Shown: positions 1 through 64,000 of the stretch, in pieces
How the letters are laid out: each line of letters opens with the position of its first letter
How positions within the stretch are numbered: position 1 is the first letter of the stretch
Assembly (NCBI RefSeq): GCF_900177685.1
Contig: NZ_FXAY01000002.1
Span: forward strand, 558,001-622,000
From: Agreia pratensis
Lineage (GTDB): Bacteria; Actinomycetota; Actinomycetes; Actinomycetales; Microbacteriaceae
Direction: 5' to 3'
Length of the DNA: 64,000 bases
The notes under the pieces: generated by a model
Seen by the model: the letters and a program-made list of their open reading frames with translations, nothing else
Told to the model about the DNA's origin: nothing
The model's database searches: none
Program-made: the position numbers and the translations under genes

Positions 1-139
1 CCGTGCGGGCGATGCCCTCGTTCTCGGCGCTCGACACGACCGTGCCCCACGCCTGGCACTCGCCGCAGCGCCCCACCCACTTGACGCTCTGCCAGCCGCA
101 CTCCGTGCAGCGGTAAGCGGTGGGTGTTCGTGAGGCCAT
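1..139 (-). CDS. radA: DNA repair protein RadA, N-terminal 46 residues (cut by window edge)
   Basis: The visible product starts MASRTPTAYRCTEC and carries the four-cysteine zinc finger of RadA/Sms (CTEC at about residues 11-14 and CGEC at about 27-30), followed by QAWGT, which is the family's usual text between finger and ATPase core. RadA is a RecA-like ATPase that promotes branch migration in recombinational repair. The ATPase and Lon-like domains lie outside the window. The ATG at 137-139 is the only start that leaves the usual short lead-in before the finger. The 59 bp between it and the sortase stop hold nothing I recognise. Confidence 0.93.
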   Translation of the reverse strand, partial: MASRTPTAYRCTECGWQSVKWVGRCGECQAWGTVVSSAENEGIART

Positions 140-198
140 GCATCCACGATAGACGCGACCGACGACATCCGATCACCGCCTGTGGAGAGTGGTAGGCG

Positions 199-861
199 TC
201 AGCCCCGCGTCGCCTCGATGACCATGTTGTCGGTGGAGGGAGCGCCGTCTGGACGCTGGAGGCAGGTGATCACCACGAGACGGCCCGGTGTGTCGGCCCA
301 GACCGACTGGTCGTGAGAGATCTGGCCCTTGTCGACGGTCTCGGTGCTCACGACGTGGTACTCGACATCGTCGACGACGATCGACGCTCCTGACGCGATG
401 CGGGCTTTGCCGTCATCGACGTCGATCAATGCGTTGCCCGGCCCCTCGCCGCCGTTCCTGAGCGAGTGCATGACGACGAAGACGGTGCCGTTCGCGCTGT
501 CGGTCGGAGCGACACCGAGGTTTCTCACCCAGTACGCCGAGGTGAACCCGGGCGGTTCGAGCTCGTTGTCTACGACGTCGAGCGAGCCGAGGGGCACATC
601 GAGACCGACAGATGGCGCCTGGAAGCGTCCCGTGCCCGAGGGCGTGGCCGACGCGCTCGGATTCGGGGTCGATCCGTCGAACTGCACGGCGTTGCCTGCG
701 AGGTCGGTCGGATGCGAGTCGGCATCGCTCGTGCGCTCATGCGGCGCGAGAAAGACAGCCGACATGACGACCATGCCCGACGCGACGACGACCGCGCTGG
801 CGGCGACCATAGTCAGTCGCCGCCAGCGCGGGGTCGATCGCGGCGAGTGCCGCGAAGCCAT
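199..861 (-). CDS. Sortase (class E/F-like transpeptidase)
   Basis: A 220-residue membrane protein with one N-terminal transmembrane segment (about 17-38) and an extracytoplasmic sortase domain (about 80-220). The catalytic set is visible: His132 in VMHSLRNG, Cys200 in VITCLQR and Arg203 three residues later, the TLxTCxxR-type motif. Sortases cleave C-terminal sorting signals and attach the protein to the envelope. The size and single N-terminal anchor fit actinobacterial class E/F enzymes; the class is inference. Its ATG directly abuts the stop codon of the phosphatase gene at 862, so the two are surely one transcript. The phosphatase has a C-terminal membrane anchor and may be its substrate. 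Confidence 0.88.
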   Translation of the reverse strand: MASRHSPRSTPRWRRLTMVAASAVVVASGMVVMSAVFLAPHERTSDADSHPTDLAGNAVQFDGSTPNPSASATPSGTGRFQAPSVGLDVPLGSLDVVDNELEPPGFTSAYWVRNLGVAPTDSANGTVFVVMHSLRNGGEGPGNALIDVDDGKARIASGASIVVDDVEYHVVSTETVDKGQISHDQSVWADTPGRLVVITCLQRPDGAPSTDNMVIEATRG

Positions 862-2370
862 CTACCGTTCCAGCTTGCTGCGGGTTCGTCGGTAGACGAG
901 GGCGACCGCAGCGAGCAGGGCGAGGCCGAGTGCTCCCAGGCTGACCGCAGGCCAGGCAGAGGGCGGCTCGACCAGTGTTCCGCCCGTCGCAACCGATGGG
1001 CCGGCAAGTGATGCGGCTGCACCGGTACCGGTGTCCGTTGTGGATGCCGCGGCGACCACGGTCACGGTCAGCGGGTCGCTGACAGCGTTTCCGGTGCTGT
1101 CGGCGAGGAACACCGTGTGTGAGCCGGCCTCCAGGTCGGCCGGAAGAACCGCGCTCGCCGTGATCGTGCCGTCGGAACCGGCGGTCGCCTGGCCGATGAC
1201 GGTCGGAGTGGAGTGGACGACGATCTGGTAGACCGCACCCGGCGTGAATCCGCTGCCGGTCACGGTTACCGTTGCGCCGGCCGTGAGCGAGTCGCCCTGG
1301 GCGATGGCGATGACCGGCTTCGCGACCGTGATGCCGTAGTGCTTGGTGGTCACGCCATCCGGAGCCGTTACCGTGACGTCGACCTTCTGGCCCGACACGG
1401 TCACTGTCGACGTCGCATCCGCGTTGCCGGTGACGACCTGCACATCGGTCGGCGCGAGGCTCGGGCTCGCGAGCGTGATGGATGCTCCGGCGTCGGTCGC
1501 TGCGGAGTCGAGCGGCACAGAGACCCCGCCGATGGTGATCGCCGAGGCGCTCGCGTCGTTGGAGACCAGGAACCGGTTGCGAAGGGCTGCGATGTCTTGG
1601 GACGTGACGCCGATGGTCTTCGACAGGTACGAGTCCATGCCGGAGTACTTGGTGGCGACGTCGCTTTCGAAGGTGCCCTGCAGCAGGTCGGCGGTGGCCC
1701 AGGTCACGCCGAGCTGCGTGTTCGAGAGCAGATAGTCGTGCAGGATGTCTGATTCGGAGACGCCGAGGATGTGGTCGAGCATGTCGACGACGGTTCCGGT
1801 GCGGTCCATGCCGTGCGAGCAGTGGATGAGCACGGTGCCGCCGGTGTGCGTGGCGAGAAGGTGCAGGATCTGGCTGTACGCGCTGATCATCGGTCCGGGT
1901 GTTGCCGCATCGACGTAGCCCTTGTCGACGAGGTCGTGATACATCGCTGTGTCGTCGCTGTAGTCGCCATCCGCGCCGAACATCGAGATGTTGACGCTCT
2001 GCGCACCCGGGATGGGAACATCCGGTTTGGTGGCGACCTGGCCGGGCGTACGAAGGTCGATGACGAGGTCGACGTGGTAGGTGTCGGCGAGCGTCTGCGC
2101 GCCGGCCGTCGTGATCTTGTCGAGCGACTCGGAGCGGATGAGGCGGGGCGCATTCAGGGTCTGGCCGTTCAGGCCCGTGACCGCATTGAGCTCGCGCCCG
2201 TTGACGAGGCCGGGTACGTCGGTGATGGCGTGATCCTGAGCGGTCAGCGCGGGTTGTGCGGGTGTGGCTGCGCTCGCGCTGGTGGCGGAGAGGCCGACGG
2301 CGGCGGTGGCGCAGAGCGCGACCGCCGTCAGACGGAGGGGGAGCGAGAGGCGTTGGGCATGGGTGTTCAC
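862..2370 (-). CDS. Secreted, membrane-anchored tyrosine-type phosphatase with Ig-like domain
   Basis: A 502-residue protein with a Sec signal peptide (about 1-35, ending SASAA). Residues about 45-275 form a tyrosine/dual-specificity phosphatase domain of the bacterial Y_phosphatase3 type, with the CX5R loop HCSHGMDRTG (Cys184, Arg190). Residues about 280-445 are beta-rich and Ig-like, with repeats such as TGSGFTPG. The C-terminus has a transmembrane segment and a basic tail (YRRTRSKLER), preceded by the sequence PSVATGGT. That arrangement is a cell-wall sorting signal with a noncanonical motif (x-x-x-T-G rather than LPxTG). It is directly followed by the sortase gene, so a dedicated enzyme-substrate pair is likely. 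The substrate of the phosphatase is unknown. Confidence 0.85.
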   Translation of the reverse strand: MNTHAQRLSLPLRLTAVALCATAAVGLSATSASAATPAQPALTAQDHAITDVPGLVNGRELNAVTGLNGQTLNAPRLIRSESLDKITTAGAQTLADTYHVDLVIDLRTPGQVATKPDVPIPGAQSVNISMFGADGDYSDDTAMYHDLVDKGYVDAATPGPMISAYSQILHLLATHTGGTVLIHCSHGMDRTGTVVDMLDHILGVSESDILHDYLLSNTQLGVTWATADLLQGTFESDVATKYSGMDSYLSKTIGVTSQDIAALRNRFLVSNDASASAITIGGVSVPLDSAATDAGASITLASPSLAPTDVQVVTGNADATSTVTVSGQKVDVTVTAPDGVTTKHYGITVAKPVIAIAQGDSLTAGATVTVTGSGFTPGAVYQIVVHSTPTVIGQATAGSDGTITASAVLPADLEAGSHTVFLADSTGNAVSDPLTVTVVAAASTTDTGTGAAASLAGPSVATGGTLVEPPSAWPAVSLGALGLALLAAVALVYRRTRSKLER

Positions 2371-2544
2371 GAAAGATCCCCGTTCGGGTTCGGGAGTGTG
2401 TGCCTGCGGTGTTTAGGCGGTCGGCGGGACGTCGAGAACGCTAAGCACGCGCGATGCTGCGGCAGCAAACATCCGGTGAACGGAGAGCGACGAGCGGCTG
2501 GGAAAGCACCCAGCACGCGTCACACAGTCGATCTACAGGTGAGG

Positions 2545-3324
2545 CTATGCCTCGGGGTCTTCGCCGAAGCCGTCGTCATGACGGCCCTTGGCGGCGAGAG
2601 CGGCAGCGCGCTCCGCGAGGCGTTGGCGCACCTCGGCCTGACCCTCTTCGATGATCTTCGCGTCGAGCGGCGCATTCACGTTGTGTGGGTTGCCGTGGTA
2701 CTTCTCGATGTAGGCGTCGAGCTCGGGGCCCGAGGTCCACGAGGTGATCAGGCAGTAACGCGGCTCGGGGCCCTTGTGCCAGACGGCGTGCCAGAAGCGC
2801 TGCGTGTCGACGATGAGCTGCGCGCCCGCGGGCAACGCGATGCGCACCTCGGTGTCGGGGTCGAAGCGGTTCTCGCGCAGGATCATGAACGACTCGGCGT
2901 CGTCGGAGAGGTTGAAGAAGCCGCGAACGATCCAGCCCGTGCCGTCGGGGTTGAGGCGGTTGTTGTCGTCTTGGTGCAGGTTGTACAGGGCGTTCGCGTA
3001 GCTGTTGGGCTGCAGCTCGATCACGCGGCAGCGGCCGATGTTGGCTCCGGGCTCTTCGGCGCGGGCCTTGAGGATGGGGGCGCGGTCGACATTTGCCTGA
3101 ACCCAGACGCCGTCTTTGTCGGTGCGCGGGGGAGTGTGGTTCCAGAAGCCGTTGCACTCCATCTCGCCGAAAGCCGAGGCGAGAGGGGCGAAGCGTGTCA
3201 CACCCGACGACTTCCAGTCGACGTATTCGAGGTCGAGCCACTCCTGGGGGTCTGCCGCCTGGTCGTAGCGGTCGAGAACCACGTAGCCGGTCTCTTCGAA
3301 TGCTGCGGAGCGGATGTAGCTCAT
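2545..3324 (-). CDS. Putative iron/2-oxoglutarate-type oxygenase fold protein
   Basis: A 259-residue soluble protein with no close named family that I can assign. The text LHQDDNNRLNP at about residues 122-132 offers an H-x-D pair, and a second His lies in FWHAVWHKGPEPRYCL (about 190). That H-x-D...H order with a late Arg is what 2-oxoglutarate/Fe(II) oxygenases and related jelly-roll proteins show. The function is inference. I use the ATG at 3322-3324 (MSYIRSAAF) and not an upstream start because a purine-rich stretch (GAAAGGG) lies about 12 nt before it and the extra upstream residues look non-coding. It stands alone, with 174 bp to the phosphatase gene. Confidence 0.6.
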   Translation of the reverse strand: MSYIRSAAFEETGYVVLDRYDQAADPQEWLDLEYVDWKSSGVTRFAPLASAFGEMECNGFWNHTPPRTDKDGVWVQANVDRAPILKARAEEPGANIGRCRVIELQPNSYANALYNLHQDDNNRLNPDGTGWIVRGFFNLSDDAESFMILRENRFDPDTEVRIALPAGAQLIVDTQRFWHAVWHKGPEPRYCLITSWTSGPELDAYIEKYHGNPHNVNAPLDAKIIEEGQAEVRQRLAERAAALAAKGRHDDGFGEDPEA

Positions 3325-3502
3325 AGAACCAGGACCCTTTCGGAAGTGAGGGCGCGCGGGGTTTGTCGCGCCCAACTAAGGCAAGGCTAACACTTCGGAT
3401 GCGCCGGATTTCGGCTCCAGGCGGCTTCTCAGGGCGGCATCCGCGGTATCTCGGGCATCGATTTCTACACGCTGTAGATTCGCGCGAACCCCAGGTCTGC
3501 AT

Positions 3503-3508
3503 TACACT
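3503..3508 (+). promoter_or_regulatory. -10 element for tRNA-Ser
   Basis: TACACT ends 7 nt before the first base of the tRNA, the right distance for a start site at about 3515. No convincing -35 is seen; TTCGCG at 3479-3484 with an 18-nt spacer is the best candidate. Confidence 0.4.
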
Positions 3509-3515
3509 CGTCCCC

Positions 3516-3605
3516 GGTACCGTGTCCGAGCGGCCGAAGGTGCAACTCTCGAAAAGTTGTGTGCTTGAAAGAGCACCGTGGGTTCAAATCCCACCGGTAC
3601 CGCCA
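3516..3605 (+). tRNA. tRNA-Ser (anticodon CGA), CCA encoded
   Basis: A 7-bp acceptor stem pairs GGTACCG (3516-3522) with CGGTACC (3595-3601), followed by discriminator G3602 and an encoded CCA (3603-3605). The anticodon stem CAACT/AGTTG encloses the loop CTCGAAA, giving anticodon CGA at 3550-3552. A long variable arm follows, as expected for a class II serine tRNA, and the T-arm has GGTTCAAATCC. It reads UCG codons. The last 16 nt are part of a direct repeat found again at 7567, so the gene looks like an integration site. Confidence 0.96.
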
Positions 3606-3690
3606 CGATCAAACCCCCTGAATCCCTTTGTTTACAAGGGAGTCAGGGGGTTTTCTCGTTCGAGATCGAGCCGCTCGCACGCGAGGTGGA
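3590..3690 (+). repeat. Left copy of a 101-bp direct repeat (attL-like)
   Basis: This stretch covers the 3' 16 nt of tRNA-Ser, the terminator and about 35 bp of flank. It aligns with 7567-7667 over 101 bp with about nine mismatches. The first 24 bp (3590-3613) are identical. Identity begins inside the T-stem, where tyrosine-integrase att cores usually lie. The 9-mer GTGGACACA sits at the end of this copy (3686-3694) and immediately before the right copy (7558-7566). Confidence 0.8.
3611..3655 (+). terminator. Rho-independent terminator of tRNA-Ser
   Basis: AACCCCCTGA (3612-3621) pairs with TCAGGGGGTT (3643-3652), with an inner CCCTTTG/CAAGGG helix and a TTTT tract. The copy at 7588-7632 has the same layout, but several mismatches weaken its stem. 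Confidence 0.85.
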
Positions 3691-3747
3691 CACATCCGAG
3701 TTTCGCTTTGCGTTATCTCGGCTACCGAGACGGCGTCAAGGTCGTTG

Positions 3748-3876
3748 CTAGAAGCCTTTGGGGAAGCCGATAGGGCGCAACTCGGGGGCTAGGTTCTCCC
3801 ACTGCCAAGCCCGCTCCGTTTCTCGATCGTTGTCGTTACTGTAGAGGCCAACGGCTTTCGCGGCGTAGGTCGCAGC
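3748..3876 (-). pseudogene. Possible C-terminal remnant of an unidentified gene
   Basis: On the minus strand a reading frame ending at 3748 encodes a plausible C-terminus (AKAVGLYSNDND...IGFPKGF). Read further upstream it runs into, and overlaps, the plus-strand LysE-like gene. Only the last 40 or so residues lie in otherwise empty DNA. It could be the tail of a gene cut by insertion or deletion in the island, or chance. No family is recognised. Confidence 0.2.
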
Positions 3877-4338
3877 GTGCGGCGAGTGATCGAACATATG
3901 GGCTCGTTCCTCGACGACCACCAGACAACGCGTCAGATATTCACGATCGTGGGCGGAGCGGTCCTGATACTTTTTGGCCTTACCTCGGGCGCACGAACCC
4001 TCAGGTCGATACGCAGACCCGTGACCTCTTCGCAATCGGCACGATGGCTCATACCGTGGTCATTCATTGCACTCGTCACGAACCTCAAGGCACTGACTCT
4101 CTACGTCGTGGCCGTTCCACGCCTGCACTCGGATGACCCGGGAGCAGGTGCACTACTACTCACGTTCGCAGCCGTTCATATACTGATGCTCCCTGCATGG
4201 CAAGCTCTGCTTGGGCAAGGAATCCGGCGCATCCCTCGCATCGGCACATCGCCGCGATTACGCGCTTGCATCGCAGGCCTCACCGCGGCCTCACTCATCG
4301 CGATGGGCGCTCAGGCTCTCATCGGGGCGTCGCGATAG
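3877..4338 (+). pseudogene. LysE/RhtB-type exporter, N-terminally truncated
   Basis: A frame of 153 codons from a GTG (an ATG at 3898 is an alternative) with about four hydrophobic segments. The text TNLKALTLYVVAV resembles the NPKA segment of LysE/RhtB amino-acid exporters, and the preceding GGAVLILFGL matches the helix before it. Family members are about 200 residues; the first two helices and the GPN motif (about 60-70 residues) are missing. In-frame codons upstream reach a stop at 3790 with no good start or ribosome site. I read it as a decayed gene inside the island. A short intact membrane protein cannot be excluded. Confidence 0.45.
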
Positions 4339-4622
4339 AGGTCAGGTCGCGATCCGCCACCGCATCAGCCGCGGGACGACATCAACTGCCGCGATGACTG
4401 CGCGAGTTACCGCCGCAAGTTAAAGGAACGAGTTTCGGACCGTGAATCGCAGCACTAAACGGCCGCGTTCCTGCAGCCCTATCTGTCACCCCTGCTGCAC
4501 GTAAGCCGATCCCTCAGCGGGCGCTTGAGGTAGTGGACTGTTTCGGCGATGCTCGAAGTGCCACTTTTCACGCTGGCGTATTACTCATAGCAATTCGTTC
4601 CACTGTCCGGCATGCTTCGAGG
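4339..4622. other. Intergenic, nothing recognised
   Basis: A 284-bp stretch inside the island between the LysE-like frame and the lipoprotein. No hairpin terminator, RNA or credible small gene was seen. An in-frame extension of the lipoprotein back to 4533 lacks a ribosome site and would hide its signal peptide. Confidence 0.4.
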
Positions 4623-5048
4623 ATGAAGCGATGGGGAGTTGCCACACTAGGCATGATCTTTTCTGCGGTGCTGCTCACGGCCTGTGCAGGGGCACCATCA
4701 AGCGTCTCGGATCGCACGTACTCAGGAACGGTGGAAACGAGCGGCGGCCCCGACGAGGGGATGGAGTCCTTTGGTTCTCCGCGAGGCGTTTGGCTGAAGC
4801 GGAACGATACTTTCGCCATCACCCTCTGGGGTAGCTCCAGCTGCCCGCGCGTTCCGGCGTCGATGGAGCGCATCGCCGACGATGCGGTGACGATAAATTT
4901 TGAGGCCTCACCGCAGGATCCGTGTACGGCTGACCTGTCGCCGACTACGCACGAGTTCACTGTTCCAAGTGGTTCGACCGCGACCCCACTGACGGTCACG
5001 TTGACCTACACGGACGGGGGCGGCGCTGACTCACTAACTCTGGATTGA
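4623..5048 (+). CDS. Small secreted lipoprotein, unknown function
   Basis: A 141-residue product starting MKRWGVATLG, with a hydrophobic h-region and lipobox LLTAC (Cys about 21), so it is predicted to be lipid-anchored outside the membrane. The mature part is beta-rich and threonine-rich and carries two further Cys-containing segments (SSSCPRV and QDPCTAD) that could form a disulfide. The start at 4623 is chosen because only this ATG places a signal peptide at the N-terminus. No named family is recognised. It sits in the tRNA-flanked island, 234 bp from the end of the sigma-factor operon; that gap holds nothing I recognise. Confidence 0.65.
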   Translation: MKRWGVATLGMIFSAVLLTACAGAPSSVSDRTYSGTVETSGGPDEGMESFGSPRGVWLKRNDTFAITLWGSSSCPRVPASMERIADDAVTINFEASPQDPCTADLSPTTHEFTVPSGSTATPLTVTLTYTDGGGADSLTLD

Positions 5049-5282
5049 GCACCCACGGTATTTCGGATGCAGCAACTATCGGGAGAATCTGAACTAGCGA
5101 GGACTGACACTGGCTGAGCGCCCGATAGGGATCCTTCAGGGGTACTCGGCTTCGAGCGGGCAGCTAGATATTGGCGCGGTCCGACTGGCCTTGGCTCATC
5201 TGAATGAGCAGCCAGGTTAGATCAAGTCGCCGCGCGGGTGGAAGCACGATGTCCGCTGGATGAATGACGGCGTTTCGGTCGC

Positions 5283-6356
5283 TCACGGCTTGTCTCCCGG
5301 AGGGTGATTGCCGTACTGGGTTCCGCCTTCGGGGGCGGCGTCGACGACTGTCGTAGTCACCGCAGTAGATGACGATGCCGTGCCCGCGGGTAGTCCGTTC
5401 TGGGCATCGAGGCTGATTTCACGCTCACCAATGAATTGACCTGTTTTGGGGTCAATGATGATGTCCTGCCGGGCGTTGGTGACAGTTTCAACTCGGCCGA
5501 TCGCGATACCCGTTGTTCCGTCGAGCGTGGCTTGCTGCTCGGTAATCGTGACACCGGGAATTTCAGCAGCCGCTTGGTACAGCGCAGCCCGAAGGTCTGC
5601 GGGTACGGTGCCACTGCGCAGCACATCGGCAATCCAGACAAGAGCTGCACCGTCACGGGACTGGCCTTGACCGTCAGTCTTCGCATAGATGGTTTGCAAG
5701 AGCTGGGAGGGGTCACGGGGCAGCGAGTCGTAATCTCCGCTTATTTCCTTTGGTGAACCGCCGTAAAAAGTGCCGGCTGGAGCGCGAAGTAGTTCGTCTT
5801 CGTAGAGAGGCTGCATTTCTGCAGCGAACGCTTCCGATGCTGGCCCGAAAGTCTGCACTGGCGTGTGGGCGTACCGCATCCACACCCAGTCGTCGTCCTG
5901 GTCTGCCGGGACGTAGAGCTCATCCCTGTAGCCGTCTAGATAGGAAGTGATTTCTCCATTTCCGTCCGCCCCGTGGGACGCGTACACGGCGTCTGTCTGA
6001 ATGAGCAAATATTGTCCCGGTCCGACAACAGGGTCGGTAACGCCCAGCGTCGCGATTGCGGCGGAATTCAAGACGTCTGCGGCCGCGGCGTCAGCGCCGC
6101 CACTCCATGCCCCCAGGCCAAGCACGTTGGTGGCGACAAGTGTCACGGCAAGAGCGCCAGCACCAAGAACGGAGAAGGCAATCAGGGGTGCCCTGCGTCG
6201 CCGTACTGGCGACGTCACGCCGCGTAGCGGTCGGACGGATGCTTGAGAGAGTTCGACCGCGAGCTGGGTCATTCTTCGCTGCTCGGCAGGCGTCAGTTCG
6301 TTCGCGGGTGCAGGATTCAACGCCCGTACTTGCATGAGAATGTCTGGTTCGGTCAT
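5283..6356 (-). CDS. CU044_5270-like membrane protein, probable sigma-factor partner
   Basis: A 357-residue protein beginning MTEPDILMQV. Residues about 1-50 are cytoplasmic with an RRMTQLA segment, one transmembrane helix follows a basic RRRRAP stop (about 55-80), and the remaining 270 residues are extracytoplasmic. This architecture and the sequence style match the CU044_5270 family, which in actinobacteria is regularly encoded directly after an ECF sigma factor. The family name is from memory. The ATG overlaps the sigma-factor stop as ATGA, indicating translational coupling. An anti-sigma or signal-sensing role is inference; no zinc-binding HxxxCxxC anti-sigma motif is visible. Confidence 0.7.
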   Translation of the reverse strand: MTEPDILMQVRALNPAPANELTPAEQRRMTQLAVELSQASVRPLRGVTSPVRRRRAPLIAFSVLGAGALAVTLVATNVLGLGAWSGGADAAAADVLNSAAIATLGVTDPVVGPGQYLLIQTDAVYASHGADGNGEITSYLDGYRDELYVPADQDDDWVWMRYAHTPVQTFGPASEAFAAEMQPLYEDELLRAPAGTFYGGSPKEISGDYDSLPRDPSQLLQTIYAKTDGQGQSRDGAALVWIADVLRSGTVPADLRAALYQAAAEIPGVTITEQQATLDGTTGIAIGRVETVTNARQDIIIDPKTGQFIGEREISLDAQNGLPAGTASSSTAVTTTVVDAAPEGGTQYGNHPPGDKP

Positions 6357-6877
6357 GACGTTCCTTCGTAGGGTTGGAGGTGTTGATCGGCCCGAGAGGG
6401 CTCCACGGCTGGTCTGAGAATTTTGGCGAGGCGGCGCTTCGCTCGACTGAGCCGCATTGTGTAGGTGGCTCGCGTGCATCCGAGAACAGCTGCCGCCTCT
6501 TGGTCGCTGAGTTCTTCCCAGGCATGAAGTGCGATCGCCTCTTGGTCTTTGCGCGCGAGTTGACGCCAGGCGGCAATGACGTCCAACCCTTGGACTAGGT
6601 CAGCGCCGGTGTGTGGTGGCTCCCATGAGCGAAGTGCGACGTTCTTGTGGCGAGCGTCGCGCCGGGCTGTGCTCTTCATCACATTCGAAGCTGTTCGAAA
6701 GAGCCAGGCCCTTGGTTCTGCCGGAAGTGCGTCGCGGCGGCGCCATGCGACGGCGAAAGTCTCAGCCACAACATCATCGACGTTCGCCGGGGAGGCGCGG
6801 CGCTGCACGTAGCGCAGCACATCGGCGTAATTCGAGCTGTACGCGGCAGAGAATGCAGAGTCCTCGTCGCTTGGCAT
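6353..6877 (-). CDS. ECF (group 4) RNA polymerase sigma factor
   Basis: A 174-residue protein with sigma region 2 (about 10-75, with VDDVVAETFAVAWRR) and region 4 (about 105-155, with a helix-turn-helix LSDQEAAAVLGCT), and no region 3, as in ECF sigma factors. It directs RNA polymerase to a private promoter set, here unknown. The ATG at 6875-6877 is used because GAGGGGG lies just upstream; an upstream TTG at 6889 would swallow that ribosome site. It is the first gene of a two-gene operon with the membrane protein at 5283-6356 and lies in the tRNA-flanked island. The 236 bp upstream, to the SnoaL-like gene, probably hold divergent promoters; none is clear by eye. Confidence 0.9.
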   Translation of the reverse strand: MPSDEDSAFSAAYSSNYADVLRYVQRRASPANVDDVVAETFAVAWRRRDALPAEPRAWLFRTASNVMKSTARRDARHKNVALRSWEPPHTGADLVQGLDVIAAWRQLARKDQEAIALHAWEELSDQEAAAVLGCTRATYTMRLSRAKRRLAKILRPAVEPSRADQHLQPYEGTS

Positions 6878-7113
6878 GTTCCCCCTCAATGGACTGAACT
6901 ATCAGCCTTACTCTCTACATGCTCCTGGACACCGGTTCTGCAACAGGCCGCCCGGCATTTCTTCTGCCGATGAGTCGGAGACGAAACTGCAAGGCGAGCC
7001 CATCTCACACTTGGTACGAGGCTGTCGAAATCCTCCAAAGAGCGGAGCGCATTGAGAATCGATCGTTTTCGGGTCAATCAGGGTCTGCGGAAACCGCACA
7101 TTAGCCTTGTCAC

Positions 7114-7494
7114 ATGACGACACGGGACGATCAAGGGCGCTCCATCGACCAGGCCCAGGATGCTCTTCACCAAGCCATGCGCGGTGGCGACGTCAGCCAG
7201 CTTCGCGAGTTGCTATACGAGGGCCTGGCCTTCGAACTGCCGGGCGACTCAGTGATAGGCCGTTCAGCCGATCTCGATGCTCATACCTCGGGTGCAACAC
7301 GATTCGACAAGCTGTCGGAGCTTCATCGGTCAACTCTGGAACATGATGGTCATGGCCGGACATCGTCGCTCGTGGACATCGTCGTATTCGATGGAGGCCA
7401 CCGAATCGAGGCTTGCATGATGTACCGCCGCTTTTGGTCGATCATCGAGGGTCGTTGGCAAGTAGTGGCGGGCAGCGCCGAACCGTCCGCATAG
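7114..7494 (+). CDS. SnoaL/NTF2-like small protein
   Basis: A 126-residue soluble protein. The opening DQAQDALHQAMRGGDV and the closing pattern of strands ending in RWQVVAGSA match the cone-shaped NTF2/SnoaL-like (DUF4440) fold, which serves in isomerases, cyclases and many stress proteins. No catalytic residues can be assigned. There is no Shine-Dalgarno sequence before the ATG; TAGCCT lies 12 nt upstream and could be a -10 of a leaderless transcript. It is the last gene before the right repeat of the island and is divergent from the sigma-factor operon. Confidence 0.6.
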   Translation: MTTRDDQGRSIDQAQDALHQAMRGGDVSQLRELLYEGLAFELPGDSVIGRSADLDAHTSGATRFDKLSELHRSTLEHDGHGRTSSLVDIVVFDGGHRIEACMMYRRFWSIIEGRWQVVAGSAEPSA

Positions 7495-7813
7495 AGCCGG
7501 GGCGTTCACACGAGAGGAAGCGTCACCCAGATCAGCAGACGACGCGACGACGGAATAGTGGACACACCCACCGGTACCGCCACGATCAAACTCCCTGCAT
7601 TCCTGTATTTACAAGGGATTCAGGGGGTTTTCTCGTTCGAGATCGAGCCGCTCGTACGCGAAGTGAACTCCTCTGACCCTTTCCTAGTCGGACAGGACGG
7701 GCCACCGGTGCGGTACCCTCGTCGCAGAGGGAAAAATCCCGTCAGGCTCCGGCCGGCGGAAACGCACAAGCGTCTCATGGGAGTCGCCACTTCTTCATCG
7801 AAGGAGTGCGCCC
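7495..7813. other. Island right boundary and leader of the efflux operon
   Basis: A 319-bp gene-free stretch. It contains the right direct repeat (7567-7667). From about 7670 to 7800 there are GC-rich self-complementary segments (for example GAGGGAAAAATCCC) before the ribosome site GAAGGAG of the efflux gene. I could not match them to a known riboswitch. Confidence 0.5.
7567..7667 (+). repeat. Right copy of the 101-bp direct repeat (attR-like)
   Basis: It matches 3590-3690, with 24 identical bases at the start (7567-7590). It carries the last 16 nt of the tRNA-Ser sequence but no tRNA, and a terminator-like hairpin with a weakened stem. This is what a displaced original 3' end looks like after integration. 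Confidence 0.8.
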
Positions 7814-9283
7814 ATGTACGAACCCACGACCTCTCCGGCCACAGAAGCGCCACCGCCCCGTCTCCGCGACGAGTGGATTGCGCTGGCCGGCCTTTCGGCG
7901 GTGTTTCTGTTCGAGATGCTCGACAACTCCGTTTTGAACGTCGCACTTCCGACCATCGGTCGCGAGCTCACGGCGTCGACCGCGTCGCTGCAATGGGTCT
8001 CCGGGGCGTACTCGGTCGTCTTCGGTGGCCTGATGCTGCTGTTCGGTGCGGTCGCAGACCGTGTCGGTCGGCGCCGGGTCATGCTCGTCGGCCTGACGCT
8101 GCTGGCAGTGGTGAGCATCCTGACCGTGTTCGTCACCTCGGTGGAGCAGCTGATTGCCGTGCGGGCTCTGATGGGGATCGCCGCGGCGATGACAACGCCC
8201 GGATCAATGGCGCTGGCATTTCGCCTGTTCGATAGAGACGATCTGCGCGTGCGTGCACTGACCGTCATCTCTACCGCCGGGCTGGTCGGCCTCGCCACCG
8301 GGCCCACAATCGGCGGATTCGTGCTCGCCGTGGCGCCGTGGCAGGTGCTGATCGTCGCCAACGCTCCCATCGCGGCGATCGCTTTTCTGGGCATCCGGGG
8401 CGGGATCACCGCAGATCAACGAACCGACCTCCACCGCGACCCCGTCGACCTGATTGGCGCCGTCCTCGGTACGGCGACCGTGATCGGAGTCCTCCTCACA
8501 CCGACGCTGTTCGTCGCCGGCAACGACGTCGCCCTTGCCTGGGGCGCAGCAGCGGCCGCGGCGGCTGGCGCGGTCGGCTTCGTGCTCAGGGAGCGCACCG
8601 CGCTCCACCCGCTGCTGGATCTCCGTCTCGTCGCACAGCCACTGGTTGCCAGCGGTCTGGCCTACAAGGCGGCGGCAGGCCTCGCGATGGCCGGGCTGTC
8701 GTACATGGTCACGTTGCAGTTGCAGTTCGCGTGGGGGTGGCCGCCGGCCCTGGCCGCAGTCGGCACACTCCCGCAGGTCGTGGTGCTTCTCGCGAGTGGC
8801 CGCTTCGTCGGCCCGTTCGTGAAACGAGTGGGTCTTGATCGAGCGGCCTGGATGAGCGCCGCGGCCGTGATCGCCGGGCTCGCCGTGTTCGCTCTGCTCG
8901 GCAGATTGGGCTACCCCTGGGTCCTGATCGCTCTCGTGCTTGTCGCCGCCGGGATGCGAGTGGTTGGCGTCGTCGCCGGTAATAACGTGCTTCGTGGTCT
9001 GCCCGACAACCGCACCTCCATCGGGGCGGCCCTTGTCGACACGGTCAGCGAGATCGCGACCGCGGTCGGCATCGCCGCGACAGGCACGATCCTCGCCGCT
9101 CTCGTCGGTGGCAGCATCACGACGATCACTTTCACCTCGGACCATCTCGCGTCATTCCAGGAGGCGATCCTCATAGCGGGCCTGACCATCACCGCTATCG
9201 CCGCAGCGCTCGTCTGCATCGGCATCAACCGTTCGCGCCGCACCCCCGCCCAGCCCACCAATCAGGAGCCTTCCTATGTCTGA
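7814..9283 (+). CDS. DHA2-family (EmrB/QacA-type) MFS drug exporter
   Basis: A 489-residue protein with about 14 hydrophobic segments. Residues about 37-50 (FEMLDNSVLNVALP) and about 85-98 (FGAVADRVGRRRVM) are the D1 and A motifs of 14-helix MFS drug:proton antiporters. Such pumps export lipophilic or cationic compounds. A good ribosome site (GAAGGAG) precedes the ATG. The last 8 bp overlap the esterase gene, so the two are co-translated. No TetR or MarR repressor is adjacent, so regulation is not visible. The substrate is unknown. Confidence 0.92.
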   Translation: MYEPTTSPATEAPPPRLRDEWIALAGLSAVFLFEMLDNSVLNVALPTIGRELTASTASLQWVSGAYSVVFGGLMLLFGAVADRVGRRRVMLVGLTLLAVVSILTVFVTSVEQLIAVRALMGIAAAMTTPGSMALAFRLFDRDDLRVRALTVISTAGLVGLATGPTIGGFVLAVAPWQVLIVANAPIAAIAFLGIRGGITADQRTDLHRDPVDLIGAVLGTATVIGVLLTPTLFVAGNDVALAWGAAAAAAAGAVGFVLRERTALHPLLDLRLVAQPLVASGLAYKAAAGLAMAGLSYMVTLQLQFAWGWPPALAAVGTLPQVVVLLASGRFVGPFVKRVGLDRAAWMSAAAVIAGLAVFALLGRLGYPWVLIALVLVAAGMRVVGVVAGNNVLRGLPDNRTSIGAALVDTVSEIATAVGIAATGTILAALVGGSITTITFTSDHLASFQEAILIAGLTITAIAAALVCIGINRSRRTPAQPTNQEPSYV

Positions 9284-10256
9284 CCTCATGCCCCGCCCTC
9301 CGTTCGATCCGGAACTCTCCACGTTCCTCACTGCCTTCGAGGCACGCGGCCCCTTCACCCTCACCACCGAGATGCTGCCGCACATGCGAGGCCTCGACAC
9401 GACCGAAGAAGCGCTCGACGAGCGGCTAAGGTTGCGCGGGTATGAGCGGCGCACGATCACGGTGCCCGGCCACCTCGGGGATCCGATCACGCTTGCCGTG
9501 ATCCAGCGGATCGGCCGCACCGGAGCCACGACCGCGGTGTACTCGATCCACGGCGGCGGCATGATGTTCGGTCACTACCTCGGAAACCTCGATTCGTACG
9601 ACGACTGGCTGCTGAACGACCATGACGTCGTACTCATCAGCGTCGACTACCGTCTCGCCCCCGAATACCCCGACCCATATCCGGTCGAGGACTGCTACGC
9701 CGGACTCGTCTGGGTGCACGCCCACGCAGAGCAACTCGACATCGACCCGAACCGCATCGTCATCGCCGGGCAGAGCGCCGGCGCTGGACTCGCCGCCGGT
9801 ATATCCCTGCTCGCTCGCGACCGGAGTGGACCGTCGATCCTCGCGCAGATCCTGGTGTCGCCTATGCTCGATGACCGCGACTCCACCGTGTCGACGAGAC
9901 AGATCGATGGCATCGGGGTCGCGGATCGGCAGATGACCCGCTTCGGCTGGGACGCCTACCTCGGCTCCCGCCGAGCCGGCGAAGACGTGTCCGTGTACGC
10001 TGCACCGGCACGAGAGACCGACCTCTCTGGGCTTCCGCGCACCTACATCGACTGCGGAAGCGCAGAGGTCTTCCGCGACGAGACGGTCGCCTACGCCAGC
10101 GGCTTGTGGGCCGCCGGTGGTGACGCGGAGTTGCACGTCTGGCCGGGTGCTTTCCACGGCTTCACGAGCATGATGCCCACCGCCAGGATCTCGGTGACCG
10201 CCACAGCAGCTCTGGCCGATTGGACCAGGCGGCTTCTCGGAGCAGGTGCGCGCTAG
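9276..10256 (+). CDS. Alpha/beta hydrolase, HSL-type esterase
   Basis: A 326-residue enzyme of the hormone-sensitive-lipase group. The oxyanion motif HGGG (about 90-93) is followed by the nucleophile elbow GQSAGAG (Ser about 169), an Asp near residue 265 and His in GAFHGF near the end. It hydrolyses short acyl esters; the natural substrate is unknown. It overlaps the MFS exporter by 8 bp, so it may modify the compound that the pump exports. Codon use matches the surroundings. The 169 bp after it hold nothing recognisable. Confidence 0.9.
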   Translation: MSDLMPRPPFDPELSTFLTAFEARGPFTLTTEMLPHMRGLDTTEEALDERLRLRGYERRTITVPGHLGDPITLAVIQRIGRTGATTAVYSIHGGGMMFGHYLGNLDSYDDWLLNDHDVVLISVDYRLAPEYPDPYPVEDCYAGLVWVHAHAEQLDIDPNRIVIAGQSAGAGLAAGISLLARDRSGPSILAQILVSPMLDDRDSTVSTRQIDGIGVADRQMTRFGWDAYLGSRRAGEDVSVYAAPARETDLSGLPRTYIDCGSAEVFRDETVAYASGLWAAGGDAELHVWPGAFHGFTSMMPTARISVTATAALADWTRRLLGAGAR

Positions 10257-10425
10257 GGGAGCGGATGAGCAAGTCAACCGTCGTGACGTCGAGATGCACG
10301 AGATCGCGGTGCGGTACCGGCATGACTGCGTTAGCGGGCCCCTTGCTCCGTGGGAGGATCAAAGGGTTTTGTTTCGATGCGTTTCGTGAGGACGAGGCCG
10401 TCTGATAGATCGAGGAGGGGCACGC

Positions 10426-11298
10426 GTGAGCGAGGAGCTGACCCCGGGTGTCGAGCCACAGCGCGGACCGGATAACACGGAGCCGGACGGCCCGACAACG
10501 GGTCGGGCGGCGGGACTGGGCATCGTCGCGCTCCTGTTCGCGCTGCTCGTGGCGAGTTGGTTGATCCAACTCTCGTCGTTTCTGCAGCGGGATTTCGGGC
10601 CATTTGAAAAGAGGCTGAGTGACGGCGGAGTGGTTGTCTGGGTCTCGATCGCTGCAGCGATCGCGATCCTGTCGCCCATCGTTGTACTCATCCTGCAGGC
10701 GCGCGTTCACAAGCGAAATCCGCGACACTCGATCGCCGCCGTGCTCGGGGCCGTGGTGGTGCTCGTGATCGCGGTTCCGACGAACACCATAGTTGTCGGC
10801 TCCCAGGTAGCCAACCTCGTGACGGAACTCAATCAAAAGGCGCAGCCACCGACCGCGGCCGAGACCTTCTTCGAGCGCACTGGCGGCGATCCCCGCAGCA
10901 AAGTTCTCGAGTTGGGCGACGAGACAGTTCGGCTTCTGGGCGGAGACCCGACCGCGGATACGAAGGACTCCGACGCTGATTTTCGCGTGTCCAGCGATGA
11001 GTGCGAGCTCGACAACCGCAACCCCGGCATCATGTGGTCTTATCACTACGACGCTGGGTCGCAGGTTGATGCCACCGGTCAGCCGCTCGTGCCCGAGGGG
11101 TCTAAAGACCTGCCGACGGCGACGCACGACATGGCGGGTGTTATCGCCTACTGGGCGAGCCACGGCGTCACCGCTACAAAGGATGAAGACGTCAGCTCCG
11201 ACGAGCAGTACCGGGCAGAGGCCGAATGGTTGGGCTATGACTCGTGGAGCCGCCCCGCGCCCGACGTGCGGTTCGATACGATCTGCCTCGTCGACTGA
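10426..11298 (+). CDS. Membrane protein of unknown function
   Basis: A 290-residue protein with a charged, proline-rich N-terminus (1-27), three hydrophobic segments (about 30-47, 66-88 and 103-122) and a 165-residue extracytoplasmic C-terminal region with several acidic patches and two cysteines (ECELDN and TICLVD). It starts at a GTG with a strong ribosome site GAGGAGGGG. I recognise no family. It stands between the esterase and an acetyltransferase gene 42 bp downstream. Confidence 0.65.
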   Translation: MSEELTPGVEPQRGPDNTEPDGPTTGRAAGLGIVALLFALLVASWLIQLSSFLQRDFGPFEKRLSDGGVVVWVSIAAAIAILSPIVVLILQARVHKRNPRHSIAAVLGAVVVLVIAVPTNTIVVGSQVANLVTELNQKAQPPTAAETFFERTGGDPRSKVLELGDETVRLLGGDPTADTKDSDADFRVSSDECELDNRNPGIMWSYHYDAGSQVDATGQPLVPEGSKDLPTATHDMAGVIAYWASHGVTATKDEDVSSDEQYRAEAEWLGYDSWSRPAPDVRFDTICLVD

Positions 11299-11340
11299 GA
11301 AGGCCGCTCGCCACCGGCACGGGCTGCGTAGACTTTTTTG

Positions 11341-11772
11341 ATGGGCTCTGCAGAGGAATTCACCGTCACTACGGATCTCGCACGGATCGACCTCGACACG
11401 GTGCATCATTGGCTGTCGAGGAATGCGTTCTGGGCGCTCGGACGCAGTCGACAGACCGTGCAGGCGGCGGCGGAGGGCTCGATGAACTTCGGAGTCTTCG
11501 ATTCTCGCGGCTCGCTCTGCGCATACGCGCGAGTGGTGACGGACAGTGCGACGTTCGCTTGGCTGTGTGACGTCTACGTAGACCCCCGCCGGCGCGGTCT
11601 CGGCATCGGACGGTTGCTGGCGGGTGCGGTCGTGGATGCTCTCGTGCCCATGAACCTCAAGAGGATCATGCTGTCGACGCTCGATGCTCACGGGCTGTAC
11701 GAACAGGTCGGCTTCGTCGCGTTCCCCGACCCTGAGAAGTTGATGGTCCTCGGGCCCTTGCTTCCCGGCTGA
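11341..11772 (+). CDS. GNAT-family N-acetyltransferase
   Basis: A 143-residue protein with the acetyl-CoA binding signature RRRGLGIGRLL (about 83-93) after a VDPRRRG strand, and a late LYEQVGF motif. These define the small GNAT group with a short domain (related to YitH/ArgA-like proteins). The acceptor is unknown. The ATG at 11341 is preferred; a TTG lies one codon upstream. It converges on the gene ending at 11775, with only 2 bp between. Confidence 0.85.
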   Translation: MGSAEEFTVTTDLARIDLDTVHHWLSRNAFWALGRSRQTVQAAAEGSMNFGVFDSRGSLCAYARVVTDSATFAWLCDVYVDPRRRGLGIGRLLAGAVVDALVPMNLKRIMLSTLDAHGLYEQVGFVAFPDPEKLMVLGPLLPG

Positions 11773-11774
11773 GG

Positions 11775-12122
11775 TCAGAGCGGGCGCAGCTGATCTTCGG
11801 TGATGGGAAATGGCAGTGAGTAATAGACCTGCGTTGCAGTCATGTCGCCCCAGTCGTCTTTCTTGACCCGGATAGCGGAGGGAGACACCTCGGCGATCCG
11901 AACGCGCAGCCACGATCCATCGTCGAGTCGAAGCTCGTGCGGGTCGGCGAGGTAGGCCAGTCCGAGTTCATCGAGTGTCTCTTCGGCCACCATCCAGTCC
12001 ACTGGTTCCGTCCGGCGGCGTCCGAGCAGATCGATGGCGACGAAGCCGTCGCCGACGGGCTTCATCCAGCCCACGAGCTCACGGTCGTCTGATCGACGAT
12101 GTTCGATCCAGTCGCTTTCCAT
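11775..12122 (-). CDS. Conserved hypothetical protein, 115 residues
   Basis: A small acidic protein (MESDWIEHRR...) with no transmembrane segment. It contains two beta-strand repeats, FVAIDLLGRRRT and LRVRIAEVSPSAIRVK, that suggest a small barrel. No family is recognised. It begins 2 bp after the stop of the YdcF-like gene and so is probably the second gene of that operon. The ATG at 12120-12122 is the first in-frame start after that stop. Confidence 0.6.
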   Translation of the reverse strand: MESDWIEHRRSDDRELVGWMKPVGDGFVAIDLLGRRRTEPVDWMVAEETLDELGLAYLADPHELRLDDGSWLRVRIAEVSPSAIRVKKDDWGDMTATQVYYSLPFPITEDQLRPL

Positions 12123-12124
12123 GG

Positions 12125-12718
12125 TTAGAGGGTAGCTCTCGAACGGTGCCGGCCCCGGATGCCGCGGACTGCCGCGATCGGTTTCACCCAGGCGATCTCG
12201 CCGAACCGGTAGTCGCGCGCCGCGACGAGGCGCTGGGCGAGGTCGGGTCGCTGCTTCCAGAGGTAGGCGCGTGCCTTCTCGGCGTGCATGCTGTTCGACG
12301 CGATCTTCACGGTATCGAACTCCTCCAGAAGGTCGACGACGTTCGCGATGTTCTCCCACGTGGTGCGGCTGAGACGGTCGAGAAGGTAAGCACCGGCGTA
12401 TCCGTGGCGAGCGCGAGCGTACTCGAGCAAGAGATCTGCTTCGGGCACATCGCTGCCGACTCCGCCTCCGCAGAAGATCAACACGGTCTCGGTCGCGTCA
12501 GGATCGATCGATCGCAGGGCTACGCGTACCCGGTATCGGTTGAGGTAGTTGGCGCGCGAGCCCCGGTTCCGGCATCCGAGCACGATGATGGCCTGTCTTC
12601 CTGGCCCCGACGCGCGATTACCGAGCCTGCGCTTGCTCGCGACCCAATGCATCCATTCGGCCCACCCGATGACCGGCGCGATAACCGCGGACGAAAGGAC
12701 GATCGGAAACAAGCGCAC
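12125..12718 (-). CDS. YdcF/SanA-like DUF218 protein
   Basis: A 197-residue protein with one N-terminal hydrophobic segment followed by the DUF218 fold. The text AIIVLGCRNRG (about 44-54), the GGGVGSD loop and SRTTWENIANV (about 115-125) are the family's conserved positions. Members are linked to envelope or peptidoglycan-lipid metabolism, but the reaction is not settled. The downstream gene follows after 2 bp. Confidence 0.8.
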   Translation of the reverse strand: MRLFPIVLSSAVIAPVIGWAEWMHWVASKRRLGNRASGPGRQAIIVLGCRNRGSRANYLNRYRVRVALRSIDPDATETVLIFCGGGVGSDVPEADLLLEYARARHGYAGAYLLDRLSRTTWENIANVVDLLEEFDTVKIASNSMHAEKARAYLWKQRPDLAQRLVAARDYRFGEIAWVKPIAAVRGIRGRHRSRATL

Positions 12719-12809
12719 CGTCCCAACTTATCCACCGTTTCTCGACGTCGGACTAGTGTCGGGGGCAGGCGAGCGTCACAAAGCGGTGACGCAGAACGAG
12801 GGGGAGCCC

Positions 12810-13229
12810 ATGCACCGAAGAGTCGGCAGCATCGCACTGGTGATGGCGGTCGCGCTGGCGTTTGTCGTCACCGGGTGCACTGCGCCTGGTCCGAGCTACT
12901 CGATACTCGACCGAGAGGCGACGAGCGAAGACGTCGTTCCCGACGCCCTCCCCGGCTATGCAGGGGACAGTGCTGTTCTCGACACGAGTCGATTCGTGGC
13001 AGAGCGTGATGGAATCCGGATCTGGCTGCTGCGAGGGCAGGAGAGTTCGACCGTCTGCCTTCTCGCGTTTCCCGGCGCCGAGGACTGGGTCATGGCGTGC
13101 GGAGGAGATCACGCCCCGGCAAGTATGAGCGGGCCGGCTGGCGAGTACGTGTATCAACCGGATGGCTTGCCGGCGCCGAAGGATTCCACTCGTATCTCAG
13201 AGAATGTCTTCGCCGTCGACGATCGATGA
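12810..13229 (+). CDS. Small lipoprotein, unknown function
   Basis: A 139-residue product with a signal peptide and lipobox VVTGC (Cys about 22). The start at 12810 is supported by the ribosome site GAGGGGGAG and by the signal peptide; a longer in-frame extension upstream is unsupported. The mature part holds a WLLRGQESSTVCLL strand and a later MACGG, so two cysteines could pair. No named family. It converges with the tautomerase-like gene. Confidence 0.65.
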   Translation: MHRRVGSIALVMAVALAFVVTGCTAPGPSYSILDREATSEDVVPDALPGYAGDSAVLDTSRFVAERDGIRIWLLRGQESSTVCLLAFPGAEDWVMACGGDHAPASMSGPAGEYVYQPDGLPAPKDSTRISENVFAVDDR

Positions 13230-13235
13230 GCACGT

Positions 13236-13625
13236 TCAGATGTCGACCCTGTAGCCGAGTGCGAGGTCCGCTCCATTGACGCCTCTGATGCCCCAGTTCA
13301 CTCGCGGAGTCTCGGTGATGGTGATCTCCATGCTGTGAGGCGGGATGCCGGCTTCGGCGTCGAGGCGAGCGAAGAGTTGCTCGATGAGGGCGCGTTTCGC
13401 CGAATCGCTGCGCCCGTCGAACATCGAGATCTCTATGATCGTGTAGTTCTCGCCGCGATCGTCGGGGTAGACGAAGTCCTCGGCATCGAGCGCGATGAAC
13501 CGGTGGAACCGCTTCTCTGCGGGGTACTCGAGCGCCGACATGACCGCTCCGTGGATCGCGTCGGAGATCGCGGCGCGACGCGCCTCGATGAGCTGCCGCC
13601 GCGCGTAGATAGTCACCTGTGCCAT
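13236..13625 (-). CDS. Tautomerase-fold protein lacking Pro-1
   Basis: A 129-residue protein matching the single-chain, MIF-like tautomerase family: a beta strand right after the start (QVTIYARRQL), a long helix, then VEITI-type strands ending GIRG. Active tautomerases need an N-terminal proline exposed by Met removal. Here the second residue is Ala (MAQ), so the general base is absent. A start-codon misassignment does not rescue it, because no in-frame Met-Pro occurs nearby. It may be a binding protein or use another mechanism. Confidence 0.75.
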   Translation of the reverse strand: MAQVTIYARRQLIEARRAAISDAIHGAVMSALEYPAEKRFHRFIALDAEDFVYPDDRGENYTIIEISMFDGRSDSAKRALIEQLFARLDAEAGIPPHSMEITITETPRVNWGIRGVNGADLALGYRVDI

Positions 13626-13670
13626 GCGTCACAGCCTATGGCGACCGTTTCTGCTTCGTAGACTGAATGT

Positions 13671-14123
13671 GTGCTCGTCGTCTCTCTCGAATCCCCGCGT
13701 GGCGACGACGTACTGACGCTTCTGCAGCAGGCCGACGACTTCGCATTGGGCTTGTACCCCGCCGAGAACTATCACCGGCTCGACATCGACGACCTCGAGA
13801 AGGCAGACGTCGGGTTCTATGTCGCGAGAGAAGACGGCGAGGCGCTCGGCACGGCTGCGATCGTCGATCGGCGTGATGGGTCGGCCGAGCTGAAGCGGAT
13901 GTTCGTCACGGCATCTGCACGCGGGCTCGGTGTGGGCAGGGCGCTGATCGGCGCAGTCGAGGAGCACGCGCGCCTTCGGGGCATCACACTCATTCGGCTC
14001 GAGACGGGATTGCCTCAGACCGCGGCGATTGCTCTATACGAGAGATCGGGATACCGCCCCATCCCCGCCTTCGGCCCGTACATCGGCGACCCCACGAGCT
14101 ATTGCATGGAGAAGTCGCTCTAG
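13671..14123 (+). CDS. GNAT-family N-acetyltransferase
   Basis: A 150-residue acetyltransferase with the acetyl-CoA loop ARGLGVGRAL (about 84-93), an acidic front half and a C-terminal IALYERSGYRPIPAFG, typical of small-molecule or amino-acid-type GNATs. It starts with GTG, 45 bp from the divergent tautomerase gene. The substrate is unknown. Confidence 0.87.
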   Translation: MLVVSLESPRGDDVLTLLQQADDFALGLYPAENYHRLDIDDLEKADVGFYVAREDGEALGTAAIVDRRDGSAELKRMFVTASARGLGVGRALIGAVEEHARLRGITLIRLETGLPQTAAIALYERSGYRPIPAFGPYIGDPTSYCMEKSL

Positions 14124-14154
14124 AGAAGCGCTCTGCCTGGCCAGGAAGTAGAGA

Positions 14155-14397
14155 TCAGCGCTCGGGGCAGTGCAACTGCGTGCGCTCTCCCGAGCGGTCG
14201 ATGGTGTGCAGGGCCATCGACATACCGCAGAGCGGGCAATGCGGGTCGGCCGGCGGAACGTACGGGTCTTCTTTTCGACCGATGCCAACCTGTGCCGGGC
14301 CGGTGAACGTGTAGACGATGCGGTTGAGGTTGTTGATGAACCCCGGCTTGCCGTCGAACGGGTTCATGGGGTTTGGCGTGCGGGCTTGCCTGGTCAA
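14155..14397 (-). CDS. Small zinc-ribbon-like protein, 80 residues
   Basis: The C-terminal half has CPLCGM and a final HCPER, four potential zinc ligands (two Cys, then His and Cys) in a ribbon-like arrangement. The N-terminal part (NPFDGKPGFINNLNRIVYTF) looks conserved and structured. A TTG start is used because GAGGAA lies 7 nt before it; the ATG at 14367 is an alternative. Function unknown; possibly nucleic-acid or protein binding. Confidence 0.6.
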   Translation of the reverse strand: MTRQARTPNPMNPFDGKPGFINNLNRIVYTFTGPAQVGIGRKEDPYVPPADPHCPLCGMSMALHTIDRSGERTQLHCPER

Positions 14398-14471
14398 CGG
14401 GGTTCCTCAGGTGCTGAGTGCTGCAATGATTAGTGCCCTAAGTATATCGCGAACCGGGAGAGTTCGGGGTG

Positions 14472-15389
14472 TCAGGCCCATGCGTCGTAGCCGTGATCGC
14501 CAGCCTTAATTCGTGAGCCGATCACGCCCGGCATCATGACGACCCCGTTGCCCATTGGAAGGGGCGCGTACCTCGTCGAGGCCGTCCATGTTCGACCGTA
14601 GGCCGATTCGACGACCGTCTCGAACTCGGTCGATTCCTCTCCACGGCGCACCTTTTCGTGAACCCGGCCCGCTGCTGCGGCCGCGAGCATCTCGCGCAGC
14701 TCGACGGCGTGCTCCACGTCGGCATCGAGGGAGAATCGACCTTCGCCCACCTTCACCGAGATGAGGTCGGAGCCGGCATAAGTCGACCGTGCCCACGAGA
14801 TGCCCGCTCCCTCCGCAGAGAGCGGTTCTATCGTCACGGCCGCGCCCTCCTCGGATTGTTCGATCGTCGCGACCGTCGAGTAGGCGGCCAGCGCGTCATC
14901 GGCGATCGTGTCGAGCAGACGACCGAGAGAATCTGCCCTCTGCTGTGCTGCGCGCTCCTGCTCGCGCGCCGCGCGCTCTGCGGCCGCGCGACTCTCGTCG
15001 CTCACGACATAGGCAGGCAGCGCCGTATCGTCGTCGAGGTCGATCAGAAGAAGAAGTTCGCCGAATCCGCCTGTGTCACGGGCATCGACACCGTCGAGCT
15101 CAGCCGATGACGCAATCGCGTCTCCTCTTTCGAAGACCGGATGCGGGCCCGGTCTGCGTCGCTGTTGGTAGCTGACGCCGGTAATGCGAGCGACCGTACC
15201 GGTCACATCCCATTGCGGCACATCGGCCGGCGTCTGGCCGTGGTGTTCCTCGAGAAACCGGGCCGGGGCATCCGCTGCGGTCTGGCCTGGATCGAGCGCG
15301 ACGATCGAGACCGTCGTCGTCTCGCCTCGCCTGAACGCCTTGCCGCAGCAGTGCTGTTCCCACCCTGAAACCACGACCTCGATGTGCAT
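14472..15389 (-). CDS. DUF6578-like N-terminal domain protein
   Basis: A 305-residue soluble protein. The first 100 residues (VVVSGWEQHCCGKAF, with a Cys-Cys pair) resemble the domain I know as DUF6578. A helix rich in Ala, Arg and Glu follows (about 130-155), then a beta-rich C-terminal region. The family assignment is from memory and tentative. No enzyme motif is seen. It is divergent from the next gene, with 69 bp between. Confidence 0.5.
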   Translation of the reverse strand: MHIEVVVSGWEQHCCGKAFRRGETTTVSIVALDPGQTAADAPARFLEEHHGQTPADVPQWDVTGTVARITGVSYQQRRRPGPHPVFERGDAIASSAELDGVDARDTGGFGELLLLIDLDDDTALPAYVVSDESRAAAERAAREQERAAQQRADSLGRLLDTIADDALAAYSTVATIEQSEEGAAVTIEPLSAEGAGISWARSTYAGSDLISVKVGEGRFSLDADVEHAVELREMLAAAAAGRVHEKVRRGEESTEFETVVESAYGRTWTASTRYAPLPMGNGVVMMPGVIGSRIKAGDHGYDAWA

Positions 15390-15458
15390 GTGCCCAGCCT
15401 AGAGAGCTTGCGCGCGGAGCCAGCCGCTGAAGCGAGAGAATCGTCGTAGTCTGCTGGC

Positions 15459-15971
15459 ATGGATGAGATCCCCTCCGAGCAGGTGCGGCGCCTGGTGCGG
15501 CGCGCCGTCGAGTCGCTCGAGGCCCAGAACGTGCATGACGAGGCCCTGGGCGTCATGCGCGAGCCGCGCGGCTTCTCGGTGTTCAAGACCGCGCCGATGA
15601 TCGTGCCCGCGGGCCGGGCATGGAGGCTCGGCGTGCTGCTGGTCGACCGCGAGGGAGGCGTCTACGAGACCGGCGACGTGACGAGGGCCATCGAGCCGCT
15701 CCGCGCGGTGACCAACCGGTCGGCCGAAGCCGAGGCGCGGCGAGATGATCGCAGGGCCGCCGCGCGTGGAAAGTTTCCCGAGGGCGAGGTCGTGAACCAC
15801 CGCTACGCTCCGCTCGCCCTCGACGACGAGAGCCTCATTGCCGGATCCGGCCCCTTGGAGGTGCGCGACGGAACGGTCGTGGTGCACTGGGACCGATCGA
15901 GCCCGGGGCGTGGTGTGTCAACGCTCGACCGCTACCTCACCGACCGGGTGAGCGTGCTGACGCTCGACTGA
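15459..15971 (+). CDS. Conserved hypothetical protein, 170 residues
   Basis: A soluble protein with a helical N-terminus (EQVRRLVRRAVESLE), a beta-rich centre (WRLGVLLVDREGGVYETGDVTRA) and a basic linker. Such proteins are often seen in actinobacterial genomes without a role. Its stop lies 3 bp from the stop of the convergent lactonase gene. Confidence 0.6.
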   Translation: MDEIPSEQVRRLVRRAVESLEAQNVHDEALGVMREPRGFSVFKTAPMIVPAGRAWRLGVLLVDREGGVYETGDVTRAIEPLRAVTNRSAEAEARRDDRRAAARGKFPEGEVVNHRYAPLALDDESLIAGSGPLEVRDGTVVVHWDRSSPGRGVSTLDRYLTDRVSVLTLD

Positions 15972-15974
15972 GGC

Positions 15975-16892
15975 TCAGCGGTGGATGGCGCCGGCGTCTG
16001 GGCCCGCGCCCGGCAGAGGCGCCGCCACCCACGAGGTGGTCGCAACGCCTCGCGCATCCGAACGCGCGCTGAACAGCCCGCCCGCATGGGGCCAGCGCAT
16101 CCGTTCGGCCTCGTCGAGATCGCGTGACGCGCTCGTGATGACGAACTGGTCGAGCTCGGGCCCGGCGAAAGCGATGCTCGACGAGTGCGGGGGCGGGATG
16201 CGTGCCCCGAGATCCGTGAGTTCGTCGCCTCGGTCGTCGAAGACTCGAACCCCGTGGCCGCCCCAGATGGCGACCCACAGTCGACCCGACGCGTCGACCG
16301 TGAGTCCGTCTGGATACACGCCCTCGTCGAACACGATGAACGGCTCACGCGGGCCGATGTTCTCGGCGCCGTAGTCGCGGCGGTAGATGGTGCACGCGTC
16401 GGTATCGGTGGAATAGAACACGGTGCCGTCGGGCGACCAGCCGAGACCGTTGCTCAGGCCGAGATCGTTGTCGAGAACGGTCAACTCGCCCGTCGCTTCG
16501 AGTCGAAGCAGCACGTTGTCTTTGGCATTGCCGACGAGCGAAAGCGACCCCACGACGAGGCGCCCCTGCGGATCGATCGATCCGTCGTTCAGTCGCTGGT
16601 GCTCCGGGAGCAGCTCGGCGCTTCGTTCTACCGAACCGTCGGCTCCGATGATCGCAATGCTGCGGGTCAGAGCCACCAGCATCCGGCCGTCGTCGAGCGG
16701 GATGGCGCACCCCACGTACTCGCCCAGCTCGATGCGGCGGGTGACTTCGATGTGCCCGCGCTCGTCGAGTTCACCGCGCAGCACGAGCCCGCCCTCGATG
16801 TCGACCCAGACGAGGGTGCCGCTCGCGGCGTGCCAGACGGGGCCCTCGCTCAGAACGTAGTTCGGTGTGCCGGCTGGCTGCGCATCGATCAT
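15975..16892 (-). CDS. SMP-30/gluconolactonase-family protein
   Basis: A 305-residue six-bladed beta-propeller of the SMP-30/regucalcin group: LSEGPVWH at the start supplies the first metal-binding Glu, then LNDGSIDPQGR, SNGLGWSPDG (Asn) and YPDGLTVDASG (Asp) mark the metal site. The family hydrolyses sugar lactones with a divalent metal. Its ATG overlaps the dehydrogenase stop (ATGA at 16889-16892). A sugar oxidised by that enzyme to a lactone and opened by this one is the natural reading. The sugar is not known. Confidence 0.9.
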   Translation of the reverse strand: MIDAQPAGTPNYVLSEGPVWHAASGTLVWVDIEGGLVLRGELDERGHIEVTRRIELGEYVGCAIPLDDGRMLVALTRSIAIIGADGSVERSAELLPEHQRLNDGSIDPQGRLVVGSLSLVGNAKDNVLLRLEATGELTVLDNDLGLSNGLGWSPDGTVFYSTDTDACTIYRRDYGAENIGPREPFIVFDEGVYPDGLTVDASGRLWVAIWGGHGVRVFDDRGDELTDLGARIPPPHSSSIAFAGPELDQFVITSASRDLDEAERMRWPHAGGLFSARSDARGVATTSWVAAPLPGAGPDAGAIHR

Positions 16893-17866
16893 CGGCTGCG
16901 CTCGAATCCCGCGGCGGCGTAGATCGAGTCGATGGCCTGCATCTGGGCGACCGAATCCTCGCCCTCGGTCAGCAGCTTCTCGCCGGTGGCAAGGCCGTCG
17001 ACGATGGCGGCGAGCTGGTGGTCGTAGGTCTCGAGGCCTGCGACCGTGTAGTTGCGGGTGATGCCGTCGCGCGTCTCGCTCACGAAGTGCCCCTTCGACG
17101 GAAAGACCATGTTGTCGACATGCAGCGTCGCGAGCGTGCCGACCACGTCGAGCGACGAGTTCAGCTCTGCGCCGTCGACCATGCTGCAGGTCATGCGCGC
17201 CGTCGCGCCGGATGCGAAGCGCAGCGAGGCGTCCATGCTGAGATCGGCGCCGAGCGAATTGACCGTGGCCGTCGCATCCAGAACCTCGGGCTCATCGGCC
17301 ATCAGGGCTCGCAACCAGTGCACGGGGTAGCAGCCGAGATCCATCAGCGACCCGCCGCCGACGGCCGGGTCGTGCCTGATCGATGCGGGGTCGAAAGGAA
17401 TGGATGCGGTGAAGTCGGCGTGTGCAGACACGATCTCGCCGAGGCGCCCAGACGCGACCACACGGTCGATCTCGGCGCTCAGCGGGTGATACCGATCGTG
17501 GAAGGCCTCGATGAGGCGCAGGCCTGTGTCACTCGCGGCCGTGGTCATCAGTCGAGCCTCGTCGGCCGACATGGCGAAGGGCTTCTCGCACAGAACGTTC
17601 TTGCCGGCCTCGAGGGCGGCTATCGACCAGCGCGCGTGCTCAGACGGGGGCAGGGCGTTGTAGACGAGGTCGAAGTCGGGGTCGGCGAGCAGATGCTCAT
17701 AGTCTCCGTATGACCGAGGGATCGAATGCGCCGTGGCGTAGGCGCTCGCCGACGATGCGCTTCTGGATGCGACGGCCACGATCTCGACGTCGTCGCGGCG
17801 CCGCGACGGGGTGATGATGGCGTTGGGGGCGATCCCGGCTGCGCCGAGGATTCCGATTCTGAGCAT
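16889..17866 (-). CDS. Gfo/Idh/MocA-family NAD(P)-dependent dehydrogenase
   Basis: A 325-residue oxidoreductase with the Rossmann motif GILGAAGIAPNAI (about 4-16), the diagnostic CEKPF (about 92-96, Lys in the catalytic set), FHDRYHP and a DLGCYPVH segment from the C-terminal domain. It oxidises a sugar or related alcohol. I start at MLRIGILG (17866) and not six codons earlier, because the Rossmann strand should begin near the N-terminus. It is coupled to the lactonase gene by an ATGA overlap. Confidence 0.9.
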   Translation of the reverse strand: MLRIGILGAAGIAPNAIITPSRRRDDVEIVAVASRSASSASAYATAHSIPRSYGDYEHLLADPDFDLVYNALPPSEHARWSIAALEAGKNVLCEKPFAMSADEARLMTTAASDTGLRLIEAFHDRYHPLSAEIDRVVASGRLGEIVSAHADFTASIPFDPASIRHDPAVGGGSLMDLGCYPVHWLRALMADEPEVLDATATVNSLGADLSMDASLRFASGATARMTCSMVDGAELNSSLDVVGTLATLHVDNMVFPSKGHFVSETRDGITRNYTVAGLETYDHQLAAIVDGLATGEKLLTEGEDSVAQMQAIDSIYAAAGFERSR

Positions 17867-17896
17867 GCAACCAGCCTGACACAATGGCGGCTGCAG

Positions 17897-17943
17897 CGTT
17901 CCCTGAGCTTGTCGGAGGGGCCCTTCGACAAGCTCAGGGAACG
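17897..17943. repeat. REP-like palindrome, copy 1
   Basis: A 23-nt arm (17897-17919) and its near-perfect complement (17921-17943) share the core CTGAGCTTGTCG/CGACAAGCTCAGG with one mismatch. It lies between the end of the ferritin-like gene and the start of the dehydrogenase gene. A related element is at 61138-61190. The same core is widespread as a dispersed palindrome in bacterial chromosomes. It may also terminate the upstream operon. Confidence 0.75.
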
Positions 17944-17950
17944 AAGGCGG

Positions 17951-18739
17951 TTAGACGCCCAGCGCGTTGAGCGAGTCGTCGACGATCGTGAGGCCTTCGA
18001 GACCGGGGAGGCCGCTGATGGCGGTGTCGATCTTGCGCGCGGCCTTGCGGCCTTCCACGCCACCCATGAGGTGACCCATCACGTGCTTGACCTCGTTCTT
18101 CTCCATGATGCTGGAGCCGACGGGAGCCCAGAAGTTGCTCAGCGCGAAACGGGCGAATTTCTGCGCCTTCGTGCTTTTCGCCAGACGCTCGCGGGCCTGC
18201 GACGTGTAGAACGCCACGTGGCGAGCCTCTTGTTTCGCGATGCGCTTCAGGAGCTCGGCGAGCACAGGGTCTTCTTCGAGCGCGGCCATGCGGTTGTACG
18301 CGGTGATCGCCGACCACTCGTTGGCAGCGCCCCACGCCATGTGAACGGCTACGAAGTCGGCGCCGACGACCTTGCCGATCACCGACTGCTTGATCGGGTC
18401 GAGCTTGTCGCGCCAGCCGAGCTTCAACCGCTTGGCCTTGAGTTCGTCGAAGTCGACATGGATTCCATGGATTCCGAGCACGGTGGCAAGTGCTTCACCG
18501 TGCCAGAACTCCTCGCGGTTCCACATGGTCATGAACGCGCCCATCTCGGCCTCTTTGTGCGAGGGCGTGGTGAGCAGGTCGCGGGTGTAGCAGACGGTGT
18601 GATATTCCACATCGGCCATATAGCGCAGGGTGCGCAAAGAACCCTCGGGTAGGGGGTGCTCGCGGAACCGCTCGAGATCGAGATCGTCCCAGTTCACGCT
18701 GACCGAGGTGGCCGTGTATTTGTCTACGTCGAATGCCAT
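17951..18739 (-). CDS. Ferritin-like diiron protein (acyl-ACP-desaturase-like)
   Basis: A 262-residue all-helical protein. It carries the six ligands expected for a ferritin-like diiron centre: Glu in DVEYH, the pair REEFWHGE (ExxH), Glu in ANEWSA and the second pair KQEARHVAFY (ExxH). The EExxH...ExxH order is that of acyl-ACP desaturases and relatives, which act on fatty chains with O2. It starts 14 bp after the reductase-HAD fusion, as the last gene of a three-gene operon. The ATG at 18737-18739 is used because upstream residues overlap that gene. The substrate is inferred to be a lipid or fatty aldehyde/alcohol from the neighbours. It is paralogous to the protein at 21072-21890. Confidence 0.75.
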   Translation of the reverse strand: MAFDVDKYTATSVSVNWDDLDLERFREHPLPEGSLRTLRYMADVEYHTVCYTRDLLTTPSHKEAEMGAFMTMWNREEFWHGEALATVLGIHGIHVDFDELKAKRLKLGWRDKLDPIKQSVIGKVVGADFVAVHMAWGAANEWSAITAYNRMAALEEDPVLAELLKRIAKQEARHVAFYTSQARERLAKSTKAQKFARFALSNFWAPVGSSIMEKNEVKHVMGHLMGGVEGRKAARKIDTAISGLPGLEGLTIVDDSLNALGV

Positions 18740-18753
18740 GGTGTGGGGAGAGT

Positions 18754-21075
18754 TTACTCTCCGGTTCCCTTCGCGAATTGCGGCAGAGCGGAAGCTCCGC
18801 GAGTGCCGCGTTTCCAGTTGTGGATGCTCCATCTTCTTCGGAGCGCCTCGCGAGAAAGATTGGTGTCGGGGTTGATGGCGGTGGGGTTGCCGAGCAGCTG
18901 AAGCCACACGAGGTCGGAGTGGCTGTCGCCGTAGCCGTACGACTTCGACAGATCCATGCCGTGCGTCTCGGCATAGCGCCGCAACCAGGCGGCGCGCGCC
19001 TCATCGACCAGGGGAGGCTGAGCCAGATAGCCGGTCAGTATGCCGTCGCGCTCATGCATCGATCCGGCCACGACGTCGTCGAAGAGCGCCGCGAGCGGCG
19101 AGGCCAGGATGCCGATGGATCCGGTGACCAGCACGGTGCGGTGGCCAGCGGCCCGGTGCTCTTCGATGCGAGCGATCGCAGAAGGCATCGTGTGTCGCAG
19201 CAGCGTCTCGCGGTAGCCGCCGGAGACGACCTTCTCGAGTCGTTTCGCGGGCATACCGCTGTAGCGACGCAGGAACGCTCGAATGAACTCGCCGCGGTCG
19301 CGGTGCTCGGCCTTCAGGTAGCCGGGAAGAGACGTGAGGAGGCTGGCGACCTCGCTGGGCCATGCGGCCTTGCGGAAACCCGCGGAGCGCACCCAGAGGT
19401 ACTGCTCGACGATGTTTGAGTCGACGACCGTGCCCTCGAAGTCGAAGACGGCGAGCACATCGCTGCGCTGCGGGAGCGCCTTCGCGACCCGCTCCGATGC
19501 CGCCGGGCGCAGCGCGAACGCCCGAGTCAGCGCCGTGATCGACGGGAAGTGCACCTTCTGCAGGTAGTCCTCCCAGTCGATGGCTGTCACATCGAAGCCG
19601 ACGTCGTCTCGCAGCTCGGCGGGCAGCGCATTGTGCAGCGCCCGCGTGTTGCGGTCGTCGAAGATGATCTCGGTCTGCACATAGGCGCGGTAGAGCTCGA
19701 CGAAGGTGCGCAGGTTCTCGAGGTCGTCTTTGCGCTTGAGGGCCTTCTTGACCTGAACGCGCGTGCGTTCGGTCGAGGGCAGACGCTCGAGGGCCCTCTC
19801 GAGTCGCGCGTTCCAGACCTCCTGGTTGTGCAGCACACGGTCGACTTTGCGCGTTCCCGGGAAGGTCCAATACGGAACCTCGATGTGCCCGTCGTTCTCG
19901 TGCGGCAGGGGCGTGGCCGTGAAGAATTCGTTCATGTTCGTGAACATGCGGTGGATCGGCAGCGGATTCCGGGCGCCGGAACTCACGTGGTAGTACGCGG
20001 AGTCGACCTCGGCGTCCGGTTCAGTCGGATTCGCGGCGACGGCGAGGATGACGTTGACCACGTAGTCGACGGGAATCACGTCGAGCACGGTGTCGGGCAG
20101 GGCCGGGAACTGCGTGAGGTTGCCCCGGGCGTAGGCGAGAACCAGGGGATCCGCGACCTTGAATCCGTCGATCCACCCCGGATACGGGTGGCGCAGCGCG
20201 CTCTCGATGATGGCCGGGCGAACGACCGACAGTCGGTGACCGGTGTCGCGCCAGAGCTCTTCGGCGGCCCGCTCGGCGAACGACTTGGTGAGCGTGTAGA
20301 CGTCGGTCCAGCCGAGGCTCTGGGCGCGGCTCCGCCCGTAGTCGACGAGTCGCTCGCGCACCCACTCGACGCGTCCGTTCTCAGCGGCGGTCGCGACCGC
20401 CTGAGGGCCTTCCTTGCCGTGGACGACGCGCGCATCGTGCATGAACGTGCGCAGCGTCTCGGGCTGGCGCGATGCCATCTCGACGCGCACCCGGGCATCG
20501 CGGGCGGCAGTGAGCTCTGCGCGCCAGTCGACCTCGTGCTTGAGTCGTCCCTCGGGAACGATGCCCTTGCGCAGCCCGCCGACGTAGGCGGTCGAGACGT
20601 GCACGACGTGCGGATCGCCGCCGGACTCGACAAGCGCGGTGTAGAGAGCGATCGCTCCGCCGAGGTTCGTCTCGAAGGCCTGATCGATGGGCGGGTCGAA
20701 CGACACGGTGGATGCGCTGTGGATCACGACGTCGAGATCGGCCGGCAGCGGCGGAACGTTGGCGAGGTCGCCCGGAATCACACGCAGTCGCTCACGCACG
20801 GCGCGCTCGACCTCTTCTTCGCCGACGCGCTCTCGCCATGGACCGAACACGGGCTTGCGCAACAGGGTGCGCAGCCGGTCTTCGGCGGTCGTGCTGCCCT
20901 TGGTGCGGATGAGCAGCGAGATCGTGGTCGCCGGATGCGACGAGAGAAGCCTTTCGACGATCGCCTGGCCGACGAAACCGGTTCCTCCGGTGATGAAGAC
21001 GTGGGCGTCGCCGAGCTCGGAGGACGCTGTCCACGACAGCGTGTCACTCACGGTGCTGGCCACCGCGTCGCTCAC
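18754..21075 (-). CDS. Fatty acyl reductase (NAD-binding 4)-HAD-IB fusion
   Basis: A 773-residue two-domain protein. Residues about 25-420 are an extended SDR of the fatty acyl-CoA reductase group, with ITGGTGFVGQAI (about 27-38) and catalytic YTLTK. This group reduces acyl thioesters to aldehyde or alcohol. Residues about 540-773 are a HAD-IB hydrolase: VFDFEGTVVDSN, LVTGS and GYGDSHSD. The first HAD motif reads D-x-E, where phosphatases have D-x-D. It starts at GTG (21075), overlapping the previous stop as GTGA. Together with the ferritin-like genes and the divergent acyltransferase/AGPS genes it fits fatty alcohol supply for ether lipids. Confidence 0.82.
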   Translation of the reverse strand: MSDAVASTVSDTLSWTASSELGDAHVFITGGTGFVGQAIVERLLSSHPATTISLLIRTKGSTTAEDRLRTLLRKPVFGPWRERVGEEEVERAVRERLRVIPGDLANVPPLPADLDVVIHSASTVSFDPPIDQAFETNLGGAIALYTALVESGGDPHVVHVSTAYVGGLRKGIVPEGRLKHEVDWRAELTAARDARVRVEMASRQPETLRTFMHDARVVHGKEGPQAVATAAENGRVEWVRERLVDYGRSRAQSLGWTDVYTLTKSFAERAAEELWRDTGHRLSVVRPAIIESALRHPYPGWIDGFKVADPLVLAYARGNLTQFPALPDTVLDVIPVDYVVNVILAVAANPTEPDAEVDSAYYHVSSGARNPLPIHRMFTNMNEFFTATPLPHENDGHIEVPYWTFPGTRKVDRVLHNQEVWNARLERALERLPSTERTRVQVKKALKRKDDLENLRTFVELYRAYVQTEIIFDDRNTRALHNALPAELRDDVGFDVTAIDWEDYLQKVHFPSITALTRAFALRPAASERVAKALPQRSDVLAVFDFEGTVVDSNIVEQYLWVRSAGFRKAAWPSEVASLLTSLPGYLKAEHRDRGEFIRAFLRRYSGMPAKRLEKVVSGGYRETLLRHTMPSAIARIEEHRAAGHRTVLVTGSIGILASPLAALFDDVVAGSMHERDGILTGYLAQPPLVDEARAAWLRRYAETHGMDLSKSYGYGDSHSDLVWLQLLGNPTAINPDTNLSREALRRRWSIHNWKRGTRGASALPQFAKGTGE

Positions 21076-21890
21076 GATCGCAGCTTTCGGGCGACGGCGT
21101 CGCCGGTCTGCGGGGTCAGGCCGGGAAGTTCTGCCACTCTGTTTCCGATCGTGGTTGCTCGCTGGAGTCCGTCGGCACCGCCGAAGACGGTCTGTTCGAA
21201 AAAGGTTCTGTCGGCGTCGGAACGATCGACCGCTCCGATCGGCCAGGCGGCGTGGGCCAGTTGGCTCGTCGCCTGTTTGACGGTCTTGGACGATTCGGCG
21301 AGGCGGCGCCGAGCCTCCTCGGCGAAGAACAACTCGTGCCGGCTCTTGATGTCGCGGATCGTATCGAGTGTCGCGCTGAGCGTCGGGTGCCCGGCCACAG
21401 CATCCAGCCGTTCGTAGGCCGTGGCCATGACCCACTCGTCGATGAGGCCGGCCGTCATGTGAACGCCGGTGAGCGGCACGCCTTGGCCCATGGCGAGGAT
21501 GGCGCGTCGGATCGGCCCGCGGCGCTCGGCCGACTCGGAGCGATCAGCGCGTGGCGCACCCTCGTCGCCCACCTGCGCGCCGGTGCTGCCGTTGGCCACG
21601 AGGATCTGATCGATCGCGTCGGCGATCCAGAACTTCTCGAAGGCCCAGGTGACGAGAAATGCCGTGACTCGGGCGTCTTTGTGGGTAGCCGTCACGAGAA
21701 GGTTGCGCAGCTGCTCCATGGTGGCACTCTCGAGCCGACCGAGGTAGCGCAGCAGATGAACGGCATCGGCCGAGAGCTGTGCGCCCTCGTAGCCCTCGAG
21801 ATGCAGCTCGGGTCGGAGGTTTCCGCGGGCTGTGCTGGCGAACTGTCGCACGTCGAACCGCGCTCGTGAAGTTGCGTCTGTGGATGTCAT
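21072..21890 (-). CDS. Ferritin-like paralogue with degenerate metal site
   Basis: A 272-residue helical protein that aligns along its length with the product of 17951-18739 (LLRYLGRLESA with LRYMADVEYH; DEWVMATAYERL with NEWSAITAYNRM). Three of the six diiron ligands are replaced: the first ExxH pair reads FEKFWIAD (Glu to Lys, His to Ile) and the second reads IKSRHE (Glu to Lys). It is therefore unlikely to bind a diiron centre and may be the non-catalytic partner of a heterodimer. First gene of the minus-strand operon; its stop overlaps the GTG of the fusion gene. Confidence 0.75.
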   Translation of the reverse strand: MTSTDATSRARFDVRQFASTARGNLRPELHLEGYEGAQLSADAVHLLRYLGRLESATMEQLRNLLVTATHKDARVTAFLVTWAFEKFWIADAIDQILVANGSTGAQVGDEGAPRADRSESAERRGPIRRAILAMGQGVPLTGVHMTAGLIDEWVMATAYERLDAVAGHPTLSATLDTIRDIKSRHELFFAEEARRRLAESSKTVKQATSQLAHAAWPIGAVDRSDADRTFFEQTVFGGADGLQRATTIGNRVAELPGLTPQTGDAVARKLRS

Positions 21891-21901
21891 GAAAGCCCTG
21901 C

Positions 21902-21911
21902 CGACCGGTCG
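21902..21911. promoter_or_regulatory. Palindrome in the divergent intergenic region
   Basis: CGACCGGTCG, a perfect 10-bp palindrome, lies in the 71-bp gap between the two lipid operons, 12 bp before the minus-strand ATG. It could be an operator for both, but no regulator gene is adjacent. Confidence 0.3.
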
Positions 21912-21949
21912 AAAACCTGCGTGCGTAAACGACGCCGTGAAGAGCAGAC

Positions 21950-21955
21950 TAACCT
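21950..21955 (+). promoter_or_regulatory. -10-like element for a leaderless SDR transcript
   Basis: TAACCT ends 7 bp before the ATG at 21962 and there is no Shine-Dalgarno sequence. A transcript starting at the ATG is therefore plausible, as is common in actinobacteria. No clear -35 is seen. Confidence 0.35.
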
Positions 21956-21961
21956 AACCCC

Positions 21962-22738
21962 ATGGCTGTAGCTCTCGTTACGGGAGGAACGTCTGGCATC
22001 GGTGCTGCGTTCTCCCGGTCCCTCGCTGCGCAGGGATATGACCTCGTTCTCGTCGCTCGAAGCGTTCCGCGACTGGAGGAGATGGCCGACGAGATCCGTG
22101 CCCTCGGCCGTTCTGTCGAGATCTTCCCGGCCGACCTCGCCGATCGTGACGACGTCGCCCGCGTCGCCGAGCGACTCGAAGATGCGTCGAGACCGATCGA
22201 CATGCTGGTCAACAACGCTGGATTCGGCGTGCACACGTCGCTCATCGACGCCGATGTCTCGGCCCACGACCGCGCCTTCGAGGTCATGTGCCGAGCCGTG
22301 CTCGTTCTCTCCGGCGCCGCCGCGCGTGGGATGCTGCCACGCGGCTCGGGAAAGATCGTGAACGTCTCGAGCACGGCGGGTTTCGTGACCATGGGCGCGT
22401 ATTCGGCGCTCAAGGCGTGGGTCACCTCGTTCACGGAGGGGCTCGCGGTCGAGCTGCGCGGCACGGGTATCGGCGTGACGGCCCTCTGCCCGGGCTGGGT
22501 GCACACCGAGTTTCACGAGCGCGCCGGAATCAAGGCGTCGAGCATTCCAAACTTCTTGTGGCTCGACGCCGAACAACTTGTCACGGCATGCTTGCGCGAC
22601 GTTGACCGAGGCAGGGTAATCTCCATACCGACTGTTCGGTACCGAACCCTCATCTGGTTGGCTCGCCACGCACCGAGGAGTGCGATTCGCGCAGTCTCCG
22701 GGTCGATTTCCTCGAGTCGAAAGAAGCCGGTCACCTAG
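21962..22738 (+). CDS. Short-chain dehydrogenase/reductase (DltE/YqjQ-like)
   Basis: A 258-residue classical SDR: TGGTSGIGAAFS (about 7-18), NNAGFG (about 84-89) and the Ser...Tyr-x-x-x-Lys set in SSTAGF...YSALKAW. It is NADP-dependent by likeness to the group reducing keto lipids and 1-acyl-DHAP-type ketones. In this operon it is well placed to reduce acyl- or alkyl-DHAP; that assignment is inference. The stop is directly followed by the ATG of the acyltransferase at 22739. Confidence 0.87.
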   Translation: MAVALVTGGTSGIGAAFSRSLAAQGYDLVLVARSVPRLEEMADEIRALGRSVEIFPADLADRDDVARVAERLEDASRPIDMLVNNAGFGVHTSLIDADVSAHDRAFEVMCRAVLVLSGAAARGMLPRGSGKIVNVSSTAGFVTMGAYSALKAWVTSFTEGLAVELRGTGIGVTALCPGWVHTEFHERAGIKASSIPNFLWLDAEQLVTACLRDVDRGRVISIPTVRYRTLIWLARHAPRSAIRAVSGSISSSRKKPVT

Positions 22739-23488
22739 ATGGCTGAATTAGAACCCGCGTCAGCAAGACGCCCCGGCGATGTCGCCGGTGAGCGTGATCG
22801 ATTCAACTCGCCCGGAGTCGCGGCGGCCCGTTTCGTCGTGCAGCGCGGGCTCTTGAAGCCCCTCATCTGGTCGCTCACCCGCGTCACCGTGATCGGCCGG
22901 GAGAAGCTCAAAGACGTAGCCGGGGGTTTCGTGGTCGTCGCGAATCACTCTAGCCATCTGGATGCGCCGCTCATCGTCGGCTCGCTCCCACGCCGCCTCG
23001 CGCGCTACCTTGCCACCGGCGCCGCAGCCGACTACTTCTTCGCGGTGTGGTGGAGACGCGGTCTCACCGCCCTGTTCTTCAACGCTTTTCCCGTGAAGCG
23101 CATGGAATCGAAGGCCAAGTCGATCAGCGCACGCTCGCTGCTGTCGCGTGGAATCCCGATCCTGATCTTCCCCGAGGGAACACGATCGAAAGACGGCGAG
23201 GTCGGAGCGTTCAAGCCCGGAGCCGCGGCGCTCGCGGCGTCGTGCGACGTTCCGACCATTCCCATGGCTCTCATCGGTGCCCATGTCGCCCACCCGCGCG
23301 GAGCGAACTGGCCCCGTCGGGGCCGTCACCCGGTCGGCGTCGTCTTCGGTGAGCCGCTTCGCCCCGTCGCGGGGGAGACCCCGGGGCATTTCGCCGAGCG
23401 CACGAAACAAGAGATCCTGCGCCTGCGTGACCTTCATTCCGCGACTATCCTTGGCCAGTCCCCACGATCTAGAGGAGCCCTGCAATGA
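22739..23488 (+). CDS. PlsC-type 1-acyl-glycerol-phosphate acyltransferase
   Basis: A 249-residue membrane-associated enzyme with the HX4D motif (NHSSHLDAP, about 63-71), the FPEGTRS motif (about 142-148) and a later IPMALIGAH. It transfers acyl chains to a glycerophosphate acceptor. In this cluster DHAP or a 1-alkyl-glycerol-phosphate are the likely acceptors. It abuts the SDR gene and overlaps the flavoenzyme gene as ATGA (23485-23488). A ribosome site for that gene (AGAGGAG) lies inside its last codons. Confidence 0.9.
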   Translation: MAELEPASARRPGDVAGERDRFNSPGVAAARFVVQRGLLKPLIWSLTRVTVIGREKLKDVAGGFVVVANHSSHLDAPLIVGSLPRRLARYLATGAAADYFFAVWWRRGLTALFFNAFPVKRMESKAKSISARSLLSRGIPILIFPEGTRSKDGEVGAFKPGAAALAASCDVPTIPMALIGAHVAHPRGANWPRRGRHPVGVVFGEPLRPVAGETPGHFAERTKQEILRLRDLHSATILGQSPRSRGALQ

Positions 23489-25152
23489 GCGATGTCAAGC
23501 ACATGAAATGGTGGGGCTGGGGCGTCGACGGCGTCGCTTTCCACCACGAGAACAAGCCGGGCTTCGCGCCGTTCGTGAAGAAGAACCTCGGCCTCGACCT
23601 CAAGAAGACCAAGGGCGAGCCGCCGACATTCGCCGACATCGATGTTCCCTCCAGCCGCGCGGCGGAGTCCTTCGTTCTACTTCTGGCCGGAATCGTCGGG
23701 GACGAACATGTCGAGACCGACGACATGTCCCGGGTCGTGCACACCTTCGGCAAGAGCATCCGCGACCTCATCCGCGTTCGCACCAGCGCATTCCCGCGCG
23801 CGGTCGACGTTGTCGTATACCCGGCCAACGAGGCCGAGGTCCGCCTCATCGTCGACGCGGTCGTCGCATCCGACGCCGTGCTCATTCCGTTCGGTGGCGG
23901 CAGTAACATCGCCGGCAGCCTCGAGCCGCTCGCGGGCGAGGAGCGCACCGTGGTGTCGCTCGATCTCGGTCGACTCAACCGCGTCATCGAGCTCGACGCC
24001 GATTCGAGCCTCGCGCGCATCCAGGCCGGAGCCCAGGGTCCTGACCTCGAGGCCGAGCTGAATGAGGCCGGCTGGACCCTCGGACACTTCCCCGACAGCT
24101 TCACCCACTCCACGGTGGGCGGCTGGGTGGCGACGCGCTCATCCGGAATGCAGAGCGACAAGTTCGGCGACATCGCCGACATCGCGAAAGGCCTGCGTGT
24201 GGTGCGCCCCGGCGGAGTGCTCGTTCTGCGCCCGCTGCCCAGCACCTCGACCGGCCCCAGCGTGCGCGAGATGATTCTCGGCAGCGAGGGGCGCCTCGGC
24301 GTCATCACCGAGGTCACCGTGCAGATCCACCGCATCCCGGCCAAGCGCGAGATCCTCGCCTATCTCTATCCCACCTGGGATGCCGGACTGGCGGCCATGC
24401 GCGAGATCTCCGAGAGCGACGCCACGCCCTCGATCACCCGCGTCTCCGACGGTAATGAGACGCTGTTCTCGTTCGCCACGTCGAAGAAGAGCAAGGGTTT
24501 CTCGGCGCTCGCCACGAAGGGCCTCGGCGTCTTCTTGAAGGCCAAGGGCTGGGACACCGAGAAGATGTGCCTGTCGTTCGTCGGCAACGAGGGCGGCGAA
24601 GAGCTGGTGGCGACGAACCAGAAGATCATCGCCGGCATCGTCAAGAAGCACGGCGGCATCACGGTGGGCAAGGGCCCGGGCGTGCTCTACGACCAGAAGA
24701 AGTTCGACACCCCGTACATCCGTGACTGGTTCCTCGACTGGGGAGGGTCTGCAGACGTCTCCGAGACGGCGGCTCCGTGGTCGAAGCTTCCCGAGCTCTA
24801 CCGCAACGTGATCGCCAGCGCCAATCACGCGTTCGACGAGATCGGCGTCAAGGGCTGGATCATGGCGCACCTCTCGCACTCGTACACCTCGGGTGCCTGC
24901 CTGTACTTCACGTTCGCGTACCTCGACACCGGCGACGCCATCACGAACTACGACGTGGTCAAGAGTGCGATTCAGCAGGCGTTCATCGACGCCGGCGGAA
25001 CGCTGTCTCACCACCACGGCGTCGGCCTCGAGCACGCTCCGTGGATGGAACAGGACATCTCGACCGAGGGCGTGAAGGTCATGCGCGGTCTCTTCGGAGC
25101 TGTCGACCCCGGTCGCCACTTCAACCCGGGCAAGGTTCTGCTCGACGAATGA
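23485..25152 (+). CDS. Alkyl-DHAP-synthase-like FAD-binding oxidase
   Basis: A 555-residue flavoprotein of the VAO/PCMH family. The N-terminal KWWGWG, the FAD segment GGGSNIAGS (about 137-145), STVGGWVATRSSG and the C-terminal SHHHGVG...NPGK resemble alkyldihydroxyacetonephosphate synthase (AGPS). AGPS swaps the acyl chain of acyl-DHAP for a fatty alcohol to form an ether bond; the three consecutive His near the C-terminus are the AGPS active-site signature. Related flavoenzymes oxidise 2-hydroxyacids or D-lactate, so the operon context is what favours AGPS. It overlaps genes on both sides. Confidence 0.8.
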   Translation: MSDVKHMKWWGWGVDGVAFHHENKPGFAPFVKKNLGLDLKKTKGEPPTFADIDVPSSRAAESFVLLLAGIVGDEHVETDDMSRVVHTFGKSIRDLIRVRTSAFPRAVDVVVYPANEAEVRLIVDAVVASDAVLIPFGGGSNIAGSLEPLAGEERTVVSLDLGRLNRVIELDADSSLARIQAGAQGPDLEAELNEAGWTLGHFPDSFTHSTVGGWVATRSSGMQSDKFGDIADIAKGLRVVRPGGVLVLRPLPSTSTGPSVREMILGSEGRLGVITEVTVQIHRIPAKREILAYLYPTWDAGLAAMREISESDATPSITRVSDGNETLFSFATSKKSKGFSALATKGLGVFLKAKGWDTEKMCLSFVGNEGGEELVATNQKIIAGIVKKHGGITVGKGPGVLYDQKKFDTPYIRDWFLDWGGSADVSETAAPWSKLPELYRNVIASANHAFDEIGVKGWIMAHLSHSYTSGACLYFTFAYLDTGDAITNYDVVKSAIQQAFIDAGGTLSHHHGVGLEHAPWMEQDISTEGVKVMRGLFGAVDPGRHFNPGKVLLDE

Positions 25153-26033
25153 TGCGTGCCCGTCTCGGCGGCCCCGTCGGAGCGGCGGGGCTCGTCGTCG
25201 TCGGGCTCGCGTGCCAAGAGGTGGGTGCGGCATTCGCCGTGCTGCTGTTCCCGAGCGTGGGCGCGCTCGGGATGGTCGCGCTGCGCCTGACCTTCTCCGC
25301 CCTCATCCTTCTCGCGATCGCGCGACCGTCGGTGCGAGGCCGCAGCCGCGGCGACTGGATGACGGTGGTGCTGTTCGGCGTGGCCCTCGCGGTGATGAAC
25401 GGGTTGTTCTACGAGGCGCTCGCGCGCATCCCGCTGGGCGCCGCGGTGACCATCGAGGTTCTCGGGCCGCTCGTGCTCTCGGTGGCCACGAGCCGACGCG
25501 CATCCAGTTGGCTCTGGGCGGTGCTCGCCTTCGTCGGCGTCTTTCTGCTGGGGCAGGGCAGCTTCGGCGAGCTCGACCCCGTGGGCGTGCTCTTCGCCGC
25601 GGGGGCCGGAGCGAGCTGGGCCGGCTACATCCTGCTGTCGTCACGCACGGGCAGTCGCTTCGCCCGGCTCGACGGCCTCGCGCTGGCCATGACCATCGGT
25701 GCCGTTCTCACCCTTCCGCTCGGAGTCGCCGCCGCCGGCCCCGTGATCGTGCGACCCGACATCCTGCTTCTCGGGGCGGCTGTCGCAATCCTGTCGTCGA
25801 CGATTCCGTACGCCCTCGAGCTGTTCGCGCTACGACGCATCCCCTCGTCGACCTTCGCGATTCTGATGAGCCTGGCCCCCGCGATCGCAGCTCTCGCCGG
25901 TGTCGTGCTCTTGGCTCAGCACATCTCGCTTGTCGGAGTTCTGGCCATCGCGCTCGTCGTGACCGCGAGCATCGGAGCGGTGCGCAGCGCGGGGCCGGGA
26001 GCTACTCCCGTCGCTCGTGCCGACGTGGTTTGA
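25149..26033 (+). CDS. EamA/RhtA-type 10-TM transporter
   Basis: A 294-residue protein with ten hydrophobic segments in two EamA repeats (for example LAVMNGLFYEALARIPLGAAVTIEVLGP in part, and the second-half SSTIPYALEL). This group exports amino acids or small metabolites (RhtA-like). Two in-frame ATGs sit together at 25149 and 25152; the first overlaps the AGPS-like stop. Its last 32 bp overlap the convergent DUF4166 gene. Whether it serves the lipid pathway or merely shares the transcript is open. Confidence 0.87.
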   Translation: MMRARLGGPVGAAGLVVVGLACQEVGAAFAVLLFPSVGALGMVALRLTFSALILLAIARPSVRGRSRGDWMTVVLFGVALAVMNGLFYEALARIPLGAAVTIEVLGPLVLSVATSRRASSWLWAVLAFVGVFLLGQGSFGELDPVGVLFAAGAGASWAGYILLSSRTGSRFARLDGLALAMTIGAVLTLPLGVAAAGPVIVRPDILLLGAAVAILSSTIPYALELFALRRIPSSTFAILMSLAPAIAALAGVVLLAQHISLVGVLAIALVVTASIGAVRSAGPGATPVARADVV

Positions 26034-26676
26034 GCCGCGCTGGAGCATCCAGAGCATCGGGGAAATCGCAGCTGAAAGTGCCCTCGTAGCCGAAGAGGAA
26101 GCCGAACCAGCGATTGCGTACCTCGAGCTTCATCCGATACAGCCGAGCCTCGTCGTCGTAGCTCTCGTGCAGCTCTGCGCGCCCGCTGAACAGCATCGGA
26201 AAACGGAACGCGAAGGGGCCTTCGTAGAAGCGCTGCGCGTCTGAGAGCAGCACCAGGGAGCCGTCGTCGTTCACCGTGAGATCGAGGTCGACAGCCAGGT
26301 GCTGGTGTGTGCCGAGGTAGTCGATTACGCGCCCCGCACGCTCGCTGTAGATCATGGTGGCGTCGAAGCGATGAGGTCGCGGGCCCGCGCCGTAGCTCCG
26401 CACGAACGTGACCGTCTCGCGCCCGAACGGATCGCGATAGGGGTAGTTCTCGATGCTGAACGGAACGTTCTCACCCTGAATCGGCACGAGGATGTTGCGG
26501 ATGCGGCCGATCCAGAGAAAGGGCACTGTCCACCAGGGCCCTCGTCGGATGCGGGTCATCGTGCCGGTGCCCACGCACCCGTAGCCCGCGTCGAGTCCGA
26601 CGCCGAACCGCTTCTGCATCATCGGGTGCAGCCGCTCGAATTGCTCGCCGAGCGCCAGCGCGAAGACGGCGGTCAC
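26002..26676 (-). CDS. DUF4166-family protein
   Basis: A 224-residue protein with the text ERLHPMMQKRFG (about 13-24) and the strand-rich body ENVPFSIENYPYRDPFGRE typical of DUF4166. No transmembrane segment, no enzyme motif. It starts at a GTG overlapping the previous stop (GTGA, 26673-26676). The role of the family is unknown to me. It overlaps the EamA gene tail-to-tail by 32 bp, which is unusual but not rare in compact genomes. Confidence 0.75.
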   Translation of the reverse strand: MTAVFALALGEQFERLHPMMQKRFGVGLDAGYGCVGTGTMTRIRRGPWWTVPFLWIGRIRNILVPIQGENVPFSIENYPYRDPFGRETVTFVRSYGAGPRPHRFDATMIYSERAGRVIDYLGTHQHLAVDLDLTVNDDGSLVLLSDAQRFYEGPFAFRFPMLFSGRAELHESYDDEARLYRMKLEVRNRWFGFLFGYEGTFSCDFPDALDAPARLKPRRHERRE

Positions 26677-27320
26677 TTCTGGACCAGCCCTGCAAGCGAC
26701 GCGGGGGCGTCGGACATCGCGTCGTGGTCGCGTGGGGCGCGCGCCGGGCGGGAGCGGCAGCGCGAGGCCTTCGGCCTATCTGCCCTCCAGAATGCTGCGA
26801 CGGATGCGATCGGCCAGGATTCCGGCGGCGTTCCGGTCTCGGCCCAGATGCGCAGGCGGTCGAAGCTCCATGCGGTCATCCACCACACCACGCGACGCAG
26901 CACGACCCGGTCGAGCAGCGCTCCGGCTCGACCGGCGAAGGGCACGTAGTCGTAACCCGTGGTGAACGTGGTCGAGCCGTCGGCGTTCGGCACATAGCGC
27001 CAGTAGCCTCGGCCGGAGGCCAGGGGCGAGAGCGGATCGCGGGTCGAGAACACGAGCGCTGAGGTTCGGGCGCCGCCCGTGCCGGTGCGCTCGCCGAGGG
27101 AGACTCCGGTGCCGCGAATCGTGTGGAACGGCAACCGCCGCTCATAGCGGAACCGAGAGGGCGAGTCGGTTCCCTCGGATCGGTCGGCCTCGGGCGCGAT
27201 CAGGCTGAATCGAAGGTCCCAGCGCGAGTGCAGTTCTGGGGTCTGCGTGAGGCGCCAGACTTCGTCGATGTCGGCCTCGATCGTGGTCTCGACGTACAGT
27301 GCGCGGTTCTGCCGAACCAT
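26673..27320 (-). CDS. SRPBCC-fold (polyketide cyclase/dehydrase-like) protein
   Basis: A 215-residue protein of the START/SRPBCC helix-grip fold. The N-terminus [29 protein letters not shown] is the typical family opening and a late amphipathic helix follows. These bind hydrophobic ligands in a cavity. The ATG at 27318-27320 is the first start after a 75-bp gap to the divergent nitroreductase gene. It is coupled to the DUF4166 gene. Ligand unknown. Confidence 0.78.
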
Positions 27321-27395
27321 AGCGTGCTCCTTCGAATCGTTCCGTCTGCCAGCGTAGTGTCGGTGCAGCAGACCGTCGACGTAAGGAGAACCCCG

Positions 27396-27845
27396 ATGCC
27401 ACTGACAGGCGAGTACGAACCGAGCACCTCTGACTGGGCGCGCAAGCAGGTCGAGGAGTACGAGGGCTCGGGAGGCACCAGCGGCACGACGATGCGGGGC
27501 ATGCCGGTGATCGTGCTGACCTCTGTGGGCGCCAAGACAGGCAAGCTGCGCAAAACAGCCCTGATGCGGGTCGAGCACAACGGCGAGTACGCGGTCGTGG
27601 CATCCCTCGGAGGCGCCCCGAAGCATCCGGTCTGGTATTTCAATCTTCTGGCCGAGCCGCACGTCGAGCTGCAGGATGGACCGGAGAAGCGTGACTATCT
27701 GGCCCGTGAGGTCACCGGCGAGGAGAAGGCGCTCTGGTGGGAGCGGGCAGTCGCGGCCTACCCCGACTATGCGGACTACCAGGTGAAGACCGAGCGAGAG
27801 ATCCCGGTCTTCGTGCTCACGCCCATCGACTCCGACGCTCGGTAG
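27396..27845 (+). CDS. Deazaflavin-dependent nitroreductase (Ddn family)
   Basis: A 149-residue split-barrel protein. The motif [20 protein letters not shown] (about 40-60) and the later [12 protein letters not shown] are hallmarks of the F420-dependent nitroreductase/quinone reductase family. Members reduce quinones or unsaturated esters with F420H2, at the membrane. A strong ribosome site (AAGGAGAA) supports the ATG at 27396. Whether the host makes F420 cannot be seen here. Confidence 0.9.
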
Positions 27846-27916
27846 GCGCGCGCTCAGCCAGCACCTATCTATGCTTGAGGCACCCCGTGTAGCGCGAGAA
27901 CCGCCAAGGAGACACC

Positions 27917-28603
27917 ATGTCGTACCCCCCGAGCACCCCTCAGACCCCCGCCGGTTGGTACCCCGATCCCTCGGGAACAGGCCGCCGGCGTTGGTGGGAT
28001 GGCCACGGCTGGACCGAGCACTATGAACCGGCGGTGAGCGAGACGACCTGGCCCGTGAACGGTGCTGCAGCCGGCTACGCGCAGAGCGCTCAGGTGGGAT
28101 CCAACCCTGCCGCGGCGTACGCGCCGGTCGGCGCACCTCGACCAGTGGCTCAGGGCACCCCGGTGTACACGGCCTTCATCTGGCTGATCACTCTGCTTCC
28201 ACTGCTCTCGATCATCGGCGTCGCGCTGTGGGATACCGATGCCTATATGCGCGCCTCGCTCAACTCCGCGAGCGATCCGTTTGCGCAGTACACCGACCCG
28301 GGCTACCTGCTCATCCAGGGTCTTGGATTCGTCATCTACGGCGTCTCTGTGCTGCTGGCCTACTTCGACTGGAAAACGCTGAAAGCACGGGGATTCGATC
28401 GACCGTTCCACTGGGCATGGACCTTTATCGGCGGAACCGTGTACATCATCGGCCGAACAGTCGTCGTTCGGCGTCGGGCGGGCGGCGGCGCAATGGCGCC
28501 TATCTGGATCACTATCGGCGTCGTCGTTCTGTCGCTGATCGTGGTGACGGTCAAGATCGTCGCCATGGTGAATGTCGCGGTCTCGTACGTGAATTCCTAC
28601 TGA
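27917..28603 (+). CDS. DUF2510 membrane protein
   Basis: A 228-residue protein. The N-terminal AGWYPDPSG...RWWDGHGWT is a DUF2510 motif, widespread in actinobacterial membrane proteins. A flexible Ala/Pro-rich segment and four hydrophobic helices (about 85-105, 130-152, 172-190 and 200-222) follow. Function unknown. The ribosome site AAGGAGA precedes the ATG. Confidence 0.8.
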   Translation: MSYPPSTPQTPAGWYPDPSGTGRRRWWDGHGWTEHYEPAVSETTWPVNGAAAGYAQSAQVGSNPAAAYAPVGAPRPVAQGTPVYTAFIWLITLLPLLSIIGVALWDTDAYMRASLNSASDPFAQYTDPGYLLIQGLGFVIYGVSVLLAYFDWKTLKARGFDRPFHWAWTFIGGTVYIIGRTVVVRRRAGGGAMAPIWITIGVVVLSLIVVTVKIVAMVNVAVSYVNSY

Positions 28604-28703
28604 CGCCGAATTCTCCCAAGTCGCCTGGTTGGTCGGCCATGCACACGTGCAGGGCCTATCGTCGAGTCAAGGGTCATCCGGGCTCTCGAAACGAGGATGC
28701 ACC

Positions 28704-28841
28704 ATGGGCGAGAAATCAGCACGCAAGGCCGTCGCCAAGCCGGCAGCACGCTCTCTCAAAGAGAAGCGAGCAGATAAGAAGACCAAAAGCGGAGCTGCGA
28801 ATCACTCCTCCGACGCTGTGACCAACGTCAAGAAGAAGTAG
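28704..28841 (+). CDS. Small basic protein, 45 residues
   Basis: A Lys/Ala-rich peptide (MGEKSARKAV...) ending KKK, with a net positive charge and no hydrophobic segment. A ribosome site (ACGAGGA) stands before the ATG at 28704; the in-frame extension back to 28629 lacks one. Short basic proteins of this composition are common in Microbacteriaceae and might bind nucleic acid. No function can be given. Confidence 0.55.
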   Translation: MGEKSARKAVAKPAARSLKEKRADKKTKSGAANHSSDAVTNVKKK

Positions 28842-28851
28842 CCTCCGCGGT

Positions 28852-30042
28852 TCAGAACGACAGCGGCGAGCTCGCTGAGAACCCCGGCAGGATCAAGAAG
28901 GTCGCGCTGCCCGTCGGCGTGGCGTACTTCATCAGATCGTCGTTCTCGTCGAGCCGCTGCTGCGTCGCAACGAACGTGCGCAGGGTGTTCTGAAAGCAGA
29001 TGAACGCCAGGCCTGCATCGGCCTCGCCGTTGGGGAGCAGCCCGTCGTCGAAAGCGTAACCTCGTCGCAGCATCAGCGATGATCCTGTGAACGACGGGTG
29101 TGCCGCGCGCGCGTGACTGCGCAGCGGAGTGATGAATTCGCCCTCCGGTGTCTTCGCGTTCAGATCGACCTCGCCGTCTTTCAGCCCGCCTGAAAGCGGA
29201 GTCCCGTCGATGCGCTCGCGCCCGATGACCCGCTCCTGCGCGGTCGTTTTCAGGGCGGCGAAGCCGGCGGTATCGAGCCGCAGCCGCCGGATGACGCAGA
29301 TGGTGCCCGCGGCCAGCGCGGCGACGGCGGTTCCCGTTCCGATCCACACGTTCTCGGCGAGTTCTTCGTCGCCGTGAGGCACGATGATGCCGTCGAGGAA
29401 CCCGAACGGGTTGCGCACGACGCCGTGCTCGCCGTGTCCGCGGAACAGGCGCTGGCGCCAGCGCGGGGTGGCACCCGGCACGAGCGTCAGCAGATCGTCG
29501 CCCACAGCCGTGAGCACGCTGGGGTCGTCGGAGTAGAGAGCGAGCAGCAGATCGCCGCCTCGGCGGTGCGACTCGATCGTCTCGTCGCCGGCGAATGAGG
29601 GAAGGTCCTCGGCGCCCGGCATCGAGGAGTCACGTGCCGCAACGATCCGTGGCCCCAGGCCGACCGTCACCGTCAGATCGCCCGGGCCGTCGGGCAGCAC
29701 GTCGGTCGGCTTCGATGTCGTGGTCAGCTCGAGGATCCGCTGGCCGAGTGCACCGAGCCATGAGGTGTCGGTGCTGTCGAGATCGCAGACGAGCAGCAGG
29801 CCGAAATGCTGCGGGGTCGCGGGACGCGCGATTCCCGCCTGATATCGACCGCTCGCGGGCACCGGCTGGCCGGAGGATCCTGCGGGCGTGCCACCGGCAT
29901 CCGATGGTTTTGTCTCACCGGGCCAGGAGCCCGTCGCCGTGAGCGCGCCCGCGGCACCGGCGGCGCCAGCACCGACCGCGACACCGAGTGCGCCGAGCAG
30001 TGCGCGACGGCTGGGGCCCTTGGGCGCTTCTGCGCCTGTCAT
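28852..30042 (-). CDS. Tat-exported DyP-type heme peroxidase
   Basis: A 396-residue protein with a twin-arginine signal (SRRALLGALG, about 11-20) and a DyP domain. The GxxDG signature reads GFLDG (catalytic Asp), the heme His is in SHARAAHP and LRRGYAF completes the conserved block. DyP peroxidases use H2O2 to oxidise dyes, lignin-like phenols or iron/heme substrates outside the cytoplasm. Its ATG overlaps the stop of the beta-helix lipoprotein gene (30039-30042). No EfeU or EfeO genes are adjacent, so it is not a standard EfeUOB iron system. Confidence 0.9.
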   Translation of the reverse strand: MTGAEAPKGPSRRALLGALGVAVGAGAAGAAGALTATGSWPGETKPSDAGGTPAGSSGQPVPASGRYQAGIARPATPQHFGLLLVCDLDSTDTSWLGALGQRILELTTTSKPTDVLPDGPGDLTVTVGLGPRIVAARDSSMPGAEDLPSFAGDETIESHRRGGDLLLALYSDDPSVLTAVGDDLLTLVPGATPRWRQRLFRGHGEHGVVRNPFGFLDGIIVPHGDEELAENVWIGTGTAVAALAAGTICVIRRLRLDTAGFAALKTTAQERVIGRERIDGTPLSGGLKDGEVDLNAKTPEGEFITPLRSHARAAHPSFTGSSLMLRRGYAFDDGLLPNGEADAGLAFICFQNTLRTFVATQQRLDENDDLMKYATPTGSATFLILPGFSASSPLSF

Positions 30043-31364
30043 CGCGTTCCCGTGCTGCTGGCGAGCAGATCTGCGGCGGGAAGCGCGGCGCTGGACGCGT
30101 CGAACGAGCTCGCGGGACCGGTCTTCGGCAGAGCATCGGGAACTGTGGTCAGCTCGCCGTCGATGTTCGGCTGCGGAATGGGCTGGCCCACCTTGAGGAA
30201 CGACACCCCGGCGGGCGCCTGCACGGCAGGCAGAGCCGAGGCGGGAACGCCGGCAGAAGCGCCGGCCGAGCAGGATGCCGCCAGGTCGGCGGGAAGCACG
30301 GTGAGACCTGCGTCGGGGGTGATGCAGGTCGTGGTCGTGGGGCTCCGAGCAGCCGCGACATCCGCGACGTCGACCCCGTTGCCCGAGAGGGAGTTGTCTG
30401 TCAGGCGCGTTCCTGTCGTGGCGATGTCCTCGGTATTCGACAGTTGCACGCCCGACACGCTGTTGCCCGAGATGATGTTGCGTTCGAGGGTGTCGCTCTG
30501 CGCTCCTGAGAGACCCACGCCGATGCCGAAGCCGCCTTGCGCTTGAGCTGGGGAGTCGGCGGAGTTGTTGTCGGAGATCACGTTGCCGACCACCGTTGCG
30601 CCGCGCTGTGGAACGAAGGCCTCCTGGTACCAGCTGAGCAGGGTGAGTCCAACGCGGTTGCCCGAGAACCTGTTACCCGTGATGACCACGGAGTCCGAAG
30701 CGTTCGCGTTCTCATATCCGATGGCGTTGCGCTCGGCCACATTGCCGGCGACGAGGATCGAGCAGTTCTGGCACTGGCCCACATAGAAGCCGGAATCCGC
30801 CGAACCCGAGGCGTAATTGTTGCTCAGCACGCCGTTCTGCGAGTTGAAGGCGTAGATACCGTAGAGGCCGTTGTTCGTGGCTGTGACGTGGTCGACCTCG
30901 AAGCGCTGCAGGGGAGGGAACTTCTTGGGGTCGAGCTTCTGATAACCCGTGAGGTTGTGTGCCTGAGGGCCGTTCTCGTCGTGCATCCCCGTGACGAGTA
31001 CACCGTTGAAGGTGTGCCTGGTCACCGTGAGGTTCTGCACTCGAACGCCGTCGGCGATCACTTGGATTCCGTTGGCGCGGAGACCCTCTCCGTCGATGAT
31101 CACGCCGTCGCGGTCGAGACCGCGCAGAGTGATGTTCTTCGTCTTCACCGTGACCTCTTCGGTGTAGGTGCCGGGCGAGACGAGAACCATCCCTCCTTCG
31201 GGCACCTTATCGACGGCATCCTGAATCGTGGCGGCATCGGCCGGCACGCGCACGGTCGACGGCGAACCGTTGGTGGGGCCGGAGGGGGTGCTGTCGACGG
31301 CGCAGCCGCTCAGGGCGGCGACGAGCGCGAGTGCCAGTACTGCAGGGAGGATGCGAAAATTCAC
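30039..31364 (-). CDS. Parallel beta-helix (NosD-like) lipoprotein
   Basis: A 441-residue lipoprotein (lipobox LSGC, Cys about 21). Residues about 38-350 form a right-handed parallel beta-helix with repeats such as GNVAERNAIGYENAN and SGNSVSGVQLSNTED, starting with ATIQDAVDKVPEG, the NosD/carbohydrate-hydrolase pattern. Three potential Cys pairs (CQNCS, TCITP and SCSAG) lie in loops. It is first in a two-gene operon with the DyP peroxidase, which it may bind or supply. Substrate unknown. Confidence 0.82.
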   Translation of the reverse strand: MNFRILPAVLALALVAALSGCAVDSTPSGPTNGSPSTVRVPADAATIQDAVDKVPEGGMVLVSPGTYTEEVTVKTKNITLRGLDRDGVIIDGEGLRANGIQVIADGVRVQNLTVTRHTFNGVLVTGMHDENGPQAHNLTGYQKLDPKKFPPLQRFEVDHVTATNNGLYGIYAFNSQNGVLSNNYASGSADSGFYVGQCQNCSILVAGNVAERNAIGYENANASDSVVITGNRFSGNRVGLTLLSWYQEAFVPQRGATVVGNVISDNNSADSPAQAQGGFGIGVGLSGAQSDTLERNIISGNSVSGVQLSNTEDIATTGTRLTDNSLSGNGVDVADVAAARSPTTTTCITPDAGLTVLPADLAASCSAGASAGVPASALPAVQAPAGVSFLKVGQPIPQPNIDGELTTVPDALPKTGPASSFDASSAALPAADLLASSTGTR

Positions 31365-31412
31365 ATCGCGAGTTTATCGTCACAGGATCGGCTATTTGGT
31401 GACAGACCGAAC

Positions 31413-32516
31413 TCAGGCGCCCGTCGTACCGAAGAGGAGTCCGAGCAGATAGGTGACGGCCGCTGCACCGTAGCCGATGGCGAGCTGGCGCAGCCCGCGC
31501 TTGAGCGGGGAGGCGCCTGAGAGAATGCCCACGACAGCGCCGGTTCCGAGCAACGCAAGGCCCACGAGCGCCGCGGCGATCAGCAGCGCGGGCAGACCTT
31601 CGATGCCGAACAGATAGGGCAGAACGGGGATGACCGCTCCCGATGCGAAGAAGCAGAAGCTCGACAGGGCGGCGCTAAGTCCTGTGCCCACCGCCTCGTG
31701 CTCGTCGCTCTGCGCGTGCACAGCGGGGTCGGCCGTGAGCGCGAGGTCGTGAGTGCGCAACACCTCGCGAGCGTGCTCGTCTGCCTCGCTCTCGCTCATG
31801 CCCCGTGCTCGGTACACGAGGGCGAGCTCATTGGCATCCACGTCGAGGTCGGCGACGGCGGTGCGCGCCTCGGGATCGGGAGTGGACGACTCGAGCAGCT
31901 CTCGCTGCGAGCGTACGGAGACGTATTCGCCCGCCCCCATCGACAGGGCGCCGGCCAGGAGACCGGCCACTCCTGTCAGCAGCACCACATGTGTCGGCGC
32001 ACCGCTCGCGGAAATGCCGATGACCAGGGCGAGGTTCGATACGAGTCCGTCGTTCGCGCCGAAAACCGCGGCTCTGAATGTTCCCGAGAGTCGCATGCGC
32101 CCCCGCGTCGCGAGTCCACGCACGACCTCTTCGTGGATGCGTTCGTCTGCTGCCATCGCGGCCGTCGCGTCGGAATCGCTGTCGTAGGGAGAGCGCCCCT
32201 CGGCTCGCTGCGCGAGCGCCAGGACGAAGACGGATCCGAACCGCCGAGCCAAGAATCCGAGCACTCGGGTACGCAGAGCGCCACGCATCGTCGCCCCTGC
32301 TCCGTCTCCGAGAAGGGCGCGCCAATGCGCTTCATGCCGTGCCTCCGCGTCAGCGAGTGCCAGCAGGATCTCTCGTTCTTCGCCCGAGCGCCGCTGCGCC
32401 AGGTCTCTGTAGACGGCCGCCTCCAGCTGCTCGTCGGCGAGATAGCGCCGCCACCGTCGGATATCGGCGGCACTCGGCGCAGCGGAGACCGGCCGTTCAG
32501 GAACCGATGCGCCCAC
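31413..32516 (-). CDS. Ferritin-like/VIT1 fusion, MbfA-type metal transporter
   Basis: A 367-residue protein. Residues about 15-140 are a ferritin-like domain with EEREILLALADAEARHEAHW (Glu-rich, ExxH), and about 140-367 form the VIT1/CCC1 transporter with GANDGLVSN and five membrane segments. MbfA/VIT1 fusions export Fe(II) or Mn(II) and protect against metal stress. It starts with GTG. The next gene upstream ends 6 bp from the start. Iron is inferred from the family. Confidence 0.87.
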   Translation of the reverse strand: MGASVPERPVSAAPSAADIRRWRRYLADEQLEAAVYRDLAQRRSGEEREILLALADAEARHEAHWRALLGDGAGATMRGALRTRVLGFLARRFGSVFVLALAQRAEGRSPYDSDSDATAAMAADERIHEEVVRGLATRGRMRLSGTFRAAVFGANDGLVSNLALVIGISASGAPTHVVLLTGVAGLLAGALSMGAGEYVSVRSQRELLESSTPDPEARTAVADLDVDANELALVYRARGMSESEADEHAREVLRTHDLALTADPAVHAQSDEHEAVGTGLSAALSSFCFFASGAVIPVLPYLFGIEGLPALLIAAALVGLALLGTGAVVGILSGASPLKRGLRQLAIGYGAAAVTYLLGLLFGTTGA

Positions 32517-32522
32517 CGTGGG

Positions 32523-32960
32523 TCAATTCGAGGCTGCGGCGGCGCGCTGGCTCTCCTGGCGAGCGAGGTGGGCTGCCTTGCGGGCCTTCTCCTCGTTCAG
32601 CTGCTTGACGCGGGCTGCTTCGCGGCGCACTTCGGCCTGCGTCGCGCGCTCGCGCACGAGCCACTCAGGACGGTTCGCCAGCAGATCCTGGATCTCGGCG
32701 GTGGTGAGCGGCTCGGTGACGCCGCCGCGGGCGAGGCCCGAGATGGTGACTCCGAGCTTCGACGCCACGATCTGGCGCGGATGCGGGCCGTTGAGTCGCA
32801 ACTGCACGACCCACTCCGGGGGTGTGGCGAGCAGTTCGTCGAGCTCGGTGCGCGACACCGTGCCCTGCTGGAAGTCGGCGGGCGTCGCATCCAGAAGCAC
32901 GCCGAGCTTCTTGGCCGCGGTGGCGGGCTTCATTGTCTGGGGGGTTTTCGCGGGCGTCAT
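32523..32960 (-). CDS. DUF5997-family protein
   Basis: A 145-residue basic, helical protein (MTPAKTPQTMKPATAAKKLG). The tail is Arg/Glu/Ala-rich and resembles a coiled coil. A gene of this family is commonly found next to a LysR gene in actinobacteria, and the same is true here (61 bp from the LysR start, divergent). Such a layout suggests regulation by the LysR protein. Function unknown. Confidence 0.75.
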   Translation of the reverse strand: MTPAKTPQTMKPATAAKKLGVLLDATPADFQQGTVSRTELDELLATPPEWVVQLRLNGPHPRQIVASKLGVTISGLARGGVTEPLTTAEIQDLLANRPEWLVRERATQAEVRREAARVKQLNEEKARKAAHLARQESQRAAAASN

Positions 32961-32983
32961 GATGCCAAGGGTAGCCTGAGACC

Positions 32984-33001
32984 TGACCGGCTGCCCGGTC
33001 A
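32984..33001. promoter_or_regulatory. Candidate LysR operator
   Basis: TGACCGG-CTGC-CCGGTCA has perfect 7-bp arms with a 4-bp spacer. It lies between the divergent LysR and DUF5997 starts, where LysR-type regulators bind dyads with a T and A at their ends. Confidence 0.5.
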
Positions 33002-33020
33002 CAAGCCTTCGAGGAGCCCT

Positions 33021-34094
33021 GTGGACATCGATCCGACCACCCTGAGATGGTTTTCCGCCGTCGCCACGGAGCTGCACTTCGGTCGTGCGGCCCTCTCGCT
33101 GGGCATTGCCCGAACCCGTCTGAGCAAGGCCGTCGTCGACCTCGAGGCTCAGCTCGGCTACCCGCTGTTCGACCGCGAACAGCCCGGTACACAGCTCACG
33201 GATGCTGGTCGCTCGCTTCTCGAGGCTGCTCCCGAGCTGATCGTGGCGGGAGACGAGCGGGCCGCCCTTGCGGCGGAAGAGGCGGCGCGGCCGGTTCCGT
33301 TCCGGATCTCCTTCGTACCCGGTGTCACGATCACGAAGTGGACGACGGAGTGGGAGTCGCGCTACCCCGACATTCCTCTGGTGGTGCTTCCGACACCCGG
33401 AGACGAGGCGGTGTCTGTGCTGCGCGAAAGCTCCGTCGACGTCGCGTTCGTGCGCCTGCCTATCGACCGCGACGGGCTCAGCGCCATCCGTCTCTATGAC
33501 GAGGTGCCCGTCGTCGTCGTCGCGAAAGACAACCCTCTTTCGACGCTCGAGGAGGTTCGCCTCGCTGAGCTCGCAGACGAGCACCTGATTCAGCACCCCG
33601 ACGAGGTCGACGGCTGGTCAGACATCGCGACCGAGATGATCGAGGGGACTCGGCCCGATCTGCCCGAGCCGGCCTCGGTCGAGGACGCACTCGATCTGGT
33701 GGCCGCGGGAACGGGCATCGTCGTGCTACCGCACTCTGTCGCCCGGTTACACGCGCGCAAAGACGTGGTGGCCAGGCCGGTGCTCGACCTGCCCGAGACC
33801 CAGATCGCGCTCTGCTGGCTGGCCGGCGACCCGAGCGATCGCATCGAGGAATTCATCGGAATCGTACGCGGGCGGCGAGCCACGAGTTCTCGCGCCCCGG
33901 CGCCCGCTGCCACTCCGGGTCAGGGCAGCGACGAGAAGACAGCGAAGGCAGAGCCCAAGAAAGCTCGCACCGGCGCGAAAGGAGCCAAGGGAGCGAAGGG
34001 TGGCGCGAAAGGCGCGGCCGCCAAGACACCGCGCCCTCTGGGAACGGCGCGCAAGCCGCGACCCTCGGGTGGTTACCGCCAGAAGGGTCGCTAG
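33021..34094 (+). CDS. LysR-family regulator with a basic C-terminal tail
   Basis: A 357-residue protein. Residues about 1-60 form the winged helix-turn-helix (LRWFSAVATELHFGRAALSLG), about 90-290 the substrate-binding domain. About 60 residues follow that are unusual for LysR proteins: a Lys/Ala/Gly-rich tail with KGAKGAKGGAKGAAAK and ending RQKGR, like histone H1-type or AT-hook-like tails. A GTG start at 33021 is preceded by GAGGAG. Target and inducer unknown; the divergent DUF5997 gene is the likely target. Confidence 0.85.
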   Translation: MDIDPTTLRWFSAVATELHFGRAALSLGIARTRLSKAVVDLEAQLGYPLFDREQPGTQLTDAGRSLLEAAPELIVAGDERAALAAEEAARPVPFRISFVPGVTITKWTTEWESRYPDIPLVVLPTPGDEAVSVLRESSVDVAFVRLPIDRDGLSAIRLYDEVPVVVVAKDNPLSTLEEVRLAELADEHLIQHPDEVDGWSDIATEMIEGTRPDLPEPASVEDALDLVAAGTGIVVLPHSVARLHARKDVVARPVLDLPETQIALCWLAGDPSDRIEEFIGIVRGRRATSSRAPAPAATPGQGSDEKTAKAEPKKARTGAKGAKGAKGGAKGAAAKTPRPLGTARKPRPSGGYRQKGR

Positions 34095-34117
34095 CCACGC
34101 GCTCGACGTACGGAAGA

Positions 34118-35023
34118 ATGAGGCGGGTGACTTCCTCTCGCCATTTCGGACTGCTTCTCGACGTCGACGGGCCGATCGCCAGCCCGGTGACCCGTTCCAT
34201 CAACGTGCCGTCGATCGGTCGTGATCTCGTGGCGTTGGCGAACGCGGGGGTTCCGGTGATCTTCAACACTGGGCGCTCGGATGCGTTCATCGCCGACGAG
34301 GTCGTCGCGCCGTTGCTGGCAGCCGGGCTGCAGGAACACGCGCGCGTCTTCGCCATCTGCGAGAAGGGCGCGACCTGGTTCGCGATCACGCCCGAGGGCG
34401 CCGGGGAGCTGTCGATCGATGCCTCGCTCGCGCCGCCGCCCGGATTCGATGACGACGTGCGAGCGCTCGTAGCAGGGCGCTACGCAGATCTCGTCTTCTA
34501 CGACGAGACCAAGCGCGCGACCGTGACCTTCGAGCAGCGCATCGACGTGTCGAAAGAGTCGTTCCTCGCGCGCCAACTCGAGATCGACGAGGCCGCGATC
34601 GCGCTCCTGAACGCCCGCGGTTTCGGGGCGCGACGCGGCGCGGTCGACTATCCCGACGCATCCGGGGCTGTGCAGTATCGAGCCGACCCGTCGATCATCT
34701 CGACCGACTTCGAGTCGCTCAGGGTCGGCAAGGACTTCGGGGCGGAGCGCGCACTCATGCTGCTCGAGGGAACAGGACCGATGCCCGCGGAGTGGCGCAC
34801 CATGGGCGACTCGCGCGGCGACTATGCCATGGCCACCTGGCTGCACGAGCGGGGCGAAGCCGTAATGCACGTCGACGTTCGCCCGGAGGACGGGATCCCC
34901 GAGACCGCCTACGCGGTGCTCACGGCCGGCGCGCTCATCCACGACGACGCGGGCGCGGCGTTTCTCGCTCGCTGGGTCGAGATGCTCGACGACGAGAGGC
35001 TCAGCGACGGCGACCTCGCCTGA
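34118..35023 (+). CDS. HAD-superfamily hydrolase
   Basis: A 301-residue enzyme of the Cof-type/sugar-phosphatase group. Motif I is LLLDVDGPIASP (DVDG), motif II the FNTGRS strand, motif IV MGDSRGDYAMA, with a cap between about 80 and 190. It probably removes phosphate from a small metabolite. The ATG at 34118 gives a 10-residue lead; an in-frame GTG at 34130 is possible. It starts 23 bp after the LysR gene. Confidence 0.83.
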   Translation: MRRVTSSRHFGLLLDVDGPIASPVTRSINVPSIGRDLVALANAGVPVIFNTGRSDAFIADEVVAPLLAAGLQEHARVFAICEKGATWFAITPEGAGELSIDASLAPPPGFDDDVRALVAGRYADLVFYDETKRATVTFEQRIDVSKESFLARQLEIDEAAIALLNARGFGARRGAVDYPDASGAVQYRADPSIISTDFESLRVGKDFGAERALMLLEGTGPMPAEWRTMGDSRGDYAMATWLHERGEAVMHVDVRPEDGIPETAYAVLTAGALIHDDAGAAFLARWVEMLDDERLSDGDLA

Positions 35024-35047
35024 CGAAGGGTGCACTGGGAGCCCGAG

Positions 35048-35066
35048 CTCGTCGAATAGCGACGAG
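35048..35066. terminator. Possible hairpin between convergent genes
   Basis: CTCGTCG-AATAG-CGACGAG forms a 7-bp stem between the HAD gene and the YbaK gene. There is no T-tract, so termination is uncertain. Confidence 0.3.
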
Positions 35067-35100
35067 GTCGTGCTGAGGCTGCACCAGATCGCGACCCTCG

Positions 35101-35598
35101 CTACGGGCGTCGGATGCGCGCGGCCGTTCCCCGAGTCACGGCCAGTAGATCCGCGGGCGCGAGCTCGATGTCGAAGCCGCGACGACCGCCCGATACCAGG
35201 ATCGTGTCGAATTCCAGCGCCGAGTCGTCGAGCACTGTCGCAAGCGCGGTTCTCTGACCGAACGGGCTGATACCTCCCACGACGTAGCCGCTCTTGCGTT
35301 CGGCGAGCGCGAGATCGGCCATGGCTGCCCTCTTTCCACCGAGGGCCGACGCCAAGGCTTTGAGGTCGAGCATTCCGCTGACGGGCACGATGCCGATGCC
35401 GAGCCCCGCGTCGGTGTCGACCATCAGCGTCTTGAACACCCGCTCGGCGTCGATCCCGAGCGCCGTAGCAGCCTCGGTGCCGAAGTCGGTGACCGCAGGA
35501 TCGTGCGTGTAGGCGTGCGGAACGAACGCGACGCCTGCTCTGGTCAGTGCCGCTGTGGCCGCGGTCGTGGGACCTGCCGCGGAAGGCTTCTTGGCCAT
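35101..35598 (-). CDS. ybaK: YbaK/EbsC-type aminoacyl-tRNA deacylase
   Basis: A 165-residue protein with the family core FKTLMVD (Lys), the GIVPVSG loop, LALAERKSGYVVGGISPFG and the closing SGGRRGFDIEL. YbaK removes Cys from mischarged Cys-tRNA(Pro) in trans. The gene ends at 35101, and its start lies 5 bp after the stop of the upstream esterase gene, so the two may form an operon. Confidence 0.9.
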   Translation of the reverse strand: MAKKPSAAGPTTAATAALTRAGVAFVPHAYTHDPAVTDFGTEAATALGIDAERVFKTLMVDTDAGLGIGIVPVSGMLDLKALASALGGKRAAMADLALAERKSGYVVGGISPFGQRTALATVLDDSALEFDTILVSGGRRGFDIELAPADLLAVTRGTAARIRRP

Positions 35599-35603
35599 CG
35601 CGC

Positions 35604-36302
35604 CTACGCCTCGGCCGCGACCAGCAGCGTCTGATCGAGGAACTCGCGCACTGCCGTGATCTCGTCGCCCACGATGCCGTGCCCGGCACCCGGGTACAGC
35701 CGAGCGTCGACCTCAGAGTGTGTCTCGAGCCACGTGGTCGTGCGAGCCACGGCCGACGGGGGAATGATCGGATCGCGCTCATCACGCCCCCAGAACACCC
35801 GGGGGCGCAGCGACTCGAGGGCAGCGTCGGCGGGCGCGTCGCCCGAGACGACGAAGCCGGAGAGGTTCACCGCGGAGGCAAAGCGCTCGGGCGCGTGACG
35901 CAGCAGCTGCAGGGCCATCGCGCCGCCCTGCGAGAAGCCGAGCGTGGAGACGGCAGCGGGCGCGCCATATTCGGTGGCGAGACCGTCGAGCCAGGTGAGC
36001 ACCCCGCGCGCAGCGGCATCCACCCCCGCCGGCTCTGGGTTGCCGGGTTCGCCGATCTGGAACCAGGCGAAGCCGTTCTGGACAGGGGCGGGCGCGATGA
36101 GCGGTGCGCGCAGGCTCGCGCAGACGATTCCGCCGGGCAGGTACTGGGCGAGGGAGATGAGGTCGGCTTCGTGCGAGCCGTAGCCGTGCATGATCACGAG
36201 GAGCGGAGCGCCCCGAAGACGGGTCGCGACCTCGTCGCGGGGAATCGACCACACCACGGCCGAATCGTCGATGTGCGGCTGCGTGGGAGAGAAATCGGTC
36301 AC
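35604..36302 (-). CDS. Phospholipase/carboxylesterase-type alpha/beta hydrolase
   Basis: A 232-residue serine hydrolase: MHGYGSHEADL, nucleophile GFSQGGAMA (Ser about 108) and the late GAGHGIVGD with the catalytic His. It belongs to the group of acyl-protein thioesterase/YpfH-like esterases. Substrate unknown. Its stop is 5 bp before the YbaK start. Confidence 0.88.
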   Translation of the reverse strand: MTDFSPTQPHIDDSAVVWSIPRDEVATRLRGAPLLVIMHGYGSHEADLISLAQYLPGGIVCASLRAPLIAPAPVQNGFAWFQIGEPGNPEPAGVDAAARGVLTWLDGLATEYGAPAAVSTLGFSQGGAMALQLLRHAPERFASAVNLSGFVVSGDAPADAALESLRPRVFWGRDERDPIIPPSAVARTTTWLETHSEVDARLYPGAGHGIVGDEITAVREFLDQTLLVAAEA

Positions 36303-36341
36303 GCGAACGACGTTACCGGATGCCCGCGTGAGCGCCGGAGG

Positions 36342-36620
36342 TCAGGAGCGGTTGCGGCTGAGCTCGTAGATCTTGACGAGCTCGTCGATGGCGCCTTCGC
36401 GGGTCTCGCCACCCGCCTCGAACATGTCTGTCACGTGGGTCTTCAGGTGGTTCTCGACCATCAGCTTGTTGAGGGAGCCGAGCGACTTCTGGATCGCGAG
36501 CGATTGCGTGATGATGTCGAGGCAGTAGTCCTCGCTCTCGATCATCTTCTCGAGGCCCCGAAGCTGCCCCTCCAGGATGCGTGTGCGGTGCAGGGCGCGC
36601 TTCTTGATGTCGTCGATCAC
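36342..36620 (-). CDS. CsoR/RcnR-family metal-sensing repressor
   Basis: A 92-residue four-helix repressor. The family text RILEGQLRGLEKMI and DIITQSLAIQKSLG is plain. At the metal positions I see Cys33 (EDYC), His58 and His62 in NHLKTH. Copper CsoR has C-H-C; the last Cys is His here, more like the C-H-H of RcnR/nickel-cobalt or FrmR-type sensors. The RcnR N-terminal His is absent. Start is GTG at 36620. A palindrome just upstream may be its own operator. No adjacent metal efflux gene; the target is unknown. Confidence 0.85.
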   Translation of the reverse strand: MIDDIKKRALHRTRILEGQLRGLEKMIESEDYCLDIITQSLAIQKSLGSLNKLMVENHLKTHVTDMFEAGGETREGAIDELVKIYELSRNRS

Positions 36621-36646
36621 CCGGCCAGAATACCCGCCTCGGCGGC

Positions 36647-36663
36647 GTACCTCCCCGGGGTAC
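36647..36663. promoter_or_regulatory. Candidate CsoR-type operator
   Basis: GTACCTCCCCGGGGTAC has 5-bp palindromic ends around a G/C tract, the form of CsoR/RcnR operators. It lies 27 bp before the GTG of the regulator gene. Autoregulation is inference. Confidence 0.5.
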
Positions 36664-36672
36664 GCCGAAGCG

Positions 36673-37458
36673 TTATGTCTGGCATCGCGGGCACCAGTAC
36701 ACGTCACGCAGTTTCAGCTCGTCGGCACCGAGCTTGCCTGCCCGGATGCGCGTGCCGCAGCGACGGCACGGCTGGTTCTCGCGGCGATAGACCCAGCTCT
36801 GCCTCCCCGCGCGCAGGTCTCCGGTCGTCGACCGCTCGGTGCGGTCGCGGTTGACGAGAATCGCGCGGTGGGCGAGAGCGACCAGCGGCGGCACATCGAC
36901 CGCAGAGACGGGGCGCGAGGGCAGTACGCCTCTGAGAAAACAGAGCTCGTTGGCGTAGACATTGCCGAGCCCGGCCAGGTTGCGCTGGTCGAGAAGGGCG
37001 ACGTGAATCTCCTTCTCGGGGGAGGCTTCCACGAGAGCGACCGCGTGGGCTTCAGACGCAGTGCCCCAGTCGGGCGCCAGCACGTCTGGCCCCAGGTGAC
37101 CGATGACGGAACTCTCGTCGTCGCGGTCGACGACATCGATGGTGCCGAGATCGAACCCCACGGCCACCCATTCGTCGGTGGTCAGGATGAGCCGGGCGGT
37201 CGAAGCGGGGCGCTTCCACCTGGACCCGTGTCGATAGAGGTGCCATGAGCCCTCCATCTTCAAGTGGCTGTGGATGCTGACCGTGTCGACCCTGGTGAGC
37301 AGGTGTTTTCCGATGCTGACGACGCTGTCGATCGTGCTGCCGGAGAGATCGATCTCCGCATAACGGGGTACTCGGAAGTCGGAGCTGAGGAGCGTTCGGC
37401 CAGCAAGAGCTGCATCCAGATGACGAGCCGTGCGGTAGACGGTATCTCCCTCGGGCAT
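36673..37458 (-). CDS. Fpg/Nei-family DNA glycosylase
   Basis: A 261-residue base-excision repair enzyme. It begins PEGDT (Pro catalytic nucleophile, as in Nei2), carries H2TH-domain NLAGLGNVYANE and a zinc finger CRRCGT...WCPRC (four Cys). It removes oxidised pyrimidines and cleaves the abasic strand. The exact subclass (Nei1 or Nei2 type) is not fixed. Its stop is 53 bp from the CsoR-type gene. Confidence 0.93.
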   Translation of the reverse strand: MPEGDTVYRTARHLDAALAGRTLLSSDFRVPRYAEIDLSGSTIDSVVSIGKHLLTRVDTVSIHSHLKMEGSWHLYRHGSRWKRPASTARLILTTDEWVAVGFDLGTIDVVDRDDESSVIGHLGPDVLAPDWGTASEAHAVALVEASPEKEIHVALLDQRNLAGLGNVYANELCFLRGVLPSRPVSAVDVPPLVALAHRAILVNRDRTERSTTGDLRAGRQSWVYRRENQPCRRCGTRIRAGKLGADELKLRDVYWCPRCQT

Positions 37459-37514
37459 GGCTCCAGACTACGCGGACTCGGACCGCCCTGTTCTGGGGAG
37501 AGACATGTCTGGCC

Positions 37515-37542
37515 GGGGTGAAATCGCGGGTGAAATCACCCC
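37515..37542. promoter_or_regulatory. Composite repeat upstream of the surface protein
   Basis: Two direct repeats GGGTGAAATC (37516-37525 and 37528-37537) sit within an inverted repeat GGGGTGA/TCACCCC (37515-37521 and 37536-37542). It lies about 130 bp before the surface-protein start and could be a binding site for a regulator. A second hairpin TTCTCAG-CTGAGAA occurs at 37586-37606. Confidence 0.4.
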
Positions 37543-37671
37543 TGTTCGAGCGCTACGGCCGTTTTCGGCGGCAAAAGTCGGCATATTCTCAGCTTTCAAC
37601 TGAGAAAACCTCGAGTGTTTTCGCCCTGGCTATGCCGCCTTCGAATCATCCTTCCGACGGAAAGAACTGTC

Positions 37672-40600
37672 TTGCCTATCAACGTCCAAAAATCTCCCCG
37701 TACGCGGGGTCAGCAGCGAGGAAAGGCGGCGATCGCTCTCTCGGTCGTCACCGCCCTCGTCGCTGGCGGAATCCTCGCCGGGGCGAGCACCCCGGCCCTC
37801 GCTGCAGAAGGCAGCGTGACGGGTCGCGTCTATCGCGACTTCAACTCCAACGGCACCTTCGACTCCGGGAATGGTGCCGAGACCGGCATCGCGAACGACA
37901 AGGGTCTCGGTGGCATCACCGTGACTGCGACGGATGGGCACGACAAGACCTGGTCGGCCACCACGATCGCTGATGGAACGTATTCCATCCCCGTGAAGGA
38001 CTCGTTCGGGTCGGCGCTCCGAGTGGAGTTCACGGGTGTGCCTGACGAGTACAAGCCCGCCAGCCACGGAACGGACAACGGCACGAGCGTGCAATTCGCC
38101 TCGGTCGGCGACAGCGATGTGGACTACGGAGTGAACGCTCCGGGCGACTTCTCGCAGGGCAACCCCCCGGTCGTCACGGCGATCCAGTACTCGGGGCTCA
38201 GCAACTCGGATGGCCTGTCGAGCACCCCGGCCATCGTTGCGCAGCCTTGGGGTACGAACTTCAACACGGGCACCCAGAGCCAGGCCGCGGGCGCCTACCC
38301 GAACCGGATCGTCCTCGCCACGGTTCCGGAGGTCGGAAGCACCTGGGGCTCCTCTTTCCAGGCCAGCACAGGCACTCTCTTCGCTGCCGCCACATACAAG
38401 CGTCACGCCGGTCTAGGCCCGAAGGGCCTCGGCGGCATCTACCGCGTCACGGGAGCTGTCAACGCCGACGGTAGCCTGGCGCCATCGCGGTCGGCGAGCG
38501 TCGACTCCTGGTTCGATGTGTCCACCGTCGTCAACGTGGGCTCCGTCCCCGCAGACGATGCACCCGCTTCTGCGGGAGGCCGCGGCCTGGGCGCGCCAAA
38601 CAGCCCTGCTGTCGATGCGGACGCGTTCGCGCAGGCAGGAAAGGTCGGCATCGGCTCGATCGCCGTCAGCACAGACCAGAAGTCGCTGTACTTCGTGAAC
38701 CTCTTCGACAAGAAGATCTACCAGCTCGACATCAGCAACCCCGACGCCGAGCCCACCCTCACGGGTAACACCGCAGGCATCGACCTCGGCCTCACCGCCG
38801 GACAGCGTCCCTGGGCACTGACCGTGCACCGCAACCAGCTCTTCGCCGGCTACGTCGACAGCGGCGAGCAGGTGTCGGTTCCGACGTCTGCCGCTGATGC
38901 AGACATGCAGCTCCACGTGAAGAGCGCTCCCGAGTCCAACCTCGCTGCGTGGACCACCGTGCTCAACGGGTCTCTCGGCTACGCCAAGGGCGACACGTTG
39001 AACAAGGCGAACGTCTCGGATGAGGAGAGAGCTCCGATTCTGCGTTGGAACTCCTGGGTCGACCAGTGGTCGGGTGCGTGGGGATCGGTCTCGCGCACGG
39101 CGTGGAACAGCCCCGTACAGGACTACCCGCAGCCGGTCCTCACCGATATCGATTTCGACACCGATGGCTACATGACGTTGGCTATGGCCGACCGCACGAG
39201 CATCCAGGGCGGAAACCGCAACTACAGCACGAACTCCGGCGACACCAAGTACTACCAGACCGTCGCATCCGGTGACCTTCTCGTCGCCGCTCCCACGGCA
39301 ACGGGTTATGCGCTCGAGAGCAACGGCAAGGTCGGCGACCGACCGGCGTCCACTAACGCGGGCAACAACGAAGGGCCCGGCGGTGGCGAGTACTACGACG
39401 ACATCCAGGGCCTCGGCCAGCCCGATCCCCAGTCCAAGAGCCACCACGAGGTCGCTCTCGGCGGCCTCGCCACCCTCGCCGGAGTCGACTCGATCGTGGC
39501 AACCACCTACGACCCCCTCAGCGATGTGCGCGTCACGGGGCTCAACTGGTTCCAGCCCTCGACGGGCGATGTGCTTCGCGGATACCAGCAGATCGCCGAC
39601 GCGGGATCCAGCAGCACACCGAGTGCCTCGGGCACCTTCCAGAAGGGTGGCGGCCTCGCGGTTGTGCAGGCTCTCGCCCAGCTTGCCCCCGTGGAGATCG
39701 GAAACCGGGTCTGGTTCGACGCAGATCGGGATGGCATCCAGGATGCCGACGAGCCCGCTTTCGACGGAGTGACGGTCGAACTCGTGAATGCCGAGAACGA
39801 GGTCATCGGAACGACCACGACCAAGAACGGCGGGGAGTACTACTTCTCGACCACCGACCCGGCGCTCGAAGCCGCTGGCTTCGTTCCTGGCAGCGGAAAC
39901 TACACGGTTCGTTTCGTGAAGCCCACGACCGGCAACGCCTTCACCGACGATGAGACGTTCGGCACGGTCAACTGGAGCGAGGTCAGGTTCACGACGCCCA
40001 ATGTCGGACCCGATGACAGCATCGACTCCGATGCCCTTCCCAACGCAGACAACTCGTCGGCCACGATCGGGATCACGCTCGGCGGCCCGGGTGAGAACGA
40101 CCACACCTACGATGCAGGTCTTGTAGCCGACGGCACCCTCGCCGTGGTGAAGAAGATCTCTGCCGTTGGAGGCGTCGCCCCGGCCGGAGCCACCTACACG
40201 GTCAACCTTGCCGCCACGGACTTCCGCGGCGACAAGCTCGACGTCGGCACTGACGCGAAGATCGTCGTCGACCCGACCGACGACGATGGCAAGACGGTGA
40301 CCCTCCCGGTCGGCGCATCCGCAACGATCACCGAAGGCGACGACGCGCGGGTGAGGAACTACTCGGTGAGCCCGACGGGCGCCGTGAAGGTGACGGGAAC
40401 GCGCGCTGCGCCGACCCTCATCACGGTCACGAACACCCTGGTCGCCGATGGCTACTTCGAGGTACTCAAGACGGTGACGGGCACGGCCTCCACATCGGTG
40501 TCTGCCGACCAGAAGTTCACGGTCAACTACACCTACCCCGGTTTGGCAGAGCCTAAGACGCTCGTTGTCACGGCCGGTAATAAGGCCAAGTCGGATGCGA

Positions 40601-42609
40601 TCCCGTTCGGCACGGTCGTGACCGTCAGCGAGGCGATCCCCACCGGTGCGCCGGCGGACGTCAGCTGGCAGACACCGATCTGGACGATCGACGACGGCAC
40701 CCCGGCCCCGGGCGCCTCGACCACACTGACCATCGGCGATGGATCGACGGTCGCCGTCGATCTGGAGAACCCGACGCTTCAGCTGGTCAATGGCTTCTCG
40801 GTGACGAAGCAGGTGACGGGTGACGCTGCAGCGTCCGTGCCCGACAATTTCGCCTTCACGGTGAACTACACGACGCCCGGCCAAGCTGCCAAGCAGCTCA
40901 CGCTGACGAAGGCCGATTCGGTCAAGACCGTGTCAGGTCTTCCGCAAGGCACAGTGGTGACCCTCTCCGAGGTGGCACCGGGTGAAGCAGCTCCCGACGT
41001 GAAGTGGGGAACACCCGTCTGGTCCGGCCCCGGAGTCACTGCGAACGCCGATGGCACAGCGAGCTTCACGATCGGCGAGACCGCCGTTCAGGTCGTGCTC
41101 ACGAACCCCACGGAGCTTCGTCTCGGGTTCTTCTCGATCACGAAGGACGTCACCGGCCCCGCCGAGGACACGCTGACCCCGGGCTTCACCTTCACCGGCA
41201 CGTACCAGGCGGCGGGCGACACCGTGGCGACGCCGTTCTCCGTGACGAATGGCTCGACCTTCACCAGCCCGGCACTGCCGGCCGGTACGGTCGTGACGCT
41301 CACCGAGAACGCCCCGCAGGGCGGTCTGCCGGAGCTGTCTGGCTGGGCAAAGCCGATCTTCCTGGTCAACGGCCAGCCGATCGGAACAGACGGACCGGTC
41401 ACGATCACGATCGGCGCGGACACCACCGTGGCAGTGACGCTCGAGAACCCCACGACGGTGACCCCGCAGGTCTCGATCGTCAAGGGTGATGTCGTCGCCG
41501 GTGTCTTCCACGACGCCGACACGATGGTCGACGGCGAGTTCTACCAGCCCGGTGAGACCCGCCAGATCAGCATCACGGCGACGAACACGGGAACCGACAG
41601 GCTGCGCCAGGTTGTGCTTCACGATGACACCATCTCGGGTGCAGACATCCAGTCGCTCGTCTGGGCCTTCCCCGACGGCAGCACGGCCGCGGCCAGCGTC
41701 GTCGATGGAGAGCTCACGGCTCGCTGGGACGCGACCTTCGCCCCGGGCACCGCAGAGTGGATGCCCGGCGCGACCATTACGGGAACGGCGACTCTGACGG
41801 TTGCCAACTCGGATGCAGCTGCGCATGTCGACCGCGTGACGGTGGATGCGACGGGATCCGCCACCGGAACCCCGGTCACCGACAACAACGTCTACAACGC
41901 CTACACGGCGGCCATCCAGGTGATCAAGTACGACGGATCGCTCGCCGACCCCGCCGTCAAGGATGCGGCCGGCAACTGGATCGTGCCGGCCAAGCCGCTC
42001 GCCTCTGCTGCGCAGGACGCGAACGACGCCGACCACGCCGTGACCTACCAGCCGGGCAAGGCCAAGCACGTGCGCTGGGTCGTCACCAACACCGGAAACA
42101 CCTGGCTCACCGAGATCAACCTCGCCGACGCGACCCTGTCGGGTCCGAAGATCACGAACTGGACGAGCGATCTCAGCGCGTTCGGTGGATCGAGCTCGTA
42201 CAGCTTCGTGAACGACGGAACCTGGCACGGCATGCTTCCCCCCGGAGCATCGTTCTTCTCGGACGGCACCCTGACTCTCGGTGAGAACGCGTCGCACGCC
42301 GACGACGTCACGGTGGTCGGAACGCCGATCGTTCCCGAGGTCGACGAGAACGGCAAGCCCACGGGCAAGCCCCAGCTCGACGAGAACGGCAAGCCTGTGC
42401 TGTCGCGCAACCCCGATGGAACGCCTCGCACGCTGATCGATCACGACCCGTTCCACGCGGTCACCCCGGCTGGGGCTGTGACGTCGGCACTTCCGAACAC
42501 GGGTCTCGACCTCGGTTCGGGACTGCGGGTCGGTCTGCTGGCACTTCTGACAGCGATCGCGGGTCTCGGCGCCCTGCTGTTCGTGCGTCGGCGCCGGCGC
42601 CAGGAGTAG
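37672..42609 (+). CDS. Large LPNTG-anchored surface protein (SdrD B-type and DUF5979 repeats)
   Basis: A 1645-residue cell-wall protein. After a long signal peptide (about 1-46, ALAAEG), residues 47-120 form a SdrD B-like Ig domain (VYRDFNSNGTFD). A 450-residue beta-propeller-like region follows, then a second SdrD B domain (VWFDADRDGIQDADEP, about 680). Four DUF5979-type repeats (about 815-1270; FEVLKTVTG, FSVTKQVTG, FSITKDVTG) and two DUF11-like domains follow. The C-terminus is LPNTG, hydrophobic helix, RRRRRQE. The TTG at 37672 is chosen because GGAAAG lies 9 nt before it; an upstream GTG would spoil the signal peptide. Adhesion or surface display is likely. Confidence 0.87.
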   Translation: MPINVQKSPRTRGQQRGKAAIALSVVTALVAGGILAGASTPALAAEGSVTGRVYRDFNSNGTFDSGNGAETGIANDKGLGGITVTATDGHDKTWSATTIADGTYSIPVKDSFGSALRVEFTGVPDEYKPASHGTDNGTSVQFASVGDSDVDYGVNAPGDFSQGNPPVVTAIQYSGLSNSDGLSSTPAIVAQPWGTNFNTGTQSQAAGAYPNRIVLATVPEVGSTWGSSFQASTGTLFAAATYKRHAGLGPKGLGGIYRVTGAVNADGSLAPSRSASVDSWFDVSTVVNVGSVPADDAPASAGGRGLGAPNSPAVDADAFAQAGKVGIGSIAVSTDQKSLYFVNLFDKKIYQLDISNPDAEPTLTGNTAGIDLGLTAGQRPWALTVHRNQLFAGYVDSGEQVSVPTSAADADMQLHVKSAPESNLAAWTTVLNGSLGYAKGDTLNKANVSDEERAPILRWNSWVDQWSGAWGSVSRTAWNSPVQDYPQPVLTDIDFDTDGYMTLAMADRTSIQGGNRNYSTNSGDTKYYQTVASGDLLVAAPTATGYALESNGKVGDRPASTNAGNNEGPGGGEYYDDIQGLGQPDPQSKSHHEVALGGLATLAGVDSIVATTYDPLSDVRVTGLNWFQPSTGDVLRGYQQIADAGSSSTPSASGTFQKGGGLAVVQALAQLAPVEIGNRVWFDADRDGIQDADEPAFDGVTVELVNAENEVIGTTTTKNGGEYYFSTTDPALEAAGFVPGSGNYTVRFVKPTTGNAFTDDETFGTVNWSEVRFTTPNVGPDDSIDSDALPNADNSSATIGITLGGPGENDHTYDAGLVADGTLAVVKKISAVGGVAPAGATYTVNLAATDFRGDKLDVGTDAKIVVDPTDDDGKTVTLPVGASATITEGDDARVRNYSVSPTGAVKVTGTRAAPTLITVTNTLVADGYFEVLKTVTGTASTSVSADQKFTVNYTYPGLAEPKTLVVTAGNKAKSDAIPFGTVVTVSEAIPTGAPADVSWQTPIWTIDDGTPAPGASTTLTIGDGSTVAVDLENPTLQLVNGFSVTKQVTGDAAASVPDNFAFTVNYTTPGQAAKQLTLTKADSVKTVSGLPQGTVVTLSEVAPGEAAPDVKWGTPVWSGPGVTANADGTASFTIGETAVQVVLTNPTELRLGFFSITKDVTGPAEDTLTPGFTFTGTYQAAGDTVATPFSVTNGSTFTSPALPAGTVVTLTENAPQGGLPELSGWAKPIFLVNGQPIGTDGPVTITIGADTTVAVTLENPTTVTPQVSIVKGDVVAGVFHDADTMVDGEFYQPGETRQISITATNTGTDRLRQVVLHDDTISGADIQSLVWAFPDGSTAAASVVDGELTARWDATFAPGTAEWMPGATITGTATLTVANSDAAAHVDRVTVDATGSATGTPVTDNNVYNAYTAAIQVIKYDGSLADPAVKDAAGNWIVPAKPLASAAQDANDADHAVTYQPGKAKHVRWVVTNTGNTWLTEINLADATLSGPKITNWTSDLSAFGGSSSYSFVNDGTWHGMLPPGASFFSDGTLTLGENASHADDVTVVGTPIVPEVDENGKPTGKPQLDENGKPVLSRNPDGTPRTLIDHDPFHAVTPAGAVTSALPNTGLDLGSGLRVGLLALLTAIAGLGALLFVRRRRRQE

Positions 42610-42650
42610 CCGAGGCCAGGAGTGACAGGCTTTCGTAGCTGAAAGCGGAG

Positions 42651-42684
42651 GGGCCCAGGGAACGCACGTTCCCTGGGCCCTTTG
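42651..42684 (+). terminator. Terminator of the surface-protein gene
   Basis: A perfect 13-bp stem, GGGCCCAGGGAAC paired with GTTCCCTGGGCCC, loop GCAC, then TTTGCCTT. It also serves the converging helicase gene. Confidence 0.9.
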
Positions 42685-42723
42685 CCTTCGCCTACCGAAG
42701 AGAACCGACAAGCCCTTGCGGCT

Positions 42724-45700
42724 TCAGGATGCGCGAAGTCGAAGCCCCTGCGGCGTGGCTCCGAACCCGGCGGCCTCGAGTGCGCGGCCGATCTCGGTGC
42801 CCACGGCATAGTGCCCGTTGACCTTTTCTACGGTGAGCTTGGCGACGCGGCCGCTGATCACGGTCGCTGCGAGGCTCGCACTCGCGTTCGCGAGTTCGTC
42901 ATCGTTCTGAGCGAACGAGAGCAGCGTCTTGCCTCCCCGTTCGACGTAGAGCACGAGCCGCCCGTCGACGAGCACCACAAGGGCACCGGCTTTGCGGCCG
43001 GGACGATGGCCCGTGCCTCCGGGCCAGGGCAGAGCGGCGCCATAGGCATTGGCCGGGTCTGTCGCGGCCAGCGTTACAGCCCTACCGGTCTCCGCTCTCT
43101 CGCCACCCTTCGCATCGTTCGTTCCATGACGCCGTTCGGCCATCGCTTCGGCCGTGAACGAGCGCAGGCGATCGATCGTGCCGCCGGTGGCGAATTGGGA
43201 TGCGCCGAGCGTCTCGACGAAATATCCGCGACGGGCACGCCCGGTCTCTTCGAAGCCCGAGAGCAGTCGGTACGCGAGCGCGAAGCCACCTACGATGCGC
43301 TCGGCCATGACAGCACCCTTGGTGACCACCCCGTAGCGCTCGAGCAGCATGTCACCGAGCGCGTGCCCCCGAATCGTCGCATCGGTCTCGGGGGCGGGCA
43401 AGAGCGACCAGCGACCGCCGGCGGTGGGCGGACCGACCCGCGTGACCATGGTGGGCCGAGCATAGGAGCGACCCCGGTAGAGCCGTGATCGGGGTGCGCT
43501 GCGCTTGGTGCTGTGCGCGGTCTTGCCACCGCCGGTGAGCGAGCGGAGCGGGGCGAGTGTGTCGTTCGTGATGCGGCCCGCCCACACCAGATCCCACAAC
43601 GCGGTCACCAGCTCTGCATCGTCGACGGCCGAGCCGAGGGCAGTGCTGACCGCGTCTGAGAGAGTGCGGAAGAAGAATGCGCCCCCGCCATCCAGAGCGC
43701 CGAGCACGGCATGCTGCAGCGTCGTCGGTTCGAGCGGTTCGGCGAGAGGAATCGTGAGAGGCGCGGTCTCGGCGAGATGCAGCGCGACCCAGCCGTCGTT
43801 GCCCGGCAGAGAGCCGGCCCCCGACCAGATGACCTCGCCCGTAGCCGTGAGCTCGTCGAGCATGGCGGGGCTGTACTCGCGCACGCGACTGGGCAGAATG
43901 AGGGTCTCCCAGGCGGAGGCGGGAATCGGCACCCCGGCGAGCTGGTCGATGACCGTGGCCACGCCGTCGATTCCGCGCAGGCTGCCGCCCACATGCTGCC
44001 ACGACGGCAGGAAGCGCGCGAGGGTCGTCGTGTCGACGGGTTCGACCTCGTGTCTGAGGGCGGCGAGCGAGCGTCGCCGCAGTCGACGCAGCACCTCGAC
44101 ATCGCTCCACTCGGTTCGCGCAGCGCCCGGAGTGTCTGCGCCGAGCGGCCTGAACTCGCCTTCGAGTACGCGACGGGCGCTTTCGAGCCGGCGCAGCGCA
44201 TCCAGAACGACGGCGGAGCCGAGGCCGTAGCGAGTCGCCGCCTCGGCCACGGTGAACGGCGCGTGAGTGCGCGCATAGCGGGCCACGAGATCGGCCACCG
44301 GGTCGGCGACGGGCTCGATGAACGCGTCGGGAACTCCATAGGGGATGGGGGTGCCTAGGGCGTCTCGCAGCCGACCGGCATCTTCGATGGCGGCCCAGCG
44401 CTGGTCGCCGGCAATGGTGACGATAAGGGCGCGACGCGCGTCGACAAGGCCGGCGAGCAGCTCGGATGCGTGGGGTGCGGCCTCGTCGACGAGCCTCGCC
44501 GTGACCTCGGCCAGAGACAGCGGGCCGAGTACTCGGATGAGATCGGCCACTCCCTCGACGTCGCGGGCCTTGCGCTCGGGGGCGAGTCGCTGCAGCTCGA
44601 GTTCGGTCTGAGCGATGACGCCGGGGTCGAGGAGCTCGCGCAGTTCGGCGCGCCCCAGCAGTTCTGACAGCAGCGTCGGATCGAGGGAGAGCGCGGCGGC
44701 TCGGCGCTCGGCCAAGGGGCTGTCGCCCTCGTAGACGAACGACGCGACGTAGCCGAACAGCAGCGACTTGGCGAACGGCGACGGGTCGTGCGTCTCGGCC
44801 TCGACCACTCGGATGCGACGCGCTTCGAGGTCGCGGGCGAGACCGATGAGTGCGGGCAGGTCGTAGACGTCTTGCAGGCACTCGCGGATGGTCTCGAGAA
44901 TGATAGGGAAGGTGGGGAACTTCCGGGCGACGTCGAGCAGCTGAGCGCTGCGCTGACGCTGCTGCCAGAGCGGTGAACGCTTGCCCGGGTTCTGTCTGGG
45001 CAGAAGGAGAGCGCGCGCCGCATTCTCTCGAAAACGAGAGGCGAACAGTGCCGATCCACCGACTTCTTGGGTGACGATCTGCTCGAGCTCATCGGCCTCG
45101 AAGAGAAACAGCTCGGCGCCGGGAGGCTCGCTCTCGGTGTCGGGCAGCCGCAGAATGATGCCGTCGTCGTTGGCGACGGATGCGCCGTCGATGCCGAAGC
45201 GCTCGCGCAGGCGTGCTCCGATGGCCAGAGACCAGGGGGAGTGCACCTGCATGCCGAACGGCGAGTGCAGAATGACGCGCCAGTCACCCAGTTCATCGCG
45301 GAATCGCTCGATGACGAGCGTCTTATCGCTCGGTACGTGCCCGGTGGCCTCGCGCTGCTCTGTAACAAAGGTGACCAGGTTCGTGGCGGCGCGCTCGTCG
45401 AGTCCGGCGCTCGCGGTCATGCGCGCGGACTCCTTGTCATCTGCCCCTGCCAGCTTGCGCGTGAACTCGCCGATGGCCCGGCCGAGTTCGGCAGGGCGCC
45501 CCTGGCCGTCGCCGCGCCAGAACGGCAGACGGCCCGGCTCACCGAAGGCGGGCGTGACGAGTACGCGGTCGTGCGTGATCTCTTGAATTCGCCAGCTCGT
45601 GGCGCCCAGCGCGAAGACGTCGCCGACGCGCGACTCGTAGACCATCTCTTCGTCGAGCTCGCCCACACGGTTGCCGCCCTTGGCGGTGGATGCAGTACCA

Positions 45701-47424
45701 GAGGCCTGCTCTGTCGCCGCGCCGCCGACCATGAAGACCCCGAAGAGTCCGCGGTCGGGGATGGTGCCACCGCTCGTGACCGCCAGGCGCTGTGCACCGG
45801 GCCGGCCGGTGAGGGTTCCTTCGTCGCGATCCCACACGAGCCGGGGGCGCAGCTCGGCGAATTCGTCGGAGGGGTACCTGCCGGCGAGCAGATCGAGCGT
45901 CGCCTCGTAGGCCGAGCGGGGTAGACCCGCGAAGGGCGCGCTGCGCCGAACGGTGTCGAACCACTCCTCGACATCGATCGGCTCGAGTGCGCAGGCGGCC
46001 ACGGTCTGCTGGGCCAAGATGTCGAGGGGGTTCGTGGGCACGGAGAGCGACTCGATGAGACCCTCTGTCATGCGCAGCGAGGCGACGGCGGAGTGCAGGA
46101 GGTCGGCCCGATGCTTGGGGTACAGGATGCCGCGAGATACCTCGCCGACCTGGTGCCCGGCGCGGCCGACGCGCTGCAGGCCGCTGGCGACGCTGGGTGG
46201 CGACTCGACCTGAACCACGAGGTCGACCGCGCCCATGTCGATGCCGAGTTCGAGGCTCGAGGTGGCGACCACGCAGCGTAGGCGGCCCGTCTTGAGGTCG
46301 TCTTCGATGACCGCCCGCTGCTCTTTCGAGACGGAGCCGTGGTGAGCCCTCGCGAGGATCGGCTCGTCGGCGCCGTCGCCCGCTCGGGCGCTGACACTTG
46401 CCGGGAGACCCTTCGTCTGGCCGGCCTGGCCCATGATCGCGGCGGGCGGGCGCTTCGCGGGAGCCTCGGTCGACTGTTCGAGCCGCTCGAGGTAGATCTC
46501 GTTGAGCCGGGCTGTGAGCCGCTCTGCCAGCCGGCGGGAGTTCGCGAACACGATCGACGAGCGATGGGCCAGGATGCGGTCGACGATGCTCTCTTCGACA
46601 TGGGGCCAGATCGACCCCTGTCCTCCTCCGGAGCCGTCGTCCTCTCGGAGCGCCCCGGCGGCGCTGCCCTCGCGCTCACCGGCCGAGGGCAACGCGGTCA
46701 TGTCGTCGACGGGAACGACGACCCGCAGATCGAACTTCTTGGTCGAGGTGGGCGCCACGATCGTGACGGGGCGTCCGCCGGCGAGAAAGCGAGCCACTTC
46801 TTCGCGCGGGCGCACAGTAGCCGAGAGTCCGATGCGTTGCGCCGGCTTCTCGAGGAGCCCGTCGAGTCGCTCGAGCGAGACCGCGAGGTGCGCGCCGCGC
46901 TTGGTGGCCGCGACGGCGTGCACCTCGTCGATGATGACCGTCTCGACCATCGAGAGTGACTCGCGCGCCGCCGAGGTGAGCATAAGAAAGAGCGACTCGG
47001 GAGTGGTGATGAGAATGTCGGGAGGGTTCTTCGACTGGTTGCGACGGTCTGCCTGCGTGGTGTCGCCGCTGCGCACCCCCACCTGGATGTTCGGTGGCTC
47101 GGTGCCGAGACGCTTCGCTGTCTGTGTGATGCCGACCAGCGGAGAGCGCAGATTGCGCTCGACGTCGACCGCCAACGCTTTAAGAGGAGAGATGTAGAGC
47201 ACGCGAACCCCGGCCTTCGCAGGCGGAGGCTCGGAGGTGAGTCTGTCGATCGACCAGAGGAATGCCGAGAGCGTCTTGCCCGAACCGGTCGGAGCGACCA
47301 CCAGAGCGTTCGACCCTGATGACACGGCCTCCCATGCTCCGAGCTGTGCGGGTGTTGGCGCGCTGAATGCCCCGCGGAACCATTGCTGAGTCGCGGGGGA
47401 GAATCTGTCGAGCACATCGCCCAT
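42724..47424 (-). CDS. lhr: Lhr-type ATP-dependent DNA/RNA helicase
   Basis: A 1566-residue protein matching Lhr (large helicase-related). The N-terminal half has two RecA-like domains: APTGSGKT (Walker A), DEVHAV (DEVH box), SLELGIDMGAVDL and QRVGRAGHQ (motif VI). The C-terminal half holds the long Lhr-specific domains (winged helix, beta-barrel) that make up the remainder. It unwinds RNA:DNA hybrids 3'-5' and belongs to a repair role in mycobacteria. The ATG at 47424 is supported by GAGGA 8 nt before it. Several Gln/Ala-rich linkers occur. Confidence 0.93.
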   Translation of the reverse strand: MGDVLDRFSPATQQWFRGAFSAPTPAQLGAWEAVSSGSNALVVAPTGSGKTLSAFLWSIDRLTSEPPPAKAGVRVLYISPLKALAVDVERNLRSPLVGITQTAKRLGTEPPNIQVGVRSGDTTQADRRNQSKNPPDILITTPESLFLMLTSAARESLSMVETVIIDEVHAVAATKRGAHLAVSLERLDGLLEKPAQRIGLSATVRPREEVARFLAGGRPVTIVAPTSTKKFDLRVVVPVDDMTALPSAGEREGSAAGALREDDGSGGGQGSIWPHVEESIVDRILAHRSSIVFANSRRLAERLTARLNEIYLERLEQSTEAPAKRPPAAIMGQAGQTKGLPASVSARAGDGADEPILARAHHGSVSKEQRAVIEDDLKTGRLRCVVATSSLELGIDMGAVDLVVQVESPPSVASGLQRVGRAGHQVGEVSRGILYPKHRADLLHSAVASLRMTEGLIESLSVPTNPLDILAQQTVAACALEPIDVEEWFDTVRRSAPFAGLPRSAYEATLDLLAGRYPSDEFAELRPRLVWDRDEGTLTGRPGAQRLAVTSGGTIPDRGLFGVFMVGGAATEQASGTASTAKGGNRVGELDEEMVYESRVGDVFALGATSWRIQEITHDRVLVTPAFGEPGRLPFWRGDGQGRPAELGRAIGEFTRKLAGADDKESARMTASAGLDERAATNLVTFVTEQREATGHVPSDKTLVIERFRDELGDWRVILHSPFGMQVHSPWSLAIGARLRERFGIDGASVANDDGIILRLPDTESEPPGAELFLFEADELEQIVTQEVGGSALFASRFRENAARALLLPRQNPGKRSPLWQQRQRSAQLLDVARKFPTFPIILETIRECLQDVYDLPALIGLARDLEARRIRVVEAETHDPSPFAKSLLFGYVASFVYEGDSPLAERRAAALSLDPTLLSELLGRAELRELLDPGVIAQTELELQRLAPERKARDVEGVADLIRVLGPLSLAEVTARLVDEAAPHASELLAGLVDARRALIVTIAGDQRWAAIEDAGRLRDALGTPIPYGVPDAFIEPVADPVADLVARYARTHAPFTVAEAATRYGLGSAVVLDALRRLESARRVLEGEFRPLGADTPGAARTEWSDVEVLRRLRRRSLAALRHEVEPVDTTTLARFLPSWQHVGGSLRGIDGVATVIDQLAGVPIPASAWETLILPSRVREYSPAMLDELTATGEVIWSGAGSLPGNDGWVALHLAETAPLTIPLAEPLEPTTLQHAVLGALDGGGAFFFRTLSDAVSTALGSAVDDAELVTALWDLVWAGRITNDTLAPLRSLTGGGKTAHSTKRSAPRSRLYRGRSYARPTMVTRVGPPTAGGRWSLLPAPETDATIRGHALGDMLLERYGVVTKGAVMAERIVGGFALAYRLLSGFEETGRARRGYFVETLGASQFATGGTIDRLRSFTAEAMAERRHGTNDAKGGERAETGRAVTLAATDPANAYGAALPWPGGTGHRPGRKAGALVVLVDGRLVLYVERGGKTLLSFAQNDDELANASASLAATVISGRVAKLTVEKVNGHYAVGTEIGRALEAAGFGATPQGLRLRAS

Positions 47425-47501
47425 AGGGTCCATCCTCACGCATACCGCCGACAGTGTGTCCTGCGGTGCCGACGGCTGGCCACGTGGGGTAAGAATGGAC
47501 T

Positions 47502-48098
47502 ATGAGCGTGAGAACTCCAGACCCCGATCCCGAGTGGACCCCCGAGGGCAGCAACATCCCGCCCACACCGTCGCAGAACTCGAATCCAGGCTGGCTCAGC
47601 GACGTCGAACTCGCCGAGATCAGACGGCGTCTGCCTCTGCTCTACGTCGAGGCGGTTCCTGTGCGGGTCGACGGTCTTGGTCAGGTGACCGAGGTGGGCA
47701 TGCTGCTTCGGGCCACGCCAACGGGGTCGATCACGCGCACGCTGGTCTCCGGCCGGGTCATGTACGGCGAAACTCTTCGAGATGCGCTCTTCCGCCACCT
47801 CGAGAAGGACCTCGGGCCGATGGCGTTCCCGCAGTTGCCCGCCAGTCCGATTCCGTTCTCGGTCGCCGAGTACTTTCCGCTTCCGGGCGTCACCCAGTTC
47901 TACGATGAGCGCCAGCACGCGGTCTCGCTTGCCTACGTCGTGCCGGTCACGGGAACGTGCGAGCCGCGGCAGGATGCCCTGGAGGTCACGTGGATGTCTC
48001 CGCAGGAAGCTGCGTCTGATGAGCTCTCTGCCGAGTTCGAGGGCGGCCGCGGTTCGCTGCTGCGCGCGGCGCTCGCCTCGGTCGGCCGCCTGATCTAG
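47502..48098 (+). CDS. Nudix-like protein (DUF4916)
   Basis: A 198-residue protein of the NUDIX-fold DUF4916 family in actinobacteria: NPGWLSDVELAEIRRRLPLLYVEAVPVR is the family opening. A true Nudix box (GX5EX7REUXEEXGU) is not seen; the stretch GETLRDALFRHLEKDLG has only part of it. Function unknown. Divergent from Lhr with 77 bp between. Confidence 0.72.
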   Translation: MSVRTPDPDPEWTPEGSNIPPTPSQNSNPGWLSDVELAEIRRRLPLLYVEAVPVRVDGLGQVTEVGMLLRATPTGSITRTLVSGRVMYGETLRDALFRHLEKDLGPMAFPQLPASPIPFSVAEYFPLPGVTQFYDERQHAVSLAYVVPVTGTCEPRQDALEVTWMSPQEAASDELSAEFEGGRGSLLRAALASVGRLI

Positions 48099-48110
48099 CC
48101 TTCGCCCGAA

Positions 48111-48821
48111 TCAGCGGCCACCGGCCGTGCCCGGCGCATCCGACTGCAGAAAGCGATACCGGATGCCGCGGAGCAGGTGCTCGGCGGCTCCGCGATCGGG
48201 CGCGTCCGGCAGCACGCTGGGCATGGATGCGACAGTCTCGAGGCGCTCGCGAACGAGCTCGTGCAGCCGGTCATCGCTCAGCACGGGAAGGTCGTTGAGG
48301 TAGAAGTGCGGATCGGCGACCGCGACAGCGACGCGGCCGGTCGACAGCAGCGCCTGCGCCTGCTCGAGCAGGCGGATCGTGTGCCGGATTCCCTTATGAA
48401 CGCGCCGATCGAGACCGACATTGCCGTGTTCTATCGAGGACTTGCGAGAGCAGGCCCTCTTCCACTGCGCCTTCGCGTAGCCGAGGTAGGCATCCCGCAC
48501 GCTGTCGGTGCCGAGGAACGACTCCCTGATAGCGATGAGTTCGCGACCCGAATCGGTGACGACGTCGTATTCGTCGAGCCAGAGCACCTCGAGGGCCGCC
48601 GGATTCGACGTCAACGCGAGGCGCAGGAACTTCTCGATCTCGTGCAGCGCGCTGTCGGGATCGTGGGTCACCACCGAATCGTTCGGACGGTCGAATGTGA
48701 ACAGAGCATCGGTCGGATGAGCGAACACACCCGACAGGTCGCGATCGCTCTCCGTCGACGCCAGACCGTGCGCCGTCGACCCGACCGCACCGAGCAGCAG
48801 AACGTTCTCGGGCGCGATCAT
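48111..48821 (-). CDS. Nucleotidyltransferase, RlaP-like
   Basis: A 236-residue protein with the minimal nucleotidyltransferase signature GSTAHGLASTESDRDLSGVF (GS...SDxDL, about 13-32), the form found in the RlaP/YcgL (DUF) group. Partner and substrate are not known; members may act on RNA ends. Its ATG overlaps the stop of the CCA-type enzyme gene as ATGA, indicating joint expression. Confidence 0.78.
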   Translation of the reverse strand: MIAPENVLLLGAVGSTAHGLASTESDRDLSGVFAHPTDALFTFDRPNDSVVTHDPDSALHEIEKFLRLALTSNPAALEVLWLDEYDVVTDSGRELIAIRESFLGTDSVRDAYLGYAKAQWKRACSRKSSIEHGNVGLDRRVHKGIRHTIRLLEQAQALLSTGRVAVAVADPHFYLNDLPVLSDDRLHELVRERLETVASMPSVLPDAPDRGAAEHLLRGIRYRFLQSDAPGTAGGR

Positions 48822-50239
48822 GAAGCATCCTGTCGTCGGAGTTGAGTATGCAGCCAGTGCAGAGCCGACGCCCGGTCATCGATCACACCCTCGTCTTGTG
48901 CTTCGACGGAGGCCGCGAGCAGCACGGAGAATCGTGCTCCGGGCCGGAGGCCTGCATCGATCAGGTCGCGGCCAGTCACTAGCGGAGCCGTCGGTGTGCC
49001 GCCATAGCGCCTGGCAGCCTCGACCCAGGCGGCTGCCCTGCTCGGGATCGCGCTGACGCCGCGGCCCGCGCAGTCTGCGTCGACGACGCGCGCCCACTGG
49101 TCAATCGTCGGACCGGTGCCGTGCGCGCCCGCAAGGCGGCGCATGAGTCGGCGAACAGCGGATGCGCTCGGCCCGTTTTCGCCGACGCTCATGGCGACCA
49201 TGTGCTCGCGAACGAGGGGACCCACGGCGCGCACGAGTTCCGCGGGCGCGCCGATGCGTCGTAGGAGCGCCATGGCCGGCTCGACGCCCGCCGTTTCGTG
49301 CCCGCGCGAGGTGATTCGCGCATCCGATTCGCTTGAAGCGGGCTCGATGACGGTTGTCGTCACCTTGCTGAGGTCGTGCAGCAGCGCGGCGGCCACGCAC
49401 AACCGCCGATCCTGGGCCGAGAGGTCGTCGCGAACCGCGAAAGCGGCGGCCGCGTCGGCTGCGAGGCCCAGATGGGTCCACACATCGCCCTCGGCGTGCC
49501 AGCGCGCGTCTTGGGGAATGCCCTGCGTCGCGGCGAGTTCGGGCACGAGCGAGTCCCAGGTGGTTTTGCGGAGAATCGTCAGGGCGGCGCTCAGGTACAC
49601 GCCCCCGGTGAGGATGCGCTCGAATTCGTTCCACACGCGTTCGACGGGCAGCGATGCCGCGCGCGGTTCGAGCGACCGCGCAAGCTCGACCGTCTCGGGC
49701 GCGACTTCGAAGCCGAGAAGGGCCACGAAACGCACAAGCCTCAGCACGCGCAGCGGGTCATCGGCGAAGCGATCGGAGACATGACGCAGCACGCCGTCCT
49801 CGAGGTCGCGGAGGCCACCGACCGGGTTGTGGAGTTCGGCGCTCGCGGGATCCCAGGCGAGCGCATTGATCGTGAGGTCACGTCTGGCGGCCGATGCAGA
49901 CAGGTCGAGCTCGCCGGGCAGATCGCTGTGCGCGATCGTGAACTCGTAATCGCTTGCCTCGATGCGCACGACGTGGGTCTCGAAAGCGACACCCCGGGAG
50001 TGCACGGAGAACTCCTGGCCCAGTGCCGAGATCAGCTGCTCGGGGCTCGACGCGCCGTGCAGCTCGAGGTCGATATCCGAACTACGCAGAGCAGCCGCGT
50101 CGTCGTCGTGGCGCCGGAGGAGGGCATCGCGCACGGCTCCTCCCACGATCAGGGGCACCGCTCCATTCGCGCGGCAGGCGGCGACAAAGCGGTCTAGGCC
50201 GGTGGGAATGGCGATCAGCCCGGGGATGACGGTGGACAT
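48818..50239 (-). CDS. CCA-adding/poly(A) polymerase-type nucleotidyltransferase with HD domain
   Basis: A 473-residue class II tRNA nucleotidyltransferase. GGAVRDALL and SDIDLEL (about 31-60) give the catalytic Asp pair, RRDLTINALAW and RFADDPLRVLRLVRF follow as neck motifs, and the HD domain has LLHDLSK and a partner His (RGHETAG). It adds or repairs the 3' CCA or adds other nucleotides. tRNA-Ser here encodes its CCA, so repair is more likely than de novo synthesis. The ATG at 50239 (MSTVIPG) is used; in-frame starts upstream are less supported. Coupled to the RlaP-like gene. Confidence 0.85.
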   Translation of the reverse strand: MSTVIPGLIAIPTGLDRFVAACRANGAVPLIVGGAVRDALLRRHDDDAAALRSSDIDLELHGASSPEQLISALGQEFSVHSRGVAFETHVVRIEASDYEFTIAHSDLPGELDLSASAARRDLTINALAWDPASAELHNPVGGLRDLEDGVLRHVSDRFADDPLRVLRLVRFVALLGFEVAPETVELARSLEPRAASLPVERVWNEFERILTGGVYLSAALTILRKTTWDSLVPELAATQGIPQDARWHAEGDVWTHLGLAADAAAAFAVRDDLSAQDRRLCVAAALLHDLSKVTTTVIEPASSESDARITSRGHETAGVEPAMALLRRIGAPAELVRAVGPLVREHMVAMSVGENGPSASAVRRLMRRLAGAHGTGPTIDQWARVVDADCAGRGVSAIPSRAAAWVEAARRYGGTPTAPLVTGRDLIDAGLRPGARFSVLLAASVEAQDEGVIDDRASALHWLHTQLRRQDAS

Positions 50240-50326
50240 TGTGTCTGATCTCTTCTCGACTGTCGAAGGGTGCACCCGCCGGAAGGCAAGTTGACCAGAC
50301 TACACACCCCGCGTTCCCGAACGCAC

Positions 50327-50393
50327 GAACGGGCGGAGATTCCACAGCACCGCGGCTCAGAGAGCGTCGGTGTGCAGGAATCTCCGCCCGTTC
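50327..50393. repeat. 67-nt stem-loop with a perfect 17-bp stem
   Basis: GAACGGGCGGAGATTCC (50327-50343) is the exact complement of GGAATCTCCGCCCGTTC (50377-50393); a 33-nt loop lies between. It is between two minus-strand genes (DEAD helicase 3' end and CCA-type gene start). There is no T-tract, so termination is uncertain. It could be a small RNA, an mRNA-stabilising element or a MITE-like repeat. Confidence 0.65.
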
Positions 50394-50410
50394 AGGCGAA
50401 GCGTGGGCTG

Positions 50411-51955
50411 CTAGCCCTGGGCGCGGCGTCCCTGGCGACGAGCGCCGGCTCCGCCATTGCCACCGGATGCGGCGGCGCCGGCAGCGTAGCCACCCTGTCC
50501 GCCGGTCGACGTCGAGTACGTGCGCGAGGAGCCTCCAGCGGGAGCCGCCGAGCGACCTCCACCTGAGCCGCCGCGACGAGCTCCACTCGCCGACGCCGGG
50601 GCGCCTGCAGCAGCGGGGCGACCCGAGCGGTCACGACGGGGACGACCCTCGCCGCCACCGGCCGACGGCGAACCGTCGCGCTGGGCGCGCTTGCGCTGAG
50701 CGTTGGCTCCCTGCGATCCGCCCTGGCGGCGCGGGGTTCCCTGAACCTGGACGGCGGCGCGGGGAGCGGGCTTGACCCACTCGGCCAGCTCGCCGACCAG
50801 CTCGGTGACTGCGGGGGAGTTGGCGGTGACGCGCTGCGGGGTGACCTGGATGGCCGCCTTGCGCAGCAGATCTGCCGTGTCCTTCTTCTGCGTCGGCAGC
50901 ATCACGGTGACGACGTCTCCGGCGCTTCCGGCGCGAGCCGTACGACCCGAGCGGTGCAGGTACGCCTTGTGCTCGGCCGGCGGGTCGACGTGGATGACGA
51001 GCTCGATGTCGTCGACGTGCACGCCGCGGGCTGCGACGTCGGTGGCGACGAGGACCTTCACGTCACCGGCGCTGAACGCGGCGAGGTTGCGGTCACGAGC
51101 GACCTGCGAGAGGTTACCGTGCAGATCGACGGCCGGGATTCCGGCGTCGATCAGCTGGCGGGCCAGCTTCTTGGCGTGGTGCTTGGTGCGCATGAACAGG
51201 ATGCGGCGGCCGGTGCCCGAAGCGAGCTTCTGAACGAGCTCGGTCTTCGCGGTGGCGCCGTCGACCTCGAACACGTGGTGCGTCATGAGCTCGACGTGGC
51301 TGGTGGCCTCGTCGACCGAGTGCAGCACCTCGTTCTGCAGGAACTTGCGAACCAGCTTGTCTACGCCGTTGTCGAGCGTGGCCGAGAACAGCAGGCGCTG
51401 TCCGCCACGAGGGGTCTTGTCGAGGATGCGCGTGACGACGGGCAGGAAGCCCAGGTCGGCCATGTGGTCGGCCTCGTCGAGCACGGTGATCTCGATCGCG
51501 TCGAGCGACACGAAACCCTGCTTCATGAGGTCTTCGAGGCGGCCGGGGCAGGCGACGATGATGTCGACGCCGGCCTTGAGCGCGGCGACCTGGCGCTGCT
51601 GCGAGACGCCGCCGAAGATGGTGGTCGACTTCAGGCCGTAGGCGTCGGCCAGGGGCTGAAGCACGGCGGAGATCTGCGTTGCGAGTTCGCGGGTCGGAGC
51701 AAGGACCAGTCCGAGCGGACGACCGGAACGGCGCTGGCCACCGGAGAGCGCACCGCCGAGGCGGGCGACCATCGGGATGGAGAAGGCGAGAGTCTTGCCC
51801 GAGCCCGTCTTTCCGCGACCGAGGACGTCGCGTCCGGCCAGGGTGTCGGGAAGGGTGTCGAGCTGAATGGGGAACGGCTCGGTGATTCCGGCGTTCGTCA
51901 GTGCGGCGACGACGGGCGCGGGAACGCCGAGCGAGGAGAAGGTGGGTGTTGACAT
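50411..51955 (-). CDS. DEAD-box RNA helicase with RG/GA-rich tail
   Basis: A 514-residue protein. The conserved core (residues about 1-370) shows Q-motif PFPIQ, GKTGSGKT, DEAD (VLDEADHMADLG), SATLD (motif III) and HRSGRTARAG (motif VI). The last 130 residues are Arg/Gly/Ala/Ser-rich (RRQGGSQ..., SGGRSAAPAGG), like RNA-binding tails of RhlE-type cold-shock helicases. The ATG at 51955 is preferred for the family start FSSLGVPAPV. A 243-bp leader follows upstream. Confidence 0.92.
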   Translation of the reverse strand: MSTPTFSSLGVPAPVVAALTNAGITEPFPIQLDTLPDTLAGRDVLGRGKTGSGKTLAFSIPMVARLGGALSGGQRRSGRPLGLVLAPTRELATQISAVLQPLADAYGLKSTTIFGGVSQQRQVAALKAGVDIIVACPGRLEDLMKQGFVSLDAIEITVLDEADHMADLGFLPVVTRILDKTPRGGQRLLFSATLDNGVDKLVRKFLQNEVLHSVDEATSHVELMTHHVFEVDGATAKTELVQKLASGTGRRILFMRTKHHAKKLARQLIDAGIPAVDLHGNLSQVARDRNLAAFSAGDVKVLVATDVAARGVHVDDIELVIHVDPPAEHKAYLHRSGRTARAGSAGDVVTVMLPTQKKDTADLLRKAAIQVTPQRVTANSPAVTELVGELAEWVKPAPRAAVQVQGTPRRQGGSQGANAQRKRAQRDGSPSAGGGEGRPRRDRSGRPAAAGAPASASGARRGGSGGGRSAAPAGGSSRTYSTSTGGQGGYAAGAAASGGNGGAGARRQGRRAQG

Positions 51956-52198
51956 AGCTGTTTCGGTGCCTTTCAGGCATCGGATCCGCAGCGTGACTCG
52001 GCGGCATCGCACAGAGCTTCTGTTTCGCACAGACTCTCTCGGCAATGCCGCGACTGTGCGGAAATGATGGCGAAGGTGCCAGTAGGCACTTCCGTTCGCC
52101 GTGAGAAAGTTTTCGCGAATTTCAGGCACGAGGCCCGAACCGCAAGGTGCGTTCTACGACGCAGGGAGCGCACGATCGCGCTCGCAAGTGATTACAGC
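51956..52198 (-). promoter_or_regulatory. Long leader of the DEAD helicase
   Basis: 243 bp without a gene between the DUF1684 stop and the helicase ATG. Cold-shock helicase genes often have long regulatory leaders; here I see several short complementary stretches but cannot name a structure. Confidence 0.35.
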
Positions 52199-52828
52199 CT
52201 AGCGCACATACAGCTCGCCGACCGGGATGTTGCCGGATACACGGTTTCCGAGCGGTGCCAGCGGGCAGGCCCACGCCGGGTCGTAGGCGCACGACGGGTT
52301 GTAGGCGAAGTTGAAGTCGAGAACCAGAGAGCCGGGTGTGCCGCCGGTGCCGAGGTGTGCGCCCTTGATCGAATCGATGAGGTAGCGGCCACCGCCGTAC
52401 GTTCCACCCGTCGTGCCTGCGAGACCGTCGCGCACGGGAATGAAGAGGCCACCGCCGTACGAGCGCAGGCGCCACACGTCGAGACGGCCCAACTCCGGAA
52501 TACTCGCATGGCCGACCAGCTCGAAGGGCACGACGCCGTCGGTGCCGGTCTCGAAGTCGAAGCCGCCCGGCGCATCCGGGGCCGTGATCTCGACCTCGAA
52601 TCGCCAGGCCGGGTCGTAGGGCGCGACGGGCAGGCCCGTGAAGCCGGGGCGGTCGTCAGCCAGTAGGGGGGTCTGCGGATGCGTGCGGAACAGTTCGTCG
52701 CGGCCGTCGCGCCAGACGCCGTGCGCGGCTTCAGGATTGACGAGGGACAGCACGCGCACCTCGTCGTAGAGCGCGAAGACGCGCTGACGCCAATCGGCGA
52801 CCTGGATGGCTGATTCGGCTCTCGTCAC
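52199..52828 (-). CDS. DUF1684-family protein
   Basis: A 209-residue protein with GGGRYLIDSIKGAHLG and LDFNFAYNPSCAYDP...CPLAP, the diagnostic strand and cysteines of DUF1684. Members may bind a metal via the CAYDPxxxCP pair; the role is unknown. It starts at ATG (MTRAES) and ends 243 bp before the helicase gene. The next gene upstream (SRPBCC) ends 9 bp away. Confidence 0.85.
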   Translation of the reverse strand: MTRAESAIQVADWRQRVFALYDEVRVLSLVNPEAAHGVWRDGRDELFRTHPQTPLLADDRPGFTGLPVAPYDPAWRFEVEITAPDAPGGFDFETGTDGVVPFELVGHASIPELGRLDVWRLRSYGGGLFIPVRDGLAGTTGGTYGGGRYLIDSIKGAHLGTGGTPGSLVLDFNFAYNPSCAYDPAWACPLAPLGNRVSGNIPVGELYVR

Positions 52829-52837
52829 GAGATCAGG

Positions 52838-53371
52838 CTACGCGGCGATGTCGGGGTCGACGCCTTCGACGCCCGAATCGGGGGTGGGCTCGGGATCGAA
52901 TGCCCAGCTCGGGGCGAGCTGGCGCAGTCGCGCGCCCCTCCACTGCCAGAACACCCACATTCCATACCAAGCGGCGGGGGTCAACGCCCCGGCTCCGATG
53001 ATGAGCCGGTCTCGGTACAGCGTCTTGCCGGTGCCCGCTGGATCGGGCGAGATCGCCATCTGGTGATCCCAGGTGGTGGGGATGGCGACGGCACCAGAGA
53101 CTCCCCGCCCGGAGTCGCGGACGATGCGCACCCCGTCTGGTCGTTCGAGAAACGAGAGCCTGATGATCTGCTTGCCGAGGGGGATCAGACCGCCGCCCTC
53201 GATCTCGACCGGGTGCTGACCCTGCTGCCAGATCGTGGGGAACCCGTCGGCGCTGAGCGAGCGGATCTTGAGAAACGGACTCGACACCTCGCGAAAGACG
53301 GCGGGGCTCCGGATAGCCCGCCACGCGGCATCCGGATCTGTGTCGAGCACGAATTTCAGCAGAACTCTCAT
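52838..53371 (-). CDS. SRPBCC-fold protein
   Basis: A 177-residue protein of the helix-grip fold: RVLLKFVLDTDPDAAWRAI is the canonical opening. The ATG at 53369-53371 is preceded by GGAGG 6 nt upstream, which decides against the longer GTG form. Ligand unknown. It faces the divergent oxygenase gene, with 132 bp between. Confidence 0.72.
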   Translation of the reverse strand: MRVLLKFVLDTDPDAAWRAIRSPAVFREVSSPFLKIRSLSADGFPTIWQQGQHPVEIEGGGLIPLGKQIIRLSFLERPDGVRIVRDSGRGVSGAVAIPTTWDHQMAISPDPAGTGKTLYRDRLIIGAGALTPAAWYGMWVFWQWRGARLRQLAPSWAFDPEPTPDSGVEGVDPDIAA

Positions 53372-53434
53372 GGTGGCCTCCACTGCCTAAGTCTGGGCGG
53401 TGGAGGAAACTTTCGACAAGTCGTACTCTGTGCC

Positions 53435-53452
53435 ATTGCACACGTGCTCAAT
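53435..53452. promoter_or_regulatory. Palindromic element with a CACGTG core
   Basis: ATTGCACACGTGCTCAAT has complementary ends and a CACGTG core. It lies in the divergent promoter region between the SRPBCC and oxygenase genes and could be an operator. Confidence 0.35.
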
Positions 53453-53503
53453 ACGTCGTAATGCAATTGGCCTTTCGGGCAGTGAGGTGCCAGCGTTGAT
53501 TCC

Positions 53504-54508
53504 ATGACCCAGAGCCTTCCCGTCCTCGACTTCTCCCGCCTCGATGCCTCCCCCGAAGAGGCTGCTGGATTCCGTGAGGATCTGCGTCGCGCTACGCACG
53601 ATTACGGCTTTTTCTATCTCACCGGTCACGGCGTTCCCGAGTCGTTGGTGAGTGGCATCCTCGAGACCTCGCGGCGCTTCTTCGAGCTTCCTGAAGCCGA
53701 CAAGCTGTCGATCGAGAACGTGCTGAGCCCCCAGTTCCGCGGTTACACCCGCGTCGGCGGTGAGCTCACGCAGGGAAAGGTCGACTGGCGCGAGCAGATC
53801 GACATCGGAAGCGAGCGCGAGTCCGTCGAACGCGGCGAGGGCGTGCCCGACTATTGGCGGCTCGAGGGGCCGAACCTGTGGCCTGAAGCTCTGCCCGAAC
53901 TGCAGGACGTCGTCACCCGATGGCACGACGAGTTGTCAGCCATCAGCATCCGGCTTCTTCAGGCGTGGGCCCAGTCGCTGGGAGCAGACCCGCATGTCTT
54001 CGACGCCGCGTTCGCCGAGCGCCCGTCGACGCTGATCAAGATCGTGCGCTATCCCGGAAAGAGCGACCCGACTCCGAAGCAGGGCGTCGGGGCGCATCGT
54101 GACGGGGGTGCCCTCACGCTGCTGCTCGTCGAACCCGGGAAGGGTGGCCTGCAGGTCGCCTACGGAGACGAGTGGATCGACGCGCCTCCGGTGCCCGGCG
54201 CCTTCGTCGTGAACATCGGAGAGCTGCTCGAGTACGCCACGAACGGCTATCTGAAGGCGACCGTGCACCGCGTGATCTCACCGTCGATCGGCAGCGACCG
54301 CATCTCGATTCCGTTCTTCTTCAACCCGGCGCTGGATGCGTCGATCCCGTCGATCCCGCTGCCTGCGGCTCTGCAGTCTGAAGCGACAGGAATCACGCCC
54401 GATCCCGACGATAGCCCGATTCTGCGGGTCTACGGAGAGAACGTGCTGCGCTACCGGCTGCGCGCCCACCCTGACGTCGCGGCTATCCATCACGCGGATC
54501 TGCTCTAG
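53504..54508 (+). CDS. Isopenicillin-N-synthase-like 2-oxoglutarate/Fe(II) oxygenase
   Basis: A 334-residue member of the 2OG-Fe(II) oxygenase/IPNS family. The N-terminal DIOX_N segment (LPVLDFSRLDAS...YGFFYLTGHGVP) is followed by the metal triad HRD (GAHRDGG, His-x-Asp) and the later TVHRVISP, with RISIPFFF supplying the Arg for 2-oxoglutarate. It hydroxylates or desaturates an unknown small molecule. A solid terminator follows. Confidence 0.92.
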   Translation: MTQSLPVLDFSRLDASPEEAAGFREDLRRATHDYGFFYLTGHGVPESLVSGILETSRRFFELPEADKLSIENVLSPQFRGYTRVGGELTQGKVDWREQIDIGSERESVERGEGVPDYWRLEGPNLWPEALPELQDVVTRWHDELSAISIRLLQAWAQSLGADPHVFDAAFAERPSTLIKIVRYPGKSDPTPKQGVGAHRDGGALTLLLVEPGKGGLQVAYGDEWIDAPPVPGAFVVNIGELLEYATNGYLKATVHRVISPSIGSDRISIPFFFNPALDASIPSIPLPAALQSEATGITPDPDDSPILRVYGENVLRYRLRAHPDVAAIHHADLL

Positions 54509-54530
54509 CACTGTTGGTCGAGACGCACGC

Positions 54531-54567
54531 AAGAGGGGCCCGTCGCTTGTCGCGACGGGCCCCTCTT
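54531..54567. terminator. Strong bidirectional terminator
   Basis: A 16-bp stem AAGAGGGGCCCGTCGC/GCGACGGGCCCCTCTT around loop TTGTC. It lies between the oxygenase gene and the convergent membrane-protein gene and fits termination of both. Confidence 0.92.
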
Positions 54568-54578
54568 CGTGTATCTGA

Positions 54579-54845
54579 TCAGTAGGTGCTGGTGCCGACC
54601 ATCGACGCGGCAGCCGTGAAGGAGATGATCGAGACGATGATGCCGAGAACGAACAGGATCGCTCCCACGATGATGCCGATCTTTGCGGGCGTGTTCTTGA
54701 AGCCGGCGGCCTTCGACTGCTGCAGGGCCACGATGCTGATGATGAGGCCGATCAGGTTGAAGACGATCGCCAGCACGAGGCCGACGATGCCGAGGGTCTT
54801 TCCCGGGTAGTCGGTGCCGGGCGTCGGGGTCTGGAGGTTGCTCAC
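54579..54845 (-). CDS. DUF4190-like small membrane protein
   Basis: An 88-residue protein with two transmembrane helices separated by a short basic loop (SIVALQQSKAAGFKNTPAKIG), the pattern of DUF4190. The GTG at 54845 is used because AAAGGAC lies 8 nt upstream. Unknown function, perhaps membrane stress. Confidence 0.72.
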   Translation of the reverse strand: MSNLQTPTPGTDYPGKTLGIVGLVLAIVFNLIGLIISIVALQQSKAAGFKNTPAKIGIIVGAILFVLGIIVSIISFTAAASMVGTSTY

Positions 54846-55054
54846 GGTGCGTCCTTTGATCGTGTTGAGATACGTGGTTTGGGACAGAGGCGTGAGGCTT
54901 GCACGAATGCACCGCATCGCCGTTGTCCCCATCTTTCTAGTGGAGGCAGGCTCTGGTCGTCAATCGGCATCGTCGGATTGCTCTCCATGAGCTTTCCGAA
55001 TACCCACTCGAGTCGGTCTCCGCAACGGCCAATCGACTCCGCTACATTCGAGCA

Positions 55055-56218
55055 ATGACACGAGCCGACATGCGTTCGCCGGGCAGGCGACCCAACACCG
55101 CGCCGCGAATCCGCTCGACGCTCGGCAGGGTGCCCAACAGGCGAGCCGAGGAAGATCGTGTGCCCCAGCGGCGCATCCGATTCAATCCCTTTCTCATCGG
55201 CCTGCTGGGGGCGCTCGGCGCCTGCGTGGGGCTCGGGGTATGGGGGGCCCTCGGCTCGCTGTCGACCGTATTCGTCTACATCGGCATCGCATTCTTCATC
55301 GCGCTGGCCCTCGAACCCCTGATGAAGCTGGCCGAGCGGCACAACATCCGGCGTTGGGTGGCATCCCTGGCCGTGGCCCTGCTGGCGCTCGCGGTCATCG
55401 GAGGCGTGGCTCTGGCCGTCGTGCCGAACCTCGTGCGCCAGGTGAACTACCTGATCACTCATGCGAGCGAGCTGACCGATCGACTCCTCTCCCAGCCGTG
55501 GGTGACCTGGATCAGCGAGCAGCTGGGCACATCGCTCGACCTCGACTCGATCATCAAAGATGTCACCTCGTTCCTCTCCGACCCCGACAAGCTGCTCTCG
55601 ATCGGCGGCGGGCTTCTCTCGGTCGGATCGGGGGTCTTCGAGGGGGTGACCGCCGTCATCGTCGTGACCGTGCTCACGATCTACCTGACCCTCACACTGC
55701 GCGGTGTCATGGCGACCGTCTATCAGGCCGTGCCCAAGTCCCGACGAGCCGGCTTCATCGAGATCACCGAGGAGATCCTCGAGTCGGTCGGCAAGTACGT
55801 TGCAGGCCAGTTCGTGCTGGCGCTGGCCAACGCCACGATCACGCTGATCCTTGTCACGATCGTGGGCGGTCCAGCGCCGCTGCTGCTCGCCCTGGTCGCT
55901 TTCGTCTGTGCTCTCATCCCGGTGGTCGGTCCGATTCTGGGGGTGTCGATCGGTGCCGTCTCTGTTCTGACCGTCAATCCGATCGGTGCCCTGATCTTCG
56001 CGATCATCATGCTCGTCTACCTTCAGGTCGAGGCCTACGTACTCACGCCGCGGGTCATGGCAAAGGCCGTCGCCGTGCCGGGGGTTCTCGTGATCGTGGC
56101 GGCCATCGGCGGCGCGGCCCTTGGCGGCATCCTCGGCGCTCTGGTCGCGGTTCCCGTGGTTGCTGCGGGCATCCTGATCTTCCAGCGCGTGATCCGCCCG
56201 ATCCAGGACGCCAGATAG
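55055..56218 (+). CDS. AI-2E/PerM-family transporter
   Basis: A 387-residue integral membrane protein. It has about eight hydrophobic helices, with two at the start and the conserved block LVYLQVEAYVLTPRVMAKAV near residue 320-340, which is the PerM/UPF0118 signature. The family includes AI-2 exporters and sodium-dependent antiporters; the solute here is unknown. A basic N-terminal region of about 45 residues (RRPNTAPRIR) precedes the first helix. Confidence 0.88.
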   Translation: MTRADMRSPGRRPNTAPRIRSTLGRVPNRRAEEDRVPQRRIRFNPFLIGLLGALGACVGLGVWGALGSLSTVFVYIGIAFFIALALEPLMKLAERHNIRRWVASLAVALLALAVIGGVALAVVPNLVRQVNYLITHASELTDRLLSQPWVTWISEQLGTSLDLDSIIKDVTSFLSDPDKLLSIGGGLLSVGSGVFEGVTAVIVVTVLTIYLTLTLRGVMATVYQAVPKSRRAGFIEITEEILESVGKYVAGQFVLALANATITLILVTIVGGPAPLLLALVAFVCALIPVVGPILGVSIGAVSVLTVNPIGALIFAIIMLVYLQVEAYVLTPRVMAKAVAVPGVLVIVAAIGGAALGGILGALVAVPVVAAGILIFQRVIRPIQDAR

Positions 56219-56254
56219 CCCCGAAGGCGTAGCGTGGCTGCAGGAGGTTTCATC

Positions 56255-56557
56255 ATGAAAGCAGTCGTCAACGGCACCGTCATCGCCGAGGCACCCAAGG
56301 AAGATCTGATCGCGATCGAAGGGAACTGGTACTTTCCCCCGTCGAGCGTGAATTTCGATCTGCTCACACCCACCGATACGCCGTACACCTGCCCGTGGAA
56401 GGGCGAGTGCCAGTACTTCAGCGTGCGAGACAGCGGCGTGAGTCTCAAAGACCGCGCGTGGAGCTATCCCAAGCCGTATCCCGCGTCGTTCGACCGCGTG
56501 GGCCAGGACTACAGCAACTATGTGGCGTTCTGGAAAGAAGTCCAGGTCACCGAGTAG
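56255..56557 (+). CDS. DUF427-family protein
   Basis: A 100-residue protein. The TPYTCPWKGECQYF stretch and WSYPKPYPA are the DUF427 hallmark; the two cysteines may be a disulfide. The ATG at 56255 follows CAGGAGG with good spacing. Role unknown. Confidence 0.87.
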   Translation: MKAVVNGTVIAEAPKEDLIAIEGNWYFPPSSVNFDLLTPTDTPYTCPWKGECQYFSVRDSGVSLKDRAWSYPKPYPASFDRVGQDYSNYVAFWKEVQVTE

Positions 56558-56632
56558 CTGCGGCTGAAAATCGTGGCATATTGACCGGCCGGGCAGAGAT
56601 GCCCGGCCGGCACTGTCAGTAGCGTCGACTGC

Positions 56633-57244
56633 ATGAGTGAACTTCTGCAGCTGCCCACGGGAAACACCGCGCTTCGCGCACTCGACTGGGTGCAGCGCAC
56701 CGCGGAACTCTCGATCGCCAACCACAGTGTTCGCACCTTTCTGCATGCCCGTGTCGTGGCCGCATCCGATGGTCTCGTATCGGGTCAGGACTACGACGCC
56801 GAGCTGCTCTTTCTCGCCTGCGTGCTGCACGACATCGGAACGACCGACGAGGCCGACGGCGATCTGCGCTTCGAGGTCGATGGGGCAGACGCCGCGGCCC
56901 GCTTTCTCACGGCCCAAGGACTGCAGCCGGCCGAGACCGATCTCGTATGGGAAGCGATCGCTCTGCACACGTCTCCGCAGATCGCCGAGCGGCGCGGTCC
57001 CGTCACACGGCTCACCCGACTGGGCGTTCGTGGAGACTTCGGGCTGGAGACGGTCACCGAGAGCGAGCGACGGCTCATAGAGGATGCCTATCCGCGCCTC
57101 GACGTGGAGAAGCATCTCGGCGACGCGGTACTCGAGCAGGCGCTGCGCAAGCCGGAGAAGGCTCCCCGCAACTCCTGGCCAGCGAGCCTGGTGCGCGCAC
57201 ACCACGACGACCCGCACAACACCGGAGTCAGCGAGGCGTTCTGA
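56633..57244 (+). CDS. HD-domain cyanamide-hydratase-like protein
   Basis: A 203-residue metal-dependent HD protein: NHSVRTF (His), CVLHDIGTTD (HD pair), RFEVDGADAAARF and ALHTSPQIA. The order and the RFExxGA block match the cyanamide hydratase (Ddi2/CAH) group. It could hydrate cyanamide or act on a related nitrile/urea-type compound, but HD proteins are diverse. The next gene is a DJ-1 protein similar to isonitrile hydratase, 34 bp away. Confidence 0.77.
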   Translation: MSELLQLPTGNTALRALDWVQRTAELSIANHSVRTFLHARVVAASDGLVSGQDYDAELLFLACVLHDIGTTDEADGDLRFEVDGADAAARFLTAQGLQPAETDLVWEAIALHTSPQIAERRGPVTRLTRLGVRGDFGLETVTESERRLIEDAYPRLDVEKHLGDAVLEQALRKPEKAPRNSWPASLVRAHHDDPHNTGVSEAF

Positions 57245-57278
57245 TCGTCGTTCCCCAACCGCGGATAGTGTTGTTCTC

Positions 57279-57869
57279 ATGACCAAGCACATCGGCATCC
57301 TGCTTTTCGACGGCGTTGAAGAACTCGATGCGGTGGGCCCCTGGGAGGTGCTCTCGTGGTGGACCCGGACGAGCCCTGACGACGGGTACGACGTGTTTCT
57401 GCTGGCCGACTCGCTCGAACCGGTGAACTGCGCCAAGGGCATGCGTATTTTGCCCGACGTGACACTGGATGCCGCGCCGCCTCTCGACGTGCTCATCTAC
57501 CCGGGCGGCCGCGGCACCCGCGGGCATCTGCTCGACGAGCAGCGGCTCGAGTGGGTGCGCGAGCAACGCGAGACCGTACCTCTGATGACGAGCGTGTGCA
57601 CCGGTTCGCTCGTCTTCGCCGCCGCGGGCATCCTGCGAGACCGAGCGGCGACGACGCATTGGGGGTCTCTCGATCGGCTCGGCGAGCTCGACACGAGCAT
57701 CGAGGTGCGGCCCCACGACCGCTTCGTCGACGACGGCGACGTGATCACAGCGGCCGGCGTCTCTGCGGGCATCGACATGGCTCTGCATCTCGTCGCACGC
57801 CTTGCGGGAGTCGACCGCGCTCGCGAGGTGCGCCGCGGCATCCAGTACGACCCGCAACCGCCCGTGTGA
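57279..57869 (+). CDS. DJ-1/PfpI-family protein, isonitrile-hydratase-like
   Basis: A 196-residue protein of the DJ-1/PfpI superfamily. The nucleophile elbow is SVCTGSLVFAAAGIL (Cys about 108) and RAATTHWGSL with AGVSAGIDMAL follows, which is the pattern of isonitrile hydratase InhA and of AraC-type amidase domains. It lacks a DNA-binding domain, so it is the free enzyme type. The ATG at 57279 is the only one giving the DJ-1 strand IGILLFDGVEELD. Confidence 0.83.
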   Translation: MTKHIGILLFDGVEELDAVGPWEVLSWWTRTSPDDGYDVFLLADSLEPVNCAKGMRILPDVTLDAAPPLDVLIYPGGRGTRGHLLDEQRLEWVREQRETVPLMTSVCTGSLVFAAAGILRDRAATTHWGSLDRLGELDTSIEVRPHDRFVDDGDVITAAGVSAGIDMALHLVARLAGVDRAREVRRGIQYDPQPPV

Positions 57870-57877
57870 CGGGAAGG

Positions 57878-58369
57878 TCAGCCGCGGAACGCAGCCTCGC
57901 GGCGGCGCGCGGGATCGATGTCGCGACGCTGCCACGTGATCACATTGGCCGCGTCGAACCGCTTGGAGCACGTGCCGCACGCCAGGGTGCGGGCGGGCTT
58001 TCGATAGCGGAAGTGTTGGTGGCCGGCGGGGCAGACGCCCGCCCAGGGCGCCAACTCGTCGGCGACCGACCCGGTGTGCGTGCGCGAGCCCACATATCCG
58101 ATGGATGCGGCGATGCGCTGCCACGACGGACCGTGCCCCGCGCGGTGACCTGCCATCGCGTGCGCGACCTCGTGCAGCAAGACCTGGTGGATCTCGTCGT
58201 CGTCGAATGTTGCGGCCAGGTAGCGCGAGACCGTGATGCGCTTGGTGGTGAAGCTGCAGAGGCCCGCGCGGGTCTTGGCGTTGTCGAAGCCGAACGACCA
58301 GACGCGGGGGTCGAGGTGCAGCGCAATCAGAGCGTCTGCCCAGACGCGTACCTTCGAAAGATCAGCCAC
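57878..58369 (-). CDS. SprT-like zinc metalloprotein
   Basis: A 163-residue protein with HEVAHAMAGH (HExxH metal site, about 66-75) and a C-terminal zinc-ribbon CPAGHQHFRYRKPARTLACGTC in which paired Cys are visible. SprT/Spartan-type proteins degrade DNA-protein crosslinks; the bacterial role is not settled. It ends 8 bp from the DJ-1 stop (convergent). Confidence 0.87.
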   Translation of the reverse strand: MADLSKVRVWADALIALHLDPRVWSFGFDNAKTRAGLCSFTTKRITVSRYLAATFDDDEIHQVLLHEVAHAMAGHRAGHGPSWQRIAASIGYVGSRTHTGSVADELAPWAGVCPAGHQHFRYRKPARTLACGTCSKRFDAANVITWQRRDIDPARRREAAFRG

Positions 58370-58442
58370 GCAAAGACACTAACCCGAGCGTGCGACATCG
58401 CCGCCCGAGCGCGGGCGAACGTGTGATCGAGCGCTCAGGGTT

Positions 58443-58964
58443 CTAGCGCCCAGGCTCTGTGAGAAACGACTCGGTGACCGCCACGGCCACGAGCGAGCTC
58501 TCGAGCTGGTCGAGAGACGCGCCCATCTTCTCGTAGAGAAAGACCGTGGCTTTGAAGTCGACCAGAGCGGCCTCGTAGTCGCCCATGTCGAAGAGCACCT
58601 TGCCTCGGGTGAGCTGCGATGCTGCCTCGAGCGGACCCCACTCGTGCACCTTCGCCTCATCGACGCAGAGAGACAACTCAGAGAGGGCAGCCTGCAGTTT
58701 TCCCTGGTACTGCTGCACCTGGGCGCGGCGAATGCGGGCTCCGAGCAGCTGCTCCCGGTCTCCCGAGAAGCGGGTGTGTCTGACCGCCTCGTTCGCGACG
58801 GTCCACGCCTCGTCGAGTCGTCCGAGCAGGCGGTAGAGCCCGACCTTCTCATTGAGGGCCGAGAGGCTGCGCAGTTGGCCCAGCTCGCCGAGTCGTGCGG
58901 ATGCCGCTTCGACGTCGATCTTCTCCCTGAGGTTGCGAGGGTCGTAGCCGGTGATGATGCTCAC
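58443..58964 (-). CDS. TPR-like helical-repeat protein
   Basis: A 173-residue alpha-helical protein with repeats such as ALNEKVGLYRLLGRLDEAW and RGKVLFDMGDYEAALVDFKATVFLYE that fit tetratricopeptide-type helices. It is likely a protein-binding scaffold. The GTG at 58964 gives the conserved opening SIITGYDPRNL; a longer form from a TTG at 59039 is possible. No partner is evident. Confidence 0.65.
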   Translation of the reverse strand: MSIITGYDPRNLREKIDVEAASARLGELGQLRSLSALNEKVGLYRLLGRLDEAWTVANEAVRHTRFSGDREQLLGARIRRAQVQQYQGKLQAALSELSLCVDEAKVHEWGPLEAASQLTRGKVLFDMGDYEAALVDFKATVFLYEKMGASLDQLESSLVAVAVTESFLTEPGR

Positions 58965-59041
58965 TAGGTCAGGTACTCCGTTGGTTGGCGCGCGGTGCTG
59001 CCGCGGTCGATGTTCTGAAGTCTCGCGGGCTGCGAACAACC

Positions 59042-60208
59042 CTATCCGGAGGTCGACGCGAGCGTGACTCGATACAGCGTGTCGTCCCCCGAACGGGGCT
59101 CTCCCCGACCGTCGGTGTTGTTGGTTATCAGCAACAGACTTCCATCGCCGGCTGAGTAGACGTCACGAATCCGTCCGAGTCGACCGGCGAAGTACTCCCG
59201 AGTCTCTGCTCCCTCTGTCGGATCGATCGTCCACAGCCTCTCGCCACCGAGGCCCGCCATGAAGACCGTGTCGCCGACCACCGCGATGCCGCTGGGGCTG
59301 GCGTCGTCGGTCGCCCATTGTGCGATCGGGGCGACGAAGCGGGCGTCGGCGGAATCGATTCCCTCGACATCGGGCCAACCGTAATTGGCCCCGGGTTCGA
59401 TGATGTTCATCTCATCCCAGGTGTCCTGGCCGAATTCCGCGGCGAACATCGTGCCGTCGGCGCCCCAGGCGATCCCCTGCGGATTCCGGTGGCCGAGGCT
59501 GTAGACGGGCGAGTTCGCAAACGGATTGTCGGCTGGGACCGAACCCGCGGCATCCACCCGCAGTATCTTGCCGCCCAGATAGCCGACGTCTTGCGCTCGA
59601 TCGCGTTGGTTGGCGTCACCCGTGGTGATGTAGAGCAAGCCGTCCGGCCCGAAGGCGAGCCGGCCCCCGTTGTGATTCGATGCCTTGGGCAGACCGGTGA
59701 TCACTTCGGTGGCTGGCCCGAGCGAGAGAGATGCGCCGGTTCCCGTGAGCGGGAACGACACGACTCGGTTGTCGTCGGCGGTCGTGAAATAGGCGAAGAG
59801 CCGGCGCTCGGTGCCGTCGCCCTGAACCGCGAGGCCGAGCAGACCTCCCTCTCCGTTCGCCGCGACCCCGCCCACTCCGCCGATGGCGCGCTTCTGCCCC
59901 GCTGGGTCGATGAGCACGATCTGCGCGGAGTCGCGCTCCGAGATCAGGATGCCGTCGGCTCCGACGGGCGCGATCGACCATGGGGCGGCGAGGTCGTTGG
60001 CCAGCGCCGTGAGGTCACCGGTGGGCGAGTACGGGCCGACGAGCGGGTCTACCGCCTCTGTCGGAGTGGGGGAGGGCTCTGGCGTCGCAGCGACCGGAGG
60101 CGTCGCGGTCGTGACCGTGCGCTCGGGTCGTGGCGCTTCGCATCCGGCGAGCAGGAGCATCGCGACCGCCGTAGCGATCGATGCGGTGGCGGTGCGTCGG
60201 ACGCTCAT
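59042..60208 (-). CDS. PQQ-dependent sugar dehydrogenase-like lipoprotein
   Basis: A 388-residue lipoprotein (lipobox LLAGC, Cys about 23) with a Pro/Thr linker and a six-bladed beta-propeller of the glucose/sorbosone dehydrogenase (Gdh-B-like) family: GLLGLAV, NHNGGRLAFGPDGLLYITTGD and LGHRNPQG. Oxidises sugars with PQQ; whether PQQ is made here is not known. Active-site His in SNHNGG and RNPQG is visible. Confidence 0.87.
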   Translation of the reverse strand: MSVRRTATASIATAVAMLLLAGCEAPRPERTVTTATPPVAATPEPSPTPTEAVDPLVGPYSPTGDLTALANDLAAPWSIAPVGADGILISERDSAQIVLIDPAGQKRAIGGVGGVAANGEGGLLGLAVQGDGTERRLFAYFTTADDNRVVSFPLTGTGASLSLGPATEVITGLPKASNHNGGRLAFGPDGLLYITTGDANQRDRAQDVGYLGGKILRVDAAGSVPADNPFANSPVYSLGHRNPQGIAWGADGTMFAAEFGQDTWDEMNIIEPGANYGWPDVEGIDSADARFVAPIAQWATDDASPSGIAVVGDTVFMAGLGGERLWTIDPTEGAETREYFAGRLGRIRDVYSAGDGSLLLITNNTDGRGEPRSGDDTLYRVTLASTSG

Positions 60209-60233
60209 CGTGCTTCTCCTGTCTGATATCAGT

Positions 60234-61124
60234 TCAGGGCTTGAGCTGAAAGATGCTGCGCCCCGGGGGAGGCGACTTGACGGCGGTCTGATCGGTGACG
60301 ACGGCCGCGCCGGCGATGAAGTTGCGCAGCTCTGCTCCGGCGACGACTTTGGATGCGACGGGGTCGCCTGCTACCAGCCGCGGCATGCGCTCGAACGGCA
60401 GAGGAGTGCTGGAGCCGAACAAGACCACGTTGCCGAACCGCTTGGCCTTCAACATCTGCGAATCGAGAACGATCGAGACGTGCTCGAAGACGCTCGACAG
60501 CGTGGCGGCCTGCCCTCGGGCGAAGGCGAGGCCGGCGCCGTCGGCGACGTTCACCGCGATCATGCCGTCGCTCGCCAGGAGGGTGCGGCCCAGTGTGTAG
60601 AACTCTGCGCTCGTGACGTGAGCCGGCGTGCGCGCGCCCGAGAAGACATCCACCACCAGCAGATCGACGTTGCCCACCAGCCCGGGTGGGAACGAGGCGA
60701 GCTGCTCTCGCGCATCGCCGTGCCGGATGCGGATCTGCGCGTCGCGGGGCAGGGGCAGCTCCCGGCGTACGAGATCGACCAGCTCGCTCTCGTACTCCAC
60801 GACCTGCTGGCGTGAACCCGGGCGGGTCGCCGCGACGTAGCGGGGCAGAGTGAAGCCGCCGCCGCCCAGGTGCACGGCAGTGATCGCTTCGCCCTCGGGT
60901 CGCAGCAGATCGATGCCGTGGCCGATGCGACGCACGTACTCGAAGTTCAGGTGGGTCGGGTCGTCGATGTCGACGTGCGACTGGGGAGTGCCATCGACGA
61001 CGAGCAGAAAGCTGCCGGGCGAGTACCGGTCGGACTCGATCTGGGCGTGGAAGCCGCTTTTCGAGAGCGTCGCCGATGGATGCCCGGGCTCGGCCCGATC
61101 GGCGCCTCGCGTTGATCTGCTCAT
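60234..61124 (-). CDS. Spermidine-synthase-like methyltransferase-fold protein
   Basis: A 296-residue protein. VHLGGGGFTLPRYV (nucleotide loop), VVEYESELVDL and LLVVDVFSG resemble spermidine synthases; the usual first-domain beta-barrel is short. Actinobacterial members often lack aminopropyltransferase activity. Its start is 322 bp from rpoB; its stop is 25 bp from the lipoprotein start. Confidence 0.8.
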   Translation of the reverse strand: MSRSTRGADRAEPGHPSATLSKSGFHAQIESDRYSPGSFLLVVDGTPQSHVDIDDPTHLNFEYVRRIGHGIDLLRPEGEAITAVHLGGGGFTLPRYVAATRPGSRQQVVEYESELVDLVRRELPLPRDAQIRIRHGDAREQLASFPPGLVGNVDLLVVDVFSGARTPAHVTSAEFYTLGRTLLASDGMIAVNVADGAGLAFARGQAATLSSVFEHVSIVLDSQMLKAKRFGNVVLFGSSTPLPFERMPRLVAGDPVASKVVAGAELRNFIAGAAVVTDQTAVKSPPPGRSIFQLKP

Positions 61125-61137
61125 GGCTCGATTATCG

Positions 61138-61190
61138 CCCTTCGACGAGCTCAGGGAACGGCGAAAGGTCGTTCGCCGAGCTTGTCGAAG
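61138..61190. repeat. REP-like palindrome, copy 2
   Basis: CCCTTCGACGAGCTCAGGGAACG (61138-61160) and CGTTCGCCGAGCTTGTCGAAG (61170-61190) are diverged arms of the same element as at 17897-17943, in the opposite order, with a 9-nt spacer. Confidence 0.65.
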
Positions 61191-61242
61191 CGAGGAAGAG
61201 GGCGGTTATACCGGAGATGTGGAAACTAATCAAGAAAAGCGG

Positions 61243-61271
61243 TGGACAGGCGCGTCGGATACGCATATAGT
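61243..61271 (+). promoter_or_regulatory. Probable rpoB promoter
   Basis: TGGACA (61243-61248) and TATAGT (61266-61271) are separated by 17 bp, close to the housekeeping sigma consensus. Transcription would start at about 61278, leaving a leader of about 170 nt before rpoB. Confidence 0.7.
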
Positions 61272-61446
61272 TGACCTTTGCGCTCCCAGTAAAACCATGC
61301 CCTCATATCGCGGTCGGCAGCCATGGTCTTACATCCCCGAACTTCTTGACAAATGTAGGTCGAAGCCGGGTGCGATCGCAAACGAAACATCCTTATTAGT
61401 CAACCGACAGTACTGAGACCCGACGGGGTCCACGGAGGTTATTTCC

Positions 61447-64000
61447 TTGGCTGCTGCGCGCAACGCAACCACCAACTCACCCAAGACCGGGAGAAACGCA
61501 TCGCGTCTCTCGTTCGCGAAGATCACAGACACTCTGACGGTCCCGGATCTGCTCGCTCTGCAGACCGAGAGCTTCGACTGGCTCGTCGGCAACGACATCT
61601 GGAAAGAGCGCGTCGCCGAGGCGAAGAAGGCCGGTCGTCAAGACCTGGCCAACAACTCGGGACTCGAGGAGATCTTCGAAGAGATCTCCCCGATCGAGGA
61701 CCTCGGCGAAACGATGCAGCTGAGCTTCACCGCTCCGTTCCTCGAGCCTGAGAAGTACACGATCGACGAGTGCAAGGAGCGCGGCAAGACCTACGCGGCT
61801 CCCCTCTACGTCGAGGCCGAGTTCATGAACCACCAGACCGGTGAGATCAAGACGCAGACCGTCTTCATGGGCGACTTCCCGCTCATGACCGAGCGCGGCA
61901 CGTTCATCATCAACGGCACCGAGCGCGTCGTCGTCTCGCAGCTCGTGCGCAGCCCCGGTGTGTACTTCGAGCGCGCCCAGGAGAAGACGTCCGACAAGGA
62001 CATCTACTCCTCGCGCATCATCCCGAGCCGTGGTGCATGGCTCGAGTTCGAGATCGACAAGCGCGACCAGGTCGGCGTTCGCATCGACCGCAAGCGCAAG
62101 CAGAGCGTCACCGTCTTCCTCAAGGCCCTCGGCCTCACAAGCGAAGAGATCCTCTCCGAGTTCAAGGGATACGCATCCATCGAGGCCACCCTCGAGAAGG
62201 ACACGATCCTCACGAAAGAAGAGGCGCTGAAGGACATCTACCGCAAGCTGCGCCCGGGCGAGCAGGTCGCTGCCGAGGCTGCGCGTGCGCTGCTCGACAA
62301 CTTCTACTTCAACTCGAAGCGCTACGACCTGGCGAAGGTCGGTCGGTACAAGATCAACCGCAAGCTCGGCATCGAGAGCGCGCTTAGCAACTCCGTGCTC
62401 ACGGTCGAGGACATCATCGCCACGATCAAGTACCTGGTCGCTCTTCACGACAACCAGACCACGATCCCCGGCACCCGTGAGGGCAAGAAGGTCGACATCC
62501 GTCTCGACGTCGATGACATCGACCACTTCGGAAACCGTCGTATCCGCGCCGTCGGCGAGCTCATCCAGAACCAGGTCCGCACGGGTCTGTCTCGTATGGA
62601 GCGCGTCGTCCGCGAGCGTATGACCACTCAGGACATCGAGGCCATCACCCCGCAGACCCTGATCAACGTGCGCCCCGTCGTCGCCGCGATCAAGGAGTTC
62701 TTCGGAACCAGCCAGCTGTCGCAGTTCATGGACCAGAACAACCCCCTCGCGGGTCTGACGCACAAGCGTCGCCTCTCCGCGCTGGGCCCGGGTGGTCTGA
62801 GTCGTGAGCGTGCCGGTGTCGAGGTGCGAGACGTTCACCCGTCGCACTACGGCCGTATGTGCCCCATCGAGACCCCTGAAGGCCCGAACATCGGTCTGAT
62901 CGGATCGCTCGCATCGTTCGCGCGCATCAACTCGTTCGGTTTCATCGAGACCCCGTACCGTCGCGTCGTCGACGGCGTGGTCACGGCGACCATCGACTAC
63001 CTCACCGCCAGCGAAGAAGACGAGTACATCGTCGCCCAGGCCAACGCGCCGCTCACCGGCGAGGCCCGCTTCGCCGAGTCGCGCGTTCTCGCCCGCCGCA
63101 AGGGTGGAGAGGTCGACCTGTTCCCGGCCGAGGACATCGGCTACATGGACGTCTCGCCGCGCCAGATGGTGTCGGTCGCGACCAGCCTCATCCCCTTCCT
63201 CGAGCACGACGATGCGAACCGCGCCCTCATGGGTGCCAACATGCAGCGCCAGGCTGTTCCGCTGCTGCGCAGCGAGAGCCCGCTCGTGGGTACCGGTATG
63301 GAGGGCTACGCGGCTATCGACGCCGGCGACGTGGTCACCACGCTCAAGGCCGGTGTCGTCTCCGAGGTCTCTGCAGACGTCGTCACCATTCAGCTCGACG
63401 AGGGCGGAACGCAGGACTACTACCTGCGCAAGTTCGACCGCTCGAACCAGGGCACCAGCTACAACCACCGTGTGATCGTCGCCGAGGGCGAGCGGGTCGA
63501 GGTCGGCCAGGTTCTGGCCGATGGTCCCGCCACCGAGAACGGCGAGCTCGCGCTCGGAAAGAACCTGCTCGTGGCATTCATGCCGTGGGAGGGCTACAAC
63601 TTCGAAGACGCGATGATCCTGAGCCAGAACCTGGTGAAAGACGACGTGCTCTCCTCGATCCACATCGAGGAGTACGAGGTCGACGCGCGCGACACCAAGC
63701 TGGGTAAAGAGGAGATCACCCGTGACCTCCCCAACGTCTCGCCTGAGCTGCTCGCAGACCTCGACGAGCGAGGCATCATCCGCATCGGTGCCGAGGTCCG
63801 CCCCGGCGACATCCTCGTCGGCAAGGTCACGCCCAAGGGCGAGACCGAGCTCAGTGCCGAGGAGCGCCTGCTGCGCGCCATCTTCAACGAGAAGAGCCGC
63901 GAGGTTCGCGACACCTCGCTGAAGGTTCCCCACGGTGAGCAGGGCACGATCATCGCCGTCAAGGAGTTCTCCGCCGAGAACGACGACGAGCTGGGCTCGG
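61447..64000 (+). CDS. rpoB: RNA polymerase beta subunit (5' two thirds)
   Basis: The product starts [10 protein letters not shown] from a TTG with a strong GGAGG at 61432-61436. It shows the standard beta-subunit text: [27 protein letters not shown], the rifampicin-binding region ([22 protein letters not shown], cut short here, with wild-type-like residues), [13 protein letters not shown] and [12 protein letters not shown]. It catalyses RNA synthesis with beta'. At residue 851 it leaves the window. No sign of rifampicin-resistance substitution is seen in the central cluster (positions near 62700-62790). Confidence 0.97.

Follow-up and report, generated by a model that had tools for sequence, protein, structure and literature searches.

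A compact Agreia locus as a candidate aerobic AGPS-type route to ether lipids and plasmalogens in actinobacteria

A compact locus in the genome of Agreia (Microbacteriaceae), a bacterium of soil and plants, carries a six-gene core that encodes a diiron protein, a fatty acyl reductase fused to a HAD domain (FAR-HAD), a degenerate diiron partner, an SDR, a PlsC-type acyltransferase and an AGPS-like flavoenzyme. We propose, with a probability of roughly 0.6, that this locus encodes an aerobic AGPS-type ether-lipid pathway leading to plasmalogens. Judged from its sequence, the locus quite likely makes alkyl ether glycerolipids, and it probably underlies the dimethyl acetal (DMA) phenotype described for several of its carriers.

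The window, a stretch of 64,000 nucleotides from Agreia pratensis, contains seven genes at positions 17951-26033, all of which had been listed in a preliminary description of this DNA as a compact divergent set with overlapping genes.

17951..18739, minus strand: diiron protein 1 (P0001, 262 aa), an acyl-ACP-desaturase-like or ferritin-like soluble oxidase by its ligands, fold and a weak Pfam match
18754..21075, minus strand: FAR-HAD (P0002, 773 aa), a fatty acyl reductase (NAD_binding_4 and Sterile) with a HAD-IB phosphatase-like domain, by Pfam and PDB matches
21072..21890, minus strand: diiron protein 2 (P0003, 272 aa), a degenerate P0001 paralogue by BLASTP and ligand positions
21962..22738, plus strand: SDR (P0004), a candidate alkyl/acyl-DHAP reductase by its Pfam adh_short match
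22739..23488, plus strand: PlsC-type acyltransferase (P0005), a candidate DHAP or lyso-acyltransferase by its Pfam Acyltransferase match
23485..25152, plus strand: AGPS-like flavoenzyme (P0006, 555 aa), a predicted alkyl-DHAP synthase by PDB chain matches and residues
25149..26033, plus strand: EamA/RhtA-like exporter (P0007) by its EamA profile, overlapping the AGPS gene

The described layout was confirmed, with three 4-base overlaps (21072-21075, 23485-23488 and 25149-25152) and a gap of 71 bases (21891-21961) between the divergent strands. The FAR-HAD gene starts with GTG, and a longer open reading frame to 21435 would overlap the gene for diiron protein 2. A promoter and terminator scan of the locus gave no signal above shuffled sequence, and an Rfam search found only tRNA.

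By sequence, catalytic residues and tree, P0006 is AGPS-like, and it is predicted to act as an alkyl-DHAP synthase. It matched the AGPS PDB chains 2uuu (E=2e-115) and 4bby (E=2.5e-83) far more strongly than the D-lactate dehydrogenase 8jdb (E=7e-22), and the GlcD model gave 122 bits against a cut-off of 568. Together with the AGPS catalytic residues, these scores rule out a 2-hydroxyacid dehydrogenase, the identity that had been named beforehand as refuting the proposal. The KWWGWG and HHHGVG motifs noted earlier were recovered as KWWGW (residues 8-12) and SHHHGVG (residues 508-514). Additionally, R319, R413, Y474 and H509-H511 align with both AGPS structures, in which we assume active-site roles for the Arg, Arg, Tyr and His-His-His positions; GEHG replaces the AGPS-type site in two paralogue outgroups from the same genome. 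That genome holds a single match of P0006 strength. In a tree that left out one paralogue (L166), whose sequence was in a wrong reading frame, and five of the seven own-genome outgroups, the P0006 clade stood apart from other actinobacterial paralogues with support of 100/99; it joined Dictyostelium AGPS at 86/74, a weak placement with long branches, and guinea pig AGPS fell elsewhere on a long branch.

The remaining enzymes belong to families expected around an AGPS. P0002 matched NAD_binding_4 (E=1e-44) and HAD (E=8e-33), with Sterile just under its cut-off (34.4 against 35.4 bits), and aligned over residues 21-513 with the fatty acyl-CoA reductase 7eoz (E=5e-45). Its Y260 and K264 and the HAD residues D545, D717 and D721 are kept in 72/72 sequences. 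Fatty acyl reductases with a Sterile domain usually proceed to the alcohol. P0004 matched adh_short (E=1e-46); its best NCBIfam model, the mycolate reductase CmrA, was rejected at 170 bits, far below the cut-off of 380. P0005 matched Acyltransferase (E=2e-22) and keeps H70 and D75 of the HxxxxD motif, as well as F144, E146 and R149, in 81/81 sequences. Its best model was the AGP acyltransferase family, below the cut-off of that model, and not a DHAP acyltransferase model.

Related clusters had been suspected in other actinobacteria, and a gene-neighbourhood survey indeed showed that FAR, acyltransferase, SDR and AGPS co-occur in Microbacteriaceae and in many further actinobacteria. Of 80 loci fetched from other genomes, 67 contained all six core genes within the retrieved stretch, an arrangement far beyond chance; in 10 of these 67 (those of Subtercola and of Ruania relatives) the second diiron reading frame matched P0001 better and was counted as the P0003 counterpart. 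The SDR, PlsC and AGPS genes were present in 80/80 loci, with FAR-HAD near them in 71 and the SDR on the same strand as AGPS and upstream of it in 77. Among 150 Microbacteriaceae genomes, AGPS was found in 40, FAR-HAD in 41 and P0001 in 45; AGPS was accompanied by FAR-HAD in 40/40 genomes (Fisher p 9e-36) and by P0001 in 39/40 (p 2e-28), both values being uncorrected for kinship. The 13 genomes in which FAR or diiron genes were missing from the stretch all had a FAR-HAD match (four within the stretch, nine outside), although the gene was in two pieces in two of them and represented by its first third in another. A plasmid search for AGPS returned one close match, on a Streptomyces linear plasmid with unusable annotation. 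The EamA exporter, which the preliminary description had included in the gene set, is rejected as a pathway member, since its orthologues were confined to 5 of the 80 loci, all from Agreia; P0007 itself scored 68.7 bits with EamA and 195 bits with RhtA (cut-off 354).

Subtercola, Frigoribacterium and Agreia were named as DMA taxa ahead of the locus scan. DMA, a plasmalogen derivative, has been published for Subtercola and Agreia (PMC5945732) and for Frigoribacterium (PMC12823222), and its presence in three locus-bearing genera lends outside support to the plasmalogen-like chemistry suggested earlier. According to the available passages of PMC5945732, i-16:0 DMA makes up 17% of the fatty acid profile of S. 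vilae DB165T, DMA also occurs in S. boreus, S. lobariae and S. frigoramans, and Agreia contains iso-15:0 DMA at up to 4%. The locus is present in S. vilae DB165, the same strain whose DMA was measured, in S. boreus (three loci), S. lobariae, A. bicolorata and F. faeni (two loci). The passages of PMC12823222 give DMA for F. faeni and a peak assigned to 15:0 anteiso aldehyde/DMA for F. adelgis. For F. endophyticum, which carries the locus, the same passages give no DMA and no 14:0 2-OH. S. metalliresistens also carries the locus, and DMA is absent from its major acids, the portion of the profile found in PMC10713820. Kineococcus is a further DMA genus in the literature. Actinobacterial species descriptions with DMA date back to 2000, according to citations in PMC5945732 and PMC7472656, and no genes are named in the passages concerned; a literature search, mostly outside subscription journals, revealed no report linking a gene cluster to dimethyl acetals in actinobacteria.

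Known plasmalogen genes were sought in these genomes. The CarF/PEDS1 family (PF10520) gave no match in the Agreia genome (0/1), in locus-bearing genomes (0/10) or in genomes of the class (0/148), and none at E<=0.001 among proteins P0001-P0008; since no control genome was positive either, the absence of CarF is not firmly shown. PF09989 (DUF2229), which we take as a proxy for the anaerobic plasmalogen synthase PlsA/PlsR, was absent from 11/11 genomes, with the control positive in 4/14, and a PlsA-type origin of the DMA was therefore rejected.

The two ferritin-like proteins of the preliminary description both exist as genes, but the second lacks three of six metal-ligand positions. In P0001, the six expected ligands (E45, E77, H80, E141, E171 and H174) are identical in 68/68 sequences and form an E, ExxH, E, ExxH series on a helical core, the diiron ligand pattern of soluble acyl-ACP desaturases. 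Its AlphaFold model (pLDDT 86.6) best matched the delta-6 acyl-ACP desaturase 7t63 (TM 0.60), R2lox and M. tuberculosis DesA2, with 11-20% identity among the best 50 Foldseek matches, and FA_desaturase_2 (PF03405) scored 21.7 bits, below the cut-off of 22.7. P0003 is 30% identical to P0001 (BLASTP E=6e-35) and has K86, I89 and K182 at three ligand positions; in 68 aligned sequences, some including upstream extensions of the reading frame, Glu occurs at 86 in one, and His at 89 and Glu at 182 in none. Its model (pLDDT 90.2) was R2lox-like in Foldseek, with no match at E<=0.001. P0001 is predicted to be the catalytic half of the pair and P0003 its non-catalytic partner; a P0001 lacking a P0003 counterpart was seen in one further genus.

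From family identity, residues, conservation, co-occurrence and the overlap with published DMA taxa, we infer the following steps. The FAR part of P0002 would generate a branched fatty alcohol by reducing an acyl thioester, and P0005 would form 1-acyl-DHAP or add the sn-2 acyl group later. P0006 would form 1-O-alkyl-DHAP by exchanging the acyl group for the alcohol; P0004 would reduce the ketone of this compound to yield 1-O-alkyl-glycerol-3-phosphate, and the HAD domain of P0002 may dephosphorylate an intermediate. A plasmanyl lipid carrying C15-C17 chains of the iso/anteiso type would result. For the O2-dependent step from O-alkyl to O-alk-1'-enyl, P0001/P0003 is the best candidate, and the alk-1'-enyl chain would be released by acid methanolysis as dimethyl acetals. 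We assign vinyl-ether formation to the pair only tentatively, and more cautiously still suggest that P0001 and P0003 might represent a new class of soluble diiron-carboxylate plasmanyl delta-1' desaturase unrelated to CarF/PEDS1 and PlsA/PlsR.

The probabilities of the alternatives overlap with that of the proposed pathway and with each other, and need not sum to one. The alternative that survives best, although we consider it rather unlikely, is that the locus makes saturated alkyl (plasmanyl) ethers only, the diiron pair altering another chain position and the DMA arising from an unrelated vinyl-ether enzyme. Desaturation of branched acyl chains is one example of such another role. The P0001 fold is nearest to acyl-ACP desaturases, and this soluble fold differs from CarF/PEDS1, a membrane protein, which argues against the diiron step. 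The pair also occurs without this AGPS type and without FAR-HAD in five genomes of the family sample and thus has a use outside the pathway, at least there; no neighbour was common to all five loci, and none of five neighbour proteins scanned in two of them was a lipid gene. Conversely, this AGPS type is also present where P0001 is not found: among the 13 re-examined genomes, diiron genes lay elsewhere in five and no P0001 match was found in eight, and 14 of 35 class genomes lacked one at cuts of E<1e-150 for AGPS and about 60% identity or more for the diiron protein, weaker matches being counted as other paralogues. F. endophyticum, with the locus and DMA unreported, weighs in the same direction. 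However, P0001 accompanies AGPS in nearly all family-sample genomes with AGPS, and with no CarF (without a positive control) or PlsA-type gene in the DMA-positive genomes, a plasmanyl-only locus would need a further unknown enzyme.

Another alternative, which we consider improbable, gives the AGPS-fold flavoenzyme a role as an oxidoreductase acting on a different substrate, with a non-ether lipid or a glycolipid as the product of the locus. AGPS-like proteins of both clades together are very common in the class (146/296 genomes at E<=1e-60), and a passage in PMC11868695 indicates that an ElbD homologue gene need not imply the lipid. Two of the 14 class genomes above (L172 and L177) carry this AGPS type with no FAR, SDR or PlsC within the 14 kb fetched around it. 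Against this, the P0006 clade is distinct from the other actinobacterial paralogues, and AGPS lies near SDR and PlsC in every one of the 80 loci and near FAR-HAD in most, these being the three activities that complete the known pathway. Derivation of the DMA from FAR-made fatty aldehydes, free or bound, with AGPS using the alcohol for a minor product, is very unlikely: FAR-HAD in every AGPS genome searched for it and the aldehyde/DMA label in F. adelgis are in its favor, but the DMA level in S. vilae is high for free aldehyde and this FAR type usually runs to the alcohol.

The proposed pathway resembles the animal peroxisomal pathway, which consists of FAR1, GNPAT, AGPS and PexRAP followed by PEDS1/TMEM189, in having the same four activities by family, namely FAR, a PF01553-type acyltransferase, AGPS and SDR (PMC9131029). 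It differs in its compact bacterial locus, the fusion of FAR to HAD, the PlsC-like acyltransferase and the soluble diiron pair, the PF10520 desaturase not being found. In the aerobic, plasmalogen-containing Myxococcus xanthus, the MXAN_1676-1674 operon and elbA-E likewise group genes for AGPS, FAR, an acyltransferase and an SDR-type protein, and the elb cluster includes ElbB, a HAD protein, whereas FAR is fused there to the acyltransferase and the vinyl ether forms via CarF; the available passages of that source mention no diiron pair (PMC9131029). The Clostridium PlsA/PlsR product would likewise be seen as dimethyl acetals, but that route is anaerobic, reductive and starts from diacyl lipids. 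Soluble acyl-ACP desaturases, DesA2 and R2lox resemble P0001 in fold and in the pattern of their diiron ligands; P0001 differs from them in its low identity, its sub-threshold Pfam score and, usually, its degenerate partner.

Among aerobic bacteria, myxobacteria have been singled out as the striking exception that contains plasmalogens (in the available part of the review PMC9131029). The locus may explain plasmalogen traces in some aerobic actinobacteria where no known plasmalogen-making gene was found, and it would link an orphan DMA chemistry to a defined set of genes that can be deleted, in strains that are culturable and have sequenced genomes. Microlunatus kandeliicorticis and Segeticoccus rhizosphaerae, in which the core was found without the diiron pair, are predicted to make alkyl rather than alkenyl ethers. 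If the diiron pair does form the vinyl ether, this would be a third, independent plasmalogen chemistry, carried out by a soluble catalyst in aerobic actinobacteria, and the plasmalogens of these bacteria would have gone unrecognized in taxonomic papers, recorded there either as dimethyl acetals or as a peak mistakenly labelled '14:0 2-OH'.

All seven genes that the preliminary description placed at 17951-26033 of the window were confirmed. They belong to a genome of 3.58 Mb on 10 contigs from Agreia, an aerobic genus of the Microbacteriaceae, and form two divergent operons with a 71-base gap between them and 4-base overlaps in three adjacent gene pairs.

17951-26033, minus-strand operon, in transcription order: diiron protein 2 (P0003), fatty acyl reductase (FAR)-HAD fusion (P0002), diiron protein 1 (P0001)
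17951-26033, plus-strand operon: SDR (P0004), PlsC (P0005), AGPS-like flavoenzyme (P0006), EamA exporter (P0007)
17897-17943: inverted repeat of 23 nt directly downstream of P0001, arms 96% complementary with 1 base between, possibly a terminator or a dispersed palindrome
19429-19443, minus strand: motif I of the HAD domain of P0002 (residues 545-549), D-x-E in place of D-x-D, with E547 in 66/72 sequences
26002-26676: gene for a DUF4166 protein (E=1.5e-57), convergent with and overlapping the EamA gene

The D-x-E form of HAD motif I is unusual for a phosphatase. Counterparts of P0001-P0007 in five named Agreia genomes (L009-L012, L017) are 90-100% identical. An EamA orthologue was found only in these five loci among the best 80 of 327 P0006 relatives, and the DUF4166 gene adjoins the locus in four of the five, with one further, distant match (26%) in locus L037.

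P0006 is classed with confidence as AGPS-like, and possibly as an orthologue of eukaryotic AGPS, on the basis of its matches to PDB sequences, its aligned catalytic residues and its placement in a separate clade. The flavoenzyme gave E-values of 2e-115 against Dictyostelium AGPS and 2.5e-83 against the guinea-pig enzyme, versus 7e-22 for the best D-lactate dehydrogenase. R319, R413, Y474 and H509-H511 align with both AGPS structures; they correspond to the two arginines, tyrosine and triple histidine that function in AGPS. Two FAD_binding_4 paralogues from the same genome, included as outgroups in the alignment, carry GEHG at the triple-histidine place. A 37-row tree placed the enzymes of the locus type in one clade (support 100/99) apart from a second actinobacterial clade at 33-40% identity; Dictyostelium AGPS joined the locus clade weakly (86/74), and guinea-pig AGPS lay on a long branch. 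The second clade is common in Actinomycetes, and together with the locus type it accounts for matches at E<=1e-60 in 146 of 296 class genomes. Two loci from one genus (L172, L177) have a locus-type AGPS, and their genomes also encode a further AGPS-like paralogue at another site. A 66.7%-identical AGPS was also found on a 2.35 Mb linear plasmid of Streptomyces sp. NBC_01450 (L181, match at 9001-10656).

A collection of 84,980 species was scanned, giving 327 P0006 relatives, the best 80 of which were used for locus counts. Within the DNA fetched around AGPS, SDR, PlsC and AGPS orthologues were present in 80/80, with the SDR upstream of AGPS on the same strand in 77 (exceptions L028, L051 and L059). 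FAR-HAD was found in 71/80 stretches, and both diiron genes, as well as all six genes P0001-P0006, in 67/80; for 10 of them, the reading frame taken as the P0003 counterpart is closer to P0001 than to P0003. Whole-genome searches of the 13 remaining genomes recovered FAR-HAD in 13/13 (four inside the stretch and nine outside, at 43-59% identity, of which two are split in two pieces and one, in G314, covers the first third only), and diiron genes in 5/13. The core of the system therefore consists of SDR-PlsC-AGPS together with FAR-HAD; a second module, the diiron pair, accompanies it in 72 of these best 80. In the Subtercola vilae locus (L046, 621-5201), diiron protein 1 and FAR-HAD are separated by two additional genes, one of the lactate-racemase family and one that is a second PlsC-like gene, and a gene of the diacylglycerol-kinase family lies further out; equally wide spacing occurs in further loci of Subtercola and in that of Labedella (L085). 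These extra genes fit a glycerolipid pathway.

Of 150 evenly sampled Microbacteriaceae genomes, 40 contained AGPS, 41 FAR-HAD and 45 P0001; the Fisher values for their co-occurrence ignore kinship and are descriptive. FAR-HAD accompanied AGPS in 40/40 genomes, the surplus copy lying on a 17.7 kb contig of G262, and P0001 did so in 39/40, the exception (G257) being 85% complete. Six genomes of this sample contained P0001 without AGPS (G262, G104, G127, G182, G214, G258). Among the 296 class genomes, 35 had locus-type AGPS, 25 had P0001 (cut-off about 60% identity) and 21 had both; a search at E<=1e-10 did not detect P0001 in the 14 genomes with AGPS alone. In two of these 14 (L172, L177), FAR, SDR, PlsC and diiron genes were absent from the 14 kb fetched.

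In P0001, the six acyl-ACP desaturase/R2-type ligands (E45, E77xxH80, E141, E171xxH174) are conserved in 68/68 sequences. The structures closest to its model (pLDDT 86.6) are a delta-6 acyl-ACP desaturase from a plant (TM 0.60), R2-like ligand-binding oxidases and M. tuberculosis DesA2. P0003 is a paralogue at 30% identity; the ligand positions occupied by its K86, I89 and K182 are lost almost throughout a set of 68 sequences. The P0003 model (pLDDT 90.2) resembles R2lox, with no Foldseek hit at E<=0.001. Against Pfam, P0003 gave nothing at E<=0.001, and 27 aligned members likewise lacked a consistent match. The adjacency of intact P0001 and degenerate P0003 genes in 67 loci and five stand-alone pairs suggests that the two proteins form a heteromer. 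This partnership is not obligate everywhere, because five stretches from another family (L154, L155, L157, L176, L180) showed P0001 and no P0003. The stand-alone pairs lie around 7-9.5 kb of L097-L101 in five Microbacteriaceae genomes (G104, G127, G182, G214, G258), which have no FAR-HAD match genome-wide and, at these loci, no neighbour gene common to all; the diiron pair can thus function outside the AGPS/FAR pathway. One of these genomes, G127, also has a distant AGPS paralogue, and in L100 a DNA ligase gene and one resembling luciferase are among the neighbours.

On the basis of these family assignments, we propose an ether-lipid route. FAR would convert an acyl thioester to a branched alcohol, and PlsC would acylate DHAP to acyl-DHAP, or another acyltransferase would do so with PlsC adding the sn-2 chain. 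AGPS would then form alkyl-DHAP, the SDR would carry out the subsequent reduction, the HAD domain might dephosphorylate an intermediate and P0001/P0003 would oxidise the O-alkyl chain at C1-C2. The gene content mirrors both the animal ether-lipid pathway and the Myxococcus AGPS operon and elb cluster, as outlined in the consulted part of PMC9131029. However, the Agreia locus differs from these systems in its fusion, in the diiron pair and in that CarF was not found. The CarF/PEDS1 vinyl-ether desaturase family (PF10520) had no match in the Agreia genome, in 148 class genomes or in 10 genomes that carry the locus, among them those of S. vilae, S. boreus, S. lobariae, A. bicolorata and two F. 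faeni; its absence from locus carriers is suggestive only, because no control genome matched either. PF09989, which we take as a proxy for PlsA, was absent from 11/11 genomes, with the control positive in 4/14. According to an excerpt of PMC11868695, metagenome work has previously scored actinobacterial AGPS homologues as a potential for making ether lipids. Our search of the published literature found no report of this cluster, its diiron pair or genes for actinobacterial dimethyl acetals (DMAs).

Subtercola, Frigoribacterium and Agreia are reported to contain DMAs, which are plasmalogen derivatives. The three genera were named before the genome scan, and the P0006 scan returned all three. 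In the accessible portion of PMC5945732, S. vilae DB165T has 17.0% i-16:0 DMA and 3.2% a-15:0 DMA, DMAs are also listed for S. frigoramans, S. boreus and S. lobariae, and iso-15:0 DMA reaches 4% in Agreia. L046 is the genome of strain DB165 itself. The six genes also occur in S. boreus (L048, L064, L069), where the sequenced strains differ from the measured one, and, matched by species, in S. lobariae (L074), A. bicolorata (L017) and F. faeni (L023, L030).

In Kineococcus rubinsiae, the MIDI '14:0 2-OH' peak proved by GC-MS to be anteiso-15:0 DMA, and plasmalogens are possibly present (PMC7472656, in part). The S. vilae type strain was given 15.6% '2OH-C14:0' by MIDI (PMC9287328, in part), and DMAs with no 14:0 2-OH in the consulted part of PMC5945732. 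F. adelgis and F. faeni show both 15:0 anteiso aldehyde/DMA and 14:0 2-OH (excerpt of PMC12823222). The latter is listed at 17.0% in F. faeni, at 4.2% in Glaciihabitans tibetensis and as traces in Lysinibacter cavernae and Lacisediminihabitans profunda (excerpt of PMC7033078). The locus is present in G. tibetensis (L042); L. cavernae and L. profunda are not among the best 80 of 327 loci, where a Lacisediminihabitans MAG (L082) is. Frondihabitans, of which one sequenced strain carries the locus (L041), is said in the excerpt of PMC5945732 to lack DMAs and to have 14:0 2-OH as a major acid.

Other records speak against the link. F. endophyticum AS3.20 carries the locus (L050), and neither DMA nor 14:0 2-OH is listed for the species in the excerpt of PMC12823222; the same holds for the major acids of S. 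metalliresistens (L045) in that of PMC10713820. For S. endophyticus, 2OH-C14:0 is given as absent in the part of PMC9287328 consulted. S. lobariae is the sole Subtercola listed in the excerpt of PMC5945732 with both 14:0 2-OH (10.3%) and DMAs, so the name 14:0 2-OH may be correct in some reports and need not always stand for a DMA. Taking the DMA and 14:0 2-OH reports together, we infer hidden plasmalogens. At least some of the '14:0 2-OH' recorded by MIDI in actinobacteria looks like anteiso-15:0 dimethyl acetal that was misnamed, and plasmalogen carriers may therefore stand under the wrong name in species descriptions.
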